From NCBI GenBank assembly GCA_033344895.1, contig JAWPMN010000001.1:1364001-1428000 (forward strand): a stretch of 64,000 nt of DNA, written 5' to 3'. The notes below the pieces were generated by a model. The model was given only the letters and a program-made list of their open reading frames with translations. It was not told where the DNA came from and did not search any database. Both the position numbers and the translations under genes were made by a program. Positions 1 through 64,000 of the stretch are shown here, one piece after another (the first letter of the stretch is position 1; every line of letters starts with the position of its first letter). Source of the DNA: Alphaproteobacteria bacterium (GTDB lineage: Bacteria > Pseudomonadota > Alphaproteobacteria > UBA8366 > Aestuariispiraceae).

Positions 1-466
1 TGAAGCTCTCGCCCTTTTCGGCAAACAGTTCGGCGACGTCCTTGCGCTCCCAGACCTCGCGCACGATCGGCACGTCGCGGTCCACGATCTCCTTCATCTT
101 GGCTTCGATGGCCTCGAAATCCTCGGAGGAGAAGGGCTGTTCGCGGTGGAAGTCGTAGTAGAACCCTTCCTCTGTCGCCGGCCCGAATGTGATCTGGGTC
201 CCGGGGAACAGTTCCTGCACCGCCATCGCCAGCACATGGGCGGCGTCATGGCGGATCAGTTCCAGCGCCTCATCGTCCTGGCGCCGGATCAGTTCCAGCT
301 TCGCATCGTTTTCGATCGGGCGGTTCAGATCCCATTCCGTGCCATCGACACGGGCCAGCACCGCGGCCTTCGCCAGGCCGGGGCCGATTTCGGTCGCGAC
401 ATCCAGCGCCGTGACCGGGCCGTCATAGGATCGCACACTGCCGTCGGGAAGGGTAATTGCCACCAT
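1..466 (-). CDS. thrS: threonine--tRNA ligase, N-terminal part (cut by window edge)
   Basis: Cytoplasmic enzyme that charges tRNA-Thr. About 155 N-terminal residues are present and the rest lies beyond the left edge. The reading begins MVAITLPDGSVRSYDG, typical of the TGS domain (about residues 1-62). It is followed by the second editing-type domain with an HxxxH motif (H73 and H77, in RHDAAHVLA) and the stretch FGPATEEGFYYDF, both characteristic of ThrRS. The start is the ATG whose complement is 464-466; the reading is open to the edge. No T-box leader is evident in the 217 bases upstream. Identification is firm from the TGS plus HxxxH order; catalytic residues cannot be checked. Confidence 0.93.
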   Translation of the reverse strand, partial: MVAITLPDGSVRSYDGPVTALDVATEIGPGLAKAAVLARVDGTEWDLNRPIENDAKLELIRRQDDEALELIRHDAAHVLAMAVQELFPGTQITFGPATEEGFYYDFHREQPFSSEDFEAIEAKMKEIVDRDVPIVREVWERKDVAELFAEKGESF

Positions 467-655
467 GGCGTCTTGTCTCCATCCAGGTCCCGTCAACCAA
501 ACGGGGCACCGTTTCCGGATCGCGGGTATCTCGGCCCGTTTCGAAGGGCCGCCCCCACAACCTGTCAACGTTCGGTTCCGGCACCGCCTCGCCCCTACGA
601 AGGACGTTTGGACGGCACCGCTCGTCAAATAGTCGAACGGCCGGGGTGTATCGCA

Positions 656-671
656 GCCCCGAAAGCGGGGC
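656..671 (-). terminator. stem-loop just after the family 9 glycosyltransferase
   Basis: A perfect 6-bp GC stem (GCCCCG paired with CGGGGC, loop AAAG) lies 12 bases beyond the stop of the minus-strand glycosyltransferase gene. There is no clear U-run after it, so intrinsic termination is only possible. Confidence 0.35.
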
Positions 672-683
672 AAGGGAATTCGC

Positions 684-1619
684 TCACGCCAGCCGGGCGC
701 AGGCCGCCAGAACGTCCAGCTCGTTCAGGCCCGAAAGGCTCGGCACGCGCAGGATTGTCACCTCCGGCCCCTTCTGTCCGCACAGTTTCGGATCGGAGGC
801 ATGGGAATACAGAACCACACAGCGGCATCCGGCCACAGCGGCCAGATGCATCGGTCCGGTATCGTTGCCGACGGCGATCTCGGCGCGGCGCGCCAGGCTT
901 GCCAGTTGGAACAGATCCGTCCGGCCAGTTAGGTCCAGCGCATCCGGGCAGGCGGCGGCGATGGCGCTGGTCCATTCGGCATCCGCCGCGGTGCCGATCA
1001 GTACCGGGGTCAGGCCCTCGGCGACCCAGCGCGCGGCCAGTGCCGCAAACCGATCGGCGGGCCAGCGTTTTTCCGGCCGGTGCGGTGCGCCGCCCGGTAC
1101 CAGCAGACCGATGCGCCCCGGCAGGTTCAGACCCGACAGATCGGCATTCATCCAGCCGACATCGGGCATCGGCACCTCCCGGATCCCGGCCATCGCCAGT
1201 TGCTCGCGCTGACGCTCCAGCGTGTGCATGCCGTTCCGTGCCGGATTGTCATGCGGATGAGACGCGCCGGGGGCTATGCCCGACAGACAGGGGCGATCCG
1301 GCCAAAGCAGCCACCAGTAGAAGCCCGACCTGTCCGATGTCTGCAAGTCGAACACCATGTCGAAACGACCCCCGCGCAGCCGGCTGCGCAGGGCCAGGTA
1401 GCCCAGCGGCCCACGCGGCCTGTCATCGATCCAGACCGTATCGAACCAGCCCGACTTCTCGGCCAGGCCCGCAAACGGCCGGGTCGTCAGCAGGGTGATC
1501 TCGGCCGCCGGCAGCGCCTTGCGGATCGCCTGGAACGGGCCCATGGCCTGCACGAAATCGCCCAGCGCGCCGAGTTTGATTATGAGGACCCTTTTCAGGC
1601 CGGTCGGGAGTTCCGCCAT
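684..1619 (-). CDS. glycosyltransferase family 9 (heptosyltransferase-like)
   Basis: 311 residues. Family 9 enzymes move ADP-heptose or related sugars onto the LPS core at the inner membrane. The N-terminus reads VLIIKLGALGDFVQAMGPF, the family's first Rossmann strand and glycine loop. The C-terminal nucleotide-sugar domain carries GNDTGPMHLAA near residue 251, the best conserved heptosyltransferase motif. A longer in-frame reading to 1694 exists, but the ATG at 1619 gives the normal family N-terminus and clears the upstream gene. It follows the family 4 glycosyltransferase by 11 bases, so the two are probably co-transcribed for envelope glycan synthesis. The donor and acceptor sugars cannot be told from sequence. 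Confidence 0.88.
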   Translation of the reverse strand: MAELPTGLKRVLIIKLGALGDFVQAMGPFQAIRKALPAAEITLLTTRPFAGLAEKSGWFDTVWIDDRPRGPLGYLALRSRLRGGRFDMVFDLQTSDRSGFYWWLLWPDRPCLSGIAPGASHPHDNPARNGMHTLERQREQLAMAGIREVPMPDVGWMNADLSGLNLPGRIGLLVPGGAPHRPEKRWPADRFAALAARWVAEGLTPVLIGTAADAEWTSAIAAACPDALDLTGRTDLFQLASLARRAEIAVGNDTGPMHLAAVAGCRCVVLYSHASDPKLCGQKGPEVTILRVPSLSGLNELDVLAACARLA

Positions 1620-1630
1620 GACGAAGGATC

Positions 1631-2830
1631 TCAAGCCGCGCTGACGGCGGGCGCCTGCAGCAATTCCTGATAGACGTCCAGCGTGGCCGCGCACATCCCG
1701 GCCTTGGTAAAGCGGGCCCTGGCATTCTCGACGCCGGCCTGGCCCATGGCCATGCGGGCTTCGGGGCCCATTTCAAGTGCCCGGTCCAGCTTGTTCGCCA
1801 GATCAAAGGCATCGCCTGGCCGGAACAGCCAGCCGGTCACGCCATCTTCGATCTGTTCCGGCGCGGCGCCGTGGGCGGGGGCGATGACGACCCGGCCCAT
1901 GGCCTGGCCCTCCACCGCGACCCGGCCGAACCCTTCCGGGTCCGTCGACGCGGAAATCACGATATCGGCCAGCTTCAGGGCCGCGGGCATGTCGTCACAA
2001 CCGCCGACCGCATGGACCATATGATCGACCTTCAGACGCTTGGCCAGATCCTCGACCTCCCGGACATAGGCGTCGCGCCCCTGGGAATCACCGACCAGCA
2101 GGCATCGCACAGGCCGGTTGGCCATTTCCGCCAGCGCACGCAGCAGGAGTGTCTGTCCCTTCCAGCGCGTCATTCGTCCCGGCAGCATGACGATCGGCAC
2201 GCCATCCGGCAGGCGCCAGCGCTCCGACAGACGGATCAGGCGCTCCGGCGCAACGTTCTCGCCGGAATACAGATCCATGTCGATGCCGCGATGGATGACC
2301 CGGACCTTAGTCCCGTCCGGTCGGTAATTGTCATGGATATGGCGGCGGATGAACTCGCTGATGGCGATTACACGGTCGGAACGGGTCATGACCGAATTGT
2401 AATAGCGCTTCAGCGGATTGTTGAAATTGTAGGTGCCGTGAAACGTGGTCACGAAACGCGCGCCGGTGCGTTGAGTCGCCCAGAGCGCGCTCCAGGCCGG
2501 CGCACGGCTGCGCGCGTGCACGATATCGACGCCCTCCGCCTGGATCAGGTCCGCCAGTCGGTCGGCATTGCGGCGCATGGTGAAGTAGTTTTTCGACGCC
2601 AGCGGCAGTTCGAAATGTTCGATGTCCGCGCGGTTGAGCTCCCGCGTCATCGGCCCCCCGGCCGATGCGACCAGCGGTCTGTAGCCAGCGTCCTTCAGGG
2701 CCAGCGCGACATCAATCGTGCCGCGCTCCACCCCCCCGGTAACCAGGGCGGGCAGTACCTGCAGCACCGTCCCGCGGTAGGTTTCCGCGGAGGTTTCGGC
2801 AGGCGCATCATCCGTGCTAGAGCGTTCCAT
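1631..2830 (-). CDS. glycosyltransferase family 4
   Basis: 399 residues, GT-B fold. The N-terminal acceptor domain opens with VLQVLPALVTGGVERGTIDV, the GGVE loop typical of family 4. The C-terminal donor domain has LPGRMTRWKGQ (about 216-226) and the E-x7-E motif at E299 and E307 in DPEGFGRVAVEG, used for nucleotide-sugar binding. The ATG at 2830 is preferred over an upstream in-frame GTG at 2836. It is the first gene of a two-gene unit with the family 9 transferase, so an LPS-core or exopolysaccharide role is inferred. Sugar specificity is unknown. Confidence 0.9.
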   Translation of the reverse strand: MERSSTDDAPAETSAETYRGTVLQVLPALVTGGVERGTIDVALALKDAGYRPLVASAGGPMTRELNRADIEHFELPLASKNYFTMRRNADRLADLIQAEGVDIVHARSRAPAWSALWATQRTGARFVTTFHGTYNFNNPLKRYYNSVMTRSDRVIAISEFIRRHIHDNYRPDGTKVRVIHRGIDMDLYSGENVAPERLIRLSERWRLPDGVPIVMLPGRMTRWKGQTLLLRALAEMANRPVRCLLVGDSQGRDAYVREVEDLAKRLKVDHMVHAVGGCDDMPAALKLADIVISASTDPEGFGRVAVEGQAMGRVVIAPAHGAAPEQIEDGVTGWLFRPGDAFDLANKLDRALEMGPEARMAMGQAGVENARARFTKAGMCAATLDVYQELLQAPAVSAA

Positions 2831-2877
2831 CGTCACAATTCGTCAGTCCGTCGCCACCCGAAGGATACGCCCTGTCC

Positions 2878-3690
2878 ATGTCCGAGAACGCATACCCGGA
2901 TACCGTCAAAACGCTCGATCAGCCGGAGCCGGGCAGCACCGGTCGAGCAAGGATCGCATACCGGGATATCCCGCGCAACGCAAGCAGTCCGAGGGCTGAG
3001 AGCGGTGAAACGCCGGGAATCCTGTTCTGCGGTGGCTTCCATTCCAACATGGATGGCGGAAAGGCGGCTTTTCTGTCGGACCGGTGCGCCGCGGCCGGAT
3101 TGGGCTTCGTGCGGTTCGATTACCGCGGCCATGGTCTCAGCGGCGGTGCCTTCGCCGACGGGACGATCGGCGACTGGTATGACGATGCCCGGCTGGTCTT
3201 CGATACCGTCTGCGACGGACCACAGATCGTCGTCGGGTCCTCCATGGGCGGCTGGATGGCGCTGTTGCTGGCGCGCGACCGGCCGGAGCGGATCAAGGGC
3301 CTGGTGCTGATTGCCCCCGCGCCGGATTTCCCGCGCCGGCTGATGCTGCCGCAACTGGACGCGGAGGCCCGGCAGGCCCTGGACCGGGACGGTGTCTGGC
3401 ACCGCCCGTCGGAATTCGAGGAGGATCCCTACCCGATCACCCGCGCGCTGATCGAGGAAAGCGCCCAACATGAGGTTCTGGGCGGCACCAGGATCGCGGT
3501 GAACGGCCCCGTTCACATCCTGCACGGCACCAATGACGAAGTCGTGCCGCTGGCCCATGCGCACCGGGTTGCCGAACAGGTGACCGCCGACCGCGTCGAC
3601 CTGGAAGTCGTCGCGGGCGGCGGACATCGCCTTTCGGACCCGCCCGACCTGGAACGGCTCTGGCGAGCGCTACAATCCGTGAGCGGCTGA
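2878..3690 (+). CDS. alpha/beta hydrolase (serine esterase/lipase fold)
   Basis: 270 residues, cytosolic, no signal peptide. The oxyanion-hole region ILFCGGFHSNMDGGKA precedes the nucleophile elbow GSSMGG with S122. An acid candidate lies in GTNDEVVPL (about residue 214) and the histidine in GGGHRLS (about 251), so the triad looks complete. The sequence DYRGHGLSGG before the elbow is common in small lipases and carboxylesterases. It is divergent from the glycosyltransferase pair with 47 bases between. The natural substrate is unknown. The 3' end abuts the opposing membrane-protein gene with only 5 bases between. Confidence 0.85.
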   Translation: MSENAYPDTVKTLDQPEPGSTGRARIAYRDIPRNASSPRAESGETPGILFCGGFHSNMDGGKAAFLSDRCAAAGLGFVRFDYRGHGLSGGAFADGTIGDWYDDARLVFDTVCDGPQIVVGSSMGGWMALLLARDRPERIKGLVLIAPAPDFPRRLMLPQLDAEARQALDRDGVWHRPSEFEEDPYPITRALIEESAQHEVLGGTRIAVNGPVHILHGTNDEVVPLAHAHRVAEQVTADRVDLEVVAGGGHRLSDPPDLERLWRALQSVSG

Positions 3691-3695
3691 TCCGG

Positions 3696-4709
3696 CTATC
3701 CTGTTTGGCTCTGCCCCGTTCCAGTGGTGTTGCCCGCGCCGGACGACTGCGATTTGGCGGTGGTGCGGACCGTCTGCGCGAAGGTCGCGATCCGCTTCAC
3801 GGTGTCGTACCAGAACGGTGTTCCCAGCCCGGCCAGCCAGCCGGTCAAGGCACAGCCAAGCAGGTAGAAGACCGGATTGGTCGTCAGTTCCTTCAAAAAG
3901 CTCGCCCGGATCTCGGGGATGGTCTTTCCTTCCCATCCCATCGGGATGGTATCGCCCAGATCCTCGACCTGTTTCTGGATAGCCTCGAGCTTTGTGTTGA
4001 AGTTCTTCACGCATTCGTCGAAGTTTTCCTGCCCCGGCTGACCGCATTGCTTCGCCAGATCGGCTTCAGCCATGGCGGTGATCTCTGTCTGTTTGGCAGT
4101 CACCGCCGCGCGCGCGACCGGATCGCTGATATAGACCGATATCAGGGTGAAGCTGTTGATGTTGAGCGCCAGCGCCACGAGAATGCCGATTCCGATCGAC
4201 CAGCGCCGCGCCGATTTCCGGACCTGGGCCCGGAACATGTTGCGGAAGGCGTCGTAACGCTCCCCCACTTCGTCGAAGAATGCATCCGACTGGTCCTTCG
4301 CAGCCTCGATCAGCGCCTTCCCGAAGGCCGTCTTCTTGATCAGGCTGACCAGTTCCTCGGCGGTGACACTGACGATCGCCTGGCCATGAAGGTTGGTGCT
4401 CTGCAGTTCGTTGGACCCGTCCCCAGCCGGTACCGAAGGCGAGTCCTCCGACGCGTCCTTAAGCCTTCGCCTCAGATCCTGGAGACTGCTTTCCACCGCA
4501 CCGTCCAGCGCATGCCCCAGCCTGCTTTCGATCCGGACCTTCTGGCGCGTGTAGAGACTCAGCAGTTCCTTCTCGGCAAAGGTGCGGATAGCCTTCGCGG
4601 CCTGTTCCCTCTTCGGGCCCGCCACGGCATACATGACGATCCGGTTTACCAGAATGGCGATGGCCAGCATCGATAGTGCAAAAGCCAAGGCCGCATCGAC
4701 GTAGGGCAT
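3696..4709 (-). CDS. hypothetical membrane protein with three hydrophobic segments
   Basis: 337 residues; no family recognised. The start at 4709 is chosen because a strong GGGAGGGGG ribosome site precedes it; an in-frame ATG 36 bases upstream lacks one. The visible layout is a transmembrane helix near residues 5-25 (ALAFALSMLAIAILV), a charged helical cytoplasmic stretch, a second hydrophobic helix in the middle (IGILVALALNINSFTLI), a charged segment holding the pair CGQPGQENFDEC, and a third helix near the C-terminus (FYLLGCALTGWLAG). The last 25 residues are Ser/Thr/Gly/Gln-rich. No enzymatic motif was seen. It stands alone between convergent and co-directional neighbours. Confidence 0.72.
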   Translation of the reverse strand: MPYVDAALAFALSMLAIAILVNRIVMYAVAGPKREQAAKAIRTFAEKELLSLYTRQKVRIESRLGHALDGAVESSLQDLRRRLKDASEDSPSVPAGDGSNELQSTNLHGQAIVSVTAEELVSLIKKTAFGKALIEAAKDQSDAFFDEVGERYDAFRNMFRAQVRKSARRWSIGIGILVALALNINSFTLISVYISDPVARAAVTAKQTEITAMAEADLAKQCGQPGQENFDECVKNFNTKLEAIQKQVEDLGDTIPMGWEGKTIPEIRASFLKELTTNPVFYLLGCALTGWLAGLGTPFWYDTVKRIATFAQTVRTTAKSQSSGAGNTTGTGQSQTG

Positions 4710-4788
4710 TTCCCCCTCCCTGCAGAATGCGATCACAGGTAGCACATTACAGGAAAGCGAGAAAAAACACTATCGGTTGCTCAAACTG

Positions 4789-5670
4789 TCATTTTGCCAG
4801 CAAAGCGGTCAGGGCAGCACGGTATTCTGGCCAGACAAGGCGAACGCCCAGTTCCCGCTTGATACGGTCGTTCGAAACCAGCTTGTTGTCGGAATAGAAG
4901 CTGCGCGCCATCGGCGACAGATCGGCTTCCTCGAACGGCACTTCCGGCGGCGGCTCCACGCCCAGCAGGTCGCAGGCGAAGGCAATCACATCCTGCGGCG
5001 GGGCCGGTTCATCATCACAGCAGTTGTAGGCCGCCCCGCCATTCGGACGGGCGATGGAGGCGCGCAGGATCTGCACGACATCGTCGCGGTGAATGCGGCT
5101 GAACACCTGTCCCGGCTTCACCACCCGCCGGGCACGGCCCTTCCTGACCGTTTCCAGGGCGTTTCGGCCCGGCCCGTAGATCCCCGCCAGCCGGAATGTC
5201 TGCACCGGACCGGCGGCGCCCAGACCGAACCACGCCCGCTCTGCATCGACCCGCCGCTGTCCGCGGGTGCCGCTAGGGGTCAGATCGAAGCTCTCATCGA
5301 CCAGCCCGCCCTCATGATTGCCGTAAACACCGGTGGTCGAGAGGTAGCCGATCCAGTCGAACGGCGCCCCATCCCGAATGTCCGCGCCGTGATGATCGAT
5401 CACCGGATCGCCCTCCGCATCGGGCGGCACGGAACTCAGAATGTGGCTGGCCTGGTGCAGCGCCTCGATTCCGGCGGCACCGAGCGGGCGACCGCGATCG
5501 AACAGATGGGCGTCCACGCCCGCTTCCATCAGATGGGCCTGTTTCTCGGGATTTCGGCAGGTCGCCGAAACCGTCCAGCCGTCGCGCATCAGCGATTCCG
5601 CCAGCGCCTGCGCACAGAACCCGTATCCGAAGACAAAGAGATGCGGCGCGGTTCTGGCGGAATCAGACAT
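4789..5670 (-). CDS. NAD(P)-dependent epimerase/reductase, YeeZ-like Rossmann protein
   Basis: 293 residues. The N-terminus LFVFGYGFCAQALAESL is a Rossmann glycine loop of the extended SDR type. The rest matches the compact YeeZ-like subgroup of sugar epimerase-related proteins: YLSTTGVYGNHEGG (active-site Tyr region), RLAGIYGPGRNAL, and RIHRDDVVQ. The start at 5670 is supported by a GGGAG site; an in-frame extension to 5775 would overlap the divergent TPR gene and is rejected. Substrate unknown. The 104 bases to the divergent TPR gene should hold both promoters. Confidence 0.8.
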   Translation of the reverse strand: MSDSARTAPHLFVFGYGFCAQALAESLMRDGWTVSATCRNPEKQAHLMEAGVDAHLFDRGRPLGAAGIEALHQASHILSSVPPDAEGDPVIDHHGADIRDGAPFDWIGYLSTTGVYGNHEGGLVDESFDLTPSGTRGQRRVDAERAWFGLGAAGPVQTFRLAGIYGPGRNALETVRKGRARRVVKPGQVFSRIHRDDVVQILRASIARPNGGAAYNCCDDEPAPPQDVIAFACDLLGVEPPPEVPFEEADLSPMARSFYSDNKLVSNDRIKRELGVRLVWPEYRAALTALLAK

Positions 5671-5773
5671 TGATGGCTCCCGAAAGATTGCAGGATTGGG
5701 TGCAGGAAAGAATTTGTACCCGATGCAGCGGCTTGGGCTTGCGTCGGCGGGTCGCGGCGACGAATTTAGGGGC

Positions 5774-6565
5774 ATGCGCTATCGGCATCAACCTGTCCTC
5801 GCCGCCCTGATGTTCCTGGTCCCCGCGACCTTCATCCCGGGCGGCCTTCCCGCTGCGGCCCAGTCCCTGGGCACCGTGGATGAGAAACAGTATCAGACCT
5901 GCATGCAGCAGACCCGGATCGACCCGTCCGCAGCCTTCGAAATGGCGCTGGGCTGGCAGGATCTGGGGGGCGGAGTCCCGGCCAAACACTGTTCCGCCGT
6001 CGCGCTGATGATGCTGGGCCATTATCAGGAAGCCGCGTCGCGCCTGGAGGAACTGGCCCGGCAGATGCCGGACGAGGCCCCCAGCGAGATCGTCGCCGAC
6101 ATCCTGGCCCATGCCGGCATCGCCTGGATGGAAGCCGGCAATCTGGATCGTGCCTACAGCGTTCAGTCCGCGGCCCTGGAGCTGACACCGGACCGCCCGA
6201 TGATTCTGGTCGACCGCGCACTGGTTCTGGGCCAGATGGACCGATTCTGGGAGTGCATCGACGATTTGAACCGGGCCATCGAACTGGACCCGACCGACCC
6301 GGCGGCCTTCACCATGCGGGCCAGCGCCTATCGTTTCGTCGAGGCCAACGGTCTGGCGATGGAAGATGCGAACCGGGCCCTGGAACTGGACCCGACGCAC
6401 CCGGAAGCCCTGCTGGAGCGGGGAATCCTGCATCGACTGGCCGGGGATAAGGATGCGGCGCGGCGGGACTGGATCAAGCTGGTCGAGGAACATGACGGAC
6501 GCCCCGCCGCCGACGACGCCAGACGGAATCTGGAACTGCTCGACGTGGCGCCGGCCGCGCAGTAA
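5774..6565 (+). CDS. periplasmic tetratricopeptide-repeat protein
   Basis: 263 residues. A signal peptide is evident: MRYRH, then a hydrophobic core (PVLAALMFLVPATF) and an AAAQ cleavage region near residue 30. At least four TPR-type helical pairs follow. The clearest are ECIDDLNRAIELDPTDPAAF and AMEDANRALELDPTHPEALL, consecutive 34-residue repeats. TPRs bind partner proteins; the partner is unknown. The long upstream in-frame extension runs over the divergent epimerase gene and is not used. The gene ends convergently with pckA, about 100 bases away, with the pckA terminator between. Confidence 0.82.
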   Translation: MRYRHQPVLAALMFLVPATFIPGGLPAAAQSLGTVDEKQYQTCMQQTRIDPSAAFEMALGWQDLGGGVPAKHCSAVALMMLGHYQEAASRLEELARQMPDEAPSEIVADILAHAGIAWMEAGNLDRAYSVQSAALELTPDRPMILVDRALVLGQMDRFWECIDDLNRAIELDPTDPAAFTMRASAYRFVEANGLAMEDANRALELDPTHPEALLERGILHRLAGDKDAARRDWIKLVEEHDGRPAADDARRNLELLDVAPAAQ

Positions 6566-6604
6566 GCGCTTCGCTTCGCGGCGCCAACCGCTCCATCAGC
6601 CCGC

Positions 6605-6639
6605 CAAAGAAAATGCCCGGACCCTTCGGCCCGGGCATT
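6605..6639 (-). terminator. intrinsic terminator of pckA
   Basis: Read on the minus strand, a 9-bp stem (AATGCCCGG with CCGGGCATT, extended inward past one mismatch) is followed directly by TTTTCTTT. It lies 27 bases beyond the pckA stop and may also act against read-through from the convergent TPR gene. Confidence 0.8.
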
Positions 6640-6665
6640 CCCCGATCTGACTGTGCGAACCTGGA

Positions 6666-8273
<1,608 letters not shown>

Positions 8274-8524
8274 GGTTTCCTCCTTGTTGCGCCGTACCGG
8301 TCTCGCTTAAACGATCTTGCACCGCCGCTCCGGGGCCGGATACGGGGTGCGGCGAGCCGGTGTTCCGGCGCCTTTCGATTGCCTACTCTTCGACCCAACC
8401 CGGCGGCGCGCGAACGACGGTTGCGAACACACGGATAGTCGTCCGCCGGGGCACCGGTTATACCGTTTGCGCACCATGTTGGCGAGTCGCGAATCCCTTA
8501 AATTCCGCGCTGCACCGCACCAAA

Positions 8525-9262
8525 TCACGCCATTTGCCGCGCCCGTTTGACGCATCCGACGAGTTCGCGACGCACAGCCTCGGAATCTCCCGCCGCGCGG
8601 TCGAAATCCAGCCGGGCGACCGCCCCCTGACGACGCAGGTCGCAGCCCTCCGGATCGACCCCGGTCATGAACCAGCCAACGCCGTCCCGGCGCAGCAGCC
8701 GATTGGCATAAAGTCCGATCGCATCGAGATGATCCGCGTTCATATGCGCCAGAATCTCCGCTTCGGCGGCGGCCAGGGTCTCGGTTGATCCCTTATAGAG
8801 AAGCCCTTCAGCCGCCTCGACCCAGTGAATGCGTCCGAACCCGGCCACCAGATGCGCGCGTTCGGGCACGATGCGGTAGAGGTTGAAGTCCCGGAACCCG
8901 GCATAGAACCGCGCCGACGGGTGGCGCCGCACGTACCGGGTGCGCAGGAGGTCATCCTCGACCTTTTCGATCCGACCCTGAAGCGTCGCCCGTGCCCCCG
9001 TAAGGGGGTCGTCGAGCCCCGCCGTCCCGTCGATCATCAGGGAGACGCGCGGGTCGGCCTGAAAGTTCCGAGTATGGTCGGCCAGATCGCTGAGCAGCAT
9101 CAGCGGTTCACCGACCGGAGTCGCCGCAATCAGTACCAGAGAGGCGTACGGGCCCGACCCGTCGGCCATCGACGTCGCCAGACTGGCGCGGTCGACACTG
9201 CGCAGCAGGCGTCTGCATGTTTCGGCCGGTGTCGGTTCCGACCCTGTCATCCTCTGTGTCAT
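8525..9262 (-). CDS. HugZ-like pyridoxamine-phosphate-oxidase-fold protein with DUF2470
   Basis: About 245 residues. The N-terminal split-barrel domain (SLATSMADGSGPYASLVLIA, then LMLLSDLADHTRNFQADPRV) is the FMN-binding fold seen in HugZ-type haem-utilisation proteins. The C-terminal part, AEAEILAHMNADHLDAIGLY, is the DUF2470 domain that pairs with it in haem oxygenase-like members. Haem binding or degradation is therefore inferred, not shown. The start at 9262 is uncertain: an ATG at 9250 is also possible and both ribosome sites are weak. Divergent from lysE. Confidence 0.8.
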   Translation of the reverse strand: MTQRMTGSEPTPAETCRRLLRSVDRASLATSMADGSGPYASLVLIAATPVGEPLMLLSDLADHTRNFQADPRVSLMIDGTAGLDDPLTGARATLQGRIEKVEDDLLRTRYVRRHPSARFYAGFRDFNLYRIVPERAHLVAGFGRIHWVEAAEGLLYKGSTETLAAAEAEILAHMNADHLDAIGLYANRLLRRDGVGWFMTGVDPEGCDLRRQGAVARLDFDRAAGDSEAVRRELVGCVKRARQMA

Positions 9263-9378
9263 GGAGCGGAGTTTGGCCGCGCCGCCGCCCGCCGCCAAGC
9301 GCGAATTCCACTGGCAATGTTCCGGGGCTTGCGGCTAGAATCGACGAGTCCGCGCGCCGCCTTCGATTGGACAATCCG

Positions 9379-10014
9379 ATGAGTTATCACGCCTTCCTGC
9401 CCGATCTTCTGATCGCCTACGGCGCCTATCTGATCGCCACCGCCAGTCCCGGTCCGGCCAATCTGGCCATCATGACAACCGCAATGCGAACCGGCCGTCG
9501 CGCCGGCCTGTTCCTGGCGGGCGGTGTCATCCTGGGATCGGCGACCTGGGGCTGTCTTGCCGCTGCCGGCATGTCGGCCATATTGGCACAATATGCGGAA
9601 GTCACTGAAATCATTCGGCTCCTCGGCGGGCTCTATCTTTTGTGGCTGGCCTTCAAGGCCATGCGGGCCGCGTCGCGAAGCGCCCCGAAGCAACCGGCCG
9701 AGACAGCGGACCGGCACTCCGACATCCGCTGCTTCACGCTGGGTCTTGCGATCCATCTGACCAATCCGAAATCGATCTTCGCCTGGCTGGCCATAATCGC
9801 AATCGCCATCACACCTACCTCACCGGGCTGGGCCGCCTTCGCGGTTGTCGGTGGATGCTGGGTTCTGGGGATCGGCGTGTTCGGCGGTTACGCGCTGGCC
9901 TTCTCAACCCGACGCATGATCGACGGCTATGCCCGTTTCCGACGGTGGATCGAAGGAGTCACCGCAATCGCCTTCGGGGTTGCCGGCATCAAGTTGATCA
10001 CCGGCGCGCGATAA
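9379..10014 (+). CDS. LysE/RhtB family amino-acid exporter
   Basis: 211 residues with six predicted transmembrane helices, the usual family size. The N-terminal signature LIATASPGPANLAIM is diagnostic for LysE/RhtB exporters, as is the central LGLAIHLTNPKSIFAWLAI. It probably exports an amino acid or small hydrophilic metabolite; the substrate cannot be assigned. The ATG at 9379 puts the first helix at the N-terminus, while the longer in-frame reading overlaps the divergent HugZ-like gene. It ends convergently with the HAD gene at a GC-rich hairpin. Confidence 0.9.
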   Translation: MSYHAFLPDLLIAYGAYLIATASPGPANLAIMTTAMRTGRRAGLFLAGGVILGSATWGCLAAAGMSAILAQYAEVTEIIRLLGGLYLLWLAFKAMRAASRSAPKQPAETADRHSDIRCFTLGLAIHLTNPKSIFAWLAIIAIAITPTSPGWAAFAVVGGCWVLGIGVFGGYALAFSTRRMIDGYARFRRWIEGVTAIAFGVAGIKLITGAR

Positions 10015-10020
10015 GCGGAC

Positions 10021-10048
10021 CCCCGGCGCACTCCGCGCCGCGCCGGGG
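10021..10048. terminator. bidirectional hairpin between lysE-type and HAD genes
   Basis: A perfect 9-bp stem (CCCCGGCGC with GCGCCGGGG, 10-base loop) sits 7 bases after the exporter stop and 20 bases beyond the convergent HAD stop. It has no U-run, so it may act as a weak terminator or an mRNA 3' end. Confidence 0.5.
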
Positions 10049-10067
10049 ACCGGTTTGCGGCAGGGCG

Positions 10068-10787
10068 TTATTTCTCCGCCTCGACGGCATCGGCCATTTC
10101 GGCCAGGGAATGGAACTTCCATTCGGGCGTCACCTCGATCTCGGGCTTGCGAGTCGCGCCGAACCCTTCCTGGGCATGGCGACGGTAGATCCAGGCCCGG
10201 TTGAGGCCGAACTGCCCAGCCCGCCAGTGGTCGTGATACAGGCTCTCCGCGGTGTGCAGGATTTCGGATGGGGCGATTCCCATCTTGCCCATATCCTCGA
10301 TCATCACCTCGTAGTTTCGCGGCGTCGGCTTGTAGGACCCGACATCCTGGGCGGTGATGATGTGATCGAATTCGACCCCCAGACGCCGGTTGCTGGCCGC
10401 GAAACCGGCACGGTGCACGTTGGACAGGATCGCCAGCTTGAAATGCTTCTTCAGCCGGCGCAGGGCTGCCGCGGAATCATCGAAGGCGGGCCAGTAGGGC
10501 ACGGACTCTCCAAACCGGCGGTGATCCTCTTCGGTCAGCCCGCTGACACCCAGATCGTCGGCCATGCGGCGATGGGTTTCGGTCAGAACGTCACTGTAAA
10601 GCGCCGTCGGCATTTCGGATTGAACCGTGGATTCGTGGCGGGCGAAGGCTTCCAGCTGCGCGTCCCGAGAGATATCCAGATTGCCGACGGTCCGCATCGC
10701 CTGGGTTGCGACATAGACGCCGCTTTCCCAGTCGATCAGGGTGCCGTAGCAATCGAAGGTGAGTACTTTGAAGTCGGTCAGTTTCAT
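10068..10787 (-). CDS. haloacid dehalogenase, type II (HAD superfamily)
   Basis: 239 residues. HAD motif I is FDCYGTLIDWE at the N-terminus, with D14 as nucleophile. Motif II is LAILSNVHR, motif III SYKPTPRNYE, and a motif IV-like acidic segment is HTAESLYHD. The arrangement fits type II L-2-haloacid dehalogenases, which hydrolyse 2-haloalkanoates to 2-hydroxyacids, although many genomic members act on phosphate esters instead. An AAAGGA site precedes the ATG. It stands alone, divergent from nothing obvious and 81 bases downstream of the AraC gene. Confidence 0.85.
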   Translation of the reverse strand: MKLTDFKVLTFDCYGTLIDWESGVYVATQAMRTVGNLDISRDAQLEAFARHESTVQSEMPTALYSDVLTETHRRMADDLGVSGLTEEDHRRFGESVPYWPAFDDSAAALRRLKKHFKLAILSNVHRAGFAASNRRLGVEFDHIITAQDVGSYKPTPRNYEVMIEDMGKMGIAPSEILHTAESLYHDHWRAGQFGLNRAWIYRRHAQEGFGATRKPEIEVTPEWKFHSLAEMADAVEAEK

Positions 10788-10868
10788 GGCAACGGTCCTT
10801 TCGGGGCTTCGGTTTTCCGAACATTTAGCCCCCGCCCGCCGGGAAGTCTTGTCCAGGACTGCCGACTT

Positions 10869-11660
10869 CTAGATCGAGACTCCCGTAGCGGGATCGCGGC
10901 CCTTGCGATAGGCTGCCGGCGTCGTGCCCGTCAGCCGCCGAAAAGCGCGGGTGAAGGCGGTCTGGTCAGAAAAGCCGCAATCCTGCGCGATCCGGGCGAT
11001 CGGCAGATCCGTGCCACTGAGTGCCGCCCGGGCACGGCGAATGCGGATCGTGGTCAGATGCGCCTGCGGTCCGGTGCCGATCCAGGTCCGGAACAGGTCG
11101 TAAAGGCGGCTTTCACTGAGCGCCGCCGCCTGGGCGATATCCGCCACGGTCAGCGGCTTGTGGCTTTGCGCCTCCATGAAGGTGATCGCCCGGCGCAACT
11201 GACGGGGTTCGGTCTTGCCCTGCCCGGTCGCGATGCTTTCCAGGGCTGTTGCCAGCAGCAGGCCCTCAATCCCGCCATCCGACAGGCCGCGCGCCTCCAC
11301 GAACCGAAGCAGGTGAAACAGCGCCGGATCAAGCGCGAAGAACGGGTCCCGGCGGTCTTCCGCGGCCGCGTTCAGAAGGTCCGATCCGCCTTCCGGCACA
11401 TCCAGAATGGCGCAGCGTGCGGCCCGGTGACCGATGAAGGCATGCAGATCGCCAGACGCAACCAGCGCGCCCCGAATGTCGTCGACGAAACCGCCGCGCC
11501 CCTTGGCCTCCAGTTCCAGCGCGCCCCTCAACGGCAGCACGAACTGATGGTGTCCATGGCTGTGGGCGCGCACCTCGCCGCGATAATCGCGCAGGGACAG
11601 TTTCGATTCCCGCTCCGCCACCGGTTCGCCCGCCTCTTTGGAAACGTTGCCGGACAGCAT
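10869..11660 (-). CDS. AraC-family transcriptional regulator
   Basis: 263 residues. The N-terminal cupin-like effector region contains [14 protein letters not shown], a His-rich strand typical of the AraC sensing domain. The C-terminal two-HTH domain reads [20 protein letters not shown] then [20 protein letters not shown] followed by [12 protein letters not shown], the family signature. The effector is unknown. The gene starts 12 bases after the purH stop on the same strand, so it may be partly read from the purH transcript. The ribosome site is weak. The target may be the adjacent HAD gene. Confidence 0.88.
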
Positions 11661-11672
11661 AGCGGGTCCCGA

Positions 11673-13229
11673 TCAATGCCGGAAGTGGCGCATGCCGGTG
11701 AAGACCATCGCAATGCCGGCCTCGTTCGCGGCGCGGATCACTTCCTCGTCGCGCATCGAACCGCCCGGCTGAATCGCCGCCGTCGCCCCGGCCTTGACCG
11801 CTTCCATGAGTCCATCCGCAAACGGGAAGAATGCGTCGGACGCGACGACGGAGTTTTCCGTACCGACCTGCTCCTTCGACTTCCACGCTGCGATCCGGGC
11901 GCTGTCAACGCGGCTCATCTGCCCGGCGCCGACACCGACCGTGGCCCCTTCGCGAGCATAGACGATGGCGTTCGACTTCACATGTTTCGCCACGCGCCAG
12001 GCGAACAGCATGTCGGTCATTTCCTGATCGGTCGGCTGACGCTCCGTCACGACCTTGAGGTCTGCGCGATCTACGCGACCATTGTCGGTGTTTTGGATCA
12101 GCAGTCCGCCGGCAACCGTGCGAACCTGTGTCCGGACTTCCGCCGGATCCGGCATCTCGCCGGTGCGCAGCAGCCGGACATTCGGCTTGGTTGCCAGAAC
12201 CTCCCGGGCGCGCGGGCCGAATTCCGGGGCGATGACGACCTCAAGGAACAATTCCTTCAGCTTTTCCGCCAGATCGAGATTGACCGAGCGGTTGACCGCG
12301 ACGATCCCGCCGAATGCGGACACCGGATCGCAGGCCAGCGCCTTGTCCCAGGCTTCGGCCACCGTGCCGCCGGTCGCGACGCCGCAGGGATTGGCATGCT
12401 TGACGATCACGACCACCGGCTCATCGAATTCCGCGGCCAGTTCGAAGGCCGCGTCGGCGTCGTTGATGTTGTTGAAGCTCAATTCCTTGCCCTGCAGTTG
12501 TTCGGCATTGGCGACACCCGGACGGTGGTCGCCGGCGCGTGTGTAGAGCGCCGCCTGCTGATGCGGGTTTTCGCCATAGCGCAGCTTCTTTTCGCGTCGG
12601 CCGGCCACCGCGATCCGCTTCGGCCAATGCTCTTCCTGCTGTGCACCGAACCAGTTGGCGATGGCGCTGTCGTAAGCCGCGGTGCGGGAATAGGCCTCGC
12701 GCGCGAGGAACTGACGCAGTTCCAGCGACGTCATGCCTTCATTCTCATCCATGGCCTGCAGGATGCTTTCATACTCCGCCGGGTCGGTCGCAATGGTCAC
12801 GGTCTCGTGGTTCTTTGCTGCCGCGCGAATCAGGGCAGGGCCCCCAATGTCAATGTTTTCAATGCATTCCTGGTAGCTGGCACCCGAAGCGACGGTTTCA
12901 ACGAAGGGGTAGAGATTGACCACGACCATATCGATGGGTGCGATCGAATGCGTCTCCATCGCGATGCGGTGCTTCGGGTCGTCCCGCCGGGCCAGGATTC
13001 CCCCATGGATCGACGGATGCAGCGTCTTGACCCGCCCGTCCATGATTTCCGGGAAGCCGGTATGGTCGGAGACTTCCGTGACCGCCAGGCCCGCTTCCTT
13101 CAGGATCTTCGCAGATCCACCGGTGGACAGAAGCCGCACCTTGTGCCGGGCGAGACCCTGGGCGAATTCGACCAGACCGGTCTTGTCTGAAACGGAAATC
13201 AGCGCGCGCTGGATGGGATGATCGCTCAT
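11673..13229 (-). CDS. purH: bifunctional AICAR formyltransferase/IMP cyclohydrolase
   Basis: 518 residues, full length. It catalyses the last two steps of IMP synthesis: formyl transfer from 10-formyl-THF to AICAR, then ring closure. The N-terminal cyclohydrolase domain has [15 protein letters not shown] and [14 protein letters not shown]. The C-terminal formyltransferase domain has [13 protein letters not shown] (catalytic Lys-His), [10 protein letters not shown] and [10 protein letters not shown]. An AAGGA site precedes the ATG. Its folate need links it functionally to the FolD-like gene and soxBDAG elsewhere in the window. The AraC gene follows closely on the same strand. Confidence 0.98.
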
Positions 13230-13280
13230 GGCGGGTCTTTTCCTTCGTGGTCGTTCCGGCGTCTCGGCAGACGGCAGGTT

Positions 13281-15275
13281 CTATTCCGCGATATGCCGCA
13301 TGTCGAGCGGCTGTTCCGAACCGGATGGCGGGTCGGTTTCCGAAGTGGAGTCCGAACCGCGCATTGCATCGGATCGGGCGCCGACCGTAGTCGGATCGGC
13401 CTCGTATTCCGGCACCAGGGCGCTGATTCGTCGCAGCACATCTTCGCCGCGGCGTTCCCGGGCCGCCTGCTCCAGGTCGTCCAGCGCCCGGCGCATTTCG
13501 TCCAGGTCGCCGGTGCGGGGCGCGGCCAGGGTCATTCCCGGGGCGCGGGTCGGAAGTTCCGACTCACCGCCATGCAACAGCTCTTCATACAGCTTTTCAC
13601 CCGGCCTCAGACCGGTGATACGGATTTCGATGTCCTTTCCGGGCCGCAGGCCGGCCAGCCGGATCATCTGGTGCGCAAGGTCCATGACCTTCACCGGCTG
13701 CCCCATGTCGAGCACGAAGATGCGCCCGGCGGCCTCCGCGTCTTCCATCCCGACGACGGCGGCCTGGAGCACCAGTTCCACCGCCTCTCGCACCGTCATG
13801 AAGAAACGGGTCACCTCGGGGTGGGTGACCGTCAGGGGGCCGCCGGCCGCCAACTGGCGCTGAAACAGCGGCACGACGGAGCCCGTTGACCCCAGAACAT
13901 TGCCGAATCGCACCACGACATAGCGGGTTCCGCCCTCGGCTCGCGATACCGGGTCCAGTGCCTGGATATAGGCTTCGGCGATGCGCTTCGTCGCGCCCAT
14001 GACATTGGTCGGATTGACCGCCTTGTCGGTCGATATCTGCACCATGCAGGCAACCCCCGCCGTGCGGCAGGCATCTGCGACGATGCGGCTGCCCAGCGCA
14101 TTGGTCAGCGTCCCCTCGACCGGATTTGCTTCGACCATCGGCACGTGTTTCAGCGCCGCGGCATGGAACACCAGTTCCGGGCGGATGCGGGCCATGGTTT
14201 CCTCGACCCGCTTGCGGTCTCGGACATCCCCCAGCACCGCTTCGCGCTTCAGCCCTGGCCGCGTCTCAGCCAGTTCCATGTCGATCTGGTACAACTGGTA
14301 TTCCGACGCGTCATACAGCACGAGTTCGGCCGGGTCGTTCTCGGCGATCTGACGCACCAGCTCCGATCCAATCGTGCCGCCTGCTCCGGTCACGAGAACA
14401 CGGCGCCCCCGGATCAGGGCGGCCATGGACTCCCGGTCCAGCGGCTGCTGCGGACGCCCCAGCAGATCCTCCACCGCGACCGGGCGAACGGCCAGACGAT
14501 CCGATTCGACGCCGGCCCGCAGTTCCGTCAGTTTCGGGGCGCGGGACACGCTCAGGCCGTGCTGTTCCGCCTTGCCGACCACCTGACGGACCAGCTCCCC
14601 GTCCAGCCTCTCCTTCGTGATGACCAGCTTTCGCGGCGGCGCGGGCGCACGCTGGATCACCGTCGCCAGATCGTCCAATGTTCCAACCACGGGAACATTG
14701 TGAATCTCCCGTCCGACCCGCGTGCCCTTCTCGTCCAGAATACCCACGACCTGATAGGGGGAGTCCGTGTCACGGCGCAGTTCACGCAGAAACAGCTCTG
14801 CACCGTCCCCGGCGCCGACCAGCAGCACCGGCATTCGGTTCGGATCATTCACGGTCAGGATGTTGTCCAGCCGTCTGTCCTTCAGCAGCCGGTAGAGGAA
14901 TCGCGGTCCGCCCAGCATCGCCAGAAGCACGAACCAGTTGATGATCGGCAGTGAGCGCGGAACCTGTTCCAGTCGCGTGATGATGAACAGAAGCGGCAAA
15001 AATATCAGGATGATGATGGTCACAGCGCGGGTCAGCGCGACCAGATCGTTGATCGAGGCGTAGCGCCAGATCCCCCGGTAGAGACCGCTGAACAGGAAGA
15101 CCGCCGCCGCGATTCCGGCGAAGATCGCCGTCCCCTGCCAAAGGTACCTGTCGGCCAGAAAGGGCATCGAATCGCCGACGCGCAGATAGAGCGATAGCGG
15201 AAAGGATGCCCCCGCCATCACGACATCGTGGGCAAAGGCGATTCGCGCGCGTTTATGGCGTAGCGGCCCCAACAT
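13281..15275 (-). CDS. CapD/WbpM-like nucleoside-diphosphate-sugar dehydratase, membrane anchored
   Basis: 664 residues. About four transmembrane helices occupy residues 15-125. A CoA-binding_3-type Rossmann domain follows, with VLLVGAGDGAELFLRELRR at about 150-168 and VVGILDEKG at about 177. The catalytic extended-SDR domain begins RVLVTGAGGTIGSELVRQ and has STDKAVNPTNVMGATKR, the Lys-containing active site of UDP-GlcNAc 4,6-dehydratases. Such enzymes make 4-keto-6-deoxy sugars for capsule or O-antigen repeats. It is the last gene of the minus-strand polysaccharide operon. The sugar made is not determinable from sequence. Confidence 0.92.
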   Translation of the reverse strand: MLGPLRHKRARIAFAHDVVMAGASFPLSLYLRVGDSMPFLADRYLWQGTAIFAGIAAAVFLFSGLYRGIWRYASINDLVALTRAVTIIILIFLPLLFIITRLEQVPRSLPIINWFVLLAMLGGPRFLYRLLKDRRLDNILTVNDPNRMPVLLVGAGDGAELFLRELRRDTDSPYQVVGILDEKGTRVGREIHNVPVVGTLDDLATVIQRAPAPPRKLVITKERLDGELVRQVVGKAEQHGLSVSRAPKLTELRAGVESDRLAVRPVAVEDLLGRPQQPLDRESMAALIRGRRVLVTGAGGTIGSELVRQIAENDPAELVLYDASEYQLYQIDMELAETRPGLKREAVLGDVRDRKRVEETMARIRPELVFHAAALKHVPMVEANPVEGTLTNALGSRIVADACRTAGVACMVQISTDKAVNPTNVMGATKRIAEAYIQALDPVSRAEGGTRYVVVRFGNVLGSTGSVVPLFQRQLAAGGPLTVTHPEVTRFFMTVREAVELVLQAAVVGMEDAEAAGRIFVLDMGQPVKVMDLAHQMIRLAGLRPGKDIEIRITGLRPGEKLYEELLHGGESELPTRAPGMTLAAPRTGDLDEMRRALDDLEQAARERRGEDVLRRISALVPEYEADPTTVGARSDAMRGSDSTSETDPPSGSEQPLDMRHIAE

Positions 15276-15335
15276 ACGTCGCGTATAGCGCCGCCCCGCA
15301 TTCCGCGCAAGCGGGCGAAGGGTTATCGCCCTCCC

Positions 15336-16250
15336 TCACCGGGCATGGCGCCGCAGATAGGTCCAGGCCGTCTTGTCGATGCCGTCCTCGGTCGACACCG
15401 GCGGGATCCACCCATCCATGGACCCGTCGGATGTGAAGGTCTCCGTCAGGCGTGATACGGCGGCGTGGCTGCCGGTCAACCGCCCCAGGACGCGCATCAG
15501 CCCGGGTGGCACCGGGAACAGGCGACACGGGCGCTCCATTCCGGACGCGATCAGACGGGTCAGTTCGGGCAGGGAAAGATCCTGCCGGTCCTTGGGATGA
15601 TAGATGCCGGGTCGGCATGTCATGGCATGGCGTACCGCATCGGCCAGATTGCCGACATGGATCAGGCTGCGGCGGTTGCGGATCGCCGCGAAAGGCAGCG
15701 GCCACCCGGAGGCGACGAGCCGCATCAGGCGTTCGAAATTGGCCCGAACGCCTGGACCATAGACCAGCGGCGGACGCAGAATGACGACATCCATTTCGCC
15801 GGCCAGATCCTGAATCGCGGCTTCGGCCTCGGTCTTGCTGACGGCATAGGCATCATGCGGGGCGGGCGGATCGTCCGGTTTCACATCGGTTCCGGATTCA
15901 CCCAGGACCTTGATCGTACTCATGAACAGGAAACGGCGGATACCAGCTTCGCGGGCCTGCCGTACCAGGGTTGCCGTGCCGTGCAGATTCACTTCGCGAT
16001 AAGCGTCGTCCGCATCATCACCGGCATTGTTCATGATATGCACGCGGGCCGCCAGATGAACGACCGCATCGCATCCTTCCAGCACCGCGCGCCAATCCGT
16101 CCCGCGGTGAATCTCGCCGACTTCGTGCCGGCCGACGGCCCGCACGGTATACCCGGCCGCCTCCAATCGGGTGCAGACGGCGCGACCGACAAATCCTGTC
16201 GCACCGGTCACCAGGACCGTCGCTCCGGGTTTTATCGGGTCATCCACCAC
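15336..16250 (-). CDS. NAD-dependent sugar epimerase/dehydratase (WbpV/GalE-like)
   Basis: 304 residues, extended SDR fold. The N-terminus after the start is VLVTGATGFVGRAVCTRL, a Rossmann TGxxGxxG loop. The mid-region is DAVVHLAARVHIMNN, then FLFMSTIKVLGES, and the catalytic YxxxK is DAYAVSKTEAE. RPPLVYGPGVRANF completes the pattern. The true start is probably the GTG at 16250, with GGAGG six bases upstream; this overlaps the end of the WecA-like gene by 19 bases and implies translational coupling. A long in-frame extension to 17057 is a shadow across that gene. It likely makes or reduces the 4-keto sugar in the same polysaccharide pathway. Confidence 0.9.
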   Translation of the reverse strand: MVDDPIKPGATVLVTGATGFVGRAVCTRLEAAGYTVRAVGRHEVGEIHRGTDWRAVLEGCDAVVHLAARVHIMNNAGDDADDAYREVNLHGTATLVRQAREAGIRRFLFMSTIKVLGESGTDVKPDDPPAPHDAYAVSKTEAEAAIQDLAGEMDVVILRPPLVYGPGVRANFERLMRLVASGWPLPFAAIRNRRSLIHVGNLADAVRHAMTCRPGIYHPKDRQDLSLPELTRLIASGMERPCRLFPVPPGLMRVLGRLTGSHAAVSRLTETFTSDGSMDGWIPPVSTEDGIDKTAWTYLRRHAR

Positions 16251-17236
16251 AACAATCCTCCAACAGCAGCGACGGCCAAACATACTGCGATCACGGGCTG
16301 AGACAATGATAGCAGCGCCGCTGCGATCAGACCGGCATTCACGCATCCGATCGCGGCGGAAATACGGCCATGTGCGTTCGCCCGCGCAAGACCACGCGAC
16401 AGGCGCGCCGCAACGGCACGCTGGTAGAAATGTTCGCGATGCGCCTGCCAGACCTTTTCGAATCGCGCCGCCCGGCGCAGCAGGGTCAGCCCGGCATCGG
16501 CCAGATAATAGGCCGGCAGCAGCAATGCTGGCAGCCAGTATCCTTTCACCGCCAGAAACAGCAGAAACCAGCCGAGCAGAAAACCGAGCGGCACACTGCC
16601 GACATCGCCCATGAAAAGCCGGGCCGGCGGACGGTTCCACCACAGGAAGCCCAGCGCCGCTGCGGCCAGCAGCAGCGGACCTGCGACCGGCAGGGTTTCC
16701 GCGGGCAATATCGCGGCAACCGCGACCAGACCGGCCGACACGCCGATTGTCTCGACGCTGGTGATCGCGTCGATTCCGTCCATGAAGTTGTAGAAGTTCA
16801 CGAAGCCGGCCCAGAGCAAGACCGCCAGGACCGCGTCCAGCCATCCGGGAAGGATACCCTGGAAGACCAGACCGTCCCCGGGCAGGAGCCAGAGCCCGGC
16901 CACGCAGGCGGCAAGATGAACCGGCAATCGGATGGCCGCCCCCAGGGTGCGCAGGTCGTCCAGCCAGGACACCGCGCAGAGCAGCACCGATGCGGCCAGA
17001 ATGCCGGGATGAAGCCCGGTCGCCAGGTCGGGCCTGAACAACGACACCGCCAACCACCCGATCAGAATCGTCCCGACGATGGCGAGGCCGCCGCCGCGGG
17101 GCGTCGGCACCTCATGATTGGAGCGTTCGTTCGGCGCGTCCAGAATCGCCCGCCGTTTCAGCCAGGACAGGACAGCCCCGGTCAGGACAGCGCCGGTCAC
17201 AGCGAGGGCCAGAAAATATGACAGCCAGAACAGCAT
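16232..17236 (-). CDS. WecA/MraY-family undecaprenyl-phosphate glycosyl-1-phosphate transferase
   Basis: 334 residues with about ten hydrophobic helices. The first cytoplasmic loop is LDAPNERSNHEVPTPRGGG, the WecA-subfamily signature. The acidic metal motif is SWLDDLRTL and the second is NFMDGIDAI; LFMGDVGSVPLGFLLG also matches, so the catalytic aspartates are present. It starts a lipid-linked glycan by moving a HexNAc-1-phosphate to undecaprenyl phosphate at the inner membrane. As the initiating transferase it anchors the neighbouring sugar-modifying genes into one polysaccharide pathway. The ATG at 17236 gives the normal N-terminal helix. Confidence 0.92.
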   Translation of the reverse strand: MLFWLSYFLALAVTGAVLTGAVLSWLKRRAILDAPNERSNHEVPTPRGGGLAIVGTILIGWLAVSLFRPDLATGLHPGILAASVLLCAVSWLDDLRTLGAAIRLPVHLAACVAGLWLLPGDGLVFQGILPGWLDAVLAVLLWAGFVNFYNFMDGIDAITSVETIGVSAGLVAVAAILPAETLPVAGPLLLAAAALGFLWWNRPPARLFMGDVGSVPLGFLLGWFLLFLAVKGYWLPALLLPAYYLADAGLTLLRRAARFEKVWQAHREHFYQRAVAARLSRGLARANAHGRISAAIGCVNAGLIAAALLSLSQPVIAVCLAVAAVGGLLWWMTR

Positions 17237-17299
17237 GTCAGCGGTTTACGGGCAGTCGTCGGACGGAGGCAAGAAGAATTGAGCGCTGATCAGGTGGCT

Positions 17300-17803
17300 T
17301 CAGGATGCCCGACGGAGTTTTTCCTGCTGGACACGCACCGGAACCTCGCGGCCCAGCAAGGACATCAGGACAATGCCGCGTTCCTGCGAGGTTCGGGCTT
17401 GATAGAGGCAACGTACTTCAGACAACGGCCCGTCGGAAATTTCCAGCGACTCGCCCGGCTGGAAAGGCGCGACCTTCGGCAGATGCACGACCCCGGTTTC
17501 ATCCTCCCGGCTGCGCAACTCGTCAATCACGGTATCGGGGACCCGTGCCGGGCGGTCACCGAAACTGACCAGACTGGAAACCCCATAGGTCCCGTTGATC
17601 GACCTCCAAGGCGCGGCATCGACATCGATCCGCACGAAAATATACCGGGAAAACATCGGGACCGTTGTCACCGCTCCGCGCGGCGCCCCTTTTCGGCGCG
17701 ACGCCAGGCGCGGCATGTAGGTTTCGAACCCTTGCGCCTGTAGGTTGCCCTCGGCCAGGCGTTCCTGCCCGGCCTTGGTATAGACCACATACCAATGCTT
17801 CAT
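17300..17803 (-). CDS. NusG/RfaH-like transcription antitermination factor
   Basis: 167 residues. The N-terminal NGN domain starts HWYVVYTKAGQERLAEGNL and continues MFSRYIFVRIDVD, both typical of the RfaH/LoaP side of the NusG family. The C-terminal part has FQPGESLEISDGPLSEVRCLY, the KOW domain. Specialised NusG paralogues bind elongating RNA polymerase and suppress termination in long polysaccharide operons. The ATG overlaps the stop of the upstream regulator as ATGA, so the two are translationally coupled. It is the second gene of the operon, ahead of the WecA-like gene. A housekeeping nusG would sit with rplK/rplA, which are absent here. Confidence 0.9.
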   Translation of the reverse strand: MKHWYVVYTKAGQERLAEGNLQAQGFETYMPRLASRRKGAPRGAVTTVPMFSRYIFVRIDVDAAPWRSINGTYGVSSLVSFGDRPARVPDTVIDELRSREDETGVVHLPKVAPFQPGESLEISDGPLSEVRCLYQARTSQERGIVLMSLLGREVPVRVQQEKLRRAS

Positions 17804-18456
17804 CGCGTGGCCTCTGGCGGCGTTTCCGGCTTCTTCCCCGGCGGCGACGTACGGATATGCAGAAGCTTGGGCGCCTTCACCCGATCCAGGCCGCAGCGCG
17901 CGACCATTGCATCGTATCTTTCCTGGGAATGACGGACATCGGTGATCAGAAACGCTTCCGCCGCGGGCAGTTCTTCCAGCCGCTGCGCCACCGGCAGCCC
18001 CGCGAAGGTGTCCTTGTGGCTCTTGGCGTCCAGAATGCCGACCAGCTCGACATCGATCTGCAGCTGGCACAATGCGGCGATTTCCGCCAGTTCGCTGACG
18101 CCGATCAGAACGACCTTCCGCCGGTCGGCCTCAGCGAAAGCTTCCAGGGCCTCGCCGATCTGTTCCTTGGCCCGCCGGAAGAATGTGAGAGACGTGCTGA
18201 GATACTCGCCGGTCAGGCGCGCCTTTTCGGCAAAGCCTTGCGGCGTGACGTAATAGGCGTAGCGATTGGGCGGAACCTGCTGAACCTTGACCCATCCCTT
18301 TCGGGCGGCCCGTTTCAGATAGGCATTGGCCAGCCCCAGGGCGATTCCCAATTCGCCCGCCAGTGAACGCTGGGTCATGCTCTCCTCACGCTCGACAGCC
18401 GTAAGCAGGCCCAGCGTAATCGCCATGCTTTCTTCCGAACTGTCCTTGTCGATCAT
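17800..18456 (-). CDS. winged-helix EPS-operon regulator with a C-terminal Rossmann-like domain
   Basis: 218 residues. Residues about 10-85 are a MarR-like winged helix (ESMTQRSLAGELGIALGLAN, then wing RYAYYVTPQGFAEKARL), resembling the small EPS-associated MarR regulators. Residues about 113-203 form a second domain: KVVLIGVSELAEIAALCQL, VELVGILDAKS, then AFLITDVRHSQERYD. This has the alternating strand-helix order of the CoA-binding_3 domain of the CapD-like protein in the same operon. A nucleotide-sugar or related ligand is inferred as effector. The start at 18456 (MIDKD) replaces a charged in-frame extension to 18513. Two inverted repeats just upstream suggest autoregulation. Confidence 0.82.
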   Translation of the reverse strand: MIDKDSSEESMAITLGLLTAVEREESMTQRSLAGELGIALGLANAYLKRAARKGWVKVQQVPPNRYAYYVTPQGFAEKARLTGEYLSTSLTFFRRAKEQIGEALEAFAEADRRKVVLIGVSELAEIAALCQLQIDVELVGILDAKSHKDTFAGLPVAQRLEELPAAEAFLITDVRHSQERYDAMVARCGLDRVKAPKLLHIRTSPPGKKPETPPEATR

Positions 18457-18479
18457 GGTCGAGAGCTTTCCATATCCGT

Positions 18480-18518
18480 GTTCACGCCGCGAACGCTTAC
18501 CGCGTTCACGCAATGAAC
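18480..18518. promoter_or_regulatory. paired inverted repeats upstream of the EPS-operon regulator
   Basis: Two copies of GTTC-N7-GAAC lie at 18480-18494 and 18504-18518, 24 bases apart start to start, 24-62 bases upstream of the regulator ATG. Equal arms, equal spacers and near two-turn spacing look like a tandem dimer operator. The likely ligand is the winged-helix protein itself; that is inference. Confidence 0.5.
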
Positions 18519-18732
18519 GTCAACTGCAATTCGGAATCTCCGCCGGTTCTCCGGATTTCCAGGTGCGCTGACAGGCTCCGTTGCGGATGCTTCTCGACAG
18601 GACCGCACCATTGCCCGAATCAGTGAGGGAAAACAGCGCCCTTTGCACGGATTCCTGCCCCCATGGCAGCCCCATTCCGAGCGGATCAGGTCGTACCGTT
18701 TTCAACCTGTAGCCGGATGCGTACACCCGTAA

Positions 18733-18748
18733 TGCACCAAGGGGTGCA
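18733..18748. promoter_or_regulatory. inverted repeat upstream of fabA
   Basis: TGCACC and GGTGCA form a perfect 6-bp inverted repeat with a 4-base AAGG centre, 143 bases before the chosen fabA start. It could be an operator for the fatty-acid genes or a leader hairpin; no known regulator site is recognised. Confidence 0.3.
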
Positions 18749-18890
18749 GCCTCTCGAACCGTCAAGCGGGCGTGTCGTCTATCCATTGTGTTCCGGGGAC
18801 ATCTTCGCTATGACTGAAATGTTGAATTCGATATCCGGCCTGCAAAATGACGGCGCCGGGCGTTTGTTTGTTAGGAATGAGGGCGAACAC

Positions 18891-19436
18891 TTGACGGGAA
18901 ACCAGGCGACCGTAGCCGCGCGGCAGAACAGCTTCTCTTACGATGAACTGATCGAATGCGCCAAAGGAAAGCTATTCGGCCCGGGCAATGCGCAGCTTCC
19001 GCTGCCGCCGATGCTGATGATCGACGCCATCACCCAGATTACCGAGGACGGCGGCCAGCATGGCAAGGGCCAGATTCTGGCAGAGTTCGAAGTACGTCCG
19101 GACCGCTGGTTCTTCGATTGTCATTTCAAGGGCGATCCGGTGATGCCGGGATGCCTCGGGCTGGACGCGATGTGGCAGCTTGTCGGCTTCTTCCTGGGCT
19201 GGATGGGCGCGCCGGGCCGTGGCCGCGCGCTGGGTGTCGGCGAAGTGAAACTGTTCGACATGATCCTGCCGACAGCCAAGAAGGTTACCTACGAAATCAA
19301 CCTGAAGCGGGTCATCATGCGCCGGTTGGTCATGGGAATCGCCGACGGCATGGTTCGCGTCGACGGCAAACCCGCCGCCGAAGCGAAGGACATGCGCGTC
19401 GGTCTGTTCCGGACGGATGGCGCTGACGCCTCGTAA
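18891..19436 (+). CDS. fabA: 3-hydroxydecanoyl-ACP dehydratase/isomerase
   Basis: 181 residues from the chosen start. It dehydrates 3-hydroxyacyl-ACP and isomerises trans-2- to cis-3-decenoyl-ACP, the branch point to unsaturated fatty acids. The core reads [17 protein letters not shown]. The catalytic His is H78 in [14 protein letters not shown] and the Asp is D92 in [14 protein letters not shown]. The start is chosen as TTG at 18891 behind GAGGG because it matches the usual FabA length; an ATG at 18810 would add 27 residues and cannot be excluded. First gene of fabA-fabB-fabI, one operon on the plus strand. Confidence 0.95.
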
Positions 19437-19514
19437 TCATCGCGCCGCGTCCCTACATTCGGGCGTGAGACGCGAATACAGAACATACAGAACGGGTGGA
19501 GCTGCGAGATAGCC

Positions 19515-20738
19515 ATGAATACGCGGCGTGTTGTCGTCACCGGGCTGGGCATCGTGTCCTGCATCGGGAACAGTCAGGACGAGGTGCTTGAATCCCTGCG
19601 CGAAGGCCGCAGCGGGATCAGCCACAGCGAGGAATATGCCGAGCGCGGCTTCCGAAGCCATGTGCACGGGAAGCCGAACATCGATATCGCCGAGCATATC
19701 GACAAGAAGCTGCTGCGCTTCATGGGCGACGGCGCGGCCTACAACTACATAGCGATGGAACAGGCCATCGCCGATGCCGGCCTGACGGAATCGGAGATTT
19801 CCGACGACCGCACCGGCCTGATCATGGGCTCCGGCGGCCCGTCGACCAAGAACATGCTGTGGTCCTGGGACACGGCGCGCGAAAAGTCGGCGAAACGGGT
19901 CGGCCCCTTCATGGTGCCGCGGGCCATGTCGTCGACCAATTCGGCGACCCTAGCGACGCCGTTCAAGATCAAGGGCTATAACTACTCGATCTCCTCGGCC
20001 TGCTCGACCAGTGCGCATTGCATCGGCAACGGTGCGGAACTGATCCAGTGGGGCAAGCAGGACATCGTCTTCGCCGGCGGCGGCGAGGAACTGGACTGGA
20101 CCCTTTCGGTGCTGTTCGATGCCATGCCGGCCTTGAGTTCCGGCTATAACGACGACCCGACCAAGGCCAGCCGCGCCTATGACAAGAACCGCGACGGATT
20201 CGTTATTTCCGGTGGCGGCGGCGTCGTCGTCCTGGAAGAACTGGAACACGCCAAGGCGCGCGGTGCCAAGATCTATGGCGAGATCGTCGGCTATGGCGCG
20301 AATTCCGATGGCTACGACATGGTTCAGCCGTCCGGCGAGGGCGCTGTGCGCTGCATGAAGCTAGCGCTGCAGGGTCTGAACGAGCCCGTCGGCTACATCA
20401 ACACCCACGGCACCTCGACCCCGATCGGCGATTCCCGCGAGATCGAGGCGATCCGCGAAGTCTTCGGCGACAACATCCCGACGATTTCGTCTACCAAGTC
20501 GATGACCGGCCACTCGCTGGGCGCGACGGGTGTCCAGGAAGCGATCTATTCGATCCTGATGATGAACAACAACTTCATCGCCCCGTCGATCAACATCGAT
20601 GAATTGGATGACGATCTGGGCGACATCCCGATCGCGCGGGAGCGGATCGACGATGTCGACCTGAATCTCGTGATCTCGAACAGTTTCGGCTTCGGCGGCA
20701 CCAATGCGACGCTGGCTTTCCGGAAATACGCGGACTGA
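19515..20738 (+). CDS. fabB: beta-ketoacyl-ACP synthase I
   Basis: 407 residues. It elongates the cis-3 intermediate made by FabA and is needed for unsaturated fatty acids. The catalytic cysteine C163 lies in [12 protein letters not shown], the two histidines lie in [10 protein letters not shown] and TGHSLGATG, and the C-terminus is [12 protein letters not shown]. The catalytic triad is thus complete. It is 78 bases after fabA and 8 before fabI, so the three genes are one unit. Products act in the cytosol on ACP-bound acyl chains. Confidence 0.97.
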
Positions 20739-20746
20739 GCCGGAGC

Positions 20747-21559
20747 ATGAGCGCGAAGAAACTCATGGCCGGCAAGCGCGGCCTCATCATGGGCGTTGCG
20801 AACCATCATTCGATCGCCTGGGGCATCGCGGAAGCCTGCCACAATCACGGTGCCGAACTGGCCTTCACTTATCAGAACGATGCGTTTCTGAAGCGGGTGA
20901 AGCCGTTGGCGGCGGGCGTTGAGGCGGCGGCACTGCTGCCCTGCAACGTCTCCGACGACGACAGCATTCAGGCCACCTTCGACGAATTGGGCAAGGTCTG
21001 GGACGGGGTCGATTTCGTCGTCCATGCCATCGCCTATTCCGACAAGGAAGAGCTCAAGGGCCGTTACGTCGACACGACAAGGCACAATTTCCGGCACACG
21101 CTGGACATTTCCTGCTTCTCCTTCACGGCGGTCGCCAAGGCGGCGGAACCGCTGATGCGGGATGGCGGCAGCCTGCTGACCCTGTCCTATGAAGGCGCGC
21201 AGCGCGTCATGCCCTCCTACAATGTCATGGGCGTGGCCAAGGCGGCGCTGGAAGCATCCGTGCGGTATCTTGCCGTCGATCTGGGCCGCAACGGCGTGCG
21301 CGTGAATGCGCTGTCCGCCGGTCCGATGCGCACGCTGGCCGGATCGGCCATCGCGGGCGCGCGCTTCACCTATAACTGGCAGGGCAAGTCGTCCCCGCTG
21401 CGTCGGAATATCGAGCTGGATGAAGTCGGCAATTCCGGCCTCTACCTGCTGTCCGATCTGTCGGCGGGCGTCACCGGTGAAGTGCATTACGTCGACAGCG
21501 GCTACCACCTGATCGGCATGGCCATTCCGGGCGGTGAGGAACCGTCGGTCGACGACTGA
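20747..21559 (+). CDS. fabI: enoyl-ACP reductase (NADH)
   Basis: 270 residues. It reduces trans-2-enoyl-ACP, the last step of each elongation cycle. The N-terminus LIMGVANHHSIAWGIAEA is the FabI nucleotide loop. The active-site residues Y148, Y158 and K165 fall in LSYEGAQRVMPSYNVMGVAK with the family spacing. SAGPMRTLAGSAI is the substrate loop. This is the triclosan-target type rather than FabV or FabL. It starts 8 bases after fabB with CGGAG in front of the ATG. Confidence 0.97.
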   Translation: MSAKKLMAGKRGLIMGVANHHSIAWGIAEACHNHGAELAFTYQNDAFLKRVKPLAAGVEAAALLPCNVSDDDSIQATFDELGKVWDGVDFVVHAIAYSDKEELKGRYVDTTRHNFRHTLDISCFSFTAVAKAAEPLMRDGGSLLTLSYEGAQRVMPSYNVMGVAKAALEASVRYLAVDLGRNGVRVNALSAGPMRTLAGSAIAGARFTYNWQGKSSPLRRNIELDEVGNSGLYLLSDLSAGVTGEVHYVDSGYHLIGMAIPGGEEPSVDD

Positions 21560-21599
21560 CCACCGGCTTTCGCCCACCGCCTCGCAATAGAGGTTCCTC

Positions 21600-24500
21600 A
21601 TGCACCTGTTAGCGGCAACGCCGGGCGGGATCGACGATGGATCGGAAGCCGTCGATCTGGGGCAGGATCCGGCCGACATCGTCATCCTGACCGCCGCAGA
21701 CACCGAAATCGCCTGCCTGGCCGCCGCCCAGGAGCGCCGCCTGGCCGCCGATCCCGGAGCGCCGACGCTCCGCTGCGTCAATCTGCTGCATCTCGGCCAT
21801 AACTATTCGGTCGACCTCTATCTCGAACAGACGCTTTCGAAAGCGAAGCTGGTCATCGGCCGCCTGCTGGGCGGACGCGGCTACTGGCCCTATGGCGTCG
21901 ACGAGGCGACCGCCCTGTGCCGCAAGAAGGGCATCGCCCTGGCCTGGCTGCCCGGCGACGACCAGCCGGATGCGGAACTGCACGGTCTGTCGACGCTGCC
22001 CGGCGATACGGTCCATCGCCTGTGGCAGTATTTCGTGCAGGGCGGGATCGACAATGCGGAAAACCTGCTGGCCCATGCCGCGAGCCTGCTGAACCACGAG
22101 GCGGCGTGGCGGGAGCCGGCACCGCTGCTGCGCGCGGGGCTCTACTGGCCGGGCCGCAATCTGCCGGACCTTGCCGATCTGCCGCGCGCCGAGGGCCGCC
22201 CGGTGGCCGCCATCGTCTTCTATCGTGCCCTGTTCCAGGCCGCCAACACGGCGGTGATCGACGCGCTGATTGAGGCGATGGACGCTGTCGGCGTGGACGC
22301 GCTGCCGATCTATGCCGCCAGTCTCAAGGATCCGGTCGCGGCGGATACGGTCCGCGGGCTACTGGCCGAGGGCGGCGCCGGAATAGTCCTGAACGGAACC
22401 GGCTTCGCGCTGTCGGTCCCCGGCGCGGCGCGGATGGAGACGCCGTTCGACGGGCAGGACTGCCCGGTCCTGCAAGTCGTCTTCTCCGGCGGCAATCGCG
22501 ATGCCTGGGCCGAGGGCACACGCGGACTTTCCGCCCGCGACATCGCCATGAATGTGGCCCTGCCGGAAGTCGACGGCCGGATCCTGAGCCGCGCGGTCAG
22601 TTTCAAGGGCGCCGCCCGGCGCGACCCGCTGACCCAGGCCGATATCGTCACCTACGAACCGGTTGCCGACCGCTGCGGTTTTGTTGCCCAACTGGCCGCC
22701 GGCTGGCTGACCCTGCGCAACACGCCCGTGGCGGAGCGTCGGATCGCGGTGGTCTTTGCCAACTACCCGAACCGTGACGCGCGACTGGGCAATGGGGTCG
22801 GGCTCGATACGCCCGCCGGAACCATCGCCCTGATCGAGGCGATGAAACAGGCCGGCTATGCCATCGAGGGCGGGTTCGAGAATGGCGACGCCCTGATCGA
22901 CTATCTGAAGGCCGGTCCCACAAATGCGACCAACCAGGGCCGGGAGGAGCGGGAATCCCTGTCGCTGGCCGACTACCAGCTTTTCTTCGGAGACTTGCCG
23001 CAATCCGTCCGCGACGCCGTAACCGACCGCTGGGGCGCACCTGAGGACGATCCCTTCTTCCGGCCGGGCGAGGTCGATTGCGGCCGCTTCGCGCTGCCGG
23101 TCTTCCGGTTGGGGAAACTGGCGATCGGCCTGCAGCCGGCGCGCGGCTACAATATCGATCCGCAGGCGACCTATCACAGTCCGGACCTCGTGCCGCCGCA
23201 CGGTTATCTGGCCTTCTATGCCTGGCTGCGCTGGTCCTTCGGCGCGCAGGCGGTGCTGCATATGGGCAAGCACGGCAATCTGGAATGGCTGCCCGGCAAG
23301 GCCGTGGCCCTGTCAGAAGACTGTTATCCCGAGGCCGTCTTTGGGCCGCTGCCGCATATCTATCCCTTCATCGTCAACGATCCGGGGGAAGGCACCCAGG
23401 CGAAGCGCCGGGCCCAGGCGGTCATCGTCGACCACCTGACGCCGCCGCTGACCCGCGCCGAAAGCTATGGGCCGCTCAAGGATCTGGAACTGCTGGTCGA
23501 CGAGTATTTCGAGGCCGCCGGAACCGATCCGCGCCGCATCAAGGTCCTGAAGCGCGACATTCTGGACCTGACCCACCGGATCGGCCTGGCAACCGACTGC
23601 GGCATCAATACCGGCGACGACGAGGAGCAGGCCCTCGCCAAGCTGGACAATTACCTGTGCGAATTGAAGGAGATGCAGATTCGCGACGGGCTGCACGTCT
23701 TTGGCCGCGCGCCGGACGGCGACCAACTGACCGATCTGCTGGTGGCGCTGGCGCGGGTGCCGCGCGGCAAGGGCGAGAAGCGCGATGCCTCCCTGATCCG
23801 GGCCCTGGCGAAGGATTTCGGATTCGCGGCCGATTTCGACCCATTGGACTGCCCGATGGGGGATCCGTGGACCGGCCTTCGACCGGATGTGCTGGCGGGG
23901 CTGGATAGCGCGACCTGGCGCAGCTTCGGCGATACGGTCGAGCGGCTGGAGGTCTATGCCCGGCGACTTGTCCTGGGCGCGGTCGAACCGCCCGGACCGG
24001 CCAGCGCAGCGGTAATGGAATGGCTGAATGGTCCGTTGCGCGCCATCGTATCGGACAGCGGCAATGCGGAACTGACCGGCGCCCTGACAGCGCTGGATGG
24101 CCGGTTCCTGGCGCCCGGGCCTTCCGGCGCGCCGACACGAGGCCGGCCGGACGTTCTGCCGACCGGCCGTAATTTCTATTCCGTCGATACCCGCACCGTC
24201 CCGACACCGGCGGCCTGGACCCTGGGCTGGAAGTCGGCGCAGTTGCTGGTTGAGACCTATGCCCAGGAACATGGCGACTATCCCATACGCCTGGCACTGA
24301 GCTGCTGGGGCACGGCAAACATGCGGACCGGCGGCGACGATATCGCCCAGGCCCTGGCGCTCATGGGCGTGCGCCCGACCTGGGACAGCGCGTCACGGCG
24401 CGTCACCGGGTTCGAGATACTGCCCGCCGACCTGCTGGACCGGCCCCGTGTTGATGTGACCCTGCGCATCTCCGGCTTCTTCCGGGACGCCTTCCCGGGT

Positions 24501-25364
24501 CTCATCGATCTGGTCGACAGCGCCGCCCGCGCCGTCGCCGCGCTGGATGAACCGGAGGATGTGAATCCGCTGGCCGCCGGGGTACGCCAGGAGACCGCGA
24601 CCCTGATCGCGGAAGGCGTCGATGCGGATGCCGCGGTGATGCGCGCCGGATCCCGCATCTTCGGCTCCAAGCCGGGTGCCTATGGCGCGGGGCTGCAGGC
24701 CCTGATCGACGAGAAGGGCTGGACGACGGAGGCCGATCTGGCGGATGCCTATCTGGCCTGGGGCGGTTACGCCTATGGCGCCGGAAAGGAAGGCGCCGCC
24801 GATCGCAGCGGCTTCGAACGCCGCCTGGGGCGGGTTCAGGCCATTCTCCACAATCAGGACAACCGTGAGCACGACCTGCTCGACAGCGACGACTATTACC
24901 AGTTCGAAGGCGGCATGGCGGTCGCGGCGCGAACCCTGAGCGGCGACAAGGTCCCGGTCTATCACAACGATCACAGCCGCCCGGAGAGCCCGAAGGTCCG
25001 CAGCCTGGAGGATGAGATCGGCCGGGTGGTGCGCGCCCGCGTGGTCAATCCGAAATGGATTCAGGGCGTCATGCGCCACGGCTACAAGGGCGCTTTCGAG
25101 ATGGCGGCGACCGTCGACTATCTCTTCGCCTTCGCGGCAACGGCGCGGGCGGTGTCCGACCACCATTTCGATGCCGTGTTCGAGGCCTATCTGATGGACG
25201 AGGCGGTTCGGGATTTTCTGGAACGGACCAATCCGGACGCGCTCACGGACATTGCGGCACGCCTTCAGGAAGCAGAATCTCGCGGCCTTTGGACTTCGCG
25301 GCGCAACGATACGGGCCCCGTCCTGGCCGAAATCGCCAATCGCGGAAGCCACTTGGCACCCTAG
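21600..25364 (+). CDS. cobN: cobaltochelatase subunit CobN
   Basis: 1254 residues, the usual CobN size. It is the large subunit of the ATP-dependent CobNST complex that inserts cobalt into hydrogenobyrinic acid a,c-diamide in aerobic cobalamin synthesis. Recognisable blocks are VVFANYPNRDARLGNGVGLD, LQPARGYNIDPQATYHSPDL, HMGKHGNLEWLPGKAVALS, LALSCWGTANMRTGGDDIAQ and RVVNPKWIQGVMRHGYKGAF. cobS and cobT are not here, and no other cob gene is in the window, so this gene stands apart from the usual cluster. It begins 40 bases after fabI. A structured terminator-ended element follows. Confidence 0.96.
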   Translation: MHLLAATPGGIDDGSEAVDLGQDPADIVILTAADTEIACLAAAQERRLAADPGAPTLRCVNLLHLGHNYSVDLYLEQTLSKAKLVIGRLLGGRGYWPYGVDEATALCRKKGIALAWLPGDDQPDAELHGLSTLPGDTVHRLWQYFVQGGIDNAENLLAHAASLLNHEAAWREPAPLLRAGLYWPGRNLPDLADLPRAEGRPVAAIVFYRALFQAANTAVIDALIEAMDAVGVDALPIYAASLKDPVAADTVRGLLAEGGAGIVLNGTGFALSVPGAARMETPFDGQDCPVLQVVFSGGNRDAWAEGTRGLSARDIAMNVALPEVDGRILSRAVSFKGAARRDPLTQADIVTYEPVADRCGFVAQLAAGWLTLRNTPVAERRIAVVFANYPNRDARLGNGVGLDTPAGTIALIEAMKQAGYAIEGGFENGDALIDYLKAGPTNATNQGREERESLSLADYQLFFGDLPQSVRDAVTDRWGAPEDDPFFRPGEVDCGRFALPVFRLGKLAIGLQPARGYNIDPQATYHSPDLVPPHGYLAFYAWLRWSFGAQAVLHMGKHGNLEWLPGKAVALSEDCYPEAVFGPLPHIYPFIVNDPGEGTQAKRRAQAVIVDHLTPPLTRAESYGPLKDLELLVDEYFEAAGTDPRRIKVLKRDILDLTHRIGLATDCGINTGDDEEQALAKLDNYLCELKEMQIRDGLHVFGRAPDGDQLTDLLVALARVPRGKGEKRDASLIRALAKDFGFAADFDPLDCPMGDPWTGLRPDVLAGLDSATWRSFGDTVERLEVYARRLVLGAVEPPGPASAAVMEWLNGPLRAIVSDSGNAELTGALTALDGRFLAPGPSGAPTRGRPDVLPTGRNFYSVDTRTVPTPAAWTLGWKSAQLLVETYAQEHGDYPIRLALSCWGTANMRTGGDDIAQALALMGVRPTWDSASRRVTGFEILPADLLDRPRVDVTLRISGFFRDAFPGLIDLVDSAARAVAALDEPEDVNPLAAGVRQETATLIAEGVDADAAVMRAGSRIFGSKPGAYGAGLQALIDEKGWTTEADLADAYLAWGGYAYGAGKEGAADRSGFERRLGRVQAILHNQDNREHDLLDSDDYYQFEGGMAVAARTLSGDKVPVYHNDHSRPESPKVRSLEDEIGRVVRARVVNPKWIQGVMRHGYKGAFEMAATVDYLFAFAATARAVSDHHFDAVFEAYLMDEAVRDFLERTNPDALTDIAARLQEAESRGLWTSRRNDTGPVLAEIANRGSHLAP

Positions 25365-25391
25365 TGCGGTGCGAATTCGCGGCACGAAATG

Positions 25392-25550
25392 ACCCCATTG
25401 ACTCAAGGGGGATTTCGGCGCGACACTTTCTCTCACGCGGTCGGTGAAAGTCCGACGGTGAAGCATCCGCCGCAAAACCGATGCGGTGGACGGACCCCAC
25501 TCACTACGGCCGGTGGGTCAGGGATCCAGCAGGAAATGACGCGTTCAAGC
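25392..25550 (+). ncRNA. candidate structured RNA downstream of cobN (riboswitch-like?)
   Basis: Four consecutive stems can be paired by eye on the plus strand. They are CCCC-a-TTG/CAA-GGGG at 25393-25410, GTCGG/CCGAC around loop TGAAAGT near 25440-25456, TCCGCCGC/GCGGTGGA near 25466-25490, and GACCC-c-AC/GTGGGTC near 25493-25519. The second loop, GGTGAAAGTCC, matches the conserved GGUGaAAnUCC element of cobalamin riboswitches, and AGCAGGAAATGAC faintly recalls the 3' conserved block. The canonical ACTGT-type core is missing. The nearest plus-strand gene is cobN upstream, and a strong hairpin follows, so a short RNA is as likely as a cis-riboswitch. Confidence 0.35.
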
Positions 25551-25567
25551 AATGCGCGAAACCCGGC

Positions 25568-25588
25568 GGGGGCCCCTAGTGGGCCCCC
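25568..25588 (+). terminator. GC-rich terminator hairpin after cobN region
   Basis: A perfect 8-bp stem, GGGGGCCC with GGGCCCCC and loop CTAGT, ends in GTTCGT rather than a U-run. It closes the cobN transcript or the structured element before it, and also separates the convergent LysR gene. Confidence 0.55.
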
Positions 25589-25645
25589 GTTCGTATGGCC
25601 GGTCCAATGACCCTTTCATTTGCCACTTCCGAACGCATGCCGGCC

Positions 25646-26587
25646 CTATCCCGCCTGGTCCGGCACAGTGACATTCAGGGTCCTGTCCCGCTCCTCGAAC
25701 AGCCATGAGCGAAAGGCCTGGAGACGTGGGTCGTCGCCATGATGCGGCGGAAAGACGACGTGATAGCCCAGATTGGCGTTCAGAATCGGCACGTCGGCAA
25801 AAGGCTGCACCAGCTTGCCACTGGCCAGTTCCGCATCGGCGAAGACATACTCGACCAGCGCCACGCCCTGTCCGGCGATCGCGGCGTCGATCACCAGCGA
25901 ATGGGTGTTGAAGCGTGGTCCCCGGGTCGGATCGACATCGGTGATGCCCGCCGCCCGCAACCACATCGCCCAGGTATCCTCCATCGCCGCGGCGCCGGTC
26001 TCCTGAAGGTGAATCAAGGTGTGATTTCTCAGATCGGACAGGTTCCGAAGCGCGTTCTCACCGCGTGTCAGTTTCGGGCTGCAGACCGGAAGCGTCCGGG
26101 TCTGGAACAAGGGTTCCGACGTCAGCCCCGGATAACTTCCCATGCCGAAACGCACGGCCAGATCGATCGCCTCTGAATCGAATTGCACCAGGCGGGAGTT
26201 GGCATCGATCCGCAGGTCGATCTCCGGATGCCGTTCATGAAACCGGGCCAGACGCGGCACCAGCCATTTCGACGCCAGCGACGGCGGCAGGCTGACATTC
26301 AGCGGGCCGGCCCGCCCCCCGCTGCGCATGATGACATAGGCATTTTCCAGTTGATCGAAAGCGGCACTGACCTCCGGCGCAGCCTGACGGCCCGCCTCGG
26401 TCAGGGCCAGGGCCCGGGTCAGGCGCCGGAACAGTTTCACACCGGTATATTCCTCCAGCGTCTTAATCTGCTGGCTGATCGCCGCCGGCGTAACGCGCAG
26501 CTCCTCGGAGGCGGCCTTGAAGCTCAGATGTCGGGCCGCCGCTTCGAAAGCACGCAGCGCGGCAAGGGGTGGCAGAAGTCTGGGCAT
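25646..26587 (-). CDS. LysR-type transcriptional regulator, GcvA-like
   Basis: 313 residues. The N-terminal HTH reads PPLAALRAFEAAARHLSFKAA then LRVTPAAISQQIKTLEEYTG, the exact GcvA/AmpR subgroup pattern. The effector domain follows with GPLNVSLPPSLASKWLVPRL and DLAVRFGMGSYPG. GcvA homologues control many unrelated targets, so the target is not assigned. The obvious candidate is the divergent 63-aa gene at 26732, with an inverted repeat between the two. The last 25 residues resemble ordinary LysR tails. Confidence 0.92.
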   Translation of the reverse strand: MPRLLPPLAALRAFEAAARHLSFKAASEELRVTPAAISQQIKTLEEYTGVKLFRRLTRALALTEAGRQAAPEVSAAFDQLENAYVIMRSGGRAGPLNVSLPPSLASKWLVPRLARFHERHPEIDLRIDANSRLVQFDSEAIDLAVRFGMGSYPGLTSEPLFQTRTLPVCSPKLTRGENALRNLSDLRNHTLIHLQETGAAAMEDTWAMWLRAAGITDVDPTRGPRFNTHSLVIDAAIAGQGVALVEYVFADAELASGKLVQPFADVPILNANLGYHVVFPPHHGDDPRLQAFRSWLFEERDRTLNVTVPDQAG

Positions 26588-26608
26588 ACATCCTCACAAG
26601 ATAGCTGC

Positions 26609-26622
26609 ACTTATCTATAAGT
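26609..26622. promoter_or_regulatory. palindrome between LysR and divergent small gene
   Basis: ACTTAT-CT-ATAAGT is a perfect 6-bp inverted repeat 22 bases upstream of the LysR start, in an AT-rich patch unlike the surrounding DNA. It contains a T-N-A LysR-type symmetry and is a likely binding site for the GcvA-like regulator. Confidence 0.45.
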
Positions 26623-26731
26623 CGATTTTTACTCGTTTGTGAATGCCAAAGGGTTAAGCCACATTTACTCCAGATGAAGCGTCACCGACCGGATGCTTTG
26701 CCCCGAACCCACGTTTTGAAGGAGAAAAGAG

Positions 26732-26923
26732 ATGTTCCTGACGCCCTATCACACGCTGAGCCACACCCCGGGCAGCCACGCGCTGCGCGCCGAAAACGAA
26801 GCCCGGGCCTTCGCCTTCTGGCAGACCCTGAACACCACCCCGGACCGGTTCGCCAGCCTGCTGCGCTGGGGCCGGGCCGACACCGCCCAGACACTGAGCG
26901 GCCGCTGGCTGCCGGCGGAGTAG
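26732..26923 (+). CDS. small hypothetical protein, 63 aa
   Basis: No family recognised. The ATG is preceded by GAAGGAGAAAAGAG, one of the best ribosome sites in the window, and an intrinsic terminator lies about 70 bases after the stop, so this is very likely a real monocistronic gene. The protein is soluble-looking with no signal peptide or membrane helix. It has two amphipathic stretches, HALRAENEARAFAFWQTLN and RFASLLRWGRADTAQTL, that could form a helical hairpin. It is divergent from the GcvA-like regulator with a palindrome between, so it may be the regulator's target. Confidence 0.65.
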   Translation: MFLTPYHTLSHTPGSHALRAENEARAFAFWQTLNTTPDRFASLLRWGRADTAQTLSGRWLPAE

Positions 26924-26992
26924 GGGCACCCCCGGGGGCCCGTATCGCGCCCCAATCTTTCCATCCCATCGCCCCCTGGGGAAAAGGTCGAA

Positions 26993-27017
26993 GCCGAAAT
27001 CGGTTTCGGCCTTTTTT
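26993..27017 (+). terminator. intrinsic terminator after the 63-aa gene
   Basis: GCCGAAA and TTTCGGC form a perfect 7-bp stem with loop TCGG, followed directly by CTTTTTTC. This is a textbook rho-independent terminator for the plus strand. Confidence 0.85.
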
Positions 27018-27131
27018 CAACGCCTGTGTGGGGATTTGGTTTTCGCCTGGAGGTCGTGCTGCCGCCCGGCGAGACGTCACACCCGAAGAGATGCAACGCC
27101 GCCATACCGCGATGATGGCGCGCGAGGGCAG

Positions 27132-28001
27132 CTAACGCGCCGCCCAGGCTTCGAATTCCGCCGCCCGGTCGAGAAGCCGCCTTGCATTGGAGATCATCGG
27201 CAGTTCGAGCATGATCCCGTCCAGCTCGACATGGGCGGTCTCCGCCTTGTCGAAGGCCTCCACGATCCGCCGCGCCTGTGCCAGGGCCTCGGGTGCCGGG
27301 GTCAGGATGCGATGGATCGGATCGACATGGTCCGCCCGGACCAGCGACTTGGCGGTATAGCCCAACCGGCGGGCGTGACGTGTTTCGGCCTCAAGCCCGG
27401 CAAGGTCGGTATAGGTATAGGGGCAATCGATTGAGACCACCCCTGCCGCGCGGCATTCCACATGAAACCGCTGCCGAACATACAGCAGTTCCATGCCGTC
27501 ATGGCCGCGCTCGGCCCCCAGATCGGCGGCCATGTCCTCCGACGCAACCAGGCAGGCGGTCACGCGAGGGTCGGAAAGCGCGACGTCGTAGGTGCGCATC
27601 AGCCCGCGCGCCAGTTCGACATTGGGGACAAGTTCGACCTCCGCGCGGGTTCCGGCGATACCGTCCACAGCCTCGGCAAGCTCGCGAATCCGTTCAGGAC
27701 CGTCGACCTTGGGCAACATGATCACGTCCGGCCCTGCCGGCAGCACGGCGCGCAGGTCGTCCATGCCGTCACCGGACAGCGGATTGACCCGCACGGCAGC
27801 AACGGCCCCTGCTGCACGCCACGCCGGAAACAGTCCGGCCGCCAGGGCGCGGGCCGCCGGGCGCTGCGCCGGGCGGGTGAAATCCTCCAATTCGAGAATG
27901 ACGACATCGGCACCGCTCTGGCCGGCGCCCAGTTGCATGGTGCGGTCCGCGCCGCCGGTAAACAGCCAGGTCCGGCGCAGACGCGGTGGTCGAAGCGGCA
28001 T
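27132..28001 (-). CDS. CitE-like HpcH/HpaI aldolase/citrate lyase beta family protein
   Basis: 289 residues from the ATG at 28001 (a TTG at 28010 is in frame). The TIM-barrel family signature is visible as RTWLFTGGADRTMQLGAGQS and VVILELEDFTRPAQR, the metal-site loop here ELEDFT instead of the common DLEDA/G. PDVIMLPKVDGPERI, VELVPNVELARGL and ACLVASEDMAADLG continue the pattern. Relatives cleave or form C-C or thioester bonds of malyl-CoA, citramalyl-CoA or oxaloacetate-type substrates; the substrate here is unknown. It is the second gene after the peroxiredoxin-like gene, 15 bases apart, so they are probably co-transcribed. Confidence 0.82.
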   Translation of the reverse strand: MPLRPPRLRRTWLFTGGADRTMQLGAGQSGADVVILELEDFTRPAQRPAARALAAGLFPAWRAAGAVAAVRVNPLSGDGMDDLRAVLPAGPDVIMLPKVDGPERIRELAEAVDGIAGTRAEVELVPNVELARGLMRTYDVALSDPRVTACLVASEDMAADLGAERGHDGMELLYVRQRFHVECRAAGVVSIDCPYTYTDLAGLEAETRHARRLGYTAKSLVRADHVDPIHRILTPAPEALAQARRIVEAFDKAETAHVELDGIMLELPMISNARRLLDRAAEFEAWAAR

Positions 28002-28016
28002 GAAACTCAAACCCGG

Positions 28017-28538
28017 TCAGGCGTCCACGATCTCGAACATGTTATCCGCATCCTGATCGACCAGGGAATGCAATTGTGCCCGGGACCCGGTTCGGCTGAC
28101 CACCAGCACGGACTCCTCAACATCGATATGTTCGACACGGGTGCCCGTTGTCTGAATGACATATCGTTTTGAGCATTCCCCGAGGAACAGCCCGGCACAA
28201 CGCTCCGTCAAACCGCAGGCGCGAACGAATTCCATATTGCCGTCGGAAAGGAAGACAAATTCCTCGGCTTCCGGAAAATTCCGCTGCCAGACTTTCATCG
28301 CCCAGGGATTGTCCGGGGCGACCACCAGAAAGCGGTCAAAGCCGAGGGAGCGGTAATGCTCAATATCATTGGCGATTTCCGGGACATGGGTCTTCGAGCA
28401 GATCGGCGTAAAGGCCTGCGGCGCACCGATGATCAAACATCGATGTCCCTTCATCAGATCCCGGATGTCGAAACAAACCGGCAGATCGTTATCCAGGATC
28501 GCGACCTGTGCCGAGGGAATCTCCTCACCGATTTTCAT
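28017..28538 (-). CDS. peroxiredoxin-like (Prx5-type) thioredoxin-fold protein
   Basis: 173 residues. The peroxidatic site is visible as APQAFTPICSKTHVPE with T44 and C47, the TPxC arrangement of Prx5/AhpE-type enzymes. The normal order GFDRFLVVAPDNPWAMKVW and EFVFLSDGNMEFVRACGL follows, with a second cysteine in ACGL. It therefore probably reduces peroxides, using a thioredoxin, glutaredoxin or glutathione system. The first strand region is degenerate relative to typical Prx5, so redox sensing is an alternative. First gene of a pair with the CitE-like protein; AGGG precedes the ATG. Confidence 0.8.
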   Translation of the reverse strand: MKIGEEIPSAQVAILDNDLPVCFDIRDLMKGHRCLIIGAPQAFTPICSKTHVPEIANDIEHYRSLGFDRFLVVAPDNPWAMKVWQRNFPEAEEFVFLSDGNMEFVRACGLTERCAGLFLGECSKRYVIQTTGTRVEHIDVEESVLVVSRTGSRAQLHSLVDQDADNMFEIVDA

Positions 28539-28636
28539 CAGCCCTGCCCTATCCGAAAGAGATCAATCCAGAGAAGGGTAAAATCACAGGGCCTAATGTT
28601 TCGTTAATCGGCAATGAGGATTTCCGCAAAGAATCC

Positions 28637-28662
28637 GGGGGCGCGCCCTAAGGCACGCCCCC
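28637..28662 (-). terminator. terminator-like hairpin after iorB
   Basis: GGGGGCG and CGCCCCC pair over seven bases, with three further pairs (GCC/GGC) inside one mismatch and loop CTAA. It lies 25 bases after the iorB stop; the downstream minus strand has a short T-rich patch (ATTCTTTG). Confidence 0.6.
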
Positions 28663-28687
28663 GCGATCTTCACGACGTTCCACGGCG

Positions 28688-30889
28688 TCAGGCCGTCATG
28701 CCCTTTCGGAAGGGAAGCGTCCGCAGACGGCGTCCCGTTGCCCGGAACACGGCGTTGGCGACGGCAGGGCCGATCGGCGGCACGCCGGGCTCTCCGACAC
28801 CGGTCGGCGGGGCATCGCTTTCGACGATATGCACCTCGACCTCCGGCATGGCGTCGATCCGCAGCGGCTCGTAGCTGTCGAAATTGCCCTGATCGACTTC
28901 GCCGCCGGTCATGGTGATTTCCTCGCTCATGATCGCGCCGAGGCCAAAGCCGATACCGCCCTCGATCTGGGCCCGGATCGTGTCGGGGTTGATCGCGGTG
29001 CCGCAATCCACGGCACAGACAACCCGATGCACACGAATGTCGCCGCCATCGACGGAGACTTCCGCCACCTGGGCAACGAAGGACGCGAAACTCTCATGCA
29101 CGGCGACGCCGTGATGTCGACCCTCCGGCAGCGCCTTGCCCCATCCCGCCTTTTCCGCCGCCAGGCGCAGGACCTCGGCATGCCGGGGCTTGTCCTTGAG
29201 CAGCTTCATGCGGAAATCGACGGGGTCGGCACCGGCCGCTTCCGCCACCTCGTCGATGAAGACCTCACCGGCATAGGCGTTCTGGGTCGATCCCACGGAA
29301 CGCCACCACAGGACCGGCACGCCGACATCCGTGGTCGTCAGACCAACCGACAGATTCGGTACGTGATAGGGCAGGTTCACCGCGCCTTCGACCGAGGTGT
29401 GATCGACACCGTCATGAACCAGGGCACCTTCGAACGGCGTGCCTTTCACGATCGACTGACCGACGATGTGATCCTCATAGGCGACCAGATTCCCGTCGGC
29501 ATCCAGGCCGGCCCGCAGCTTGTGGACATAGGCCGGCCGATATCGGCCACCGCGCATGTCGTTCGCGCGGGTCCATTGCACCTTTACCGGTGCTTTCCAG
29601 CCGATGGCCCTGGCGATCGCCACGGATTCGACGACAACATCGCCGTCAGCGACCGCACGGCGGCCGAAGCTGCCCCCCGCCTTCATCACATGCAGTCGAA
29701 CATTCTGGGGCGGAATGTCCGCGGTGACCGAAGCCAGATACTGGTACAGGTCCGGCAGTTGATGTCCGGCCCAGACTTCCAGCGTCCCGTCCTCATTCAT
29801 CCGCGCAACGGCATTCAGCGGTTCCATCGCGGCATGGGCGAGGAACGGAAACTCGAAGCTTGCCTCCAGCACCCTGTCCGCCTTGGCCAGGGCATCGGCG
29901 ACATTGCCGTCCCTGCGGGCCATCGCGGTCGGGGCACCATCCGAAAGAGCCCGATACTCCGCCAGGATTTCATCGCTGCCGCGGGTTTCAGCTTGGCTCT
30001 CGTCCCATTCGACACTCACCAGATCGCGCGCTTTCAGGGCGGACCACATGTCCTGTGCAACGACGGCCACGCCGCGTGGAATGGCGACGACATCGACCAC
30101 GCCCGGGGATTGCCTGGCATCGGCGGCATCGAAGGACGCGACGGTCGCGCCGAATTTCGGCGGATGGATCATCACCGCCGTCAGCATGCCCGGCAGACGG
30201 ACATCCAGCGTGAAGTCCTGCTCGCCGCGCGTCTTGCCGACACGGTCGTAGCGCAGGACATCCGGGTTGCCGATCTGCGTCCATTCCGACGGGTCCTTCA
30301 GCACAACCTCCGCCGGAACAGGCTGCGCCGCGGCCGCTTCGGCGAACTCGCCGATATCGGCATCTCGGCCCGACCCGGCATGGGACAGGCGCCCGTCCAT
30401 CAGGCTGACCTCTCCGGCCGGGACATCCCAATCAGCGGCCGCTGCGGCGATCAGCATCTGTCGCGCGGCGGCACCGGCATGGCGGTAGCGCTGCCACGAA
30501 CTGGCCATGGCCGTCGACCCGCCGGTCCCCTGGGCGACACCGCCCCAGGCAAGATTGCCGTACAGATCCTTGTTGCCATAGGCGCCTTCGACCGAAACCC
30601 GGTCCCAGCCGACGCCCAATTCCTCGACCACCAGTGTTGCGATGCCATGATAGGACCCCTGGCCCATGTCGAACTGGGAGGACAGGATCCTGACCGAACC
30701 GTCCCGGGCAATTTCGACATAACTCGCGAAGGGGCTGACGGCCGAACCTGCAGTGGATTCGGCCCGGACCGGACGGAAGCCGATTGCGAAGCCGGTCGAG
30801 GTTGCGGCGGCGGCGAGCAGGAAGCCACGGCGGGACAGCGTCGTATCGCCGGCGCGCCGGGCAAGGGTTTGAAGCGTGTGTGCGAGCAT
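28688..30889 (-). CDS. iorB: molybdopterin-binding subunit, isoquinoline 1-oxidoreductase beta type
   Basis: 733 residues. A Tat signal stands at the N-terminus: S19-R-R-G-F-L-L followed by an alanine-rich core, so the protein is exported folded. The xanthine-dehydrogenase-family body carries [33 protein letters not shown] and the cofactor loop [19 protein letters not shown] with the catalytic Glu. It hydroxylates a carbon next to nitrogen in an N-heterocycle or oxidises an aldehyde, using the Mo-MCD cofactor. Its partner iorA lies 3 bases upstream. No cytochrome c subunit, FAD subunit or XdhC-type maturation gene is beside it. The symbol reflects family type, not proven substrate. Confidence 0.88.
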
Positions 30890-30892
30890 GGG

Positions 30893-31354
30893 TCAGGCCT
30901 CCAAACGGCGTGCGGCTTCGTGGATGGCCGCGCGAATCCGCTGATAGGTCGCACAGCGACAGAGATTGCCCCACATGGCGCCGTCAATGTCCTCATCGGT
31001 GGGTTTCGGCGTCTCGCTGAGCAGGGAGACCGCCGACATGATCTGCCCGGACTGGCAGTAGCCGCATTGCGGCACGTCCATTTCGGCCCAGACGGCCTGA
31101 ACCGTTTCCGCCACCTTGTCACCGCCGACGCCTTCAATCGTCGTAACCGTCGCGCCATCGACATCGCCGACGAAGGTCTGGCAGGATCGGGTGGGATAAC
31201 CGTCGACATGGACCGTGCAGGCGCCGCATTGCGCCAGACCGCACCCGAATTTCGTCCCGGTCAGGCCGGCATGGTCGCGAAGGGCCCAGAGCAGCGGCAT
31301 GTCCGGATCGACATCCAATGTCTGCTCCGCCCCGTTGAGCGTGAATTTGATCAT
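30893..31354 (-). CDS. iorA: (2Fe-2S)-binding subunit, isoquinoline 1-oxidoreductase alpha type
   Basis: 153 residues. A plant-type [2Fe-2S] cluster is shown by C38, C43, C46 and C58 ([20 protein letters not shown]). The second, CO-dehydrogenase-type cluster is shown by CGYCQSGQ and [12 protein letters not shown]. It passes electrons from the molybdenum site of iorB to the acceptor. The ATG at 31354 behind GGGGA gives the normal N-terminus; a TTG extension to 31465 would cross the divergent promoter. It is the first gene of iorA-iorB. Confidence 0.92.
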
Positions 31355-31465
31355 GATTTCGTCCCCTGATTTCCGGGCCGGCGGATTGCAACGCGGGACG
31401 CGTGCCCCCATCTGGCCACTTAACAGGAAGTGGTGCCAAGACCGCTCCCGAACAACATCGTTCAA

Positions 31466-31484
31466 ATCGATTACATTATTCGAT
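31466..31484. promoter_or_regulatory. inverted repeat in iorA/LysR intergenic region
   Basis: ATCGA-N9-TCGAT lies 12-30 bases upstream of the LysR start and about 112 bases upstream of iorA. Symmetric arms of this spacing in a LysR-target divergent region suggest the regulator's binding site. Confidence 0.4.
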
Positions 31485-31495
31485 ACTGTTCACGA

Positions 31496-32395
31496 ATGGA
31501 CCGAGACATTCTGATCCATTTGCCGGCGGTCCTGGCCGTCGCCCGCAGCCGGAGCTTCGCCGCCGCGGCCAAGGAGCTGGGCATGAGCCCGTCCGCGGTC
31601 AGCCACGCGGTGCGGTCTGTTGAGGACCGGCTGGGCCTGCCGCTGTTCACGCGCACGACCCGCAGCGTCTCACTGACCGAAACCGGCCGCGACTTTGTCA
31701 CCGCGACCGCGCCGGCGGCCTCTGACATCGCCGATGCGGTGGACCGGGCCCGTGCCGCCAACGGACAGGTTACCGGACTTCTTCGTCTGAACATACCGTC
31801 GCCGACGATCAATCTGGGAATTGATCGGGTGGTCCGTGAAATGACCCGTCGCTATCCCGATCTGCGGATCGAGGTCTATTGCGAGAATTCCAACGTCGAC
31901 ATATTCGCCGACGGATTCGACGCCGGTGTGCGGCTGGGCGGGATGATAGCGGAGGATATGGTGGCAATCCGCCTGACGGCACCGTTCCGCACCGCGCTTG
32001 TCGCGGCGCCGTCCTATCTGCAGCGGCACGGCACGCCGACCCGGCTTTCGGACCTGCAGGACCACAACTGCATCACGTATCGGAAGTCCAAGTCGGAGAC
32101 GCTGTTCGACTGGATTCTGCAAGATGACGGCGAAGAGGTCTCGATCGAAGTCAAGGGATCGATCGTGGTCAATGACGTGTCCTATGCCCGTCAGCTCGCC
32201 CTCGACGGCTTCGGCATCATCTATGTCTACGAGCCGCTGCTGCGCACGGAAATCGCCGATGGCAGCCTGGTCGAGATTCTGCGCGACAGTGTTATGGAGA
32301 AGCCCGGATTCTTCCTGTACTTCCCGCAACGCGCGTCACGCAGCCCGAAGCTGCGCGCCTTCATCGACACGGCAAAGGAAGTGCTGAACCTTTGA
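31496..32395 (+). CDS. LysR-type transcriptional regulator (CrgA/DsdC-like), probable iorAB regulator
   Basis: 299 residues. The N-terminal HTH reads AVLAVARSRSFAAAAKELGM then SPSAVSHAVRSVEDRLGLPL, and LFTRTTRSVSLTETG follows, all typical of LysR proteins. The effector domain contains GLLRLNIPSPTINLGIDRVV and DAGVRLGGMIAEDMV. It is divergent from iorA-iorB with 141 bases between, the standard arrangement of a LysR regulator and its target; the effector is probably an iorAB substrate. The ATG at 31496 is chosen over a 22-residue upstream extension. Confidence 0.9.
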   Translation: MDRDILIHLPAVLAVARSRSFAAAAKELGMSPSAVSHAVRSVEDRLGLPLFTRTTRSVSLTETGRDFVTATAPAASDIADAVDRARAANGQVTGLLRLNIPSPTINLGIDRVVREMTRRYPDLRIEVYCENSNVDIFADGFDAGVRLGGMIAEDMVAIRLTAPFRTALVAAPSYLQRHGTPTRLSDLQDHNCITYRKSKSETLFDWILQDDGEEVSIEVKGSIVVNDVSYARQLALDGFGIIYVYEPLLRTEIADGSLVEILRDSVMEKPGFFLYFPQRASRSPKLRAFIDTAKEVLNL

Positions 32396-32404
32396 GCCGG
32401 GACC

Positions 32405-32599
32405 TTAGTGATGACCGCCCAGCGGCACGCCGTCCTTCAGGACAAAGCGCTTGTCGCAATACGGGCAGTCGACGGATCGGCTCGGCCCGATCTGCAGATA
32501 GACCTTGGGATGACCCAGCGCCCCGCCGCCGCCGTCACAGCTGACTCGGCTGGAGTCGACAGTTTCGGTTTCCGGTTCGTCGATCGACGGCACACCCAT
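32405..32599 (-). CDS. CHCC-type zinc-finger protein (NDUFS6-like)
   Basis: 64 residues, a real gene hidden inside a longer ORF. The C-terminus is GHPKVYLQIGPSRSVDCPYC followed by DKRFVLKDG and a His-rich tail. This is the zf-CHCC pattern (H30, C45, C48 with the conserved G-HP-VYL), related to the mitochondrial complex I subunit NDUFS6. In alphaproteobacteria such proteins are found as small complex I accessories. The start at 32599 leaves a short acidic N-terminus. The gene is convergent with the LysR gene, 9 bases apart, and divergent from the ABC gene. Confidence 0.8.
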   Translation of the reverse strand: MGVPSIDEPETETVDSSRVSCDGGGGALGHPKVYLQIGPSRSVDCPYCDKRFVLKDGVPLGGHH

Positions 32600-32830
32600 G
32601 CTTCCAGTCCCTCTCACCCAGGATCGCTCGCCGCGCCGGCCACCCCTGTACCGGGTTTTCGGCGACTCGGCAAAAATGCGTTTCCGCGTCGGCGCTTGCC
32701 CCCGATGGCCCTTGGGCCTATCTAGGGGTTTCACGGCATCACGACGCCACACAGCCGTTATGACCCAGCCTACCCCATCCGCGCAAGTCCGATGCGCCGG
32801 GCGGGGGACCGAACCGAGGACAGACGCACC

Positions 32831-33832
32831 ATGCCGCTGGACTTCCAGACAAGCGCCGACAGCCGGGCGGTGACCGACCCGGATTTCGCGATCGAGGCCA
32901 AGGGCCTGTCCAAGGTCTATCGCAGCCAAGGCAAGACCGCCGAGAAGCGGGCGCTGGACACTGTCGACCTTCAGATCCCACGCGGCAGCCTGTTCGGTCT
33001 GCTGGGTCCCAACGGCGCGGGCAAGTCGACCTTCATCAACATCCTGGCCGGGCTGGTCATCAAGTCCGCCGGCAGCGCGAAGGTCTGGGGATATGATGTG
33101 TCGGACAATCCGCGCATGGCAAAATCCTCCATCGGCGTCGTGCCCCAGGAACTGAACATCGACCCGTTCTTTACGCCGGAGGAGATGCTGGACGTTCAGG
33201 CGGGCCTCTATGGGGTTCCTGCCGCCGAACGCCGGACCGAGGAAATCCTGTCCATGGTCGGCCTGACGGACAAGCGCGATGCCTATGCCCGGACGCTGTC
33301 GGGCGGCATGCGCCGCCGCCTGCTGATCGGCAAGGCCATGGTGCACGACCCGCCCGTCCTGGTGCTGGACGAGCCGACCGCCGGTGTCGACATCGAACTG
33401 CGCCAGCAGCTCTGGGAAAACGTGGTTGCCCTGAACAAGCGCGGCACGACGGTGCTGCTGACCACGCATTACCTGGAAGAAGCCGAAGAATTGTGTGACC
33501 GCATCGCCATCATCAACCATGGCAAGCTGGTCGCCCATGACGACAAGCGCAGCCTTCTGGGACGGCTGGATGCCAAGACCGTGCGCGTCACGGTGAAGGA
33601 AACCCTGACCGAAATCCCAGAACCGCTGCGCAAGCTGAACCCGACGATCCAGGACGACGGCCCGGCCGGCGGACCGACGGTGATGACCATCGCCTACCGC
33701 CCCTCCGCCATGACCGCCGGCGAAATCATCGCCGCCCTGAACGAGGCCAAGCTCACCATCCACGATCTCTCCACCGAAGAGACGGATCTGGAAGACATCT
33801 TCCTGCAGATCACCCGCAGCAGCCGGGACTGA
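32831..33832 (+). CDS. ABC transporter ATP-binding protein (ABC-2 type, DrrA/NodI-like)
   Basis: 333 residues. Walker A is GPNGAGKST near residues 59-67, the signature LSGGMRRRL, Walker B VLVLDEP, and the switch histidine lies in TTHYLEEAEELC. The ~90-residue C-terminal extension resembles drug- or polysaccharide-exporting ABC-2 ATPases. The usual partner permease (ABC-2 membrane protein) is not adjacent; the next gene, 14 bases downstream, is a lipoprotein hydrolase. The permease must be encoded elsewhere. The start is the ATG at 32831; 13 residues of in-frame extension upstream are not family-like. Confidence 0.92.
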   Translation: MPLDFQTSADSRAVTDPDFAIEAKGLSKVYRSQGKTAEKRALDTVDLQIPRGSLFGLLGPNGAGKSTFINILAGLVIKSAGSAKVWGYDVSDNPRMAKSSIGVVPQELNIDPFFTPEEMLDVQAGLYGVPAAERRTEEILSMVGLTDKRDAYARTLSGGMRRRLLIGKAMVHDPPVLVLDEPTAGVDIELRQQLWENVVALNKRGTTVLLTTHYLEEAEELCDRIAIINHGKLVAHDDKRSLLGRLDAKTVRVTVKETLTEIPEPLRKLNPTIQDDGPAGGPTVMTIAYRPSAMTAGEIIAALNEAKLTIHDLSTEETDLEDIFLQITRSSRD

Positions 33833-33846
33833 CCCGGGGGGCACCG

Positions 33847-34830
33847 ATGCGGCGCCTGATCCTCGTCCCGCTGTTTTGTCTCCTCGCGGCCTGTGCGCCG
33901 CGGGTGGAGGGGCTGGGGCCGGTCAGGGGGCCCGCTGTGATGGAGGCGGAAGCCTTTGTCATGCCGGACGGGTATCGGCTTCCGTATCTGGCAGCCCTGC
34001 CGAATGGCGATGCCGCGGCGGTGCTGCTGGCGCTTCATGGCTTCAACGACTATGCCCGCGCCTTTGCGGATTCGGCGCCGAAATGGGCCGACAGCGGACT
34101 GGCGGTCTATGCCTATGACCAGCGCGGGTTTGGCCGGACCGCGGGGCGCGGCGTGTGGCACGGCGCAAGGGCCATGGCGTCCGATCTCCAGAACGTCGTG
34201 GATCTGCTGCGCCGACGCCATCCCGACCTGCCGATCGCCCTACTGGGGGAAAGCATGGGCGGCGCGGTGGCGATTGCTGCGCTGACCGATCCGCAACTGC
34301 CGCGGCCCAATGTCGACCGGGTCATCCTGTCGGCGCCGGCGGTGTGGGGCCGGGAGGTCATGCCCTGGTGGCAGCGCTGGCCGCTGGCCGTCATGGCCCA
34401 TACCGTGCCCTGGCTAGAGATCGCCCCGCATATCCGGCGCCGACCGACCGACAATATCGAGGTGCTTCGGGCCCTCAGCAAGGATCCATGGATGATCCGG
34501 CGGACCCGTGTGGACGCGGTGCATGGCCTGGTCGGGCTGATGGACCGGGCCTATGCGGGCGTTCCCGACCTGGGTGACAACACCCTGATTCTCTATGGCC
34601 AGAACGAGGATATCCTGCCCGAATATGCGTTGAAGGGCGTCATTGCGCGCCTGACCCCGGACAGTGGCTGGCGGTTGGCGCTCTACGACACCGGATTCCA
34701 CATGCTGACCCGCGACCTGAATGCCGACCGCGTCATAGAAGACATCGCCGTCTTCGCCAGAAATCCCGACGCCCCCCTACCCTCCGGCCGGGAGGAATTC
34801 GCATCGGACTTGCCCGCCCCGGTGAATTGA
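33847..34830 (+). CDS. alpha/beta hydrolase lipoprotein, monoacylglycerol lipase-like
   Basis: 327 residues. The N-terminal signal peptide ends in a lipobox, LLAAC at residues 13-17, so the mature protein should be lipid-anchored at C17. The hydrolase core has ALHGFNDYARAF, the YDQRGFGRT loop, and nucleophile elbow GESMGG, matching monoacylglycerol lipase/lysophospholipase relatives. An acid candidate is in GQNEDILPEYA and the histidine in GFHMLTRD. Export as a lipoprotein suggests action on envelope or medium lipids. It lies 14 bases after the ABC ATPase and may be in the same transcript. Confidence 0.87.
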   Translation: MRRLILVPLFCLLAACAPRVEGLGPVRGPAVMEAEAFVMPDGYRLPYLAALPNGDAAAVLLALHGFNDYARAFADSAPKWADSGLAVYAYDQRGFGRTAGRGVWHGARAMASDLQNVVDLLRRRHPDLPIALLGESMGGAVAIAALTDPQLPRPNVDRVILSAPAVWGREVMPWWQRWPLAVMAHTVPWLEIAPHIRRRPTDNIEVLRALSKDPWMIRRTRVDAVHGLVGLMDRAYAGVPDLGDNTLILYGQNEDILPEYALKGVIARLTPDSGWRLALYDTGFHMLTRDLNADRVIEDIAVFARNPDAPLPSGREEFASDLPAPVN

Positions 34831-34888
34831 AGGAAGTTGCGCCGTTTCGCGCACAGCCGTATCGGCGTTCTGAATGGGGGTCATGACA

Positions 34889-36088
34889 ATGCGTTTTTCC
34901 GGGATCGCCGAGCGAGTCGGCGGCATGGGCGACAAGGCTTGGGAAATCCACCGTCGCGCGGTAACGCGCCATGCGGCCGGCCAGCCGATCATCGTCCTGT
35001 CCGTGGGTGAGGACCGTACCGCGACGACCCATCCCGCACTGGTCGAGGTGGCGAAGAACGCCCTCGATGCCGGCATGCATCACTATTCGGCGCTGACCGG
35101 CTCCCCCGCGGTGAAGGCGGGCATTGCCCGACGCCACAAGGCATTGACGGGTCAGAGCGTCGCGCCGGAAGCCTGCTGTCTGTTCTCCGGGGCGCAGAAT
35201 GCCCTGTTCGCGGCGCTGATGTGCCTGAGCGACACCGGCGACGAGGTCATCGCGCCGGAGCCCTATTATGCGACCTATCCCGGCGTAACCCAGGCCAGCG
35301 GCGCCCGGCTCGTCACGGTCAAGACCGACCCGGAATCCGATTTCGTGCTGGATCCGGACCGGCTGGAAGCGGCGGTGACGGATCGAACCCGCGTGGTTCT
35401 GATCAACTCCCCGAACAATCCGACCGGCGCGGTCTATCCGCGTGCCGTCATGGAGGCGGTCGCCGACCTGTGCAAGCGCCGCGACCTCTGGCTGATCTCG
35501 GACGAGGTCTATGTCGACTTCCTGTATGATGGCGAGCATGTCGCCCCCTGCGCCCTGCCCGGCATGGCCGAACGGACGGTGACCATCGGGTCGCTGTCGA
35601 AATCGCACCGGATGAGCGGCTGGCGCATCGGCTGGACCGTCTCGACCCCGGAGTTCTCCGAGCTGCTGAGCGATTTCGCCTGTTGCATGCTGTATGGCAG
35701 CGCGCCCTTCATCCAGGAAGCGGCGGCAGCGGCACTCGCCGAGACGCCGCTGCCGGGCGTGGAGGAGGACCGTGCCGCCATGCTGACCGATTATCACCGC
35801 AAGCGGGACATCGTCATGGGCGCGTTGGGCAATACGCCGGGCCTCGTTTTGCGCCGTCCGTCGGCGGGCATGTTCGCCATGGTCGATGTCCGCCCGACCG
35901 GGCTCAGCGATTTCGATTTCGCGGCGCGCCTGCTGGACGAGGAAGAGGTCGGCGTCATGACCGGTGGCGCTTTCGGCCCCAGTGCCAAGGGTCATATCCG
36001 GCTCGGCCTAGTCGCCGACGCCGACACGCTGCGCGAGGCCTGCACCCGCATCGACCGATTTGCCCGAAAGCTGGTGGCGGGAGCCTGA
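34889..36088 (+). CDS. PLP-dependent aminotransferase, class I/II
   Basis: 399 residues. The PLP-binding lysine is in TIGSLSKSHRMSGWRIGW, preceded by the cofactor contacts INSPNNPTGAVYP and ISDEVYVDFLYDG, and followed by the substrate arginine region HIRLGLV. This is the fold type I aspartate aminotransferase subgroup; the donor is probably an amino acid but is not identified. Several in-frame ATGs lie at the N-terminus; 34889 is chosen because GGGGG lies about eight bases before it. It stands alone, with a stem-loop after the stop. Confidence 0.87.
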   Translation: MRFSGIAERVGGMGDKAWEIHRRAVTRHAAGQPIIVLSVGEDRTATTHPALVEVAKNALDAGMHHYSALTGSPAVKAGIARRHKALTGQSVAPEACCLFSGAQNALFAALMCLSDTGDEVIAPEPYYATYPGVTQASGARLVTVKTDPESDFVLDPDRLEAAVTDRTRVVLINSPNNPTGAVYPRAVMEAVADLCKRRDLWLISDEVYVDFLYDGEHVAPCALPGMAERTVTIGSLSKSHRMSGWRIGWTVSTPEFSELLSDFACCMLYGSAPFIQEAAAAALAETPLPGVEEDRAAMLTDYHRKRDIVMGALGNTPGLVLRRPSAGMFAMVDVRPTGLSDFDFAARLLDEEEVGVMTGGAFGPSAKGHIRLGLVADADTLREACTRIDRFARKLVAGA

Positions 36089-36103
36089 CATCGGTCCGAA
36101 GAT

Positions 36104-36125
36104 GGTTCCTGCGACAGCAGGAACC
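36104..36125. terminator. stem-loop between aminotransferase and PBP genes
   Basis: GGTTCCTGC and GCAGGAACC form a perfect 9-bp stem with loop GACA, 16 bases past the aminotransferase stop and 39 bases past the convergent PBP stop. It has no U-run, but its position between two convergent ends fits a bidirectional terminator. Confidence 0.6.
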
Positions 36126-36163
36126 TACTTCCTTCAGGATAGGCGCTGGAGCACGCGGAAGGC

Positions 36164-38137
36164 TTAACCGCCGCTTCGGTTCTCGTGGCCCCGCGCCAGG
36201 GGCCGGGCGGCCTCTCCCGCGAGCGCCTGCGCCATGAAGACGCGCCACATCTGCGCCGGATAGAGGCCGCCATAGACACCGTCGGTCGGCGCCCCGTTGT
36301 CATTGCCCATCCAGATCACAGCGGTAAGCTGCGGCGTATAGCCCGCGAACCACGCGTCACGATAATCCTGCGTCGTGCCGGTCTTGCCGGCAGCGGGGCG
36401 GTCGGGCAGAGCGGCCGCCTTGCTGGTTCCCCAGGCGACGGAGGCACCGAACACGTCATTCGCCATGGCGACCACATCGGCGGACAGGATGCGCGGCCCC
36501 AGCCCCGGTTCCCGTTCATAGATCACCGTGCCGTCGGCGGCGTCCCTGACCCGACGGACGACATAGGGGGTGGCCGCATGACCACCGGCCGCCAGGGTCG
36601 TATAGGCGCCGGCCATCTCCATTGGGCTGACCTCGTAGACCCCCAGCGCAAGGGCCGGGTCCGGGTTGAGGTTCGCCGTGATGCCCATGCGTCGGGCCAT
36701 GTCGACCACCTTGCCGCGGCCGACAGTTTCCATGGCCGCGACGGCCACCGTGTTGATCGACCGGGCAACGCCTTCGCGCAGGGTCACCACGCCGCGATAC
36801 CCGGCACCGGCATTGCGGGGCGACCAGCCTTCGATCGGGGCGATCCTGTCGTCGATCTGCGTATCGGGGGTCAGCCCGCCCTCAAAGGCCGCGAGATAGA
36901 CGAACAGTTTGAAGGATGAACCCGGCTGCCGCTTGCCGTGAACCGCGCGGTTGAAGGCCGATCCGCGCCGATCCGCCCCGCCCAATAATGCCGCCACCGC
37001 GCCATCCGGCCGCATTGCGACGAGCGCCAGTTCGGATGCGTCCCTGGCCCGCGCCTCCGGCCCGACCTGCGCCGCGGCGGCTTCCGCTGCGCGCTGCACG
37101 TCGGATTCCAGCGTTGTCTCCACCAGAATATCACGATCGACACCGCCCAGAATGTCGGCCGCCCGATCCACGGCCCATTCGGCAAGCCAGCGCGTCTGCG
37201 CCCCGGCGCTGTCGACCGGCACAGTGATCACCGTGTCCTGTTTGGCCGCCTGCGCATCGGAGGCCGGAATGAAGCCTGCCCGGACCATGTCATCCAGCAC
37301 TTCCCGGGCACGGGCCGCCGCCTTGCGCGGGGCGCGGAACGGGTTCAGCGCGGACGGCGCCTTGGGCAGCCCGGCCAGCACAGCGGCCTGCCACAGGGTC
37401 ACTTCAGTCGCCGGCCGGCCGAAATAGCGCCGTGCCGCCGCATCGACACCATAGGCGCCGGCCCCCAGATAGATGCGATTCAAATAGATCTCGAGAATGC
37501 GATCCTTGCCGTAGCGTGCCTCCAGCCAGAAGGCCAGCAAGGCCTCCTGCACCTTCCGACGGATCGTCCGATCACGGGACAGGAACAGATTCTTGGCCAG
37601 CTGCTGCGTCAATGTACTGCCGCCCTGGCGTACGCCGCCTGCGACGATGTTGGTGTACAGCGCCCGGGCGATGCCGATGGGGTCGATACCGGGATGGGAA
37701 TAGAATCGCCGATCTTCCGTGGCGAGCAGGGCGTGGGGCACATGAACCGGCAACTCGGCCAGCTTGACCGGCGTGCCGTACAGATCGCCAACCTTCAGCA
37801 GCGGCGTGCCGTCCGCCGCCAGGATGGTCACGCCGGGACGCCGGACGTCCCGGGCCAGCGCCTCTTCCGGATCAGGCATGTCCCACGCAAACCAGCCGAT
37901 CACCCCGGCTGACACAACCAGCCCCCAGATCGCAAGCGACAGCAGGCCGCGCAGCAGACGCGGCCAGACCCGGCGTGCCGGACGGGTCGGTCTCGACGCG
38001 GATGCATGCCGCGCCGGGGCCTTGCGCGCCGCCGATTTCTTGCCGCCGGGCGCCTTGCCTGTCGCCTTTTTCGCCGCGGACTTCCGCGCGCCGCCGCGTT
38101 TCAGGGGCGGCGGGTCCCGTCTCGTATTGCGTGCCAT
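36164..38137 (-). CDS. class A penicillin-binding protein (transglycosylase/transpeptidase)
   Basis: 657 residues. The N-terminus is a Lys/Ala/Arg-rich cytoplasmic tail of about 55 residues, then one transmembrane anchor (about 62-85). The glycosyltransferase family 51 domain has its catalytic Glu in TEDRRFYSHPG (E141), then GGSTLTQQLAKN and EIYLNRIYLG. The transpeptidase domain has SSFK with nucleophile S407, SIN near 465, and KTGTTQD near 585. Both activities therefore look intact. It polymerises and cross-links peptidoglycan in the periplasm. The basic tail is unusually long and repetitive. Confidence 0.95.
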   Translation of the reverse strand: MARNTRRDPPPLKRGGARKSAAKKATGKAPGGKKSAARKAPARHASASRPTRPARRVWPRLLRGLLSLAIWGLVVSAGVIGWFAWDMPDPEEALARDVRRPGVTILAADGTPLLKVGDLYGTPVKLAELPVHVPHALLATEDRRFYSHPGIDPIGIARALYTNIVAGGVRQGGSTLTQQLAKNLFLSRDRTIRRKVQEALLAFWLEARYGKDRILEIYLNRIYLGAGAYGVDAAARRYFGRPATEVTLWQAAVLAGLPKAPSALNPFRAPRKAAARAREVLDDMVRAGFIPASDAQAAKQDTVITVPVDSAGAQTRWLAEWAVDRAADILGGVDRDILVETTLESDVQRAAEAAAAQVGPEARARDASELALVAMRPDGAVAALLGGADRRGSAFNRAVHGKRQPGSSFKLFVYLAAFEGGLTPDTQIDDRIAPIEGWSPRNAGAGYRGVVTLREGVARSINTVAVAAMETVGRGKVVDMARRMGITANLNPDPALALGVYEVSPMEMAGAYTTLAAGGHAATPYVVRRVRDAADGTVIYEREPGLGPRILSADVVAMANDVFGASVAWGTSKAAALPDRPAAGKTGTTQDYRDAWFAGYTPQLTAVIWMGNDNGAPTDGVYGGLYPAQMWRVFMAQALAGEAARPLARGHENRSGG

Positions 38138-38296
38138 GCGCCCGATATAGCGTAACTGCCAGAAGAAATCGCCATATATTGTATGGGAATCGGGTTAGAT
38201 TTGCGAGTGGTGTGAGCTTCTCCACACAGTGCTGTGAATTGGTGTTGTTCCAAAAAGACACCTACCCTATTGTGTTAGCGCTTGAATTTCGCATGC

Positions 38297-38319
38297 CTCT
38301 GCCGATATGCATGGCAGAG
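38297..38319 (+). promoter_or_regulatory. stem-loop in the irr leader
   Basis: CTCTGCC and GGCAGAG pair perfectly over seven bases around a 9-base loop, ending 22 bases before the irr ATG. It could affect translation or be an operator. No ICE-like Irr box was seen in this interval. Confidence 0.35.
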
Positions 38320-38341
38320 ACTTTGGCTAGGAGACCGTCGG

Positions 38342-38794
38342 ATGGCACACCGGCACGACAGCATCACCGACACCGCCGCCCCGCAGCGCCCCTTCACGGA
38401 CGCGCTTGCGCGGTTGAAGGAGGTGGGGCTGCGCCCGACACGGCAGCGTCTGGCGCTGGCCAAGCTGCTGTTCGACGCCGGCGATCAGCACATCACCGCC
38501 GAGCAGCTGCACGGCATGGCGCGCAACTCCGCCGTCAAGGTGTCGCTGGCAACCGTCTACAACACCCTGCACCAGTTTCGCGATTCGGGGCTGCTGCGGG
38601 AAGTGGTGGTCGGTCAGGGACGGTCCTATTTCGACACCAACACCCGGGATCACCATCACTTCTTCGTCGAGCCGATGGGCGAACTGGTCGACATCCCGGT
38701 CGATGCCGTCGAGGTGAGCCAGCTGCCGGCGCCGCCGGAAGGCACGGTCATGGACCGTGTGGACGTGATCATCCGGGTCACCCGGGACGCCTGA
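38342..38794 (+). CDS. irr: Irr-type iron response regulator (Fur family)
   Basis: 150 residues. The DNA-binding domain reads GLRPTRQRLALAKLLF then VSLATVYNTLHQFRDSGLL, as in Fur-family proteins. The C-terminal domain has TNTRDHHHFFVE, the triple-histidine HHH at 104-106 that marks Irr, and there are no CxxC zinc pairs. Irr proteins act in low iron and are inactivated through haem in alphaproteobacteria; an N-terminal haem-regulatory cysteine motif is not present here. It is followed by a rubrerythrin gene with two Irr-box-like repeats between. The ATG at 38342 is preferred; a 20-residue upstream extension is in frame. Confidence 0.9.
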   Translation: MAHRHDSITDTAAPQRPFTDALARLKEVGLRPTRQRLALAKLLFDAGDQHITAEQLHGMARNSAVKVSLATVYNTLHQFRDSGLLREVVVGQGRSYFDTNTRDHHHFFVEPMGELVDIPVDAVEVSQLPAPPEGTVMDRVDVIIRVTRDA

Positions 38795-38837
38795 CCGCAG
38801 GCATCTTCGGCCGCTTCATCAATCCAATATACTGTAC

Positions 38838-38854
38838 ATTAGAACGATTATAAT
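38838..38854. promoter_or_regulatory. Irr-box (ICE)-like inverted repeat 1, upstream of rubrerythrin
   Basis: The 17 bases TTAGAA-CGA-TTATAA with flanking A and T resemble the iron control element TTTAGAA-N3-TTCTAAA bound by Irr. Half-sites agree except for one base in the second arm. It lies 155-171 bases before the rubrerythrin ATG and 44 bases after the irr stop. Confidence 0.55.
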
Positions 38855-38883
38855 CTGTTGACTCCTGCCACGACCGGGGTAAC

Positions 38884-38899
38884 ATGGAATCGTTCCAAA
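38884..38899. promoter_or_regulatory. Irr-box (ICE)-like inverted repeat 2, upstream of rubrerythrin
   Basis: TGGAA-TCG-TTCCA is a perfect 5-bp inverted repeat. Read on the minus strand it contains TTTGGAACGATTCCA, close to the ICE consensus with G for A in each arm, and shares the GAACGATT core with the first site 46 bases upstream. Confidence 0.5.
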
Positions 38900-39008
38900 T
38901 ACGTGACGCTGGTACCGTCGCGTGACTGGAGCGATCGGTGAGACCATTTCCCTGCCGGCGCCATGACTTTTGTCGCGGCATCGGCATAAACCGGACAGGA
39001 GAGAGACA

Positions 39009-39425
39009 ATGTCCCTCAAGGGCACCAAGACAGAAGAAAACCTGAAGGAAGCGTTCTCGGGCGAGAGCCAGGCCAACCGCCGCTATCTCTACTTCGCCCA
39101 GAAGGCCGATATCGAGGGCTACAACGACGTCGCCGCCGTTTTCCGCTCCACCGCGGAAGGCGAGACGGGCCACGCCCACGGCCATCTGGAATACCTGGAA
39201 GAAGTCGGCGACCCGGCCACCGGCGAGCCGATCGGTGAAACCGCCGACAACCTGAAGGCCGCCATTGCGGGCGAAACGCACGAATACACCGACATGTATC
39301 CGGGCATGGCGCGCACCGCGCGTGAGGAAGGCTTCGACGAAATCGCCCAGTGGTTCGAGACGCTGGCGAAGGCCGAAAAGTCCCATGCCGGTCGTTTCCA
39401 GAAAGCACTGGACACGATGGAGTAA
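39009..39425 (+). CDS. rubrerythrin, diiron domain only
   Basis: 138 residues. It has the four-helix ferritin-like diiron domain but no rubredoxin domain, unlike classical rubrerythrin of about 190 residues. Iron ligands are E19 ([11 protein letters not shown]), E52-x2-H55 (GETGHAHGH), E89 (AGETHEYTD) and E123-x2-H126 ([10 protein letters not shown]). It should reduce hydrogen peroxide with electrons from a separate partner, plausibly the Fe-S protein downstream. The ATG at 39009 follows AGGAGAGAC. Two Irr-like boxes lie upstream and irr is the preceding gene. Confidence 0.93.
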
Positions 39426-39550
39426 GACTCCGGTCGGGAATTCGGTTGCGGGCGGACGGCCGATCCTCGGCACCGCCCGCCGCCGCTCCCCCCACTTTCC
39501 GCGCAGCCTGCGCGGGATCCCCTCTGGTGTGACAGATCAGGAGACGGGCT

Positions 39551-40909
39551 ATGCGCGAAGGCAGCCTGGATGCACCGGTACGCCATCCGATCGACTGGAA
39601 CGATCCGGATTTCTATGACGAAGCGAAGCTGGACGAAGAGCTCAGGCGGGTGTTCGACATCTGTCACGGCTGTCGGCGCTGCTTCAATCTGTGTGACAGC
39701 TTCCCGCGCCTGTTCGACCTGATCGACAATTCCGAGACGGAAGAGCTCGATTCCGTCGATTCCAAGGATTTCAAACCGGTCGTGGACGCCTGCACATTGT
39801 GCGACATGTGCTTCATGGTGAAGTGCCCCTATGTCCCGCCCCACGAGTTCAACCTGGATTTCCCGCATCTGATGTTGCGCTACCGGGCGGTGGAAAACCG
39901 CAAGGGGTTGCGCGGCGGCATGGAAGGCCAGCTGACCAAAACAGACCGCAACGGCAAGCTGGGCAGCACCGTCGCCGGCCTCGCCAACTGGGCGACGCGA
40001 GAGGACAACAGCCTTGCGCGCGGCGTGATGCAATCCATCGCAGGGGTCCACAAGGAAGCCGCCCTGCCGCCCTTCGCCGGCAAGACGCTGCTGGACATGG
40101 CGGGCGACTTGCCGAAGGCCGACCCGAAAGGCCCCGCCGCCGGGCAGAAGGCCGTGATCTATGCGACCTGCTACGGCAACTACAACACACCGGAAATCGG
40201 TGAGGCCGCCGTCAAGGTCCTGGCGAAGAGCGGCGTCGAGTGCGAGATCGTCTATCCCGAATGCTGCGGCATGCCGCAGATGGAACAGGGCGATATCGGC
40301 ACCGTGGCGGGCAAGGCCAAGAACGTCGCGAAAGCCCTCAAACCCTATATCGACAAGGGCTATGACGTGATCGCGCTGGTGCCGTCCTGCGCGCTGATGC
40401 TGAAATTCGAATGGCCCCTGATCGTGCCGAACGATCCGGACATCAAGGCATTGGCCGAAGCGTCCCATGACATTTCGGAGTATGTTGTCGCCCTGTCCAA
40501 GAAGACCGGCCTGGCCGACGGCATGCAGCCGCTGGACGGGCCGATCGCGATCCATATCTCCTGCCATGCGCGGGCCCAGAACATGGGACAGAAGGGGGCG
40601 GAACTGGCCCGTCTGATCCCCGACACGCGAATTGCCGCGGTTGAGCGGTGCTCCGGCCATGGCGGTTCCTGGGGCATCATGAAGGACAATTTCGAAGTCG
40701 GCATGAAGGTCGGAAAGCCGGTCTTCAAACAGATGCAGGCCAAGGGAAAGGCGAAGTTCGTTGCGTCGGAATGCCCGCTTGCGGGGCTGCACATCAAGCA
40801 GGGAATCACCCGCAATCCGGAAGATCCGGGCGAAGGGGCGGAACGGAACGATCCGGAACTGGCCGCCCATCCGATCGTTCTGCTGGCCAAATCCTATGGG
40901 CTGATGTAG
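39551..40909 (+). CDS. CCG-domain (Fe-S)-binding protein, GlpC/HdrB-like
   Basis: 452 residues. Two ferredoxin-type [4Fe-4S] motifs stand at the N-terminus: C38, C41, C44, C48 ([15 protein letters not shown]) and C81, C84, C87, C92 ([13 protein letters not shown], with one extra residue before the last Cys). Two CCG-type domains follow, seen as [10 protein letters not shown] near 236 and [10 protein letters not shown] with ERCSGHGG near 350-360. These fold around further clusters in GlpC, HdrB and related electron carriers. It lies between rubrerythrin and DUF3501, a set recurrent in proteobacteria, so it probably delivers electrons to rubrerythrin. Confidence 0.9.
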
Positions 40910-41003
40910 TTGCGACACGTTCGCAATTGAAATTCGAAACGGTGCTGTTTGGGGGACCGGCGGACTGCCGCCGGGGGACAGCCTCTAACGGAGATCCGAA
41001 GAG

Positions 41004-41597
41004 ATGGAGCATATGAGCAAGCGTGAAATTACCAAGGCCGACATCCTGCCGCTGGACGAATACGTCAAGGTCCGCAAGCAGCGCCATGCCGAGCTGATCG
41101 CCCTGAAGAAACACCGCCGGATCGAGATCGGACCGGTAGCCACCTGCTATTTCGAGAATTTCGACACGATGCTGCACCAGGTGCAGGAGATGCTGTACAT
41201 CGAAAAGGGCGGCGAGGAGCAGATCGCGGATGAACTGAGTGCCTACAATCCGATGATCCCGAACGGCCGGGAGCTCACTGCGACCGTCATGTTCGAAATC
41301 GACGATCCGATCCGCCGCAAGAATTTCCTGTCCCGTCTGGGCGGGGTCGAGGAGACGATGTTCATCCGGTTCGGCGACCATGAGGTCAAGGGTGTGCCGG
41401 AAGAAGATGTCGACCGCACCAATGCCGCCGGCAAGGCGTCGTCGGTGCAGTTCATCCACTTCCCCTTCACCGAGGCGCAGGCCTCGGCATTCCGATCCGC
41501 TTCCCAGGTGCTGGTCGGGTTTTCCCATGAGCAGTACGGCCACATGACCGTGCTCACCGAAGCGTCGCGCGACGCATTGGCAGCCGATTTCGATTAA
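41004..41597 (+). CDS. DUF3501 family protein
   Basis: 197 residues, no known biochemical function. It reads KREITKADILPLDEYVKVRK and HRRIEIGPVATCYFENFDTM, then ELTATVMFEIDDPIRRKNFL, the DUF3501 order. There is no signal peptide or membrane helix, and only a single cysteine (C44, in VATCYFEN), so it is unlikely to carry an Fe-S cluster alone. The gene closes the rubrerythrin/Fe-S operon, 94 bases after the CCG-domain gene. GGAGATCCGAAGAG precedes the first ATG. A role in rubrerythrin maturation or peroxide defence is inferred from context only. Confidence 0.88.
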   Translation: MEHMSKREITKADILPLDEYVKVRKQRHAELIALKKHRRIEIGPVATCYFENFDTMLHQVQEMLYIEKGGEEQIADELSAYNPMIPNGRELTATVMFEIDDPIRRKNFLSRLGGVEETMFIRFGDHEVKGVPEEDVDRTNAAGKASSVQFIHFPFTEAQASAFRSASQVLVGFSHEQYGHMTVLTEASRDALAADFD

Positions 41598-41624
41598 CCC
41601 CCCAAGGTACCGGGATCGCTGCCC

Positions 41625-41651
41625 CGGCCCCCTGCCCCAGGCGGGGGGCCG
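41625..41651. terminator. hairpin between DUF3501 and TetR genes
   Basis: CGGCCCCC and GGGGGCCG pair over eight bases around an 11-base loop, 27 bases after the DUF3501 stop and 12 bases beyond the convergent TetR stop. On the plus strand it is followed by ATTTG. Confidence 0.6.
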
Positions 41652-41663
41652 ATTTGCATTCGG

Positions 41664-42245
41664 TCAGGACCGACGTTCGGCCGCGGCACACAGGGCGCGG
41701 GCGGCGTCAGACGCGGCGTCGATATACGCCGTGTCATGATGCACCAGCATCGCAGAGAACGCACCGTCGATCAGCAGGACGACTTGCCGGGCGATGGCGT
41801 CCGGTCGGAGCAGCCCCGCCTCGCCCAGGACCTGCGACAGCCAGGCCTCGACATTCTTCTTGTGGATCGACGCAGCCCGGATTGCCGGATGGCCCGGCAT
41901 ATTGGCCAGTTCGCCCGCCGTCCTGAGAAAGCCGCAACCGCGCCATTCCGGCCGCTTCGACGCGCGCAGCAGACCGTCGAACAGAGCGGCGACCCGACTG
42001 TCGAGCGTCGCATCATCGGGCCCGAACCAGCGCTGGAAGGCCGCCAGATTGGGGGCATCCCGGGACTGAAGATAGGCCTCTATCAGGTCGTCCTTGCTGC
42101 GGAAATGATAGTAGAGCGACCGCTTCGTGATGCCGGCCCGCTCCGCGATCGCATCGACCCCTGTTGCCCGAACACCGTCGCGATAGAACAGGGCATTTGC
42201 TGATTCGACGATTCGTTGCTTCGTACTGACTTCGGATTCTGCCAT
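41664..42245 (-). CDS. TetR-family transcriptional regulator
   Basis: 193 residues. The HTH begins KQRIVESANALFYRDGVRAT and continues IAERAGITKRSLYYHFRSKD, typical of TetR. The C-terminal ligand domain has CGFLRTAGELANMPGHPA and is otherwise unassigned. It is divergent from an enoyl-CoA hydratase gene with 79 bases between, and a 24-bp near-perfect palindrome covers its own start. It therefore probably represses both itself and the hydratase, with an acyl-CoA or related lipid as inducer. Confidence 0.9.
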   Translation of the reverse strand: MAESEVSTKQRIVESANALFYRDGVRATGVDAIAERAGITKRSLYYHFRSKDDLIEAYLQSRDAPNLAAFQRWFGPDDATLDSRVAALFDGLLRASKRPEWRGCGFLRTAGELANMPGHPAIRAASIHKKNVEAWLSQVLGEAGLLRPDAIARQVVLLIDGAFSAMLVHHDTAYIDAASDAARALCAAAERRS

Positions 42246-42268
42246 GTATACTCACCGGTGAGTGTACA
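42245..42268. promoter_or_regulatory. strong palindromic operator overlapping the TetR start
   Basis: Twelve-base arms TGTATACTCACC and GGTGAGTGTACA pair with one mismatch across 24 bp with no spacer. The repeat touches the TetR ATG and is 57 bases before the hydratase ATG. Such uninterrupted ACTCACCGGTGAGT cores are typical of TetR-type operators. Confidence 0.7.
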
Positions 42269-42324
42269 TCCGTTTGGATCTGTCTAGCGTCGGCCCGGTC
42301 GAAACGCAAATCCGGAGTCATCTG

Positions 42325-43119
42325 ATGTCTGAAACGCTCATTGAATCCCGGCAGGGGCCGATCGCAATCCTGCGGCTGAACCGGCCAGACAAGCTGAATG
42401 CCCTGAACTATGAAACACTGGACCGTCTCTCTCTGGCGGTGGATCGGATCGAAGCCGACGACACGCTGCGTGCCGTCATCCTGACCGGGGCTGGGGATCG
42501 GGCCTTCTCCGCCGGCGCCGATATTCCGGAATTCGCAGGGAGCATCTCCCATGGCGCAGACACCGCCCTGCGGCAGTTCGTCCGGCGCGGCCAGGCGCTG
42601 ACGGCCCGAATAGAGGCCTTTCCGAAGCCGTTGATCGTCGCGGTCAACGGTTTGGCCTATGGCGGTGGCTGCGAGATTACGGAGGCGGCGGCCCTGTCCA
42701 TCGCCAGCGACCGGGCACGGTTTGCGAAACCGGAAATCGCTATCGGCATTCCGCCAACTTTCGGCGGAACCCAACGTTTGCCGCGATTGGCGGGCCGCAA
42801 GCGCGCGCTGGAACTGCTGCTGACAGGGGAGGATTTCGGCGCCGCCCGCGCCCTGGAACTCGGATTGATCAACCGGGTCGTCCCCCATGACGAGCTGATG
42901 TCGGTCAGCCTGGATCTGGCGCAGCGGATCTTGAGGCACGCCCCCGAACCGACGGCTGCGATCCTGCGGGCGGTGGCCCATGGTCTGAACGCCCCGATCA
43001 GCGAAGGCCTGCGAATTGAAGGGGAGCAGTTCGCGCGGGTCGCGGAAACCCGGAATACCGGGGAAGCACTGAAAGCCTGGATCGAGCGGCGTCCCCCGAA
43101 ATACGGCCTGACGGCATGA
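42325..43119 (+). CDS. enoyl-CoA hydratase/isomerase family protein
   Basis: 264 residues, crotonase fold. The acyl-CoA oxyanion hole is seen in AFSAGADIPEFAG and in NGLAYGGGCEITEAA, and the catalytic acidic segment is in PEIAIGIPPTFGGTQRLPRL, with the Glu pair typical of hydratases. It probably hydrates 2-enoyl-CoA in beta-oxidation; the chain length is unknown. A GGAG site precedes the ATG at 42325. It is divergent from, and probably controlled by, the TetR regulator. A terminator hairpin follows its stop. Confidence 0.88.
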   Translation: MSETLIESRQGPIAILRLNRPDKLNALNYETLDRLSLAVDRIEADDTLRAVILTGAGDRAFSAGADIPEFAGSISHGADTALRQFVRRGQALTARIEAFPKPLIVAVNGLAYGGGCEITEAAALSIASDRARFAKPEIAIGIPPTFGGTQRLPRLAGRKRALELLLTGEDFGAARALELGLINRVVPHDELMSVSLDLAQRILRHAPEPTAAILRAVAHGLNAPISEGLRIEGEQFARVAETRNTGEALKAWIERRPPKYGLTA

Positions 43120-43131
43120 AATTGGGGACAA

Positions 43132-43156
43132 GGCGGCGGGCACGGAACCCGCCGCC
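43132..43156. terminator. hairpin between enoyl-CoA hydratase and YHS genes
   Basis: GGCGGCGGG and CCCGCCGCC pair perfectly over nine bases around a 7-base loop, placed between two convergent stops. It has no U-run. Confidence 0.6.
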
Positions 43157-43177
43157 CCGACCGAGCCTCAACTGCGC

Positions 43178-43651
43178 TTACTGCTGCAGATCGGCCGGCG
43201 CCTTGTCGGCGATGTCGACCCACTTGCCGTCGGCCTGCTCGATATAACCGGGAACGTCCTTCAGCCAACGCTCCTGAATCTGCGAGGACAGGTTCAGATA
43301 CAGCTTGCCGTCGACGATGCGCCACTGGGTCGGGTCGCCGTCGAACTTGAAGCCCATCGCGGTCCCGAAGGCGCAGTAGCCGCCATATTGCGGGATGTAG
43401 GCTTCCGGATCTGCTTCGAAGGTCGCCTTGTGGGCTTCATTTGCGAAGCGGTAGGTCGCGCCCTGGTACTCCGACGTGATTTGCCAATCACCCTGAACCG
43501 GTTTTCCATCGGTGAAATAGGCAACCGGATCATAACCCTGCAGGGCTAGACCGGTTTGAGAGGTATTCAACTCGACACCGGCCGCCAGGGCGCTGGTCGC
43601 GAGGAACAGTGAGACCAGTGCATTGGCCAGCAGGGACGTAAGGGTCTTCAT
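43178..43651 (-). CDS. exported YHS-domain protein
   Basis: 157 residues. A signal peptide is evident (SLLANALVSLFLATSALAAG). The YHS domain follows: GLALQGYDPVAYFTDG, RFANEAHKATFEADPEAYIP and QYGGYCAFG with its conserved cysteine. YHS domains bind metal ions such as copper in some proteins; no catalytic function is established. The start at 43651 gives the signal peptide; upstream in-frame codons would extend it to 43861 across the divergent TetR promoter. It is divergent from a TetR gene with 203 bases between, and may be its target. Confidence 0.85.
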   Translation of the reverse strand: MKTLTSLLANALVSLFLATSALAAGVELNTSQTGLALQGYDPVAYFTDGKPVQGDWQITSEYQGATYRFANEAHKATFEADPEAYIPQYGGYCAFGTAMGFKFDGDPTQWRIVDGKLYLNLSSQIQERWLKDVPGYIEQADGKWVDIADKAPADLQQ

Positions 43652-43782
43652 GTGTGATACTCCCGAATTGAAGGGATCGCGATCCCGATCGATTGCGGCG
43701 GGGAAATGCCGCGGGAAAGTGCGGTGGGAACCGCGACGGCGCCTGGCAGGACACCGCCTGTCGGGTATAGATACAATTCGGA

Positions 43783-43792
43783 ACCATTTGGT
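43783..43792. promoter_or_regulatory. short inverted repeat in YHS/TetR intergenic region
   Basis: ACCA-TT-TGGT, 63 bases before the second TetR gene, lies in the AT-rich centre of the divergent region. It is short, so a possible operator only. Confidence 0.25.
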
Positions 43793-43854
43793 ACAAAACA
43801 ACAGAGCGTGAAGCTCGCGTGAACGATAGGCCGGAATCGCGTTAGGAACCGGAA

Positions 43855-44418
43855 ATGGCACGACCGAGGGAATTCGATACCGACGCCGCGATGCTGGGGG
43901 CGATGCAGGTCTTCTGGTTGAAAGGCTATGCCGCGACCAATCTGCCGGATCTGCTGGACGCGATGAACATCACCCGCGGCAGCTTCTACAAGGCCTTCAG
44001 TGACAAGGAATCGGTCTATCTCGCCGCCCTGGACTATTACGACGACAAGGTCGTGTCGGGCGTCGTCGACATGCTGGGATCGGTGCGCGCCACCAGCGCC
44101 TCGGCCTGTCTTGCGCCCCTGTTCTCAGGTCAGGGGGAGTTCGCGGAAAGGGGCTGCTTCATCTGCAACGCGATGGTGGATCTGGCCCCCTTCAACCCGC
44201 GGGTCGCCGCGCGTACTCACCAGATGGCAGAACGGTTGCGGGCCGCGATCGAGGCCGTTCTGGACCATTTCGAAATCGGGGGCAGCGCGGCGCACCGCCG
44301 GGAGCTCTCGGAACTGGTGCTGCATCTCTATCTCGGCTTCCAGGCGATGGGCCGGGCGGATCGGAAAGCCCAGGATTGGCGGGCACGCCTGGCCCGCCTG
44401 TTCGAAGAGCCTGACTGA
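43855..44418 (+). CDS. TetR-family transcriptional regulator (AcrR/YxaF-like)
   Basis: 187 residues. The HTH is AMLGAMQVFWLKGYAATNLP then LLDAMNITRGSFYKAFSDKE, the subgroup with Phe-Trp after helix 1. The ligand domain includes GCFICNAMVDLAPFNPRVA, seen in TetR members that respond to electrophiles or small organics. The cysteine pair in CFICN may be redox or ligand relevant. It is divergent from the YHS-domain gene, a likely target. Confidence 0.88.
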   Translation: MARPREFDTDAAMLGAMQVFWLKGYAATNLPDLLDAMNITRGSFYKAFSDKESVYLAALDYYDDKVVSGVVDMLGSVRATSASACLAPLFSGQGEFAERGCFICNAMVDLAPFNPRVAARTHQMAERLRAAIEAVLDHFEIGGSAAHRRELSELVLHLYLGFQAMGRADRKAQDWRARLARLFEEPD

Positions 44419-44431
44419 GGGATCGCCGCTG

Positions 44432-44956
44432 CTACTGCAGCGTCTCGCCGGCCTCGACACCCCAGACATCCGCACGCTTCAGCCACCCGTCATAGCCCTG
44501 TACGGTGACAAGACACCAGGAGGCATCGCAATATTCCACCCGGGCGACCATGCCTTCGGCCAGTCGGGCGACGGCGGGGGAGGCTTCGTCGGAGAGGCGG
44601 CGCAGCGTGGTTTCCGGCTTGGTGACGATCACGGTTCGACGCGAGCTCAGCAACGCGAAATGGACCCAGCCCTCGTCGCCTTCCCAATCCCGGATCTTTC
44701 GCCATTTGTCGAATTCGGCGATTACCTGGACAGGCATGTCCAGCCGGCGATAGACCCAGCGGATCGGATAGTCGACCCCCGGACCGGTACGGACATTCGC
44801 CTCTGTCGCCTTGATGGACACCATCCGCGGGATCGGCTGACCGCTGCCCGGACCCGTTCCCTGTCCGGCACTCTGCGCGGCCACGGGCGCCCCCCCGGAA
44901 AGCAGGGCGATGCCCAGTCCGACGGAGAGCAGCAATGTGAGCGCGAGCCGGCGCAT
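44432..44956 (-). CDS. exported SH3-domain (SH3_3/YgiM-like) protein
   Basis: 174 residues. A signal peptide is present (LALTLLLSVGLGIALLSG, cleavage near AAAQ). Two bacterial SH3 units follow: EANVRTGPGVDYPIRWVYRR with EGWVHFALLSS, and a second, ARVEYCDASWCLVTVQ with DGWLKRADVWG. Such domains bind peptidoglycan or partner proteins in the periplasm. The cysteine pair C-x5-C in EYCDASWCL could form a disulfide. It is convergent with the TetR gene and divergent from the hydroxyacid dehydrogenase. Confidence 0.85.
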   Translation of the reverse strand: MRRLALTLLLSVGLGIALLSGGAPVAAQSAGQGTGPGSGQPIPRMVSIKATEANVRTGPGVDYPIRWVYRRLDMPVQVIAEFDKWRKIRDWEGDEGWVHFALLSSRRTVIVTKPETTLRRLSDEASPAVARLAEGMVARVEYCDASWCLVTVQGYDGWLKRADVWGVEAGETLQ

Positions 44957-45118
44957 CCTATCCTCGGAACAACCTGTCGGGCGGCAACGGTTTCCTATAG
45001 CGCGATTCTTCTATAAAGAAAGCGCTGCACCCGGATTCAGGGACGCGGAACCGTGCGGAAATCCGTCGCACCGGCCCCGTTCCGAACCAGACCGGGACCA
45101 TCGGGGGTTGGACACGCC

Positions 45119-46105
45119 ATGACCTACAGGAAGCCGAAAGTCGTCGTCACGCGCAAACTGCCGGACATCATCGAAACCCGGATGATGGAGCTGTTCGACT
45201 GCGAACTGAATCTGGCCGACGAGGCCTTCACCCGTGAGCAGATGCTCGACGCGGTCCGCCGCGCCGAAATTCTGGTGCCGACCGTCACCGACAAGATCGA
45301 CCGCGAAGTGATCGATGCCGCCGGCGACGGGCTGAAGATGGTCGCCAGTTTCGGTACCGGGGTCGACCATATCGACTTCGCCGCCGCCCGGAAGCGCGGC
45401 ATCATCGTCACCAACACGCCGGATGTCCTGACCGAGGACACGGCCGACATGACCATGGCGCTGATCCTGGCCGTGCCGCGCCGACTGGTGGAAGGCGAAC
45501 AGCTGGTCCGTGAAGGATCCTGGAACGGTTGGAGCCCGACCGGCATGCTGGGTCACCGGATCTGGGGCAAGCGGCTGGGCATCATCGGCATGGGCCGCAT
45601 CGGCACCGCCGTCGCCCGCCGTGCCCGCGGCTTCGGCCTGTCGGTGCATTACCACAACCGCAACCGCGTGCCCGAAGACCTGGAGCAGGAGCTGGAAGCG
45701 ACCTACTGGTCCTCGCTGGATCAGATGATCGCCCATATGGACATTCTGTCGATTAACTGCCCGCACACGCCGGCGACCTATCACCTGCTCAATGCCCGCC
45801 GTCTCGATCTGATGAAGCCGCATGCCTATGTGGTCAACACCTCGCGCGGGGAGGTCATTGACGAGGCCGCGCTGGTCAAGGCCCTGTCCCAGGGCCAGAT
45901 CGCCGGCGCCGGTCTTGACGTCTATGAGAACGAACCGGCGGTCAATCCGAAGCTGATCAAGCTCAGCAATGTCGTCTTGCTGCCGCATATGGGCTCCGCG
46001 ACCATCGAGGGTCGCATCGCCATGGGCGAACGGGTGATCATCAACGTGAAGACCTGGGTCGACGGCCACAACCCGCCCGACCGCGTGATCGACACGATGT
46101 TCTAG
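45119..46105 (+). CDS. D-2-hydroxyacid dehydrogenase (glyoxylate reductase-like)
   Basis: 328 residues. The nucleotide-binding domain has GIIGMGRIGTAVARRARGFG. The catalytic residues are the Arg in VNTSRGEVIDEAALV, the Glu in DVYENEPAVNP and the His in LLPHMGSATIEGR. The pattern fits glyoxylate/hydroxypyruvate reductases of the GyaR type. It reduces a 2-keto acid with NAD(P)H in the cytosol. The start at 45119 removes an Arg/Pro-rich extension. It precedes a MATE gene by 84 bases on the same strand. Confidence 0.9.
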   Translation: MTYRKPKVVVTRKLPDIIETRMMELFDCELNLADEAFTREQMLDAVRRAEILVPTVTDKIDREVIDAAGDGLKMVASFGTGVDHIDFAAARKRGIIVTNTPDVLTEDTADMTMALILAVPRRLVEGEQLVREGSWNGWSPTGMLGHRIWGKRLGIIGMGRIGTAVARRARGFGLSVHYHNRNRVPEDLEQELEATYWSSLDQMIAHMDILSINCPHTPATYHLLNARRLDLMKPHAYVVNTSRGEVIDEAALVKALSQGQIAGAGLDVYENEPAVNPKLIKLSNVVLLPHMGSATIEGRIAMGERVIINVKTWVDGHNPPDRVIDTMF

Positions 46106-46189
46106 CCCCACCCGCGGAGCGGATCACAAACAGGTTCGCCTGGTCGATTTCTCTTGCCGTGCCGTCCGGGCCGGTACACCTAAAACGGC

Positions 46190-47605
46190 ATGAGCACGCC
46201 CGTCCCACCACCGCCGCCCCCCGGCGGTCCGCATCCTTCCGTCCAGCAGTCCGGCGTCCGATGGTTCTTCGGGCGGTTTCTGCGGCATTCGGCGGAGCTG
46301 GGACGGCTGGCGGTACCGGTCGTGGCGAGTCGTGCGGGCATCCTGACCCTGGCGCTGGCGGACACGGTGATGCTGGGCCCGCTGGGCGCGGAGGAGGTCG
46401 GGCATTACGGGCTGGGCACCTCCGCGTTCGTGTTCCTGCTTGTCTGCGGCATCGGCCTGCTGTTCGGAACCATGGTGGAGACCAGCCATCTGCGCGGTGA
46501 GGGACGGCTGTCCGAAACCGGGGCGGTCTGGCGGCGCGCCCTGCCCTATGCCCTGATCCTGGCGGGTATCGGGGTTCTGCTGACGCAGTTCGCGGAATAC
46601 TACTTCCTGGCGGTCGGTCAATCGCCGGACCTGTCCCATGAAGCGGCCAGCGTGACGCGGATTCAGGGGCTCGGGCTTGTGCCGCTGCTGATCTACATCT
46701 GCACCAACATGTATCTGGAGGCGATGGGCCGGCCGATGCCCGGCATGATCGCCGTCTGGGGTGCAAACATCCTGAACATCCCGCTGAACCTGTGGCTGAT
46801 CGAAGGCGGGCTGGGCGTTGCGGGCGCCGACGGGGCAGCATTGGCCACGACGTTGTGCCGGGTCGGCATGATGGCCGGCGTGGTCGGCTATATCTGGTAT
46901 CTGGGCGGCAGGCAGGCGCTGGGCATCCGCACCCGGGCCGAACCGGGATGGATCGTCGGCGGCAAGACCGCACGGCGCCACGGCTACGCCGCCGGCCCGG
47001 CCTATGCGGCGGAAAGCGGCGCCTACCACGTCATGCATATCTTCGCCGGCTGGATGGTCGCCAGCGAACTGGCGTCGTTCAGCATCAATGTGAACCTTCT
47101 GGCGATGATCTTCATGATCTCGCTGGGCATTGCCAGCGCGACCGCGGTGCGCGTCGGCGTCGCCCATGGCCGAAAGGACTGGCCGGACCGGGCGCTGGCC
47201 GGATGGACCGGTGTGTTCTGGGTCATGGTCATGCTGACCCCCTTCGCGGCGACCCTCTATTTCGCGCCGATGGCGACCATGGCGACGGTCTACCGCATCA
47301 CCGATCCGGAACTGCTGGCCGTCATGGCCCCGGCGACGATGCTGGTCGGTGCGGCGATGGTGATGGACGGGGCGCAGTTCACATTGGGCAACGCCCTGCG
47401 CGCCACCGGCGATGCATGGGTACCGACCCTGCTGAACTTCCTGGGCTTCGTCGTCTTCATGATCCCGGCCGCCTACTGGCTGGGCATCGTCCTGGAACGG
47501 AATGCGGTTGGCCTGTATGAGGGCATCCTGCTGGCCAGCGGCATAGTGATGACAATCCTCGCCATCCGCTGGACCTGGATCTGCGTCAGAAAGATCGCGG
47601 GTTAG
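46190..47605 (+). CDS. MATE-family multidrug/toxin efflux protein
   Basis: 471 residues with about twelve hydrophobic helices in two MatE halves. The first half reads RLAVPVVASRAGILTLALAD and the second IFMISLGIASATAVRVGVAH. The N-terminal 25 residues are a proline-rich cytoplasmic tail. It should export a cationic compound in exchange for Na+ or H+. Substrate unknown. Its 3' end overlaps the convergent cysteine-desulfurase-like gene by four bases. Confidence 0.88.
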   Translation: MSTPVPPPPPPGGPHPSVQQSGVRWFFGRFLRHSAELGRLAVPVVASRAGILTLALADTVMLGPLGAEEVGHYGLGTSAFVFLLVCGIGLLFGTMVETSHLRGEGRLSETGAVWRRALPYALILAGIGVLLTQFAEYYFLAVGQSPDLSHEAASVTRIQGLGLVPLLIYICTNMYLEAMGRPMPGMIAVWGANILNIPLNLWLIEGGLGVAGADGAALATTLCRVGMMAGVVGYIWYLGGRQALGIRTRAEPGWIVGGKTARRHGYAAGPAYAAESGAYHVMHIFAGWMVASELASFSINVNLLAMIFMISLGIASATAVRVGVAHGRKDWPDRALAGWTGVFWVMVMLTPFAATLYFAPMATMATVYRITDPELLAVMAPATMLVGAAMVMDGAQFTLGNALRATGDAWVPTLLNFLGFVVFMIPAAYWLGIVLERNAVGLYEGILLASGIVMTILAIRWTWICVRKIAG

Positions 47606-48849
47606 CCCAGAATCTCGTCCAGTGCCGCGGTCAGGCGGTCGACCTCGGCCTCTGTCGTGTAGTGGACCATGGAAACACGCAGCACGCCGACTTCCGGATT
47701 GAGCCCCAGGGCTTCGACGCATCGGTAACCGTAGAAATGGCCCGCGCCGACGCAGAGGCCCTTCGCGGCCAGCGCCTCGGCCAAGTCCTCCGGGTTATGG
47801 TCCGGTACAACCAGGCTGAAGGTCGCGGCACGGCGATGGCAGTCTGCCTCGCGGCGGCCGATCAGGCGGATCTCCGGGCGCGTGTCCAGCCAATCCAGGA
47901 AGCGCTTCATCACCGCCTCTTCCTGCTTCTGGAAAAGGCGATAGATCGCGACCGCCCGGGCGCGCGGGTCGTTGGCGGGCGCGTCGAAATGACGGTCATA
48001 GACGGCGTCGAAGTAATCCAGGATGCCACCGATCGATCCGGCGGATTCGTAGTTGGTGCCGCCCGGATTGAGCATCGCAGCGCCATTGCCTTCGTGGAAG
48101 AAGTGGTTCTGGTTCGCGACGGCGTCGATCCGGTCCTTCTTGCCGTACAGCATGGCGAGATGCGGCCCGAACAGCTTGTAGAAGCTGAACAGGTAGAAAT
48201 CGACGTCCAGATCCTTCAGGTCCGACAGCGTATGCGCCACGGCGGCGACGCCGTCGACCACGGTCATGGCCCCGGCCGCATGGGCCTTCGCGGTAATCGC
48301 CTTCACGTCATTGACCGAGCCGACGACATTGGAGACATGCGGAAAAGCGACCAGCTTCACCTTGCCGTCGTCCAGCAGCGCATCGAGATCGGCGGGGTCG
48401 AGATCGCCGGTCGCCGGATCAAGCTGCCATTCCCGCGCCTCGATTCCGGTTTCGGCAAGCCGCCGCCAGCAGCCGCCATTGGCCTCATGATCCTGATTGG
48501 TGACGACGATCGCATCGCCTTCCGCGAAGCCGGGGCGCAGCGCCTGGGCAAGGACATAGTTGTTCAGGGTCGTGGACGGGCCGATCACCAGTTCGTCCGG
48601 CGAGATGTTGAACAGGGCGGCAATGCCCTTCTGCGCCTTCTCGATCCGGGCCTTGCCCCGTTTGGCGGCGGCAAAGGGCCATTCAGGCTGGGTCTGGCTG
48701 TCGGTCATGAAGGCGGACATGGCCTCGATGACCTGGCGCGGCACATAGGAGCCGCCGGCATTCTCGAAATAGGCGTCCGGCGCACCGGCCGTATCCGACA
48801 TCAACGGGAACTGCGCACGGCAGAATTCGACATCCAGATTATCGCTCAC
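47602..48849 (-). CDS. cysteine desulfurase-like aminotransferase class V
   Basis: 415 residues from the GTG at 48849, which follows GGAG. A longer reading to 48891 would overlap the upstream folD-like gene. The PLP fold type I features are YFENAGGSYVPRQVIEAM, HEANGGCWRRLAE and the lysine-bearing FYLFSFYKLFGPHLAM. Members of this subgroup resemble SufS/CsdA but lack a demonstrated sulfur role. It starts 4 bases after the folD stop, so the two are probably co-transcribed. Confidence 0.85.
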   Translation of the reverse strand: MSDNLDVEFCRAQFPLMSDTAGAPDAYFENAGGSYVPRQVIEAMSAFMTDSQTQPEWPFAAAKRGKARIEKAQKGIAALFNISPDELVIGPSTTLNNYVLAQALRPGFAEGDAIVVTNQDHEANGGCWRRLAETGIEAREWQLDPATGDLDPADLDALLDDGKVKLVAFPHVSNVVGSVNDVKAITAKAHAAGAMTVVDGVAAVAHTLSDLKDLDVDFYLFSFYKLFGPHLAMLYGKKDRIDAVANQNHFFHEGNGAAMLNPGGTNYESAGSIGGILDYFDAVYDRHFDAPANDPRARAVAIYRLFQKQEEAVMKRFLDWLDTRPEIRLIGRREADCHRRAATFSLVVPDHNPEDLAEALAAKGLCVGAGHFYGYRCVEALGLNPEVGVLRVSMVHYTTEAEVDRLTAALDEILG

Positions 48850-48853
48850 AGGT

Positions 48854-49756
48854 TCACTCCGCCGCACTGTTTTGGGTAAAGGTGGCCTCATAGGCCGTTT
48901 TCTGACGCTTCAGGGCGCCCATCGTATTGCGCATCAGGATCGCGACAGTCACCGGCCCGACGCCGCCCGGCACCGGGGTGATCCAGCCCGCGACCTCGGA
49001 CACGCCGTCATAGTCGACATCGCCGCAGATACCCTCGCTGCCATCGTCCCTTGTGATCGCATTGATGCCGATATCGATTACGGCCGCGCCCGGCTTGATC
49101 ATGTCGGCGGTCACCAGCTTCGGCTTGCCGACCGCGACGAAGACCGCGTCGGCCCGGCGCGAATGGACCGACAGCGCGCGGGTCATGTGGTGACAGACCG
49201 TGACGGTGGCCCCTTCCGCCATCAGCAGGAAGGCAATCGGTTTGCCGACGATTTCGGAATGACCGACGACGACGACTTCCAGCCCCTGCATCGGCAGATT
49301 GGTGCTTTTCAGGAGTTCGACCGACGCGGCCGCCGTACAGGGCGCAAGGTCCAGTTCGTTATAGACGATGTTCCCGATGGAGGTCGGGTTCATGCCCTCG
49401 ACATCCTTGAACGGGTGGACGGCGGTCTGCAGCGCCTTGATGGAAATCTGGGGCGGCACCGGGCGCTGGATGATGATGCCGGTGACGCGCGGATCGACAT
49501 TCATGGTCGAGATCGCGACTTCCATCTCCTCCTGGGTCACGTCGCCGGGGAAGGCCCGTTCCTCGAAGGCGATGCCGACCCGCTCGGCGACCCGGCGCTG
49601 GTTGCGGACATAGACGTCCACGGCCTCGACGTCGCCGACGGTGATCGACACCAGTTTCGGCGGCCAGCCGGCTTCCGTCAGGGCGTCGACATCGGCGCGC
49701 ACCTTTTCCAGAATCGCATCGGCTACCGGCTTGCCGCGCAGATCTCTATCACCCAT
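48854..49756 (-). CDS. folD: FolD-like methylene-THF dehydrogenase, catalytic Lys replaced by Gln
   Basis: 300 residues. It has the FolD fold: TGIIIQRPVPPQIS (folate-side loop with Q97), VVVVGHSEIVGKPIAFLL (NAD(P) loop), and TPVPGGVGPVTVAILMRNT. In FolD the conserved Y-x3-K supplies the lysine for cyclohydrolase chemistry; here the segment is Y49-V-R-N-Q53, so the lysine is glutamine. The conserved Asp of KDVDG is glutamate (KDVEG, E120) and PCTPxG is PCTAAA. Dehydrogenase activity may remain while cyclohydrolase activity is doubtful. Start at 49756 (MGDRDLRGKP). It precedes the cysteine-desulfurase-like gene by 4 bases. Confidence 0.85.
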   Translation of the reverse strand: MGDRDLRGKPVADAILEKVRADVDALTEAGWPPKLVSITVGDVEAVDVYVRNQRRVAERVGIAFEERAFPGDVTQEEMEVAISTMNVDPRVTGIIIQRPVPPQISIKALQTAVHPFKDVEGMNPTSIGNIVYNELDLAPCTAAASVELLKSTNLPMQGLEVVVVGHSEIVGKPIAFLLMAEGATVTVCHHMTRALSVHSRRADAVFVAVGKPKLVTADMIKPGAAVIDIGINAITRDDGSEGICGDVDYDGVSEVAGWITPVPGGVGPVTVAILMRNTMGALKRQKTAYEATFTQNSAAE

Positions 49757-49903
49757 GGAAACCACCCCTACAGGCCGGTTTCTCGATCCGGCCGCATTTC
49801 TTTCGAAAGCCCCCGCATCGTCGATATAGCGCCGCGCCCTGCGCGTCCATGCGCGATTCCGACGCGGGCCGGAAAAACTTCTGTTCCCGACAACCGGACA
49901 AGC

Positions 49904-49932
49904 GAAAACCGCGCCCGGGTCGGGGCGCGGTT
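49904..49932 (-). terminator. intrinsic terminator of rpmJ
   Basis: AACCGCGCCC and GGGCGCGGTT form a perfect 10-bp stem with loop GGGTCG. Read leftward it is followed by TTTTCGCTT, the U-run expected of an intrinsic terminator, 45 bases after the rpmJ stop. Confidence 0.85.
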
Positions 49933-49976
49933 CGGAACACGCGAAGCACCGCCGCAGAGACGCGGCGGGCGGAACC

Positions 49977-50102
49977 TCAGGCCTGTTTCGCCTTGAAGCG
50001 CGGGTTCTTCTTGTTGATGACGTAGACCCGACCGCGGCGGCGGATGATACGGCAATCCTTTTCACGCTTCTTCAGCGTCTTCAGCGAGCTCGCGATGCGC
50101 AT
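49977..50102 (-). CDS. rpmJ: 50S ribosomal protein L36
   Basis: 41 residues; too short for most ORF filters. It reads [20 protein letters not shown], then [20 protein letters not shown] ending in A, the standard L36 with its internal [17 protein letters not shown]. It has one cysteine, so it is the zinc-independent type usual in alphaproteobacteria. GGAGAAGCGCC precedes the ATG. It is a single-gene unit with a clear terminator and is divergent from the S9 peptidase. Confidence 0.97.
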
Positions 50103-50254
50103 GGCGCTTCTCCGTTATTTCGGTTCCACAGGGCGCACAATCCGTCTGCCCCGGCGAAAGACCGGCGGAACATATGGATCGGTCCACCGCTTGTCAAACG
50201 GGTTTTGACCGTTACGCTCTGCCCGCCGCACAATCTTCGCGACAAAGGATTTTC

Positions 50255-52195
50255 ATGCCAGACGACAATCGGAAAACGCCGGCGCCCTGCGGCTCCTGGA
50301 CATCCCCCTTGAGCGCCGAGGCAATCACCGGCGCGACGGTCGGCCTGGGCCTGCCCTGGATCGATGGCGAGGCAGTCTACTGGACCGAACTGCGCCCGTG
50401 GAACAAGGGCCGCACGACCCTGGTCCGCTGGACCGCGCAGGACGGCGCTATCGACATTTCCGCCGAGGACCACAATGTGCGCAGCCGGGTCCATGAATAT
50501 GGCGGCCGCGCCTATGTCGCCGCCGAGGGCACGGCCTGGTACCTGAACGCATCGGACCGGATGATCTATGCCGCAACCGGACAGGGCGCCGCCAAGGCGG
50601 TCGCAGGCGACGGCAGAATGGAGTTTGCGGATTTCATCGTCGATACACGCCGCAAGCGGCTGATTGCCGTGGCCGAACGCTCCCGCAAGGGTCAGGAGCC
50701 CGAAAATCTGCTGGTCGCGATCGGATTCGACGGGAAGGTCACCAGCCTGGCGGAGGGGGCGGATTTCTATGCCGCCCCGAAACTGTCGCCGGACGGGACG
50801 AAGCTGGCCTGGGTCGAATGGTACCATCCGAACATGCCCTGGGACGGCAGCATCTGCCGCGAGGCGCGTCTGGATAACGGCGGCCGCGTGTCGGGCGTGC
50901 CGCGCAGTGTCGCCGGCTCGACCGAGGTCAGCGTCTTTCAGCCGGAATACGGCCCCGACGGCACGCTGTATTATGTCTCGGACCAGAGCGGATACTGGAA
51001 CCTGTATCGGGACGGCGATCCGCCGGCCCATTATCGGGCAGAGGCCGAATTCGGTCTGCCGCACTGGCAGTTCGGCATGCGAACCTACTCGATCCTCGAT
51101 GCCCGCACGGCCATCGTCACCTTCGCCGTGGCGGGCGACTGGAAACTGGCACTGTTCGACCTGCAAAGCGGCAAGGCGACACCGATCGACCTGCCGTGGT
51201 CCCGGTTTGACGGTCTGGTCGCCGCCGACCGCCGCATCGTCTTTTCCGGCGCCCGGCCCGACGGGCCCGGCGGCATCGTGGAACTGACCTTCGGGGCACC
51301 GGAACCCGAACGGGTCCTGAAACTCAGCAGCGACGACCCGCCGCCGCCGGGCAGCGTTTCCGTCCCCGAGGCCATCGCCTTCCCGACCGAGGACGGACAG
51401 ATGGCCCATGCCTATTTCTACGCCCCGGCCAATCCAGATTTCCGTGTGCCGGACGATGAGCGGCCGCCGCTGATCGTGATGGGGCATGGCGGCCCGACCG
51501 GTCAGGCGGATAACGGCTATGCCGCGAAAATCCAGTTCTGGACGACACGCGGATTCGCGGTCGCCGACGTCAATTACGGCGGCAGCACCGGCTATGGCCG
51601 CGCCTATCGTGACCGGCTCAAGGGAAATTGGGGCGTGATCGATGTCGACGATTGCTGCAATGCCGCCCGGTTTCTGGCGAAGCGCGGCGTGGTCGACCCG
51701 GAACGCCTGATCATCGTCGGTGGCAGCGCAGGCGGCTATACGACATTGAGCGCGCTCGCCTTCCGCTCCGTCTTCCGGGCCGGGCGGTCGTCCTACGGCA
51801 TCGGCGATCTGGAAACCCTGGCCCAGGATACGCACAAGTTCGAAAGCCGCTATCTCGACAGCCTGATCGGCCCCTGGCCCGCGGCCAAAGACATCTATCA
51901 TGCGCGCTCCGCCCTGAAGCATCCGGAGGGGATCGACTGCCCGGTCCTGTTCCTGCAGGGGTCCGAGGACAAGGTCGTCCCGCCGAACCAGGCCGAAGCC
52001 ATGGTGGAGACCCTGCGTGGAAACGGCGTGCCGGTGGCCTATCTGTTGTTCGAGGGCGAAGGCCACGGGTTCCGCACCGCGGACGCGATCAAGGCCGCCC
52101 TGCATGCGGAACTGTCATTCTATGGTCAGATCTTCGGGTTCACCCCAGCCGGCGACCTGCCGGCCCTGAAGATCGACAATCTGGAGAAGGCTTAA
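50255..52195 (+). CDS. S9-family prolyl oligopeptidase/acylaminoacyl peptidase-like serine peptidase
   Basis: 646 residues, no signal peptide. The N-terminal half is a beta-propeller (repeated blades, e.g. GTLYYVSDQSGYWNLYRDGD). The C-terminal alpha/beta hydrolase domain has the oxyanion region VMGHGGPTGQADNGYAAKIQ, nucleophile Ser in IIVGGSAGGYTTLSALAF, the acid in GSEDKVVPPNQAE and histidine in EGEGHGFRTADAI. It degrades peptides or acylated amino acids in the cytosol. The gene precedes the CinA-like gene by 6 bases. Confidence 0.93.
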   Translation: MPDDNRKTPAPCGSWTSPLSAEAITGATVGLGLPWIDGEAVYWTELRPWNKGRTTLVRWTAQDGAIDISAEDHNVRSRVHEYGGRAYVAAEGTAWYLNASDRMIYAATGQGAAKAVAGDGRMEFADFIVDTRRKRLIAVAERSRKGQEPENLLVAIGFDGKVTSLAEGADFYAAPKLSPDGTKLAWVEWYHPNMPWDGSICREARLDNGGRVSGVPRSVAGSTEVSVFQPEYGPDGTLYYVSDQSGYWNLYRDGDPPAHYRAEAEFGLPHWQFGMRTYSILDARTAIVTFAVAGDWKLALFDLQSGKATPIDLPWSRFDGLVAADRRIVFSGARPDGPGGIVELTFGAPEPERVLKLSSDDPPPPGSVSVPEAIAFPTEDGQMAHAYFYAPANPDFRVPDDERPPLIVMGHGGPTGQADNGYAAKIQFWTTRGFAVADVNYGGSTGYGRAYRDRLKGNWGVIDVDDCCNAARFLAKRGVVDPERLIIVGGSAGGYTTLSALAFRSVFRAGRSSYGIGDLETLAQDTHKFESRYLDSLIGPWPAAKDIYHARSALKHPEGIDCPVLFLQGSEDKVVPPNQAEAMVETLRGNGVPVAYLLFEGEGHGFRTADAIKAALHAELSFYGQIFGFTPAGDLPALKIDNLEKA

Positions 52196-52201
52196 GGCAC
52201 C

Positions 52202-52987
52202 ATGGCGGAAAGCGTCGGCGCTGCCCTGATCATCATCGGCAATGAGATCCTGTCGGGCCGGACCCATGACAAGAACATTCCGCACATCGCGGAACGGCTG
52301 AATTCCGTGGGCGTCCGCCTGATGGAAGTCCGCGTCATCCCCGACCTGCCGGATGTCATCGTCCGGACGATCAAGGAGGTCAGCGCCGCCTTTGACTACG
52401 TCTTCACCACCGGCGGGATCGGTCCGACCCATGACGACATCACGGCCGATTGCGTCGCCGAGGCCTTCGGCGTCGATCTGCCGGTGAACGCGGATGCCCT
52501 TCGGCGCCTGGAACTGCACTACGCCAACACGGATCTGGACCTGAACGAGGCCCGGATGCGCATGGCACGCATCCCGGTCGGCGCGACCCTGATCGACAAC
52601 CCGGTATCCGCCGCACCCGGATTCCGCATCGGCAATGTCCATGTCATGGCCGGTGTACCCAAGATCATGCAGGCCATGCTGGACGGCATTCTGCCGACAC
52701 TGAAAGGCGGCCGGCCGATGCAGTCCGTCACGATCCGCAGCAGCCTGCCCGAAGGCATGGTCGCGGCGGGGCTCGGCGAACTGGCGAAAACCCATCCCGA
52801 CATCGATTTCGGGTCCTACCCGGCCTGGACGAAGACGGCCTTTCAATTGTCCGTCGTCGCCCGCGGCCAGGACGCCGACCGATTGGAGCAGGCGGCGCAG
52901 GATGTCGAGACCCTGATCCGATCGCTTGGCGGAACGCCGGAGCGTCTGTCCGGACCGGGAGCAAACGAGACCACCACGACACAGTAG
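52202..52987 (+). CDS. CinA N-terminal (MoaB/MoCF-fold) protein
   Basis: 261 residues, the short form without the C-terminal nicotinamide-deamidase domain. It reads ALIIIGNEILSGRTHDKNIP, VFTTGGIGPTHDDITADCVA and NVHVMAGVPKIMQAMLDG, the MoCF-fold pattern shared by CinA and MoaB. Members bind molybdopterin-type nucleotides, or act as NMN or ADP-ribose phosphatases. Function here is not certain. It follows the S9 peptidase by 6 bases. Confidence 0.88.
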   Translation: MAESVGAALIIIGNEILSGRTHDKNIPHIAERLNSVGVRLMEVRVIPDLPDVIVRTIKEVSAAFDYVFTTGGIGPTHDDITADCVAEAFGVDLPVNADALRRLELHYANTDLDLNEARMRMARIPVGATLIDNPVSAAPGFRIGNVHVMAGVPKIMQAMLDGILPTLKGGRPMQSVTIRSSLPEGMVAAGLGELAKTHPDIDFGSYPAWTKTAFQLSVVARGQDADRLEQAAQDVETLIRSLGGTPERLSGPGANETTTTQ

Positions 52988-53099
52988 AGGCGAGACCAAA
53001 GGAACTATGTCGGCACAGTTACGAATTTTTAATAACACACTGGCATATTAGCCAAGCGATCAAAGGTGATTGTAATTGGAGGCGGGAAGAGACGGGCAT

Positions 53100-53678
53100 A
53101 TGGCCGGTCAGACGGAAACGGTACAATCAATCGACTCGGCAGTCCTGTCCTTGCAGGAAAACCTGTCGCTGTACCCGGATCTTGCCTGGGCCTATGCCTA
53201 TTGGCAGTCCAAATGCGACGGCCGGATCGCGCCGCGCCGCAAGGATATCGATCCGCTCGAAATGCCCGATATCCTGCCGCGCATTCTGTTAGCGGACGTC
53301 GTCAGCACACCCGATGGCGACGACTTCCAGTACCGCCTGAGCGGGACCGGGATCTGCGACATTCACGGCCAGGAACTGACCGCCCTGCGGCCGAAGGATC
53401 TGACGCCGCCGCCCTATGGCGCGCTGATCCACAATCACTATCTCGCCGCCTGCCGCTCCCGATCCCCGCGCGCCGATGTCATCATCCTGCAGACGGACCG
53501 GCGGGCGCGCTCCTATGCCCGGCTGTTGCTGCCGCTTTCCGACGACGGCGAAACCATCAACAAGCTGCTGGCGGTGGACAGCGAGTTTCAGAACGATCTG
53601 CAGGAATTCCTGCGCGTCATTGAGGGCCTTCAGGCCGATCGGGTCGGGCCACGCATGCGCCTGGTCCGGGGCGATTGA
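53100..53678 (+). CDS. PAS domain-containing protein
   Basis: 192 residues. The single-domain protein reads LAWAYAYWQSKCDGRIAPRR then DIDPLEMPDILPRILLADVV, DDFQYRLSGTGICDIHGQEL and RADVIILQTDRRARSYARLL. This is the PAS_5 type found widely in alphaproteobacteria, sensing or binding a small ligand. No output domain is attached. The ATG at 53100 follows GGGAAGAGAC; a TTG at 53076 is in frame. The 112 bases before it are AT-rich and hold a likely promoter. Confidence 0.85.
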   Translation: MAGQTETVQSIDSAVLSLQENLSLYPDLAWAYAYWQSKCDGRIAPRRKDIDPLEMPDILPRILLADVVSTPDGDDFQYRLSGTGICDIHGQELTALRPKDLTPPPYGALIHNHYLAACRSRSPRADVIILQTDRRARSYARLLLPLSDDGETINKLLAVDSEFQNDLQEFLRVIEGLQADRVGPRMRLVRGD

Positions 53679-53696
53679 CCGGCATCGTCGGCCAGC

Positions 53697-53858
53697 CTAC
53701 TCGATCATCCCGAACAGCAGCAGATAGGCCAGCCCGACCGCCACCCCGCAGGCGATCAGGGACATCCGCCCCCGGGCGGGCATGCCGCGCCGGAACACCA
53801 GCCAGAGCAACGCGGCGCCACCGGCAATCAACCCGAAATACAGCAGATCCCGTTCCAT
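53697..53858 (-). CDS. small membrane protein, 53 aa
   Basis: Not among the longer ORFs. The start codon follows GGAAGGGTTT. The protein reads MERDLLYFGLIAGGAALLWL, then an Arg/Gly-rich loop (FRRGMPARGRMSL) and a second hydrophobic helix (LIACGVAVGLAYLLLFG). It is thus a helical hairpin with about two membrane passes and a positively charged loop, likely cytoplasmic. No homologue is recognised. It is convergent with the PAS gene. Confidence 0.7.
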   Translation of the reverse strand: MERDLLYFGLIAGGAALLWLVFRRGMPARGRMSLIACGVAVGLAYLLLFGMIE

Positions 53859-54013
53859 AAACCCTTCCGCGCAAACCGCCGGGCAATCGTCTCACATCGC
53901 CCCGGTGACGTCACGATGTCGCCGCATTTTCATGCGACTGAGGCTTGACGGGTTCCGGTCCCCGGAGAGAGGTTCCGGCCCGACCCGCATTCCCTGGCAC
54001 CGGCTGGCAGCTT

Positions 54014-54307
54014 ATGAGAACGAAAAGACGCAAGATTAGACTGGATCGCGGCGATACGTTGGGCGGCACCGTGCCCCTGCTGCTGCGCGACCATGTGACG
54101 GCGAACGGCACCGAAGGCCGCTTTCTGCACAAGGATCGCAGCGACGGGCCCGGGCTGAAGGCCTTCGCCATCGGCGGCGGCGTGATGCTGATTCTGGCGA
54201 TCGTTGCCTGGGTCGCTCTGCCCGGTCTGATGGAGAATCTGGGCATTCCGACCTTCGGCGACGTGCTGGAACGAATCGAAATCTTCTTCAGCGTCCCGGA
54301 AGCCTGA
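54014..54307 (+). CDS. hypothetical single-pass membrane protein, 97 aa
   Basis: No family recognised. The first 50 residues are charged and soluble (RTKRRKIRLDRGDTLGGTVP), then a hydrophobic helix (AFAIGGGVMLILAIVAWVAL) near residues 54-73 and a short tail. The start at 54014 is chosen by composition; the ribosome site is weak and a longer reading to 53945 is in frame. It lies just upstream of the tRNA-Leu gene. Confidence 0.5.
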   Translation: MRTKRRKIRLDRGDTLGGTVPLLLRDHVTANGTEGRFLHKDRSDGPGLKAFAIGGGVMLILAIVAWVALPGLMENLGIPTFGDVLERIEIFFSVPEA

Positions 54308-54392
54308 TCAACCGCGACGCCGGCCCGCCGCCTCCCGCCTTGCGCTGCAACAAACCCGCGAGTACCTTCCCCACCGCACCCATCGCGCACAT

Positions 54393-54478
54393 GCGGGCGT
54401 GGCGGAATTGGTAGACGCAAGGGACTTAAAATCCCTCGATCCTAGATCGTGCCGGTTCGAGCCCGGCCGCCCGCACCA
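54393..54478 (+). tRNA. tRNA-Leu(UAA)
   Basis: 86 bases with encoded CCA. The acceptor GCGGGCG pairs with CGCCCGC. The anticodon stem AGGGA/TCCCT encloses CTTAAAA with anticodon TAA at 54427-54429. A long variable arm typical of leucine tRNAs follows (CGATCCTAGATCG), and the T-arm is GCCGGTTCGAGCCCGGC. It reads UUA and, by wobble, UUG. Confidence 0.97.
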
Positions 54479-54510
54479 TTGCCGCGACACATTCAGCGGA
54501 TCGAGGTGCC

Positions 54511-54855
54511 ATGACCCGACGCGAACTCCCTGAGATATCAGACAACAAGCTGGCGAGCGAAGACCTCGGTCCCTGCCCGATCTGCGGACGGCCGATGCCG
54601 AAGGGCGCGGCCGTGAACCGGCATCACTGGATCCCGCGCAAGCACAAGGGAACGCAATGGTCCTGGCTGCACCGGATCTGCCACAAGAAACTGCACAGCC
54701 TGTTCGACGAGCATACCCTGGCCGCCCACCTCAATTCGCCGGACGCGCTGTTGCGGCAGGAGGAAATCCGCAAGTTCGTCAAATGGGTCCGCAAGCAACC
54801 TTTGGAGAAGGTCGGACGGCATCGTCCGCCGAAGCGACGGCCGCCGCTGCAATAA
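54511..54855 (+). CDS. HNH-type zinc-finger nuclease-like protein
   Basis: 114 residues. A zinc knuckle CPICGRPM (C22, C25) and CHKKLH (C57) frame the core NRHHWIPRKHKG, with the HH at 38-39 as the catalytic His-containing strand and H58/H62 as possible ligands. This matches small HNH endonuclease-like proteins. The C-terminus is basic (HRPPKRRPPLQ), suiting nucleic-acid binding. It begins 33 bases after tRNA-Leu. Targets are unknown. Confidence 0.75.
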   Translation: MTRRELPEISDNKLASEDLGPCPICGRPMPKGAAVNRHHWIPRKHKGTQWSWLHRICHKKLHSLFDEHTLAAHLNSPDALLRQEEIRKFVKWVRKQPLEKVGRHRPPKRRPPLQ

Positions 54856-54966
54856 AATTGCCCAACCGGTAAACTCGCGTTAACCCCGATGCGGCTAAAG
54901 ATGATGTTTGTAAAGCTGGCGCCATTCCGCGCGCACCGGTAACCATCGATTATTGGAGGAGCAGTC

Positions 54967-55497
54967 ATGCGCCCACTGATCATCGCCATAACGGGTTTCG
55001 CCGTTCTGATGCTGATCCAGGCCACCATCCTGCCCGGCAATTCTGCCCATTCCGAGACCAGTCTGCCCACGCCGTCCGGGCCGGTCGTCCTGTCTGTCAG
55101 CGGCAAGGTGACCCTGACCAATGCCGATGGCCGCGCGGATTTCGATATGGCAATGCTGCAGGCCCTGCCGCAGACAGAAATGCGCACCTTTACGGATTGG
55201 ACCGAGGGCGAACAGGTTTTTGTCGGGCCATCGATGAAAGATCTGCTGACCGGCGTGGGAGCCGAAGGCGACGTCATCAGCGCCTCCGCATTGAACGGAT
55301 ACGCGATCCAGATCCCGGTGACCGATCTGGAACGGCACAAACCCATCATTGCGATTTTGCGAAACGGCGAGCCGATGAGTGTGCGGGACAAAGGCCCGTT
55401 GTGGATCATCTATCCCAATGAAGATCAGGACACGCTGACGCCGAATCCCAACAACGACAAGTCGGTCTGGCAACTGCGCGGATTGGAGATACGCTAG
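54967..55497 (+). CDS. exported sulfite-oxidase-fold protein lacking the molybdenum cysteine
   Basis: 176 residues. An N-terminal signal or anchor is present (IIAITGFAVLMLIQATIL). The body follows the SUOX/Oxidored_molyb domain order: VLSVSGKVTLTNADGRADFD, TFTDWTEGEQVFVGPSMKDL, ALNGYAIQIPVTDLERHKPI and SVRDKGPLWIIYP. There is no cysteine anywhere in the protein, so the thiolate ligand of a molybdenum cofactor is absent and enzyme activity is doubtful. It lies 3 bases before a histidine kinase, so it is probably its periplasmic partner. GGAGGAG precedes the ATG. Confidence 0.78.
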   Translation: MRPLIIAITGFAVLMLIQATILPGNSAHSETSLPTPSGPVVLSVSGKVTLTNADGRADFDMAMLQALPQTEMRTFTDWTEGEQVFVGPSMKDLLTGVGAEGDVISASALNGYAIQIPVTDLERHKPIIAILRNGEPMSVRDKGPLWIIYPNEDQDTLTPNPNNDKSVWQLRGLEIR

Positions 55498-55500
55498 GAG

Positions 55501-56904
55501 ATGGTTCAGAGGGTGGGGCGCCTGTTTGGCGCATTCGAGGACTGGCGGCTGCGGATCGGCGTCTCCGTCGGTTTCGGGATCATGTTGCTGGTCCTGATCG
55601 CGGTACAGCAATTCACGACCGAGTCGGAGCGGCGGGCCTATGCCTATCTGACCCGGACCAATCACTGGATCGCCAGCGAGATGCAGCGCGAACTGCTGGG
55701 CTTCATCGTCGACCTGGACGGCTATGTTCTGGGCGAGGATGTCACGCGCGCCGACATGATCCTGAAATACGACCTGCTGTGGAGCCGCTTTCCGGTCTTC
55801 TTTACCGGACCGGAAGCCGCGACGGCGCGGAGCGTTCCCGGGGCCTATGAAACGGTCCAATCCCTGTTCCAGGCGGTGCGGTCGATCGAGGCCGATGTGG
55901 AGCAGCTGCGACCGGGCGATCTGGAAAGCCGGAACCGAATCGTCCGCGCGCTGACGCCCTATCGCCCGGCGCTGCACGAGATCACGCGGACGGTGGCGAT
56001 CGGTGACAAACGGGCGGAGCTGTTGGAAGAACTGCTGGAAATCGATTCCTTCCACTTCTATTCGACCCTGGCCATTTTCATGATGGGCGGGGCCGTCGTG
56101 ATGCTGCTGCTGTTCGAAGTCCGACGCAGTGAGAAGCGGGCGGACGGCGAACGGCGCGCCCGGGCCGCTGCTGAGGCGGCGAGCGAGGCCAAATCCCGCT
56201 TCCTGAGCAATATGAGCCATGAGTTGCGCACCCCGCTGAATGCCATAATCGGCTTCTCGGAGATCACCAGCGGAGAACTTTACGGCCCCGTCGGCTCCCC
56301 GAAATACCGGGAATGCGCGGAGAGCATCTCCAGCAGCGGTCGGCACCTGCTGACCATCATCGAGGACATTCTGGACATTGCCCGGATCGAGGCGGACGCC
56401 CTGGCCGTCAACCGCGAGCGCTTTGAGGCCGGCCAACTCCTACGGGAGTGTCTGATCATGTTCTCGGAAGAGGCGCGGCGAAAGAATATCAATATCCGGA
56501 CAAGCCTGCCCCGGCTGAAGAACGAAGTCTTTACCGACCGGCGCCTGCTGAAGCAGACCTGCATCAACCTGCTGTCGAACAGCCTGAAATTCACCCCGGC
56601 CGGCGGCGATGTCCTGATCGGCATGCGGGTCGAGGGCGAAACCGCCATCCTGTTCGTGGAAGACACCGGACCCGGCATTCCGAAGGACGAGATCGACGAT
56701 GTCGTCCGCCCGTTCTATCGGTCGGGAAAGAACGGACAGCAGAATCTGGGTGGAACCGGGCTGGGCCTGTCTCTGGTCAAGTCCTTCGCGGAGTTGCAGG
56801 GCGGCCGGCTTCAGATCGAAAGCGCCGTCGACAAGGGAACAAAGGTTCAGGTCGTCCTGCCGAAAGCGGTTCCCTCCGCCCGGGAAGATTCCGACCAGGT
56901 CTGA
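55501..56904 (+). CDS. membrane sensor histidine kinase
   Basis: 467 residues. A transmembrane helix near residues 20-37 (VSVGFGIMLLVLIAV), a periplasmic region of about 145 residues with no recognised domain, and a second helix near 188-205 form the sensor. HisKA has the phosphoacceptor H240 in FLSNMSHELRTPLNAIIGFS. The ATPase domain has the N box INLLSNSLKFTP (about 355-366), VEDTGPGI, and GGTGLGLSLVK. No response regulator is adjacent. It is translated 3 bases after the cysteine-less SUOX-fold gene. Confidence 0.92.
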   Translation: MVQRVGRLFGAFEDWRLRIGVSVGFGIMLLVLIAVQQFTTESERRAYAYLTRTNHWIASEMQRELLGFIVDLDGYVLGEDVTRADMILKYDLLWSRFPVFFTGPEAATARSVPGAYETVQSLFQAVRSIEADVEQLRPGDLESRNRIVRALTPYRPALHEITRTVAIGDKRAELLEELLEIDSFHFYSTLAIFMMGGAVVMLLLFEVRRSEKRADGERRARAAAEAASEAKSRFLSNMSHELRTPLNAIIGFSEITSGELYGPVGSPKYRECAESISSSGRHLLTIIEDILDIARIEADALAVNRERFEAGQLLRECLIMFSEEARRKNINIRTSLPRLKNEVFTDRRLLKQTCINLLSNSLKFTPAGGDVLIGMRVEGETAILFVEDTGPGIPKDEIDDVVRPFYRSGKNGQQNLGGTGLGLSLVKSFAELQGGRLQIESAVDKGTKVQVVLPKAVPSAREDSDQV

Positions 56905-56907
56905 CCG

Positions 56908-57786
56908 CTATTCGGCTGCCTCAGCGACCGGATCGATGCGGTCGCGGGTATAGTCCGCCACGGCACGGATCAGTTCCGTCAGCGTATGACGCAGGGTATC
57001 GAAGCCGCGCCCCGGCTTGATCGTCTGTTCATCCAGATAGAGCGCCCGGTTGATCTCGATCTGAAGACTGTGCCGGCCTTCGGTGGGCGCGGCATAGGCA
57101 CGGACCAGTTCGGCCCCGCGATAGGGGTCGTTCAGGCGCACGGAATAGCCCATCGCCTCCAGCGTATCGCGCACGAAGACGGTGAAGTCGCGACCACAGG
57201 TCGTACCGTCCCGGTCGCCCAGAACGAAATCCGCCCGCATGCCGGCGCGGCCCGGAATATACGGGCTGCTCGTCGACGGCATGGAATGACAGTTCAGATG
57301 CCAGACCTGCCCATGGGTGATGTGCAGGCGTCGGATCTCCGTCTCCAGCGTCTCATGATAGGGCAGCCAGTATTCGTTGATCCGGCGGCGCACCGCGTCC
57401 ACCGGCAGCTTGCCGGGATACAATGGCCGGTCGGGTGGATAAGTCTTCCAGACCAGCCCGTGACCCAGGCGCGACTTCTCCGAAGGGCGGATCGTCTCCG
57501 GCCAGGGGCTCAACAGCATGGCGGGGTCGAGGTCGGTCGCGGCCCGGTTCGCGTCGATATAGGTCCGCGGAAAGCGCGCGTTCAGCAGCGTCGCACCAAA
57601 ATCCGGCGCCCGCTCGAACAGACTGTCGACATAGGCGTCTTCCACGCGGCGCAGATCGTGGCGCCCGACCAGCGGCTGGAAATCTTCCGGATAGTCCCGG
57701 CCGGAATGCGGCGAATCCAGAATCAGCGGCACGCCCTCCGATTCCGGAAGCGTCAGATCGAGTACGCCTGGAACTTCATACCGCAT
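56908..57786 (-). CDS. N-formylglutamate amidohydrolase family protein
   Basis: 292 residues. Conserved motifs are LILDSPHSGRDYPEDF, ARFPRTYIDANR, HITHGQVWHLNCHSMPS and SLQIEINRALYLDEQT, typical of the family, which hydrolyses N-formylglutamate to glutamate and formate at the end of one histidine-degradation route. Close relatives act on other N-acylated amino acids. No other hut gene is present, so function beyond family is uncertain. The start at 57786 follows AGAGGAATT; an upstream start at 57864 is in frame. Convergent with the histidine kinase. Confidence 0.85.
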   Translation of the reverse strand: MRYEVPGVLDLTLPESEGVPLILDSPHSGRDYPEDFQPLVGRHDLRRVEDAYVDSLFERAPDFGATLLNARFPRTYIDANRAATDLDPAMLLSPWPETIRPSEKSRLGHGLVWKTYPPDRPLYPGKLPVDAVRRRINEYWLPYHETLETEIRRLHITHGQVWHLNCHSMPSTSSPYIPGRAGMRADFVLGDRDGTTCGRDFTVFVRDTLEAMGYSVRLNDPYRGAELVRAYAAPTEGRHSLQIEINRALYLDEQTIKPGRGFDTLRHTLTELIRAVADYTRDRIDPVAEAAE

Positions 57787-57977
57787 GCCTGTCGGGAATT
57801 CCTCTGGAAGCGTTTCTGTAACAATCCTGCCCGATGGAGATAGCAACGCAACGCCCAGAATCAAAGCGCCTTGTGGTCGCGGCCGGGATTTTCGACCGCA
57901 CGCGCCATGGACAGGGCCGCGGCGCGCTGTCTATAGTCCGCGCCGACAGGAACCATTCGCTCAGCGGGGACTAAGAC

Positions 57978-58445
57978 ATGGCCGGTAACATCGACGCGCG
58001 CTTGCAGGAACTGGGACTGGACCTTCCCGACCCGCCGAAGGCCGCAGGCGCCTATGTCGGCTATGTCCGGACCGGCAACCAACTGTTCGTGGCCGGGCAG
58101 ATCCCGCTGTGGAACGGCGAATTGCGTCATGTCGGCAAGGTCGGGGTCGACCTGACCGTCGAGCAGGCTCAGGAAGCCGCGCGGGTCTGTGCCCTGAACA
58201 TCATCGCCCAGGCGAAGGACGCGCTGGACGGCGATCTGGACCGGGTCGTGCGGGTCGTGAAGCTGGGCGGATTCGTGAACTGCCCGCCTGATTTCACCCA
58301 GCATCCCCAGGTCATCAATGGCGCATCGAACCTGATCGGCGACATCTTCGGGGAAAAGGGCGCCCATGCCCGATTCGCCATGGGCGCCGGATCGCTGCCG
58401 ATGAATGTCGCGGTGGAAATCGATGCGGTGATCGAGGTCGATTAG
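57978..58445 (+). CDS. RidA-family imine/enamine deaminase
   Basis: 155 residues, of the longer RidA subgroup (YjgF/YER057c/UK114). It reads QELGLDLPDPPKAAGAYVGY and LFVAGQIPLWNGELRHVGKV, followed by INGASNLIGDIFGEKGAHAR. RidA proteins hydrolyse reactive 2-aminoacrylate-type imines; the arginine near the C-terminus (GAHARFAMG) is in place of the classical active-site Arg. It is divergent from the amidohydrolase and convergent with soxG, so it may serve amine catabolism. Confidence 0.92.
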   Translation: MAGNIDARLQELGLDLPDPPKAAGAYVGYVRTGNQLFVAGQIPLWNGELRHVGKVGVDLTVEQAQEAARVCALNIIAQAKDALDGDLDRVVRVVKLGGFVNCPPDFTQHPQVINGASNLIGDIFGEKGAHARFAMGAGSLPMNVAVEIDAVIEVD

Positions 58446-58466
58446 ACCGTTCGCCCGAACCGCATC

Positions 58467-59075
58467 CTAGGCCGGGTCGGTGATCCGCAGGCCGTATTCC
58501 AGGCTGGCGTCAACCAGCCAGTGATGCAGATCCGGTGCGAAGGAGCGGGCGCAGAAGATGTCGGCGCCCGTCGCGCCGCGCCCGAACACCGTCACCGTGA
58601 AATGGCCCAGCATCGTCCCGACGCAATCGCCGTCCCCGAAAGCGTCAAAGTCGATTGTCGATCCCTTTGCCAGGACACTGCGCAGCGCCGGCCCCTCCAG
58701 GCGCCAGCAGACCCTGGAATGTCCCTGATCCGTGATCGCCGCCCAGTCCGTCGGAATCGATCTGCCAATCGCGGCGTGCAGATCGCGCGTCTCCTTCTCG
58801 ACCACCAGCCAGCGCCGGGGTCCGACCCACAGGATCGCACGCTGACCTACCTCAACGCCGCGCAGGGCCTCCGGCGGGGTGATGTCGAAATCCTGACGCA
58901 GCGCATGCTGAACTTCGCCCTGCCTCTCGGCCCAGGCATCGATGTGAACGATGGCCAGTCCCCGCCGTTCCGTCATGACGATGCCGGGCGCGTCGTCGGC
59001 GACCCACCCGAAATCCCCGGACTGATAATGCCCTTCAAGGGCGGAGCGGCGCGGCGGCGTTTGAATGTCAGCCAT
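58467..59075 (-). CDS. soxG: sarcosine oxidase subunit gamma
   Basis: 202 residues. It reads RRSALEGHYQSGDFGWVADD, then GQRAILWVGPRRWLVVEKET, RVCWRLEGPALRSVLAKGST and CARSFAPDLHHWLVDASLEY. It is a small accessory subunit with a GcvT-like fold. The ATG lies within the last codons of soxA, an 8-base overlap. It ends convergently with ridA. It completes the heterotetramer with SoxB, SoxD and SoxA. Confidence 0.9.
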   Translation of the reverse strand: MADIQTPPRRSALEGHYQSGDFGWVADDAPGIVMTERRGLAIVHIDAWAERQGEVQHALRQDFDITPPEALRGVEVGQRAILWVGPRRWLVVEKETRDLHAAIGRSIPTDWAAITDQGHSRVCWRLEGPALRSVLAKGSTIDFDAFGDGDCVGTMLGHFTVTVFGRGATGADIFCARSFAPDLHHWLVDASLEYGLRITDPA

Positions 59076-62000
59076 GGAGGCGCTTCCCTTCCGGATCAAC
59101 GAAATGCGGACTGCGTACCGTTGCGGGGACATAGAGGTTCTTGAGCGGATAGGCGACCAGCACCGTATCGCCTTCCCGCGTCAGCCCCCCCTCCAGCAGG
59201 CCGAGCGCGATCGGCGTATCCAGTTCCGGGCTGAAACCGTTGGAGCTGACATTGCCGATCATCTTCACCGGGCGGGGCTTGTCGCGGTCGGCAACCTCGA
59301 TGATCTGGGCGCCGTTGGGCAGGGAGGACCGGCCATCGACCGGAACCAGACCGACCAGTTTCTTGCGGTCCGGGCCGGTCAGGCCGGGGCGCTGTGCCAG
59401 GGCCTTTCCGATGAAATCCTTCCTGGTCGACATCATTTTGCCCAGGCCCAGATCGTCGGCGGTGGTGCGTCCGTCCAGTTCGGCGCCGGCGACGTGGCCC
59501 TTCTCGATGCGCATATTGCCCAGCGCCTCCAGCCCATAGGGTACGATGCCGAATTCCTTGCCTGCCTCCATCAGCGTTTCCCAGACCAGGCGGCCATAGT
59601 CACTCGGCACGTTGATCTCATAGGCCAGTTCCCCGGAAAAGCTGATCCGGAACAGGCGCGCCGGGATGTCGTCCGTGACCGCCTTGCAGGATGCGCAGGC
59701 CATGAAGGGGAAGGCCGCATCGGACAGATCGATATCGACGATACGCTGCATCAGCGCCCGGCTGTTCGGCCCCGCCAGCGCGATGGCCGCATATTGTTCG
59801 GTGACGCTGACCACCTTCACCCGCAGATCCGGCCAGACGGCCTGAAGATAGAATTCCAGCTTGGCCATGACGGTGACGGCATTGGCCGTGGTCGTGGTCA
59901 TGACATAGTGGTTCTCGCCCAGCCGCGACGTCGTGCCGTCGTCCTGAACCAGCCCGTCCTCACGCAGCATCAGGCCGTAGCGCGCCTTGCCGACCGGCAG
60001 CTTCGCGAAGCCGTTCGTGTAGATCCGGTTCAGGAGTTCCCCGGCGTCCGGGCCCTGGATGTCGATCTTGCCCAGGGTCGTGACATCGCAGATCCCGACG
60101 GAACTGCGGGTCTGCCGGGTTTCGCGGATATAGGCCTGACGCAGGGTTTCGCCCGGCGCCTCCGGATAGTATCGCGGCCGGTCCCAGAGACCCGCCGGAA
60201 CCCATTCGCAACCGCGTTCCTGATGCCAGTCATGCATCGGCGAGCGCCGGCGGGGCTTGTAGTGTTGACCGCGTTCCGTGCCGCCCATCGCCCCGATGGC
60301 GATCGGGGTATAGGGCGGGCGGAAGGTCGTCGTACCGACCGCCGGGATCGGCTCACCGCGCAGTTTCGCCATGATCGCCAGCCCGGTGACGTTCGACGTC
60401 TTGCCCTGATCGGTCCCCATGCCCAGCGTCGTATAGCGCTTCAGATGCTCGACCGAGACATAGCCTTCGCGATGGGCCAGCCGGACATCATCGGCGCTGA
60501 CATCGTCCTGATGATCGACGAACTTCTTCGGATGACCCGTCAACGGATCCGGCGCCTCCCAAAGCGGTTCCGGGGGGGCCGGGGTTTCGGCCTCGACCCG
60601 GGGCAGGTCGATCGCACGATCCAGGGAATGTCCCGTCAGCGCCGCGGCCTGGGTGCCGCGCGCGAGGCCGTCGGACAGCACCGACGCCAGGCTGAACCGG
60701 CCCGCCGCGGACCCGGCAGAGGATTCCGGCCGTTTCGGCGCGCCCGGTAGGAAACAGTTCAGCTTCCCGTTCCAGATCGGTTTCGCCCCGGTCTGGCTGG
60801 AGAGATGCACATTCGGTTGCCAGCCGCCGGAAATCGCCAGCAGGTCGCAATCCAGTCGCCGCGCGGGTCCGCCCTCGACCGGGGCGACATCCACGGCCTG
60901 CAGCCCGAAATGGCCATGGGTGTTCACCACCGCCTGACCGGTCAGGATCGCGACACCCTTGCCCCGCGCCCGATCGATCAGGGCGGAACGCGGGTCCCGG
61001 CGCGCGTCGACGACGGCAACCACACCGCCCCCGGTATTCAGCACGTCCAGCGCCGTTCGGTAGGCATCGTCATTGTTGGTGAAGATCACGGCACGCCGGC
61101 CCGGCAGCACCCCGAATTCGTTGATATAGGCACGCACCGCACCGGCCAGCATGACGCCCGGCCGGTCATTGTTGCCAAAAACCAGCGGCTGTTCGGTCGC
61201 GCCCGTGGCCAGGATCACCTGCTTTGCCCGGAACCGCCACCAGCGCTGACGCGGCAGATGCGCCGGCGGCACCGACAGATGATCCGACACCCGCTCCACC
61301 GCACCGATCAGATTGCCGTCGTAATAGCCGAAAGCGGTGGTCCGCGTCAGAAGCCTGACATTGGGGAGCGCCGCCAACCTGGCAACGGTCCGTGCCACCC
61401 ATTCCCCCGCCGGTTCGTCACCAATCCTGTAGGCATCCTGATTCAGCCGCCCGCCGAAACGCGATGTTTCATCGACCAGGATCACCCGGGCCCCCGTTTC
61501 CGCCGCGGCCAGCGCGGCGCTGAGCCCCGCCGGACCGCCGCCGACCACCAGAACGTCGCAATGGGCGTGCATGCGGTCGTAACGATCGGGATCCGCTTCG
61601 CCCGATGCCCGGCCCATCCCGGCCGATTTGCGAATGATCCTTTCAAAGAACATCCACAGCTTCGTATTGGCGAAGGGGCCCATGAAGGTCTTGTAGTAGA
61701 AGCCCGCCGGAATGAACCGGGCGATCATCTGATTCAGGGCCTGAATGTCGTATTTCAGACTGGGTGCGCGGTTCTGACTTTCCGCGACCAGCCCGTCATA
61801 GAGTTCCGCTACCGTCGCACGGGTGTTCGGTTCCCTCCGGGCGCCCTCCCGCAGGGCGACCAGGGCATTCGGCTCCTCCACGCCGGCGGAAAAGATGCCG
61901 CGCGGACGGTGGTACTTGAAGCTGCGGGCCACCAGCTTGACCCCGTTTGCCAACAGGGCCGATGCCAGGGTGTCGCCCTTGTATCCGGTGTATTCCCGGC

Positions 62001-62079
62001 CATCGAAGGTGAAGCGCATCGGCTCCCTTCGCTCGATACGCCCGAACCCGTCGAGGCGGTTGGGTTGTTCGCTGCCCAT
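59068..62079 (-). CDS. soxA: sarcosine oxidase subunit alpha
   Basis: 1003 residues. N-terminal 2Fe-2S-like ferredoxin fold, then an FAD/NAD domain (VLVVGGGPAGLSAALAAAE), and a C-terminal GcvT-like tetrahydrofolate domain (NRIYTNGFAKLPVGKARYGL, then SGELAYEINVPSDYG). It oxidises sarcosine to glycine with THF as methyl-derived C1 acceptor, giving 5,10-methylene-THF and H2O2. The ATG at 62079 shares its A with the soxD stop (TGATG). Cytosolic. Part of soxBDAG. Confidence 0.96.
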   Translation of the reverse strand: MGSEQPNRLDGFGRIERREPMRFTFDGREYTGYKGDTLASALLANGVKLVARSFKYHRPRGIFSAGVEEPNALVALREGARREPNTRATVAELYDGLVAESQNRAPSLKYDIQALNQMIARFIPAGFYYKTFMGPFANTKLWMFFERIIRKSAGMGRASGEADPDRYDRMHAHCDVLVVGGGPAGLSAALAAAETGARVILVDETSRFGGRLNQDAYRIGDEPAGEWVARTVARLAALPNVRLLTRTTAFGYYDGNLIGAVERVSDHLSVPPAHLPRQRWWRFRAKQVILATGATEQPLVFGNNDRPGVMLAGAVRAYINEFGVLPGRRAVIFTNNDDAYRTALDVLNTGGGVVAVVDARRDPRSALIDRARGKGVAILTGQAVVNTHGHFGLQAVDVAPVEGGPARRLDCDLLAISGGWQPNVHLSSQTGAKPIWNGKLNCFLPGAPKRPESSAGSAAGRFSLASVLSDGLARGTQAAALTGHSLDRAIDLPRVEAETPAPPEPLWEAPDPLTGHPKKFVDHQDDVSADDVRLAHREGYVSVEHLKRYTTLGMGTDQGKTSNVTGLAIMAKLRGEPIPAVGTTTFRPPYTPIAIGAMGGTERGQHYKPRRRSPMHDWHQERGCEWVPAGLWDRPRYYPEAPGETLRQAYIRETRQTRSSVGICDVTTLGKIDIQGPDAGELLNRIYTNGFAKLPVGKARYGLMLREDGLVQDDGTTSRLGENHYVMTTTTANAVTVMAKLEFYLQAVWPDLRVKVVSVTEQYAAIALAGPNSRALMQRIVDIDLSDAAFPFMACASCKAVTDDIPARLFRISFSGELAYEINVPSDYGRLVWETLMEAGKEFGIVPYGLEALGNMRIEKGHVAGAELDGRTTADDLGLGKMMSTRKDFIGKALAQRPGLTGPDRKKLVGLVPVDGRSSLPNGAQIIEVADRDKPRPVKMIGNVSSNGFSPELDTPIALGLLEGGLTREGDTVLVAYPLKNLYVPATVRSPHFVDPEGKRLHG

Positions 62080-62381
62080 CACGCGCCCTCCCCGCCGGCT
62101 TCGTCAGATCCGGTTTCATCGGGCATCGGCCCGGCCGCCGGCCCGCAGGCCAGGATTTCATGGGTCAGCGTATTCCGCTCGACGCGGATCCACCGCCGGC
62201 AACCAGCGACGTGATGCCAGTATTCGACATGCGGACCGCGCGGGTTATCACGCTGGTAGACGGCGTCGAACCAGGCGTCCTGGCCAACGGTGATGTCCGG
62301 CACGGCGACACTGGCATCGCCGCCATAGCTGAACTCGACGACATCGCGTTCGCCGCAATGGGGGCAGGTGAAGCGGAACAT
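62079..62381 (-). CDS. soxD: sarcosine oxidase subunit delta
   Basis: 100 residues. A zinc site is evident: FRFTCPHCGERDVVEFSYGG (C6, C9) with later WHHVAGCRRW (H and C). Delta subunits stabilise the heterotetramer. The ATG is preceded by AAGGAGGACGGACGG. It lies 14 bases after soxB and shares one base with soxA. Confidence 0.95.
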   Translation of the reverse strand: MFRFTCPHCGERDVVEFSYGGDASVAVPDITVGQDAWFDAVYQRDNPRGPHVEYWHHVAGCRRWIRVERNTLTHEILACGPAAGPMPDETGSDEAGGEGA

Positions 62382-62395
62382 TCCGTCCGTCCTCC

Positions 62396-63652
62396 TTAAT
62401 GGTGGCCCGGGATCGGCCCGGCCCCGCGCTCGTCGACCATCCGACCGTCACGGAAACGCGCCAGATCGAGATCGCGGTTGATCCAGTGGGGTTCGTCATG
62501 GGCGATGGTATGGGCAAAGACCCATCCGGAACCCGGCGTCGCCTTGAACCCTCCATAGCACCAGCCGCCGTTGAGATAGAGGCCCTTCACCGGTGTCTTG
62601 CCGATGATCGGGCTGCCATCCATCGACATGTCCATCACCCCGGCCCAATGGCGCAGCATCCGGATTCGCCCGATGGACGGCATCAGGGCCATCCCTTCCT
62701 CTCCCAGATGTTCGACCAGCGGCAGGTTGCCGCGCTGCGCATAGGAATTGTAGCCGTCCAGGTCGCCACCGAAGACCAGCCCCCCCTTGTCGGACTGACT
62801 GATGTAGAAATGTCCGGCGCCGAAGGTGACCACCCCGTCGATGAAAGGTTTCAGGGGCTCGGACACGAAGGCCTGCAGCAGATGGCTTTCGATCGGCAGC
62901 GTCAGCCCGGCCAGCGCCGCGACCTGACTGGTATGTCCGGCAACCGCCATGCCGATCTTTTCCGCCTTGATCGGTCCGCGCGTCGTCTGAACCCCCTTCA
63001 CCGCACCGCCCTGGATGTCGAAACCGGTCACCTCGCAGTTCTGGATGATATCGACACCCAGGCTGTCGGCGGCCCGTGCAAACCCCCAGGCGACCGCGTC
63101 GTGGCGCGCCGTGCCCCCGCGCGGCTGCAGCAGGCCACCGACAATGGGAAAACGCGCATTGTCGGAAAAATCCAGCACCGGCGCGTAGCGACGAACCTGC
63201 TCGCGGTCCAGCAATTCGGCATCGATCCCGTTCAGCCGCATCGCATTGCCGCGCCGCGCATAGGCATCCATCTGCGCGTCGCTATGGGCCAGGTTCAGGA
63301 CCCCGCGCTGCGAGAACATTACGTTGTAGTTCAGATCGACCGACAGGCCTTCCCACAGTTTCAGCGAATGCTCATAGAAATGGGCGTTCGCCTCCAGCAT
63401 GTAGTTGGACCGCACAATGGTCGTGTTGCGGCCCGTATTGCCGCCGCCCAGCCAGCCCTTCTCCAGCACGGCGATGTTGGTCATGCCATGCAGTTTGGCC
63501 AGATAGTAGGCGGTCGCCAGGCCATGGCCGCCCCCGCCGATGATGATCGCGTCATATTCGGGCTTCGGCTCCGGGTCACGCCATGCGCGCACCCAATGCT
63601 TCTGCCCGGTCAGTCCGCCCTTGAGGACACTGAAAACGGAATACCGGGACAT
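62396..63652 (-). CDS. soxB: sarcosine oxidase subunit beta
   Basis: 418 residues. The FAD domain starts YDAIIIGGGGHGLATAYYLA, followed by EKGWLGGGNTGRNTTIVRSN and later SFGAGHFYISQSDKG-type sequence (VTFGAGHFYISQSDKGGL). It binds FAD and covalent FMN at the active site for sarcosine oxidation. The start at 63652 gives the normal length; an extension to 63763 is in frame but lacks a ribosome site. First gene of the soxBDAG operon, read leftward. Confidence 0.95.
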   Translation of the reverse strand: MSRYSVFSVLKGGLTGQKHWVRAWRDPEPKPEYDAIIIGGGGHGLATAYYLAKLHGMTNIAVLEKGWLGGGNTGRNTTIVRSNYMLEANAHFYEHSLKLWEGLSVDLNYNVMFSQRGVLNLAHSDAQMDAYARRGNAMRLNGIDAELLDREQVRRYAPVLDFSDNARFPIVGGLLQPRGGTARHDAVAWGFARAADSLGVDIIQNCEVTGFDIQGGAVKGVQTTRGPIKAEKIGMAVAGHTSQVAALAGLTLPIESHLLQAFVSEPLKPFIDGVVTFGAGHFYISQSDKGGLVFGGDLDGYNSYAQRGNLPLVEHLGEEGMALMPSIGRIRMLRHWAGVMDMSMDGSPIIGKTPVKGLYLNGGWCYGGFKATPGSGWVFAHTIAHDEPHWINRDLDLARFRDGRMVDERGAGPIPGHH

Positions 63653-63820
63653 GGCGAGTTCAATCACTCCTGAAACGGCGGCAGGGCTGAAGTCGCGGAT
63701 ACCCCAAGACTTAGACCAGCGCGAATGCAGGCTATCTAAATCGAATCGCGCGGCAAGCGACACGTTGGAATCCGTCCCGGATCATTCAAATCTCGCCATC
63801 TTTGGCCTGGAACCGACAGA

Positions 63821-64000
63821 TTACTCCACCAGCGCTCTGGCACCGCCATGTTGATCCCAGTCCGACCAGCCCGGAAACCGTATCGGCGGCAGAGTTTCCC
63901 GCTGGCGCAAATGCTCCGACCAGCCGGCGAGCTGATCGGCGCGCAGCGCCTCGGCGGCGCCCTCATCGCGATAGGAAAATCCATGCCCCTGCACACCATA
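63821..64000 (-). CDS. C-terminal fragment of an unidentified protein
   Basis: The last 59 codons before a TAA at 63821-63823; the rest lies beyond the right edge. The fragment reads HGFSYRDEGAAEALRADQLA, then SEHLRQRETLPPI and RFPGWSDWDQHGG. No family is recognised from this tail. It sits 168 bases upstream of soxB on the same strand and may belong to an amine- or betaine-related gene. Coding is supported by unbroken reading to the edge, but function is unknown. Confidence 0.5.
   Translation of the reverse strand, partial: YGVQGHGFSYRDEGAAEALRADQLAGWSEHLRQRETLPPIRFPGWSDWDQHGGARALVE

Follow-up and report, generated by a model that had tools for sequence, protein, structure and literature searches.

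The window, a 64,000-nt stretch of alphaproteobacterial DNA, contains a gene, folD2, whose product has the fold of the FolD superfamily but lacks the residue features that define the bifunctional NADP-linked FolD. FolD2 is a conserved subfamily, not a single oddity, and the explanation that we favor, with a probability of roughly 58%, is that it is an NAD-linked, dehydrogenase-only, catabolic methylene-tetrahydrofolate (THF) dehydrogenase for methyl-group catabolism. Taken by its parts, a role in THF-linked methyl oxidation is very probable, a preference for NAD+ over NADP+ is probable, and the loss of cyclohydrolase activity is somewhat less so. Neither a published description of the subfamily nor an enzyme assay of any FolD2 was found in the literature searched, which left out most subscription journals, and FolD2 was labelled bifunctional in both annotated plasmids examined.

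Table 1. Features of the window, with positions counted from its first nucleotide
Feature	Position	Strand	Product or family	NCBIfam match
folD2	48854..49756	-	FolD-family protein, 300 aa plus stop; uninterrupted reading frame in translation	
class V aminotransferase / cysteine-desulfurase-like gene	47602..48891	-		TIGR01976, 311 bits, below cut-off 352.35 (best NCBIfam match)
soxB	62396..63763	-	sarcosine oxidase beta subunit family	TIGR01373, 718.3 bits (cut-off 529.45)
soxD	62079..62381	-	delta subunit family	TIGR01374, 106.3 bits, below cut-off 116.5
soxA	59068..62082	-	alpha subunit family with GcvT-like folate domain	TIGR01372, 1387.4 bits (cut-off 1164)
soxG	58467..59132	-	gamma subunit family	TIGR01375, 84.4 bits, below cut-off 143.95

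Both Pfam domains and the overall fold of canonical FolD were found in FolD2. The domains scored above their cut-offs (PF00763, 105.6 bits; PF02882, 200.7 bits), and an AlphaFold2 model built from an alignment of 22 sequences was complete and confident (mean pLDDT 91.0, pTM 0.89), matching solved bifunctional FolDs over nearly the full length with Z values of up to 38.9 (28.9 for yeast 1edz). The protein nevertheless fell under the cut-off of all 25 NCBIfam FolD models listed of the 30 matched, and the best score among these was 281.6 bits against the 421 of that model. The sequence-only reading had noticed the segments YVRNQ (Y49, Q53), KDVEG (E120) and PCTAAA, all of which the translation bears out. 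In each of four alignments with solved FolDs, Q53 lies opposite the catalytic Lys and E120 opposite the conserved Asp. The Tyr-x3-Lys motif of canonical FolD is thus absent; the Asp of KDVDG and the Leu of QLP are replaced by E120 and R98, H166 and H190 stand in place of two NADP 2'-phosphate ligands, Arg and Ser, and the PCTPxG loop reads PCTAAA through A142 and A144. PMC3368264 lists Tyr52, Lys56, Gln100, Leu101, Asp125, Gly273 and Gly276 as key residues of the human enzyme and Arg173, His196 and Ser197 as its ligands of the NADP 2'-phosphate. By these lists FolD2 alters three of the seven key residues (Lys56, Leu101 and Asp125) and has His in place of two of the three phosphate ligands. The loop change, which had been counted among the departures, stands as an observation but carries less weight as a sign, since PATASA occupies the same place in human MTHFD2L (7qei), whose deposited description is bifunctional; as a mark of lost cyclohydrolase, PCTAAA was therefore ruled out.

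The altered residues are invariant. All 109 distinct FolD2 sequences, which come from 145 places and include the window's own, carry Y49, Q53, Q97, R98, E120, H166 and H190. Since one of the searches used a pattern that included FKDVEGMN and so favors E120, we also considered the 30 distinct sequences that were absent from its 80 loci and had been found by BLAST or family search only; the same seven residues were present in all 30. Among the first 100 distinct sequences, A144 and both loop glycines were kept in 100, A142 and H189 in 99, and the combination of Gln97 and the two glycines that is typical of canonical FolD in all 100. The 48 distinct canonical FolDs (FolD1; 57 places) carry Tyr, Lys, Gln, Asp and Ser in 48 of 48 and Leu and Arg in 47 each. 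For these counts FolD2 was defined by over 55% identity to P0002 and FolD1 by over 50% identity to P0003, and three short places (L195, L183, L186) and eight FolD3 places were excluded. In a tree of 69 rows, thinned from 197 by removing near-identical ones, FolD2 (32 rows) formed one clade with support of 100/99, the canonical FolDs (35 rows) a group with support of 95/79, and FolD3 (2 rows) a third; the tree tool warned that FolD3 and FolD2 join each other through long branches. The window protein carries Q53, R98, E120, H166 and H190 and lies within the FolD2 clade. L98R, R166H and S190H occurred in 32 of 32 thinned FolD2 rows, R191 was replaced by M (30 rows) or L (2 rows), and there were further changes. 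The sequence-only reading thus missed that the protein belongs to a conserved subfamily, that Leu is replaced by Arg in its active site, and that most of its NADP 2'-phosphate site is gone.

That reading had also named a sequencing error as what would overturn it. An error is excluded by the occurrence of the changes in 109 of 109 distinct sequences. The dN/dS values of folD2 against two relatives were 0.03 and 0.06, which indicates purifying selection on the gene. Together with the complete, confidently modelled fold, these observations refute the idea that FolD2 is a sequencing artifact or a decaying paralogue, to which we assign next to no probability, and a pseudogene was likewise ruled out.

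FolD2 was found in 20 of the 289 genomes of a sample of the class Alphaproteobacteria, spanning 11 families by their assigned labels, and in 15 of the 397 genomes of a phylum sample, all 15 of them from Alphaproteobacteria; both samples were drawn automatically. It also occurs, by record title alone, in Sedimenticola (L046) and in Gammaproteobacteria MAGs (L020, L021). Some titles are surprising or look wrong: a record titled 'Mesoflavibacter' (L012) encodes a protein 98% identical to the FolD2 of the window, one titled 'Mycobacterium sp. KBS0706' (L025) has an Inquilinus-like folD2, and the 'Sedimenticola' record has folD2 together with MttB and RACo.

A dehydrogenase-only enzyme would, as the sequence-only reading argued, need either a second, normal FolD or an FchA in the same genome. 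Our genome search revealed the former: the window genome encodes two FolD homologues, and the second, 41% identical to the first, has YVCNK, KDVDG and PCTPLG. FchA (PF04961, FTCD_C) had no match in 43 genomes of the order, the window's own included; the control gave matches in 2 of 14 genomes. Extending the PF00763 search to 48 distinct FolD2 genomes (50 entries less G328 and G348, which equal G003 and G071 at identical coordinates) revealed a Lys-bearing second FolD in 42. Four others (G331 and G333, both titled Inquilinus limosus; G334, titled Mycobacterium sp. KBS0706; and G055) carry a divergent FolD3, with FchA close by on the same contig. In the remaining two, G330 and G332, the searches gave FolD2 alone, with no second FolD and no FchA. 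The former is a MAG and the latter a draft of Inquilinus limosus MP06, the species of G331 and G333; as the contig collection behind these two loci contained no contigs under 3,000 bases, the missing partners may be gaps. Replacement of FolD by FolD2 was not seen, except possibly in these two genomes. Alphaproteobacteria as a rule require canonical FolD, so finding it in a FolD2 genome carries little evidential weight.

FolD3 (L158, L159, L160, L161) keeps the Lys but has Glu for Gln97 in 8 of 8 places in the four genomes. It has PATPxA for PCTPxG, its gene lies near fchA, and no canonical FolD was found in those genomes. FolD3 is possibly another dehydrogenase-only enzyme.

Residue identity leaves room for a FolD2 that is still a bifunctional, NAD-linked catabolic isozyme in which R98 or an ordered water replaces the Lys, a reading that we consider unlikely but not negligible. 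In Table 2 of PMC6443876, the silkworm K53A variant retains nearly wild-type cyclohydrolase (kcat/Km 0.097 vs 0.13), and the dehydrogenase activity of D120A on methylene-THF is undetectable. Neither the Lys nor the Asp is therefore simply diagnostic. The sequence-only reading had invoked a human Lys-to-Gln variant without cyclohydrolase, and no such result was found in the literature searched. The invariant Gln97 and the two active-site glycines, the new invariant Arg next to Gln97 (which could stand in for the Lys), the similar T-A-x-A change of MTHFD2L and the lone FolD2 of G330 and G332 would all suit a bifunctional enzyme. However, a bifunctional FolD2 would make its partner superfluous in a catabolic operon, and the Lys-bearing FolD retained in most FolD2 genomes, which sometimes adjoins folD2 in a C1 operon, therefore counts against it, as does FchA in the four others. 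The two genomes with FolD2 alone also weigh less, given that one is a MAG and the other a draft from a species in which both further genomes carry FolD3 together with FchA. Moreover, a yeast NAD-dependent dehydrogenase shows both the loss of the Lys and the change of Asp to Glu.

This yeast methylenetetrahydrofolate dehydrogenase (1EDZ, presumably the product of MTD1) operates beside a separate bifunctional-type enzyme. Like FolD2, it has lost the catalytic Lys and the His-Ser pair and has KDVEG, and its loop, PCTPLA, has Ala for the Gly of PCTPxG. Part of the FolD2 pattern is therefore common to a distant enzyme. Unlike FolD2, the yeast protein has Thr for the Lys and Tyr for the Gln that FolD2 keeps (Gln97); the two are 28% identical over the fold and, with an E value of 8e-12, no close relatives, and FolD2 is far closer to bacterial FolDs than to the yeast enzyme. 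The yeast enzyme is monofunctional, to judge by the titles of references cited in PMC5718140. Canonical bacterial FolDs (e.g., E. coli 1b0a and X. albilineans 5nhs) resemble FolD2 in fold, length, both domains, Tyr49, Gln97 and the PGGVGP loop, but FolD2 differs from them in all of the substitutions above (Q53, R98, E120, the PCTAAA loop, and the two His that replace the 2'-phosphate Arg and Ser) and forms a separate clade. The top two Foldseek structural matches of FolD2 were human MTHFD2 and MTHFD2L (6s4a and 7qei), which are 41 and 42% identical to it and are both deposited or titled as bifunctional; PMC5718140 gives their cofactor as NAD or NADP. MTHFD2L shares the T-A-x-A loop with FolD2, but keeps the Lys and Asp. 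An additional FolD encoded among C1 genes, as FolD2 is, has also been described for the Gram-positive strain 31Y (PMC5023230), in which, as in the FolD3-FchA pair of Inquilinus, a divergent second FolD stands beside a separate cyclohydrolase. FolD3 differs from FolD2 in its Lys, its Glu for Gln97 and its adjoining fchA, for which the window genome had no match.

The distribution and gene neighborhoods of folD2 point to one-carbon oxidation. In the class sample, SoxG was present in 20 of 20 FolD2 genomes vs 117 of 289 overall (Fisher p 5e-9), and Fhs in 20 of 20 vs 139 of 289 over cut-off (p 2e-7; 10 matches under cut-off were excluded), with kinship ignored in both tests. On plasmid p-SCP4 of Ponticoccus alexandrii, fdhF-fhs-folD-folD2-tdm lie in one direction, folD and folD2 overlap by 4 bases, and Fdh-alpha and Tdm both score above their family cut-offs. 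G296 carries fhs-folD-folD2 on each of two contigs, with the same 4-base overlap, and the order fhs-folD2-folD was found in G060, G587 and G462. Relatives of Tdm (76% identical), GMAS and GlxD lie near folD2 in G492, and soxB, soxA, soxG and thyA lie beside it in G093. In G322, a type III glutamate-ammonia ligase over cut-off, which we take to belong to the GMAS family, lies near folD2 with genes resembling glxBCD; we presume the latter names (locus L118) from gene order and resemblance, the family scans having given generic below-cut-off matches or none. A gene for Fdh-alpha adjoins folD2 in G228 and G141 (28 and 61 bp), the G228 copy having been scanned and the G141 copy assigned as 91% identical to it. 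In Paracoccus aminovorans, a BCCT transporter and a GlxA-type regulator adjoin folD2, and choline genes lie about 8 kb off. MttB and RACo were found near folD2 in G345, with FolD 9.5 kb away. These neighborhoods (fhs, folD, tdm, fdh, sox and GMAS) fit the oxidation of methylene-THF derived from methylated amines.

The linkage is far from general. A C1 query match lay within 10 kb in only 15 of 103 neighborhoods (three of these repeat one genome, and some of the matches are weak and partial), and 80 of the 103 spanned at most 6 kb per side; no tight C1 linkage was seen in the Mesorhizobium and Aminobacter loci or in the genus of the window. It is conceivable, but quite improbable, that FolD2 uses another one-carbon carrier or folate form, runs reductively or acts as a regulator, with Q53, R98 and E120 serving a new ligand. 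The joint, invariant change of three substrate-site residues, the long stem of the clade (2.23 changes per column) and the majority of tested loci that have no C1 neighbor would agree with such a role. On the other hand, Fhs and SoxG in all 20 genomes and the placement of folD2 with folD, fhs and genes for demethylases that form methylene-THF point to ordinary THF, and the site has retained its Tyr, Gln and Gly.

Two candidate neighbors were rejected. The glcDEF-like genes (by eye) in L070, the one Mesorhizobium locus that we read, are not operon partners, because the neighbor lies on the opposite strand and runs towards folD2, and a molybdopterin enzyme in L120 that resembles formate dehydrogenase by eye reached no formate dehydrogenase cut-off. 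In the locus L162 (G345:C5:44000-62000), a stretch of about 20 kb encodes MttB, RACo, a Lys-bearing FolD and FolD2, and Fhs (G345:C5:34387-36045) lies about 11 kb further along the same contig; the region is a possible corrinoid methyl-transfer cluster.

A probable source of substrate lies in the window itself. The sarcosine oxidase noticed in the sequence was identified by family scan as a heterotetrameric soxBDAG cluster (58467-63763), which lies 9.3 kb from folD2, does not share its operon and is the likely source of methylene-THF. The genome also encodes Fhs and an Fdh-alpha above cut-off, and PurU had no match over cut-off in it; therefore, an Fhs route to formate is available. We infer the substrate, cofactor and loss of cyclohydrolase, as well as the direction of flux, for the following scheme. 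Methylated amines (sarcosine, dimethylglycine, TMAO and N-methylglutamate from methylamine) would be demethylated to yield 5,10-methylene-THF, which FolD2 would oxidize to 5,10-methenyl-THF, most likely with NAD+. Canonical FolD, or FchA in Inquilinus-type genomes, would hydrolyze methenyl-THF to 10-formyl-THF, Fhs would convert this to formate with formation of ATP, and formate dehydrogenase would oxidize formate to CO2. If FolD2 is an NAD-linked dehydrogenase only, metabolic models of how marine and soil alphaproteobacteria oxidize methylated amines give it an incorrect cofactor and credit it with one step more than it performs. The family further provides natural pairs of enzymes with and without the Lys and Asp, which are suited to the disputed role of the FolD lysine.

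The occurrence of folD and folD2 side by side in both orders, along with the 4-base overlaps, is the basis for a further, distinctly unlikely proposal: C1 oxidation is split between FolD2 and canonical FolD, possibly as a heterodimer, in which FolD2 carries out the NAD+-linked oxidation only and passes methenyl-THF to the cyclohydrolase site of its partner. Were this true, an alphaproteobacterial lineage would have evolved a dehydrogenase-only FolD in parallel with yeast, and FolD2 would separate catabolic from biosynthetic C1 flow.

As for the immediate neighbor of folD2 in the window, the class V aminotransferase gene was rejected as a functional partner, because a set of 82 loci, which includes the canonical folD locus, contained similar ORFs in no more than 6. 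It shares 38 bases with the 3' end of folD2, an overlap is also present in L012, and the two genes are possibly co-transcribed.
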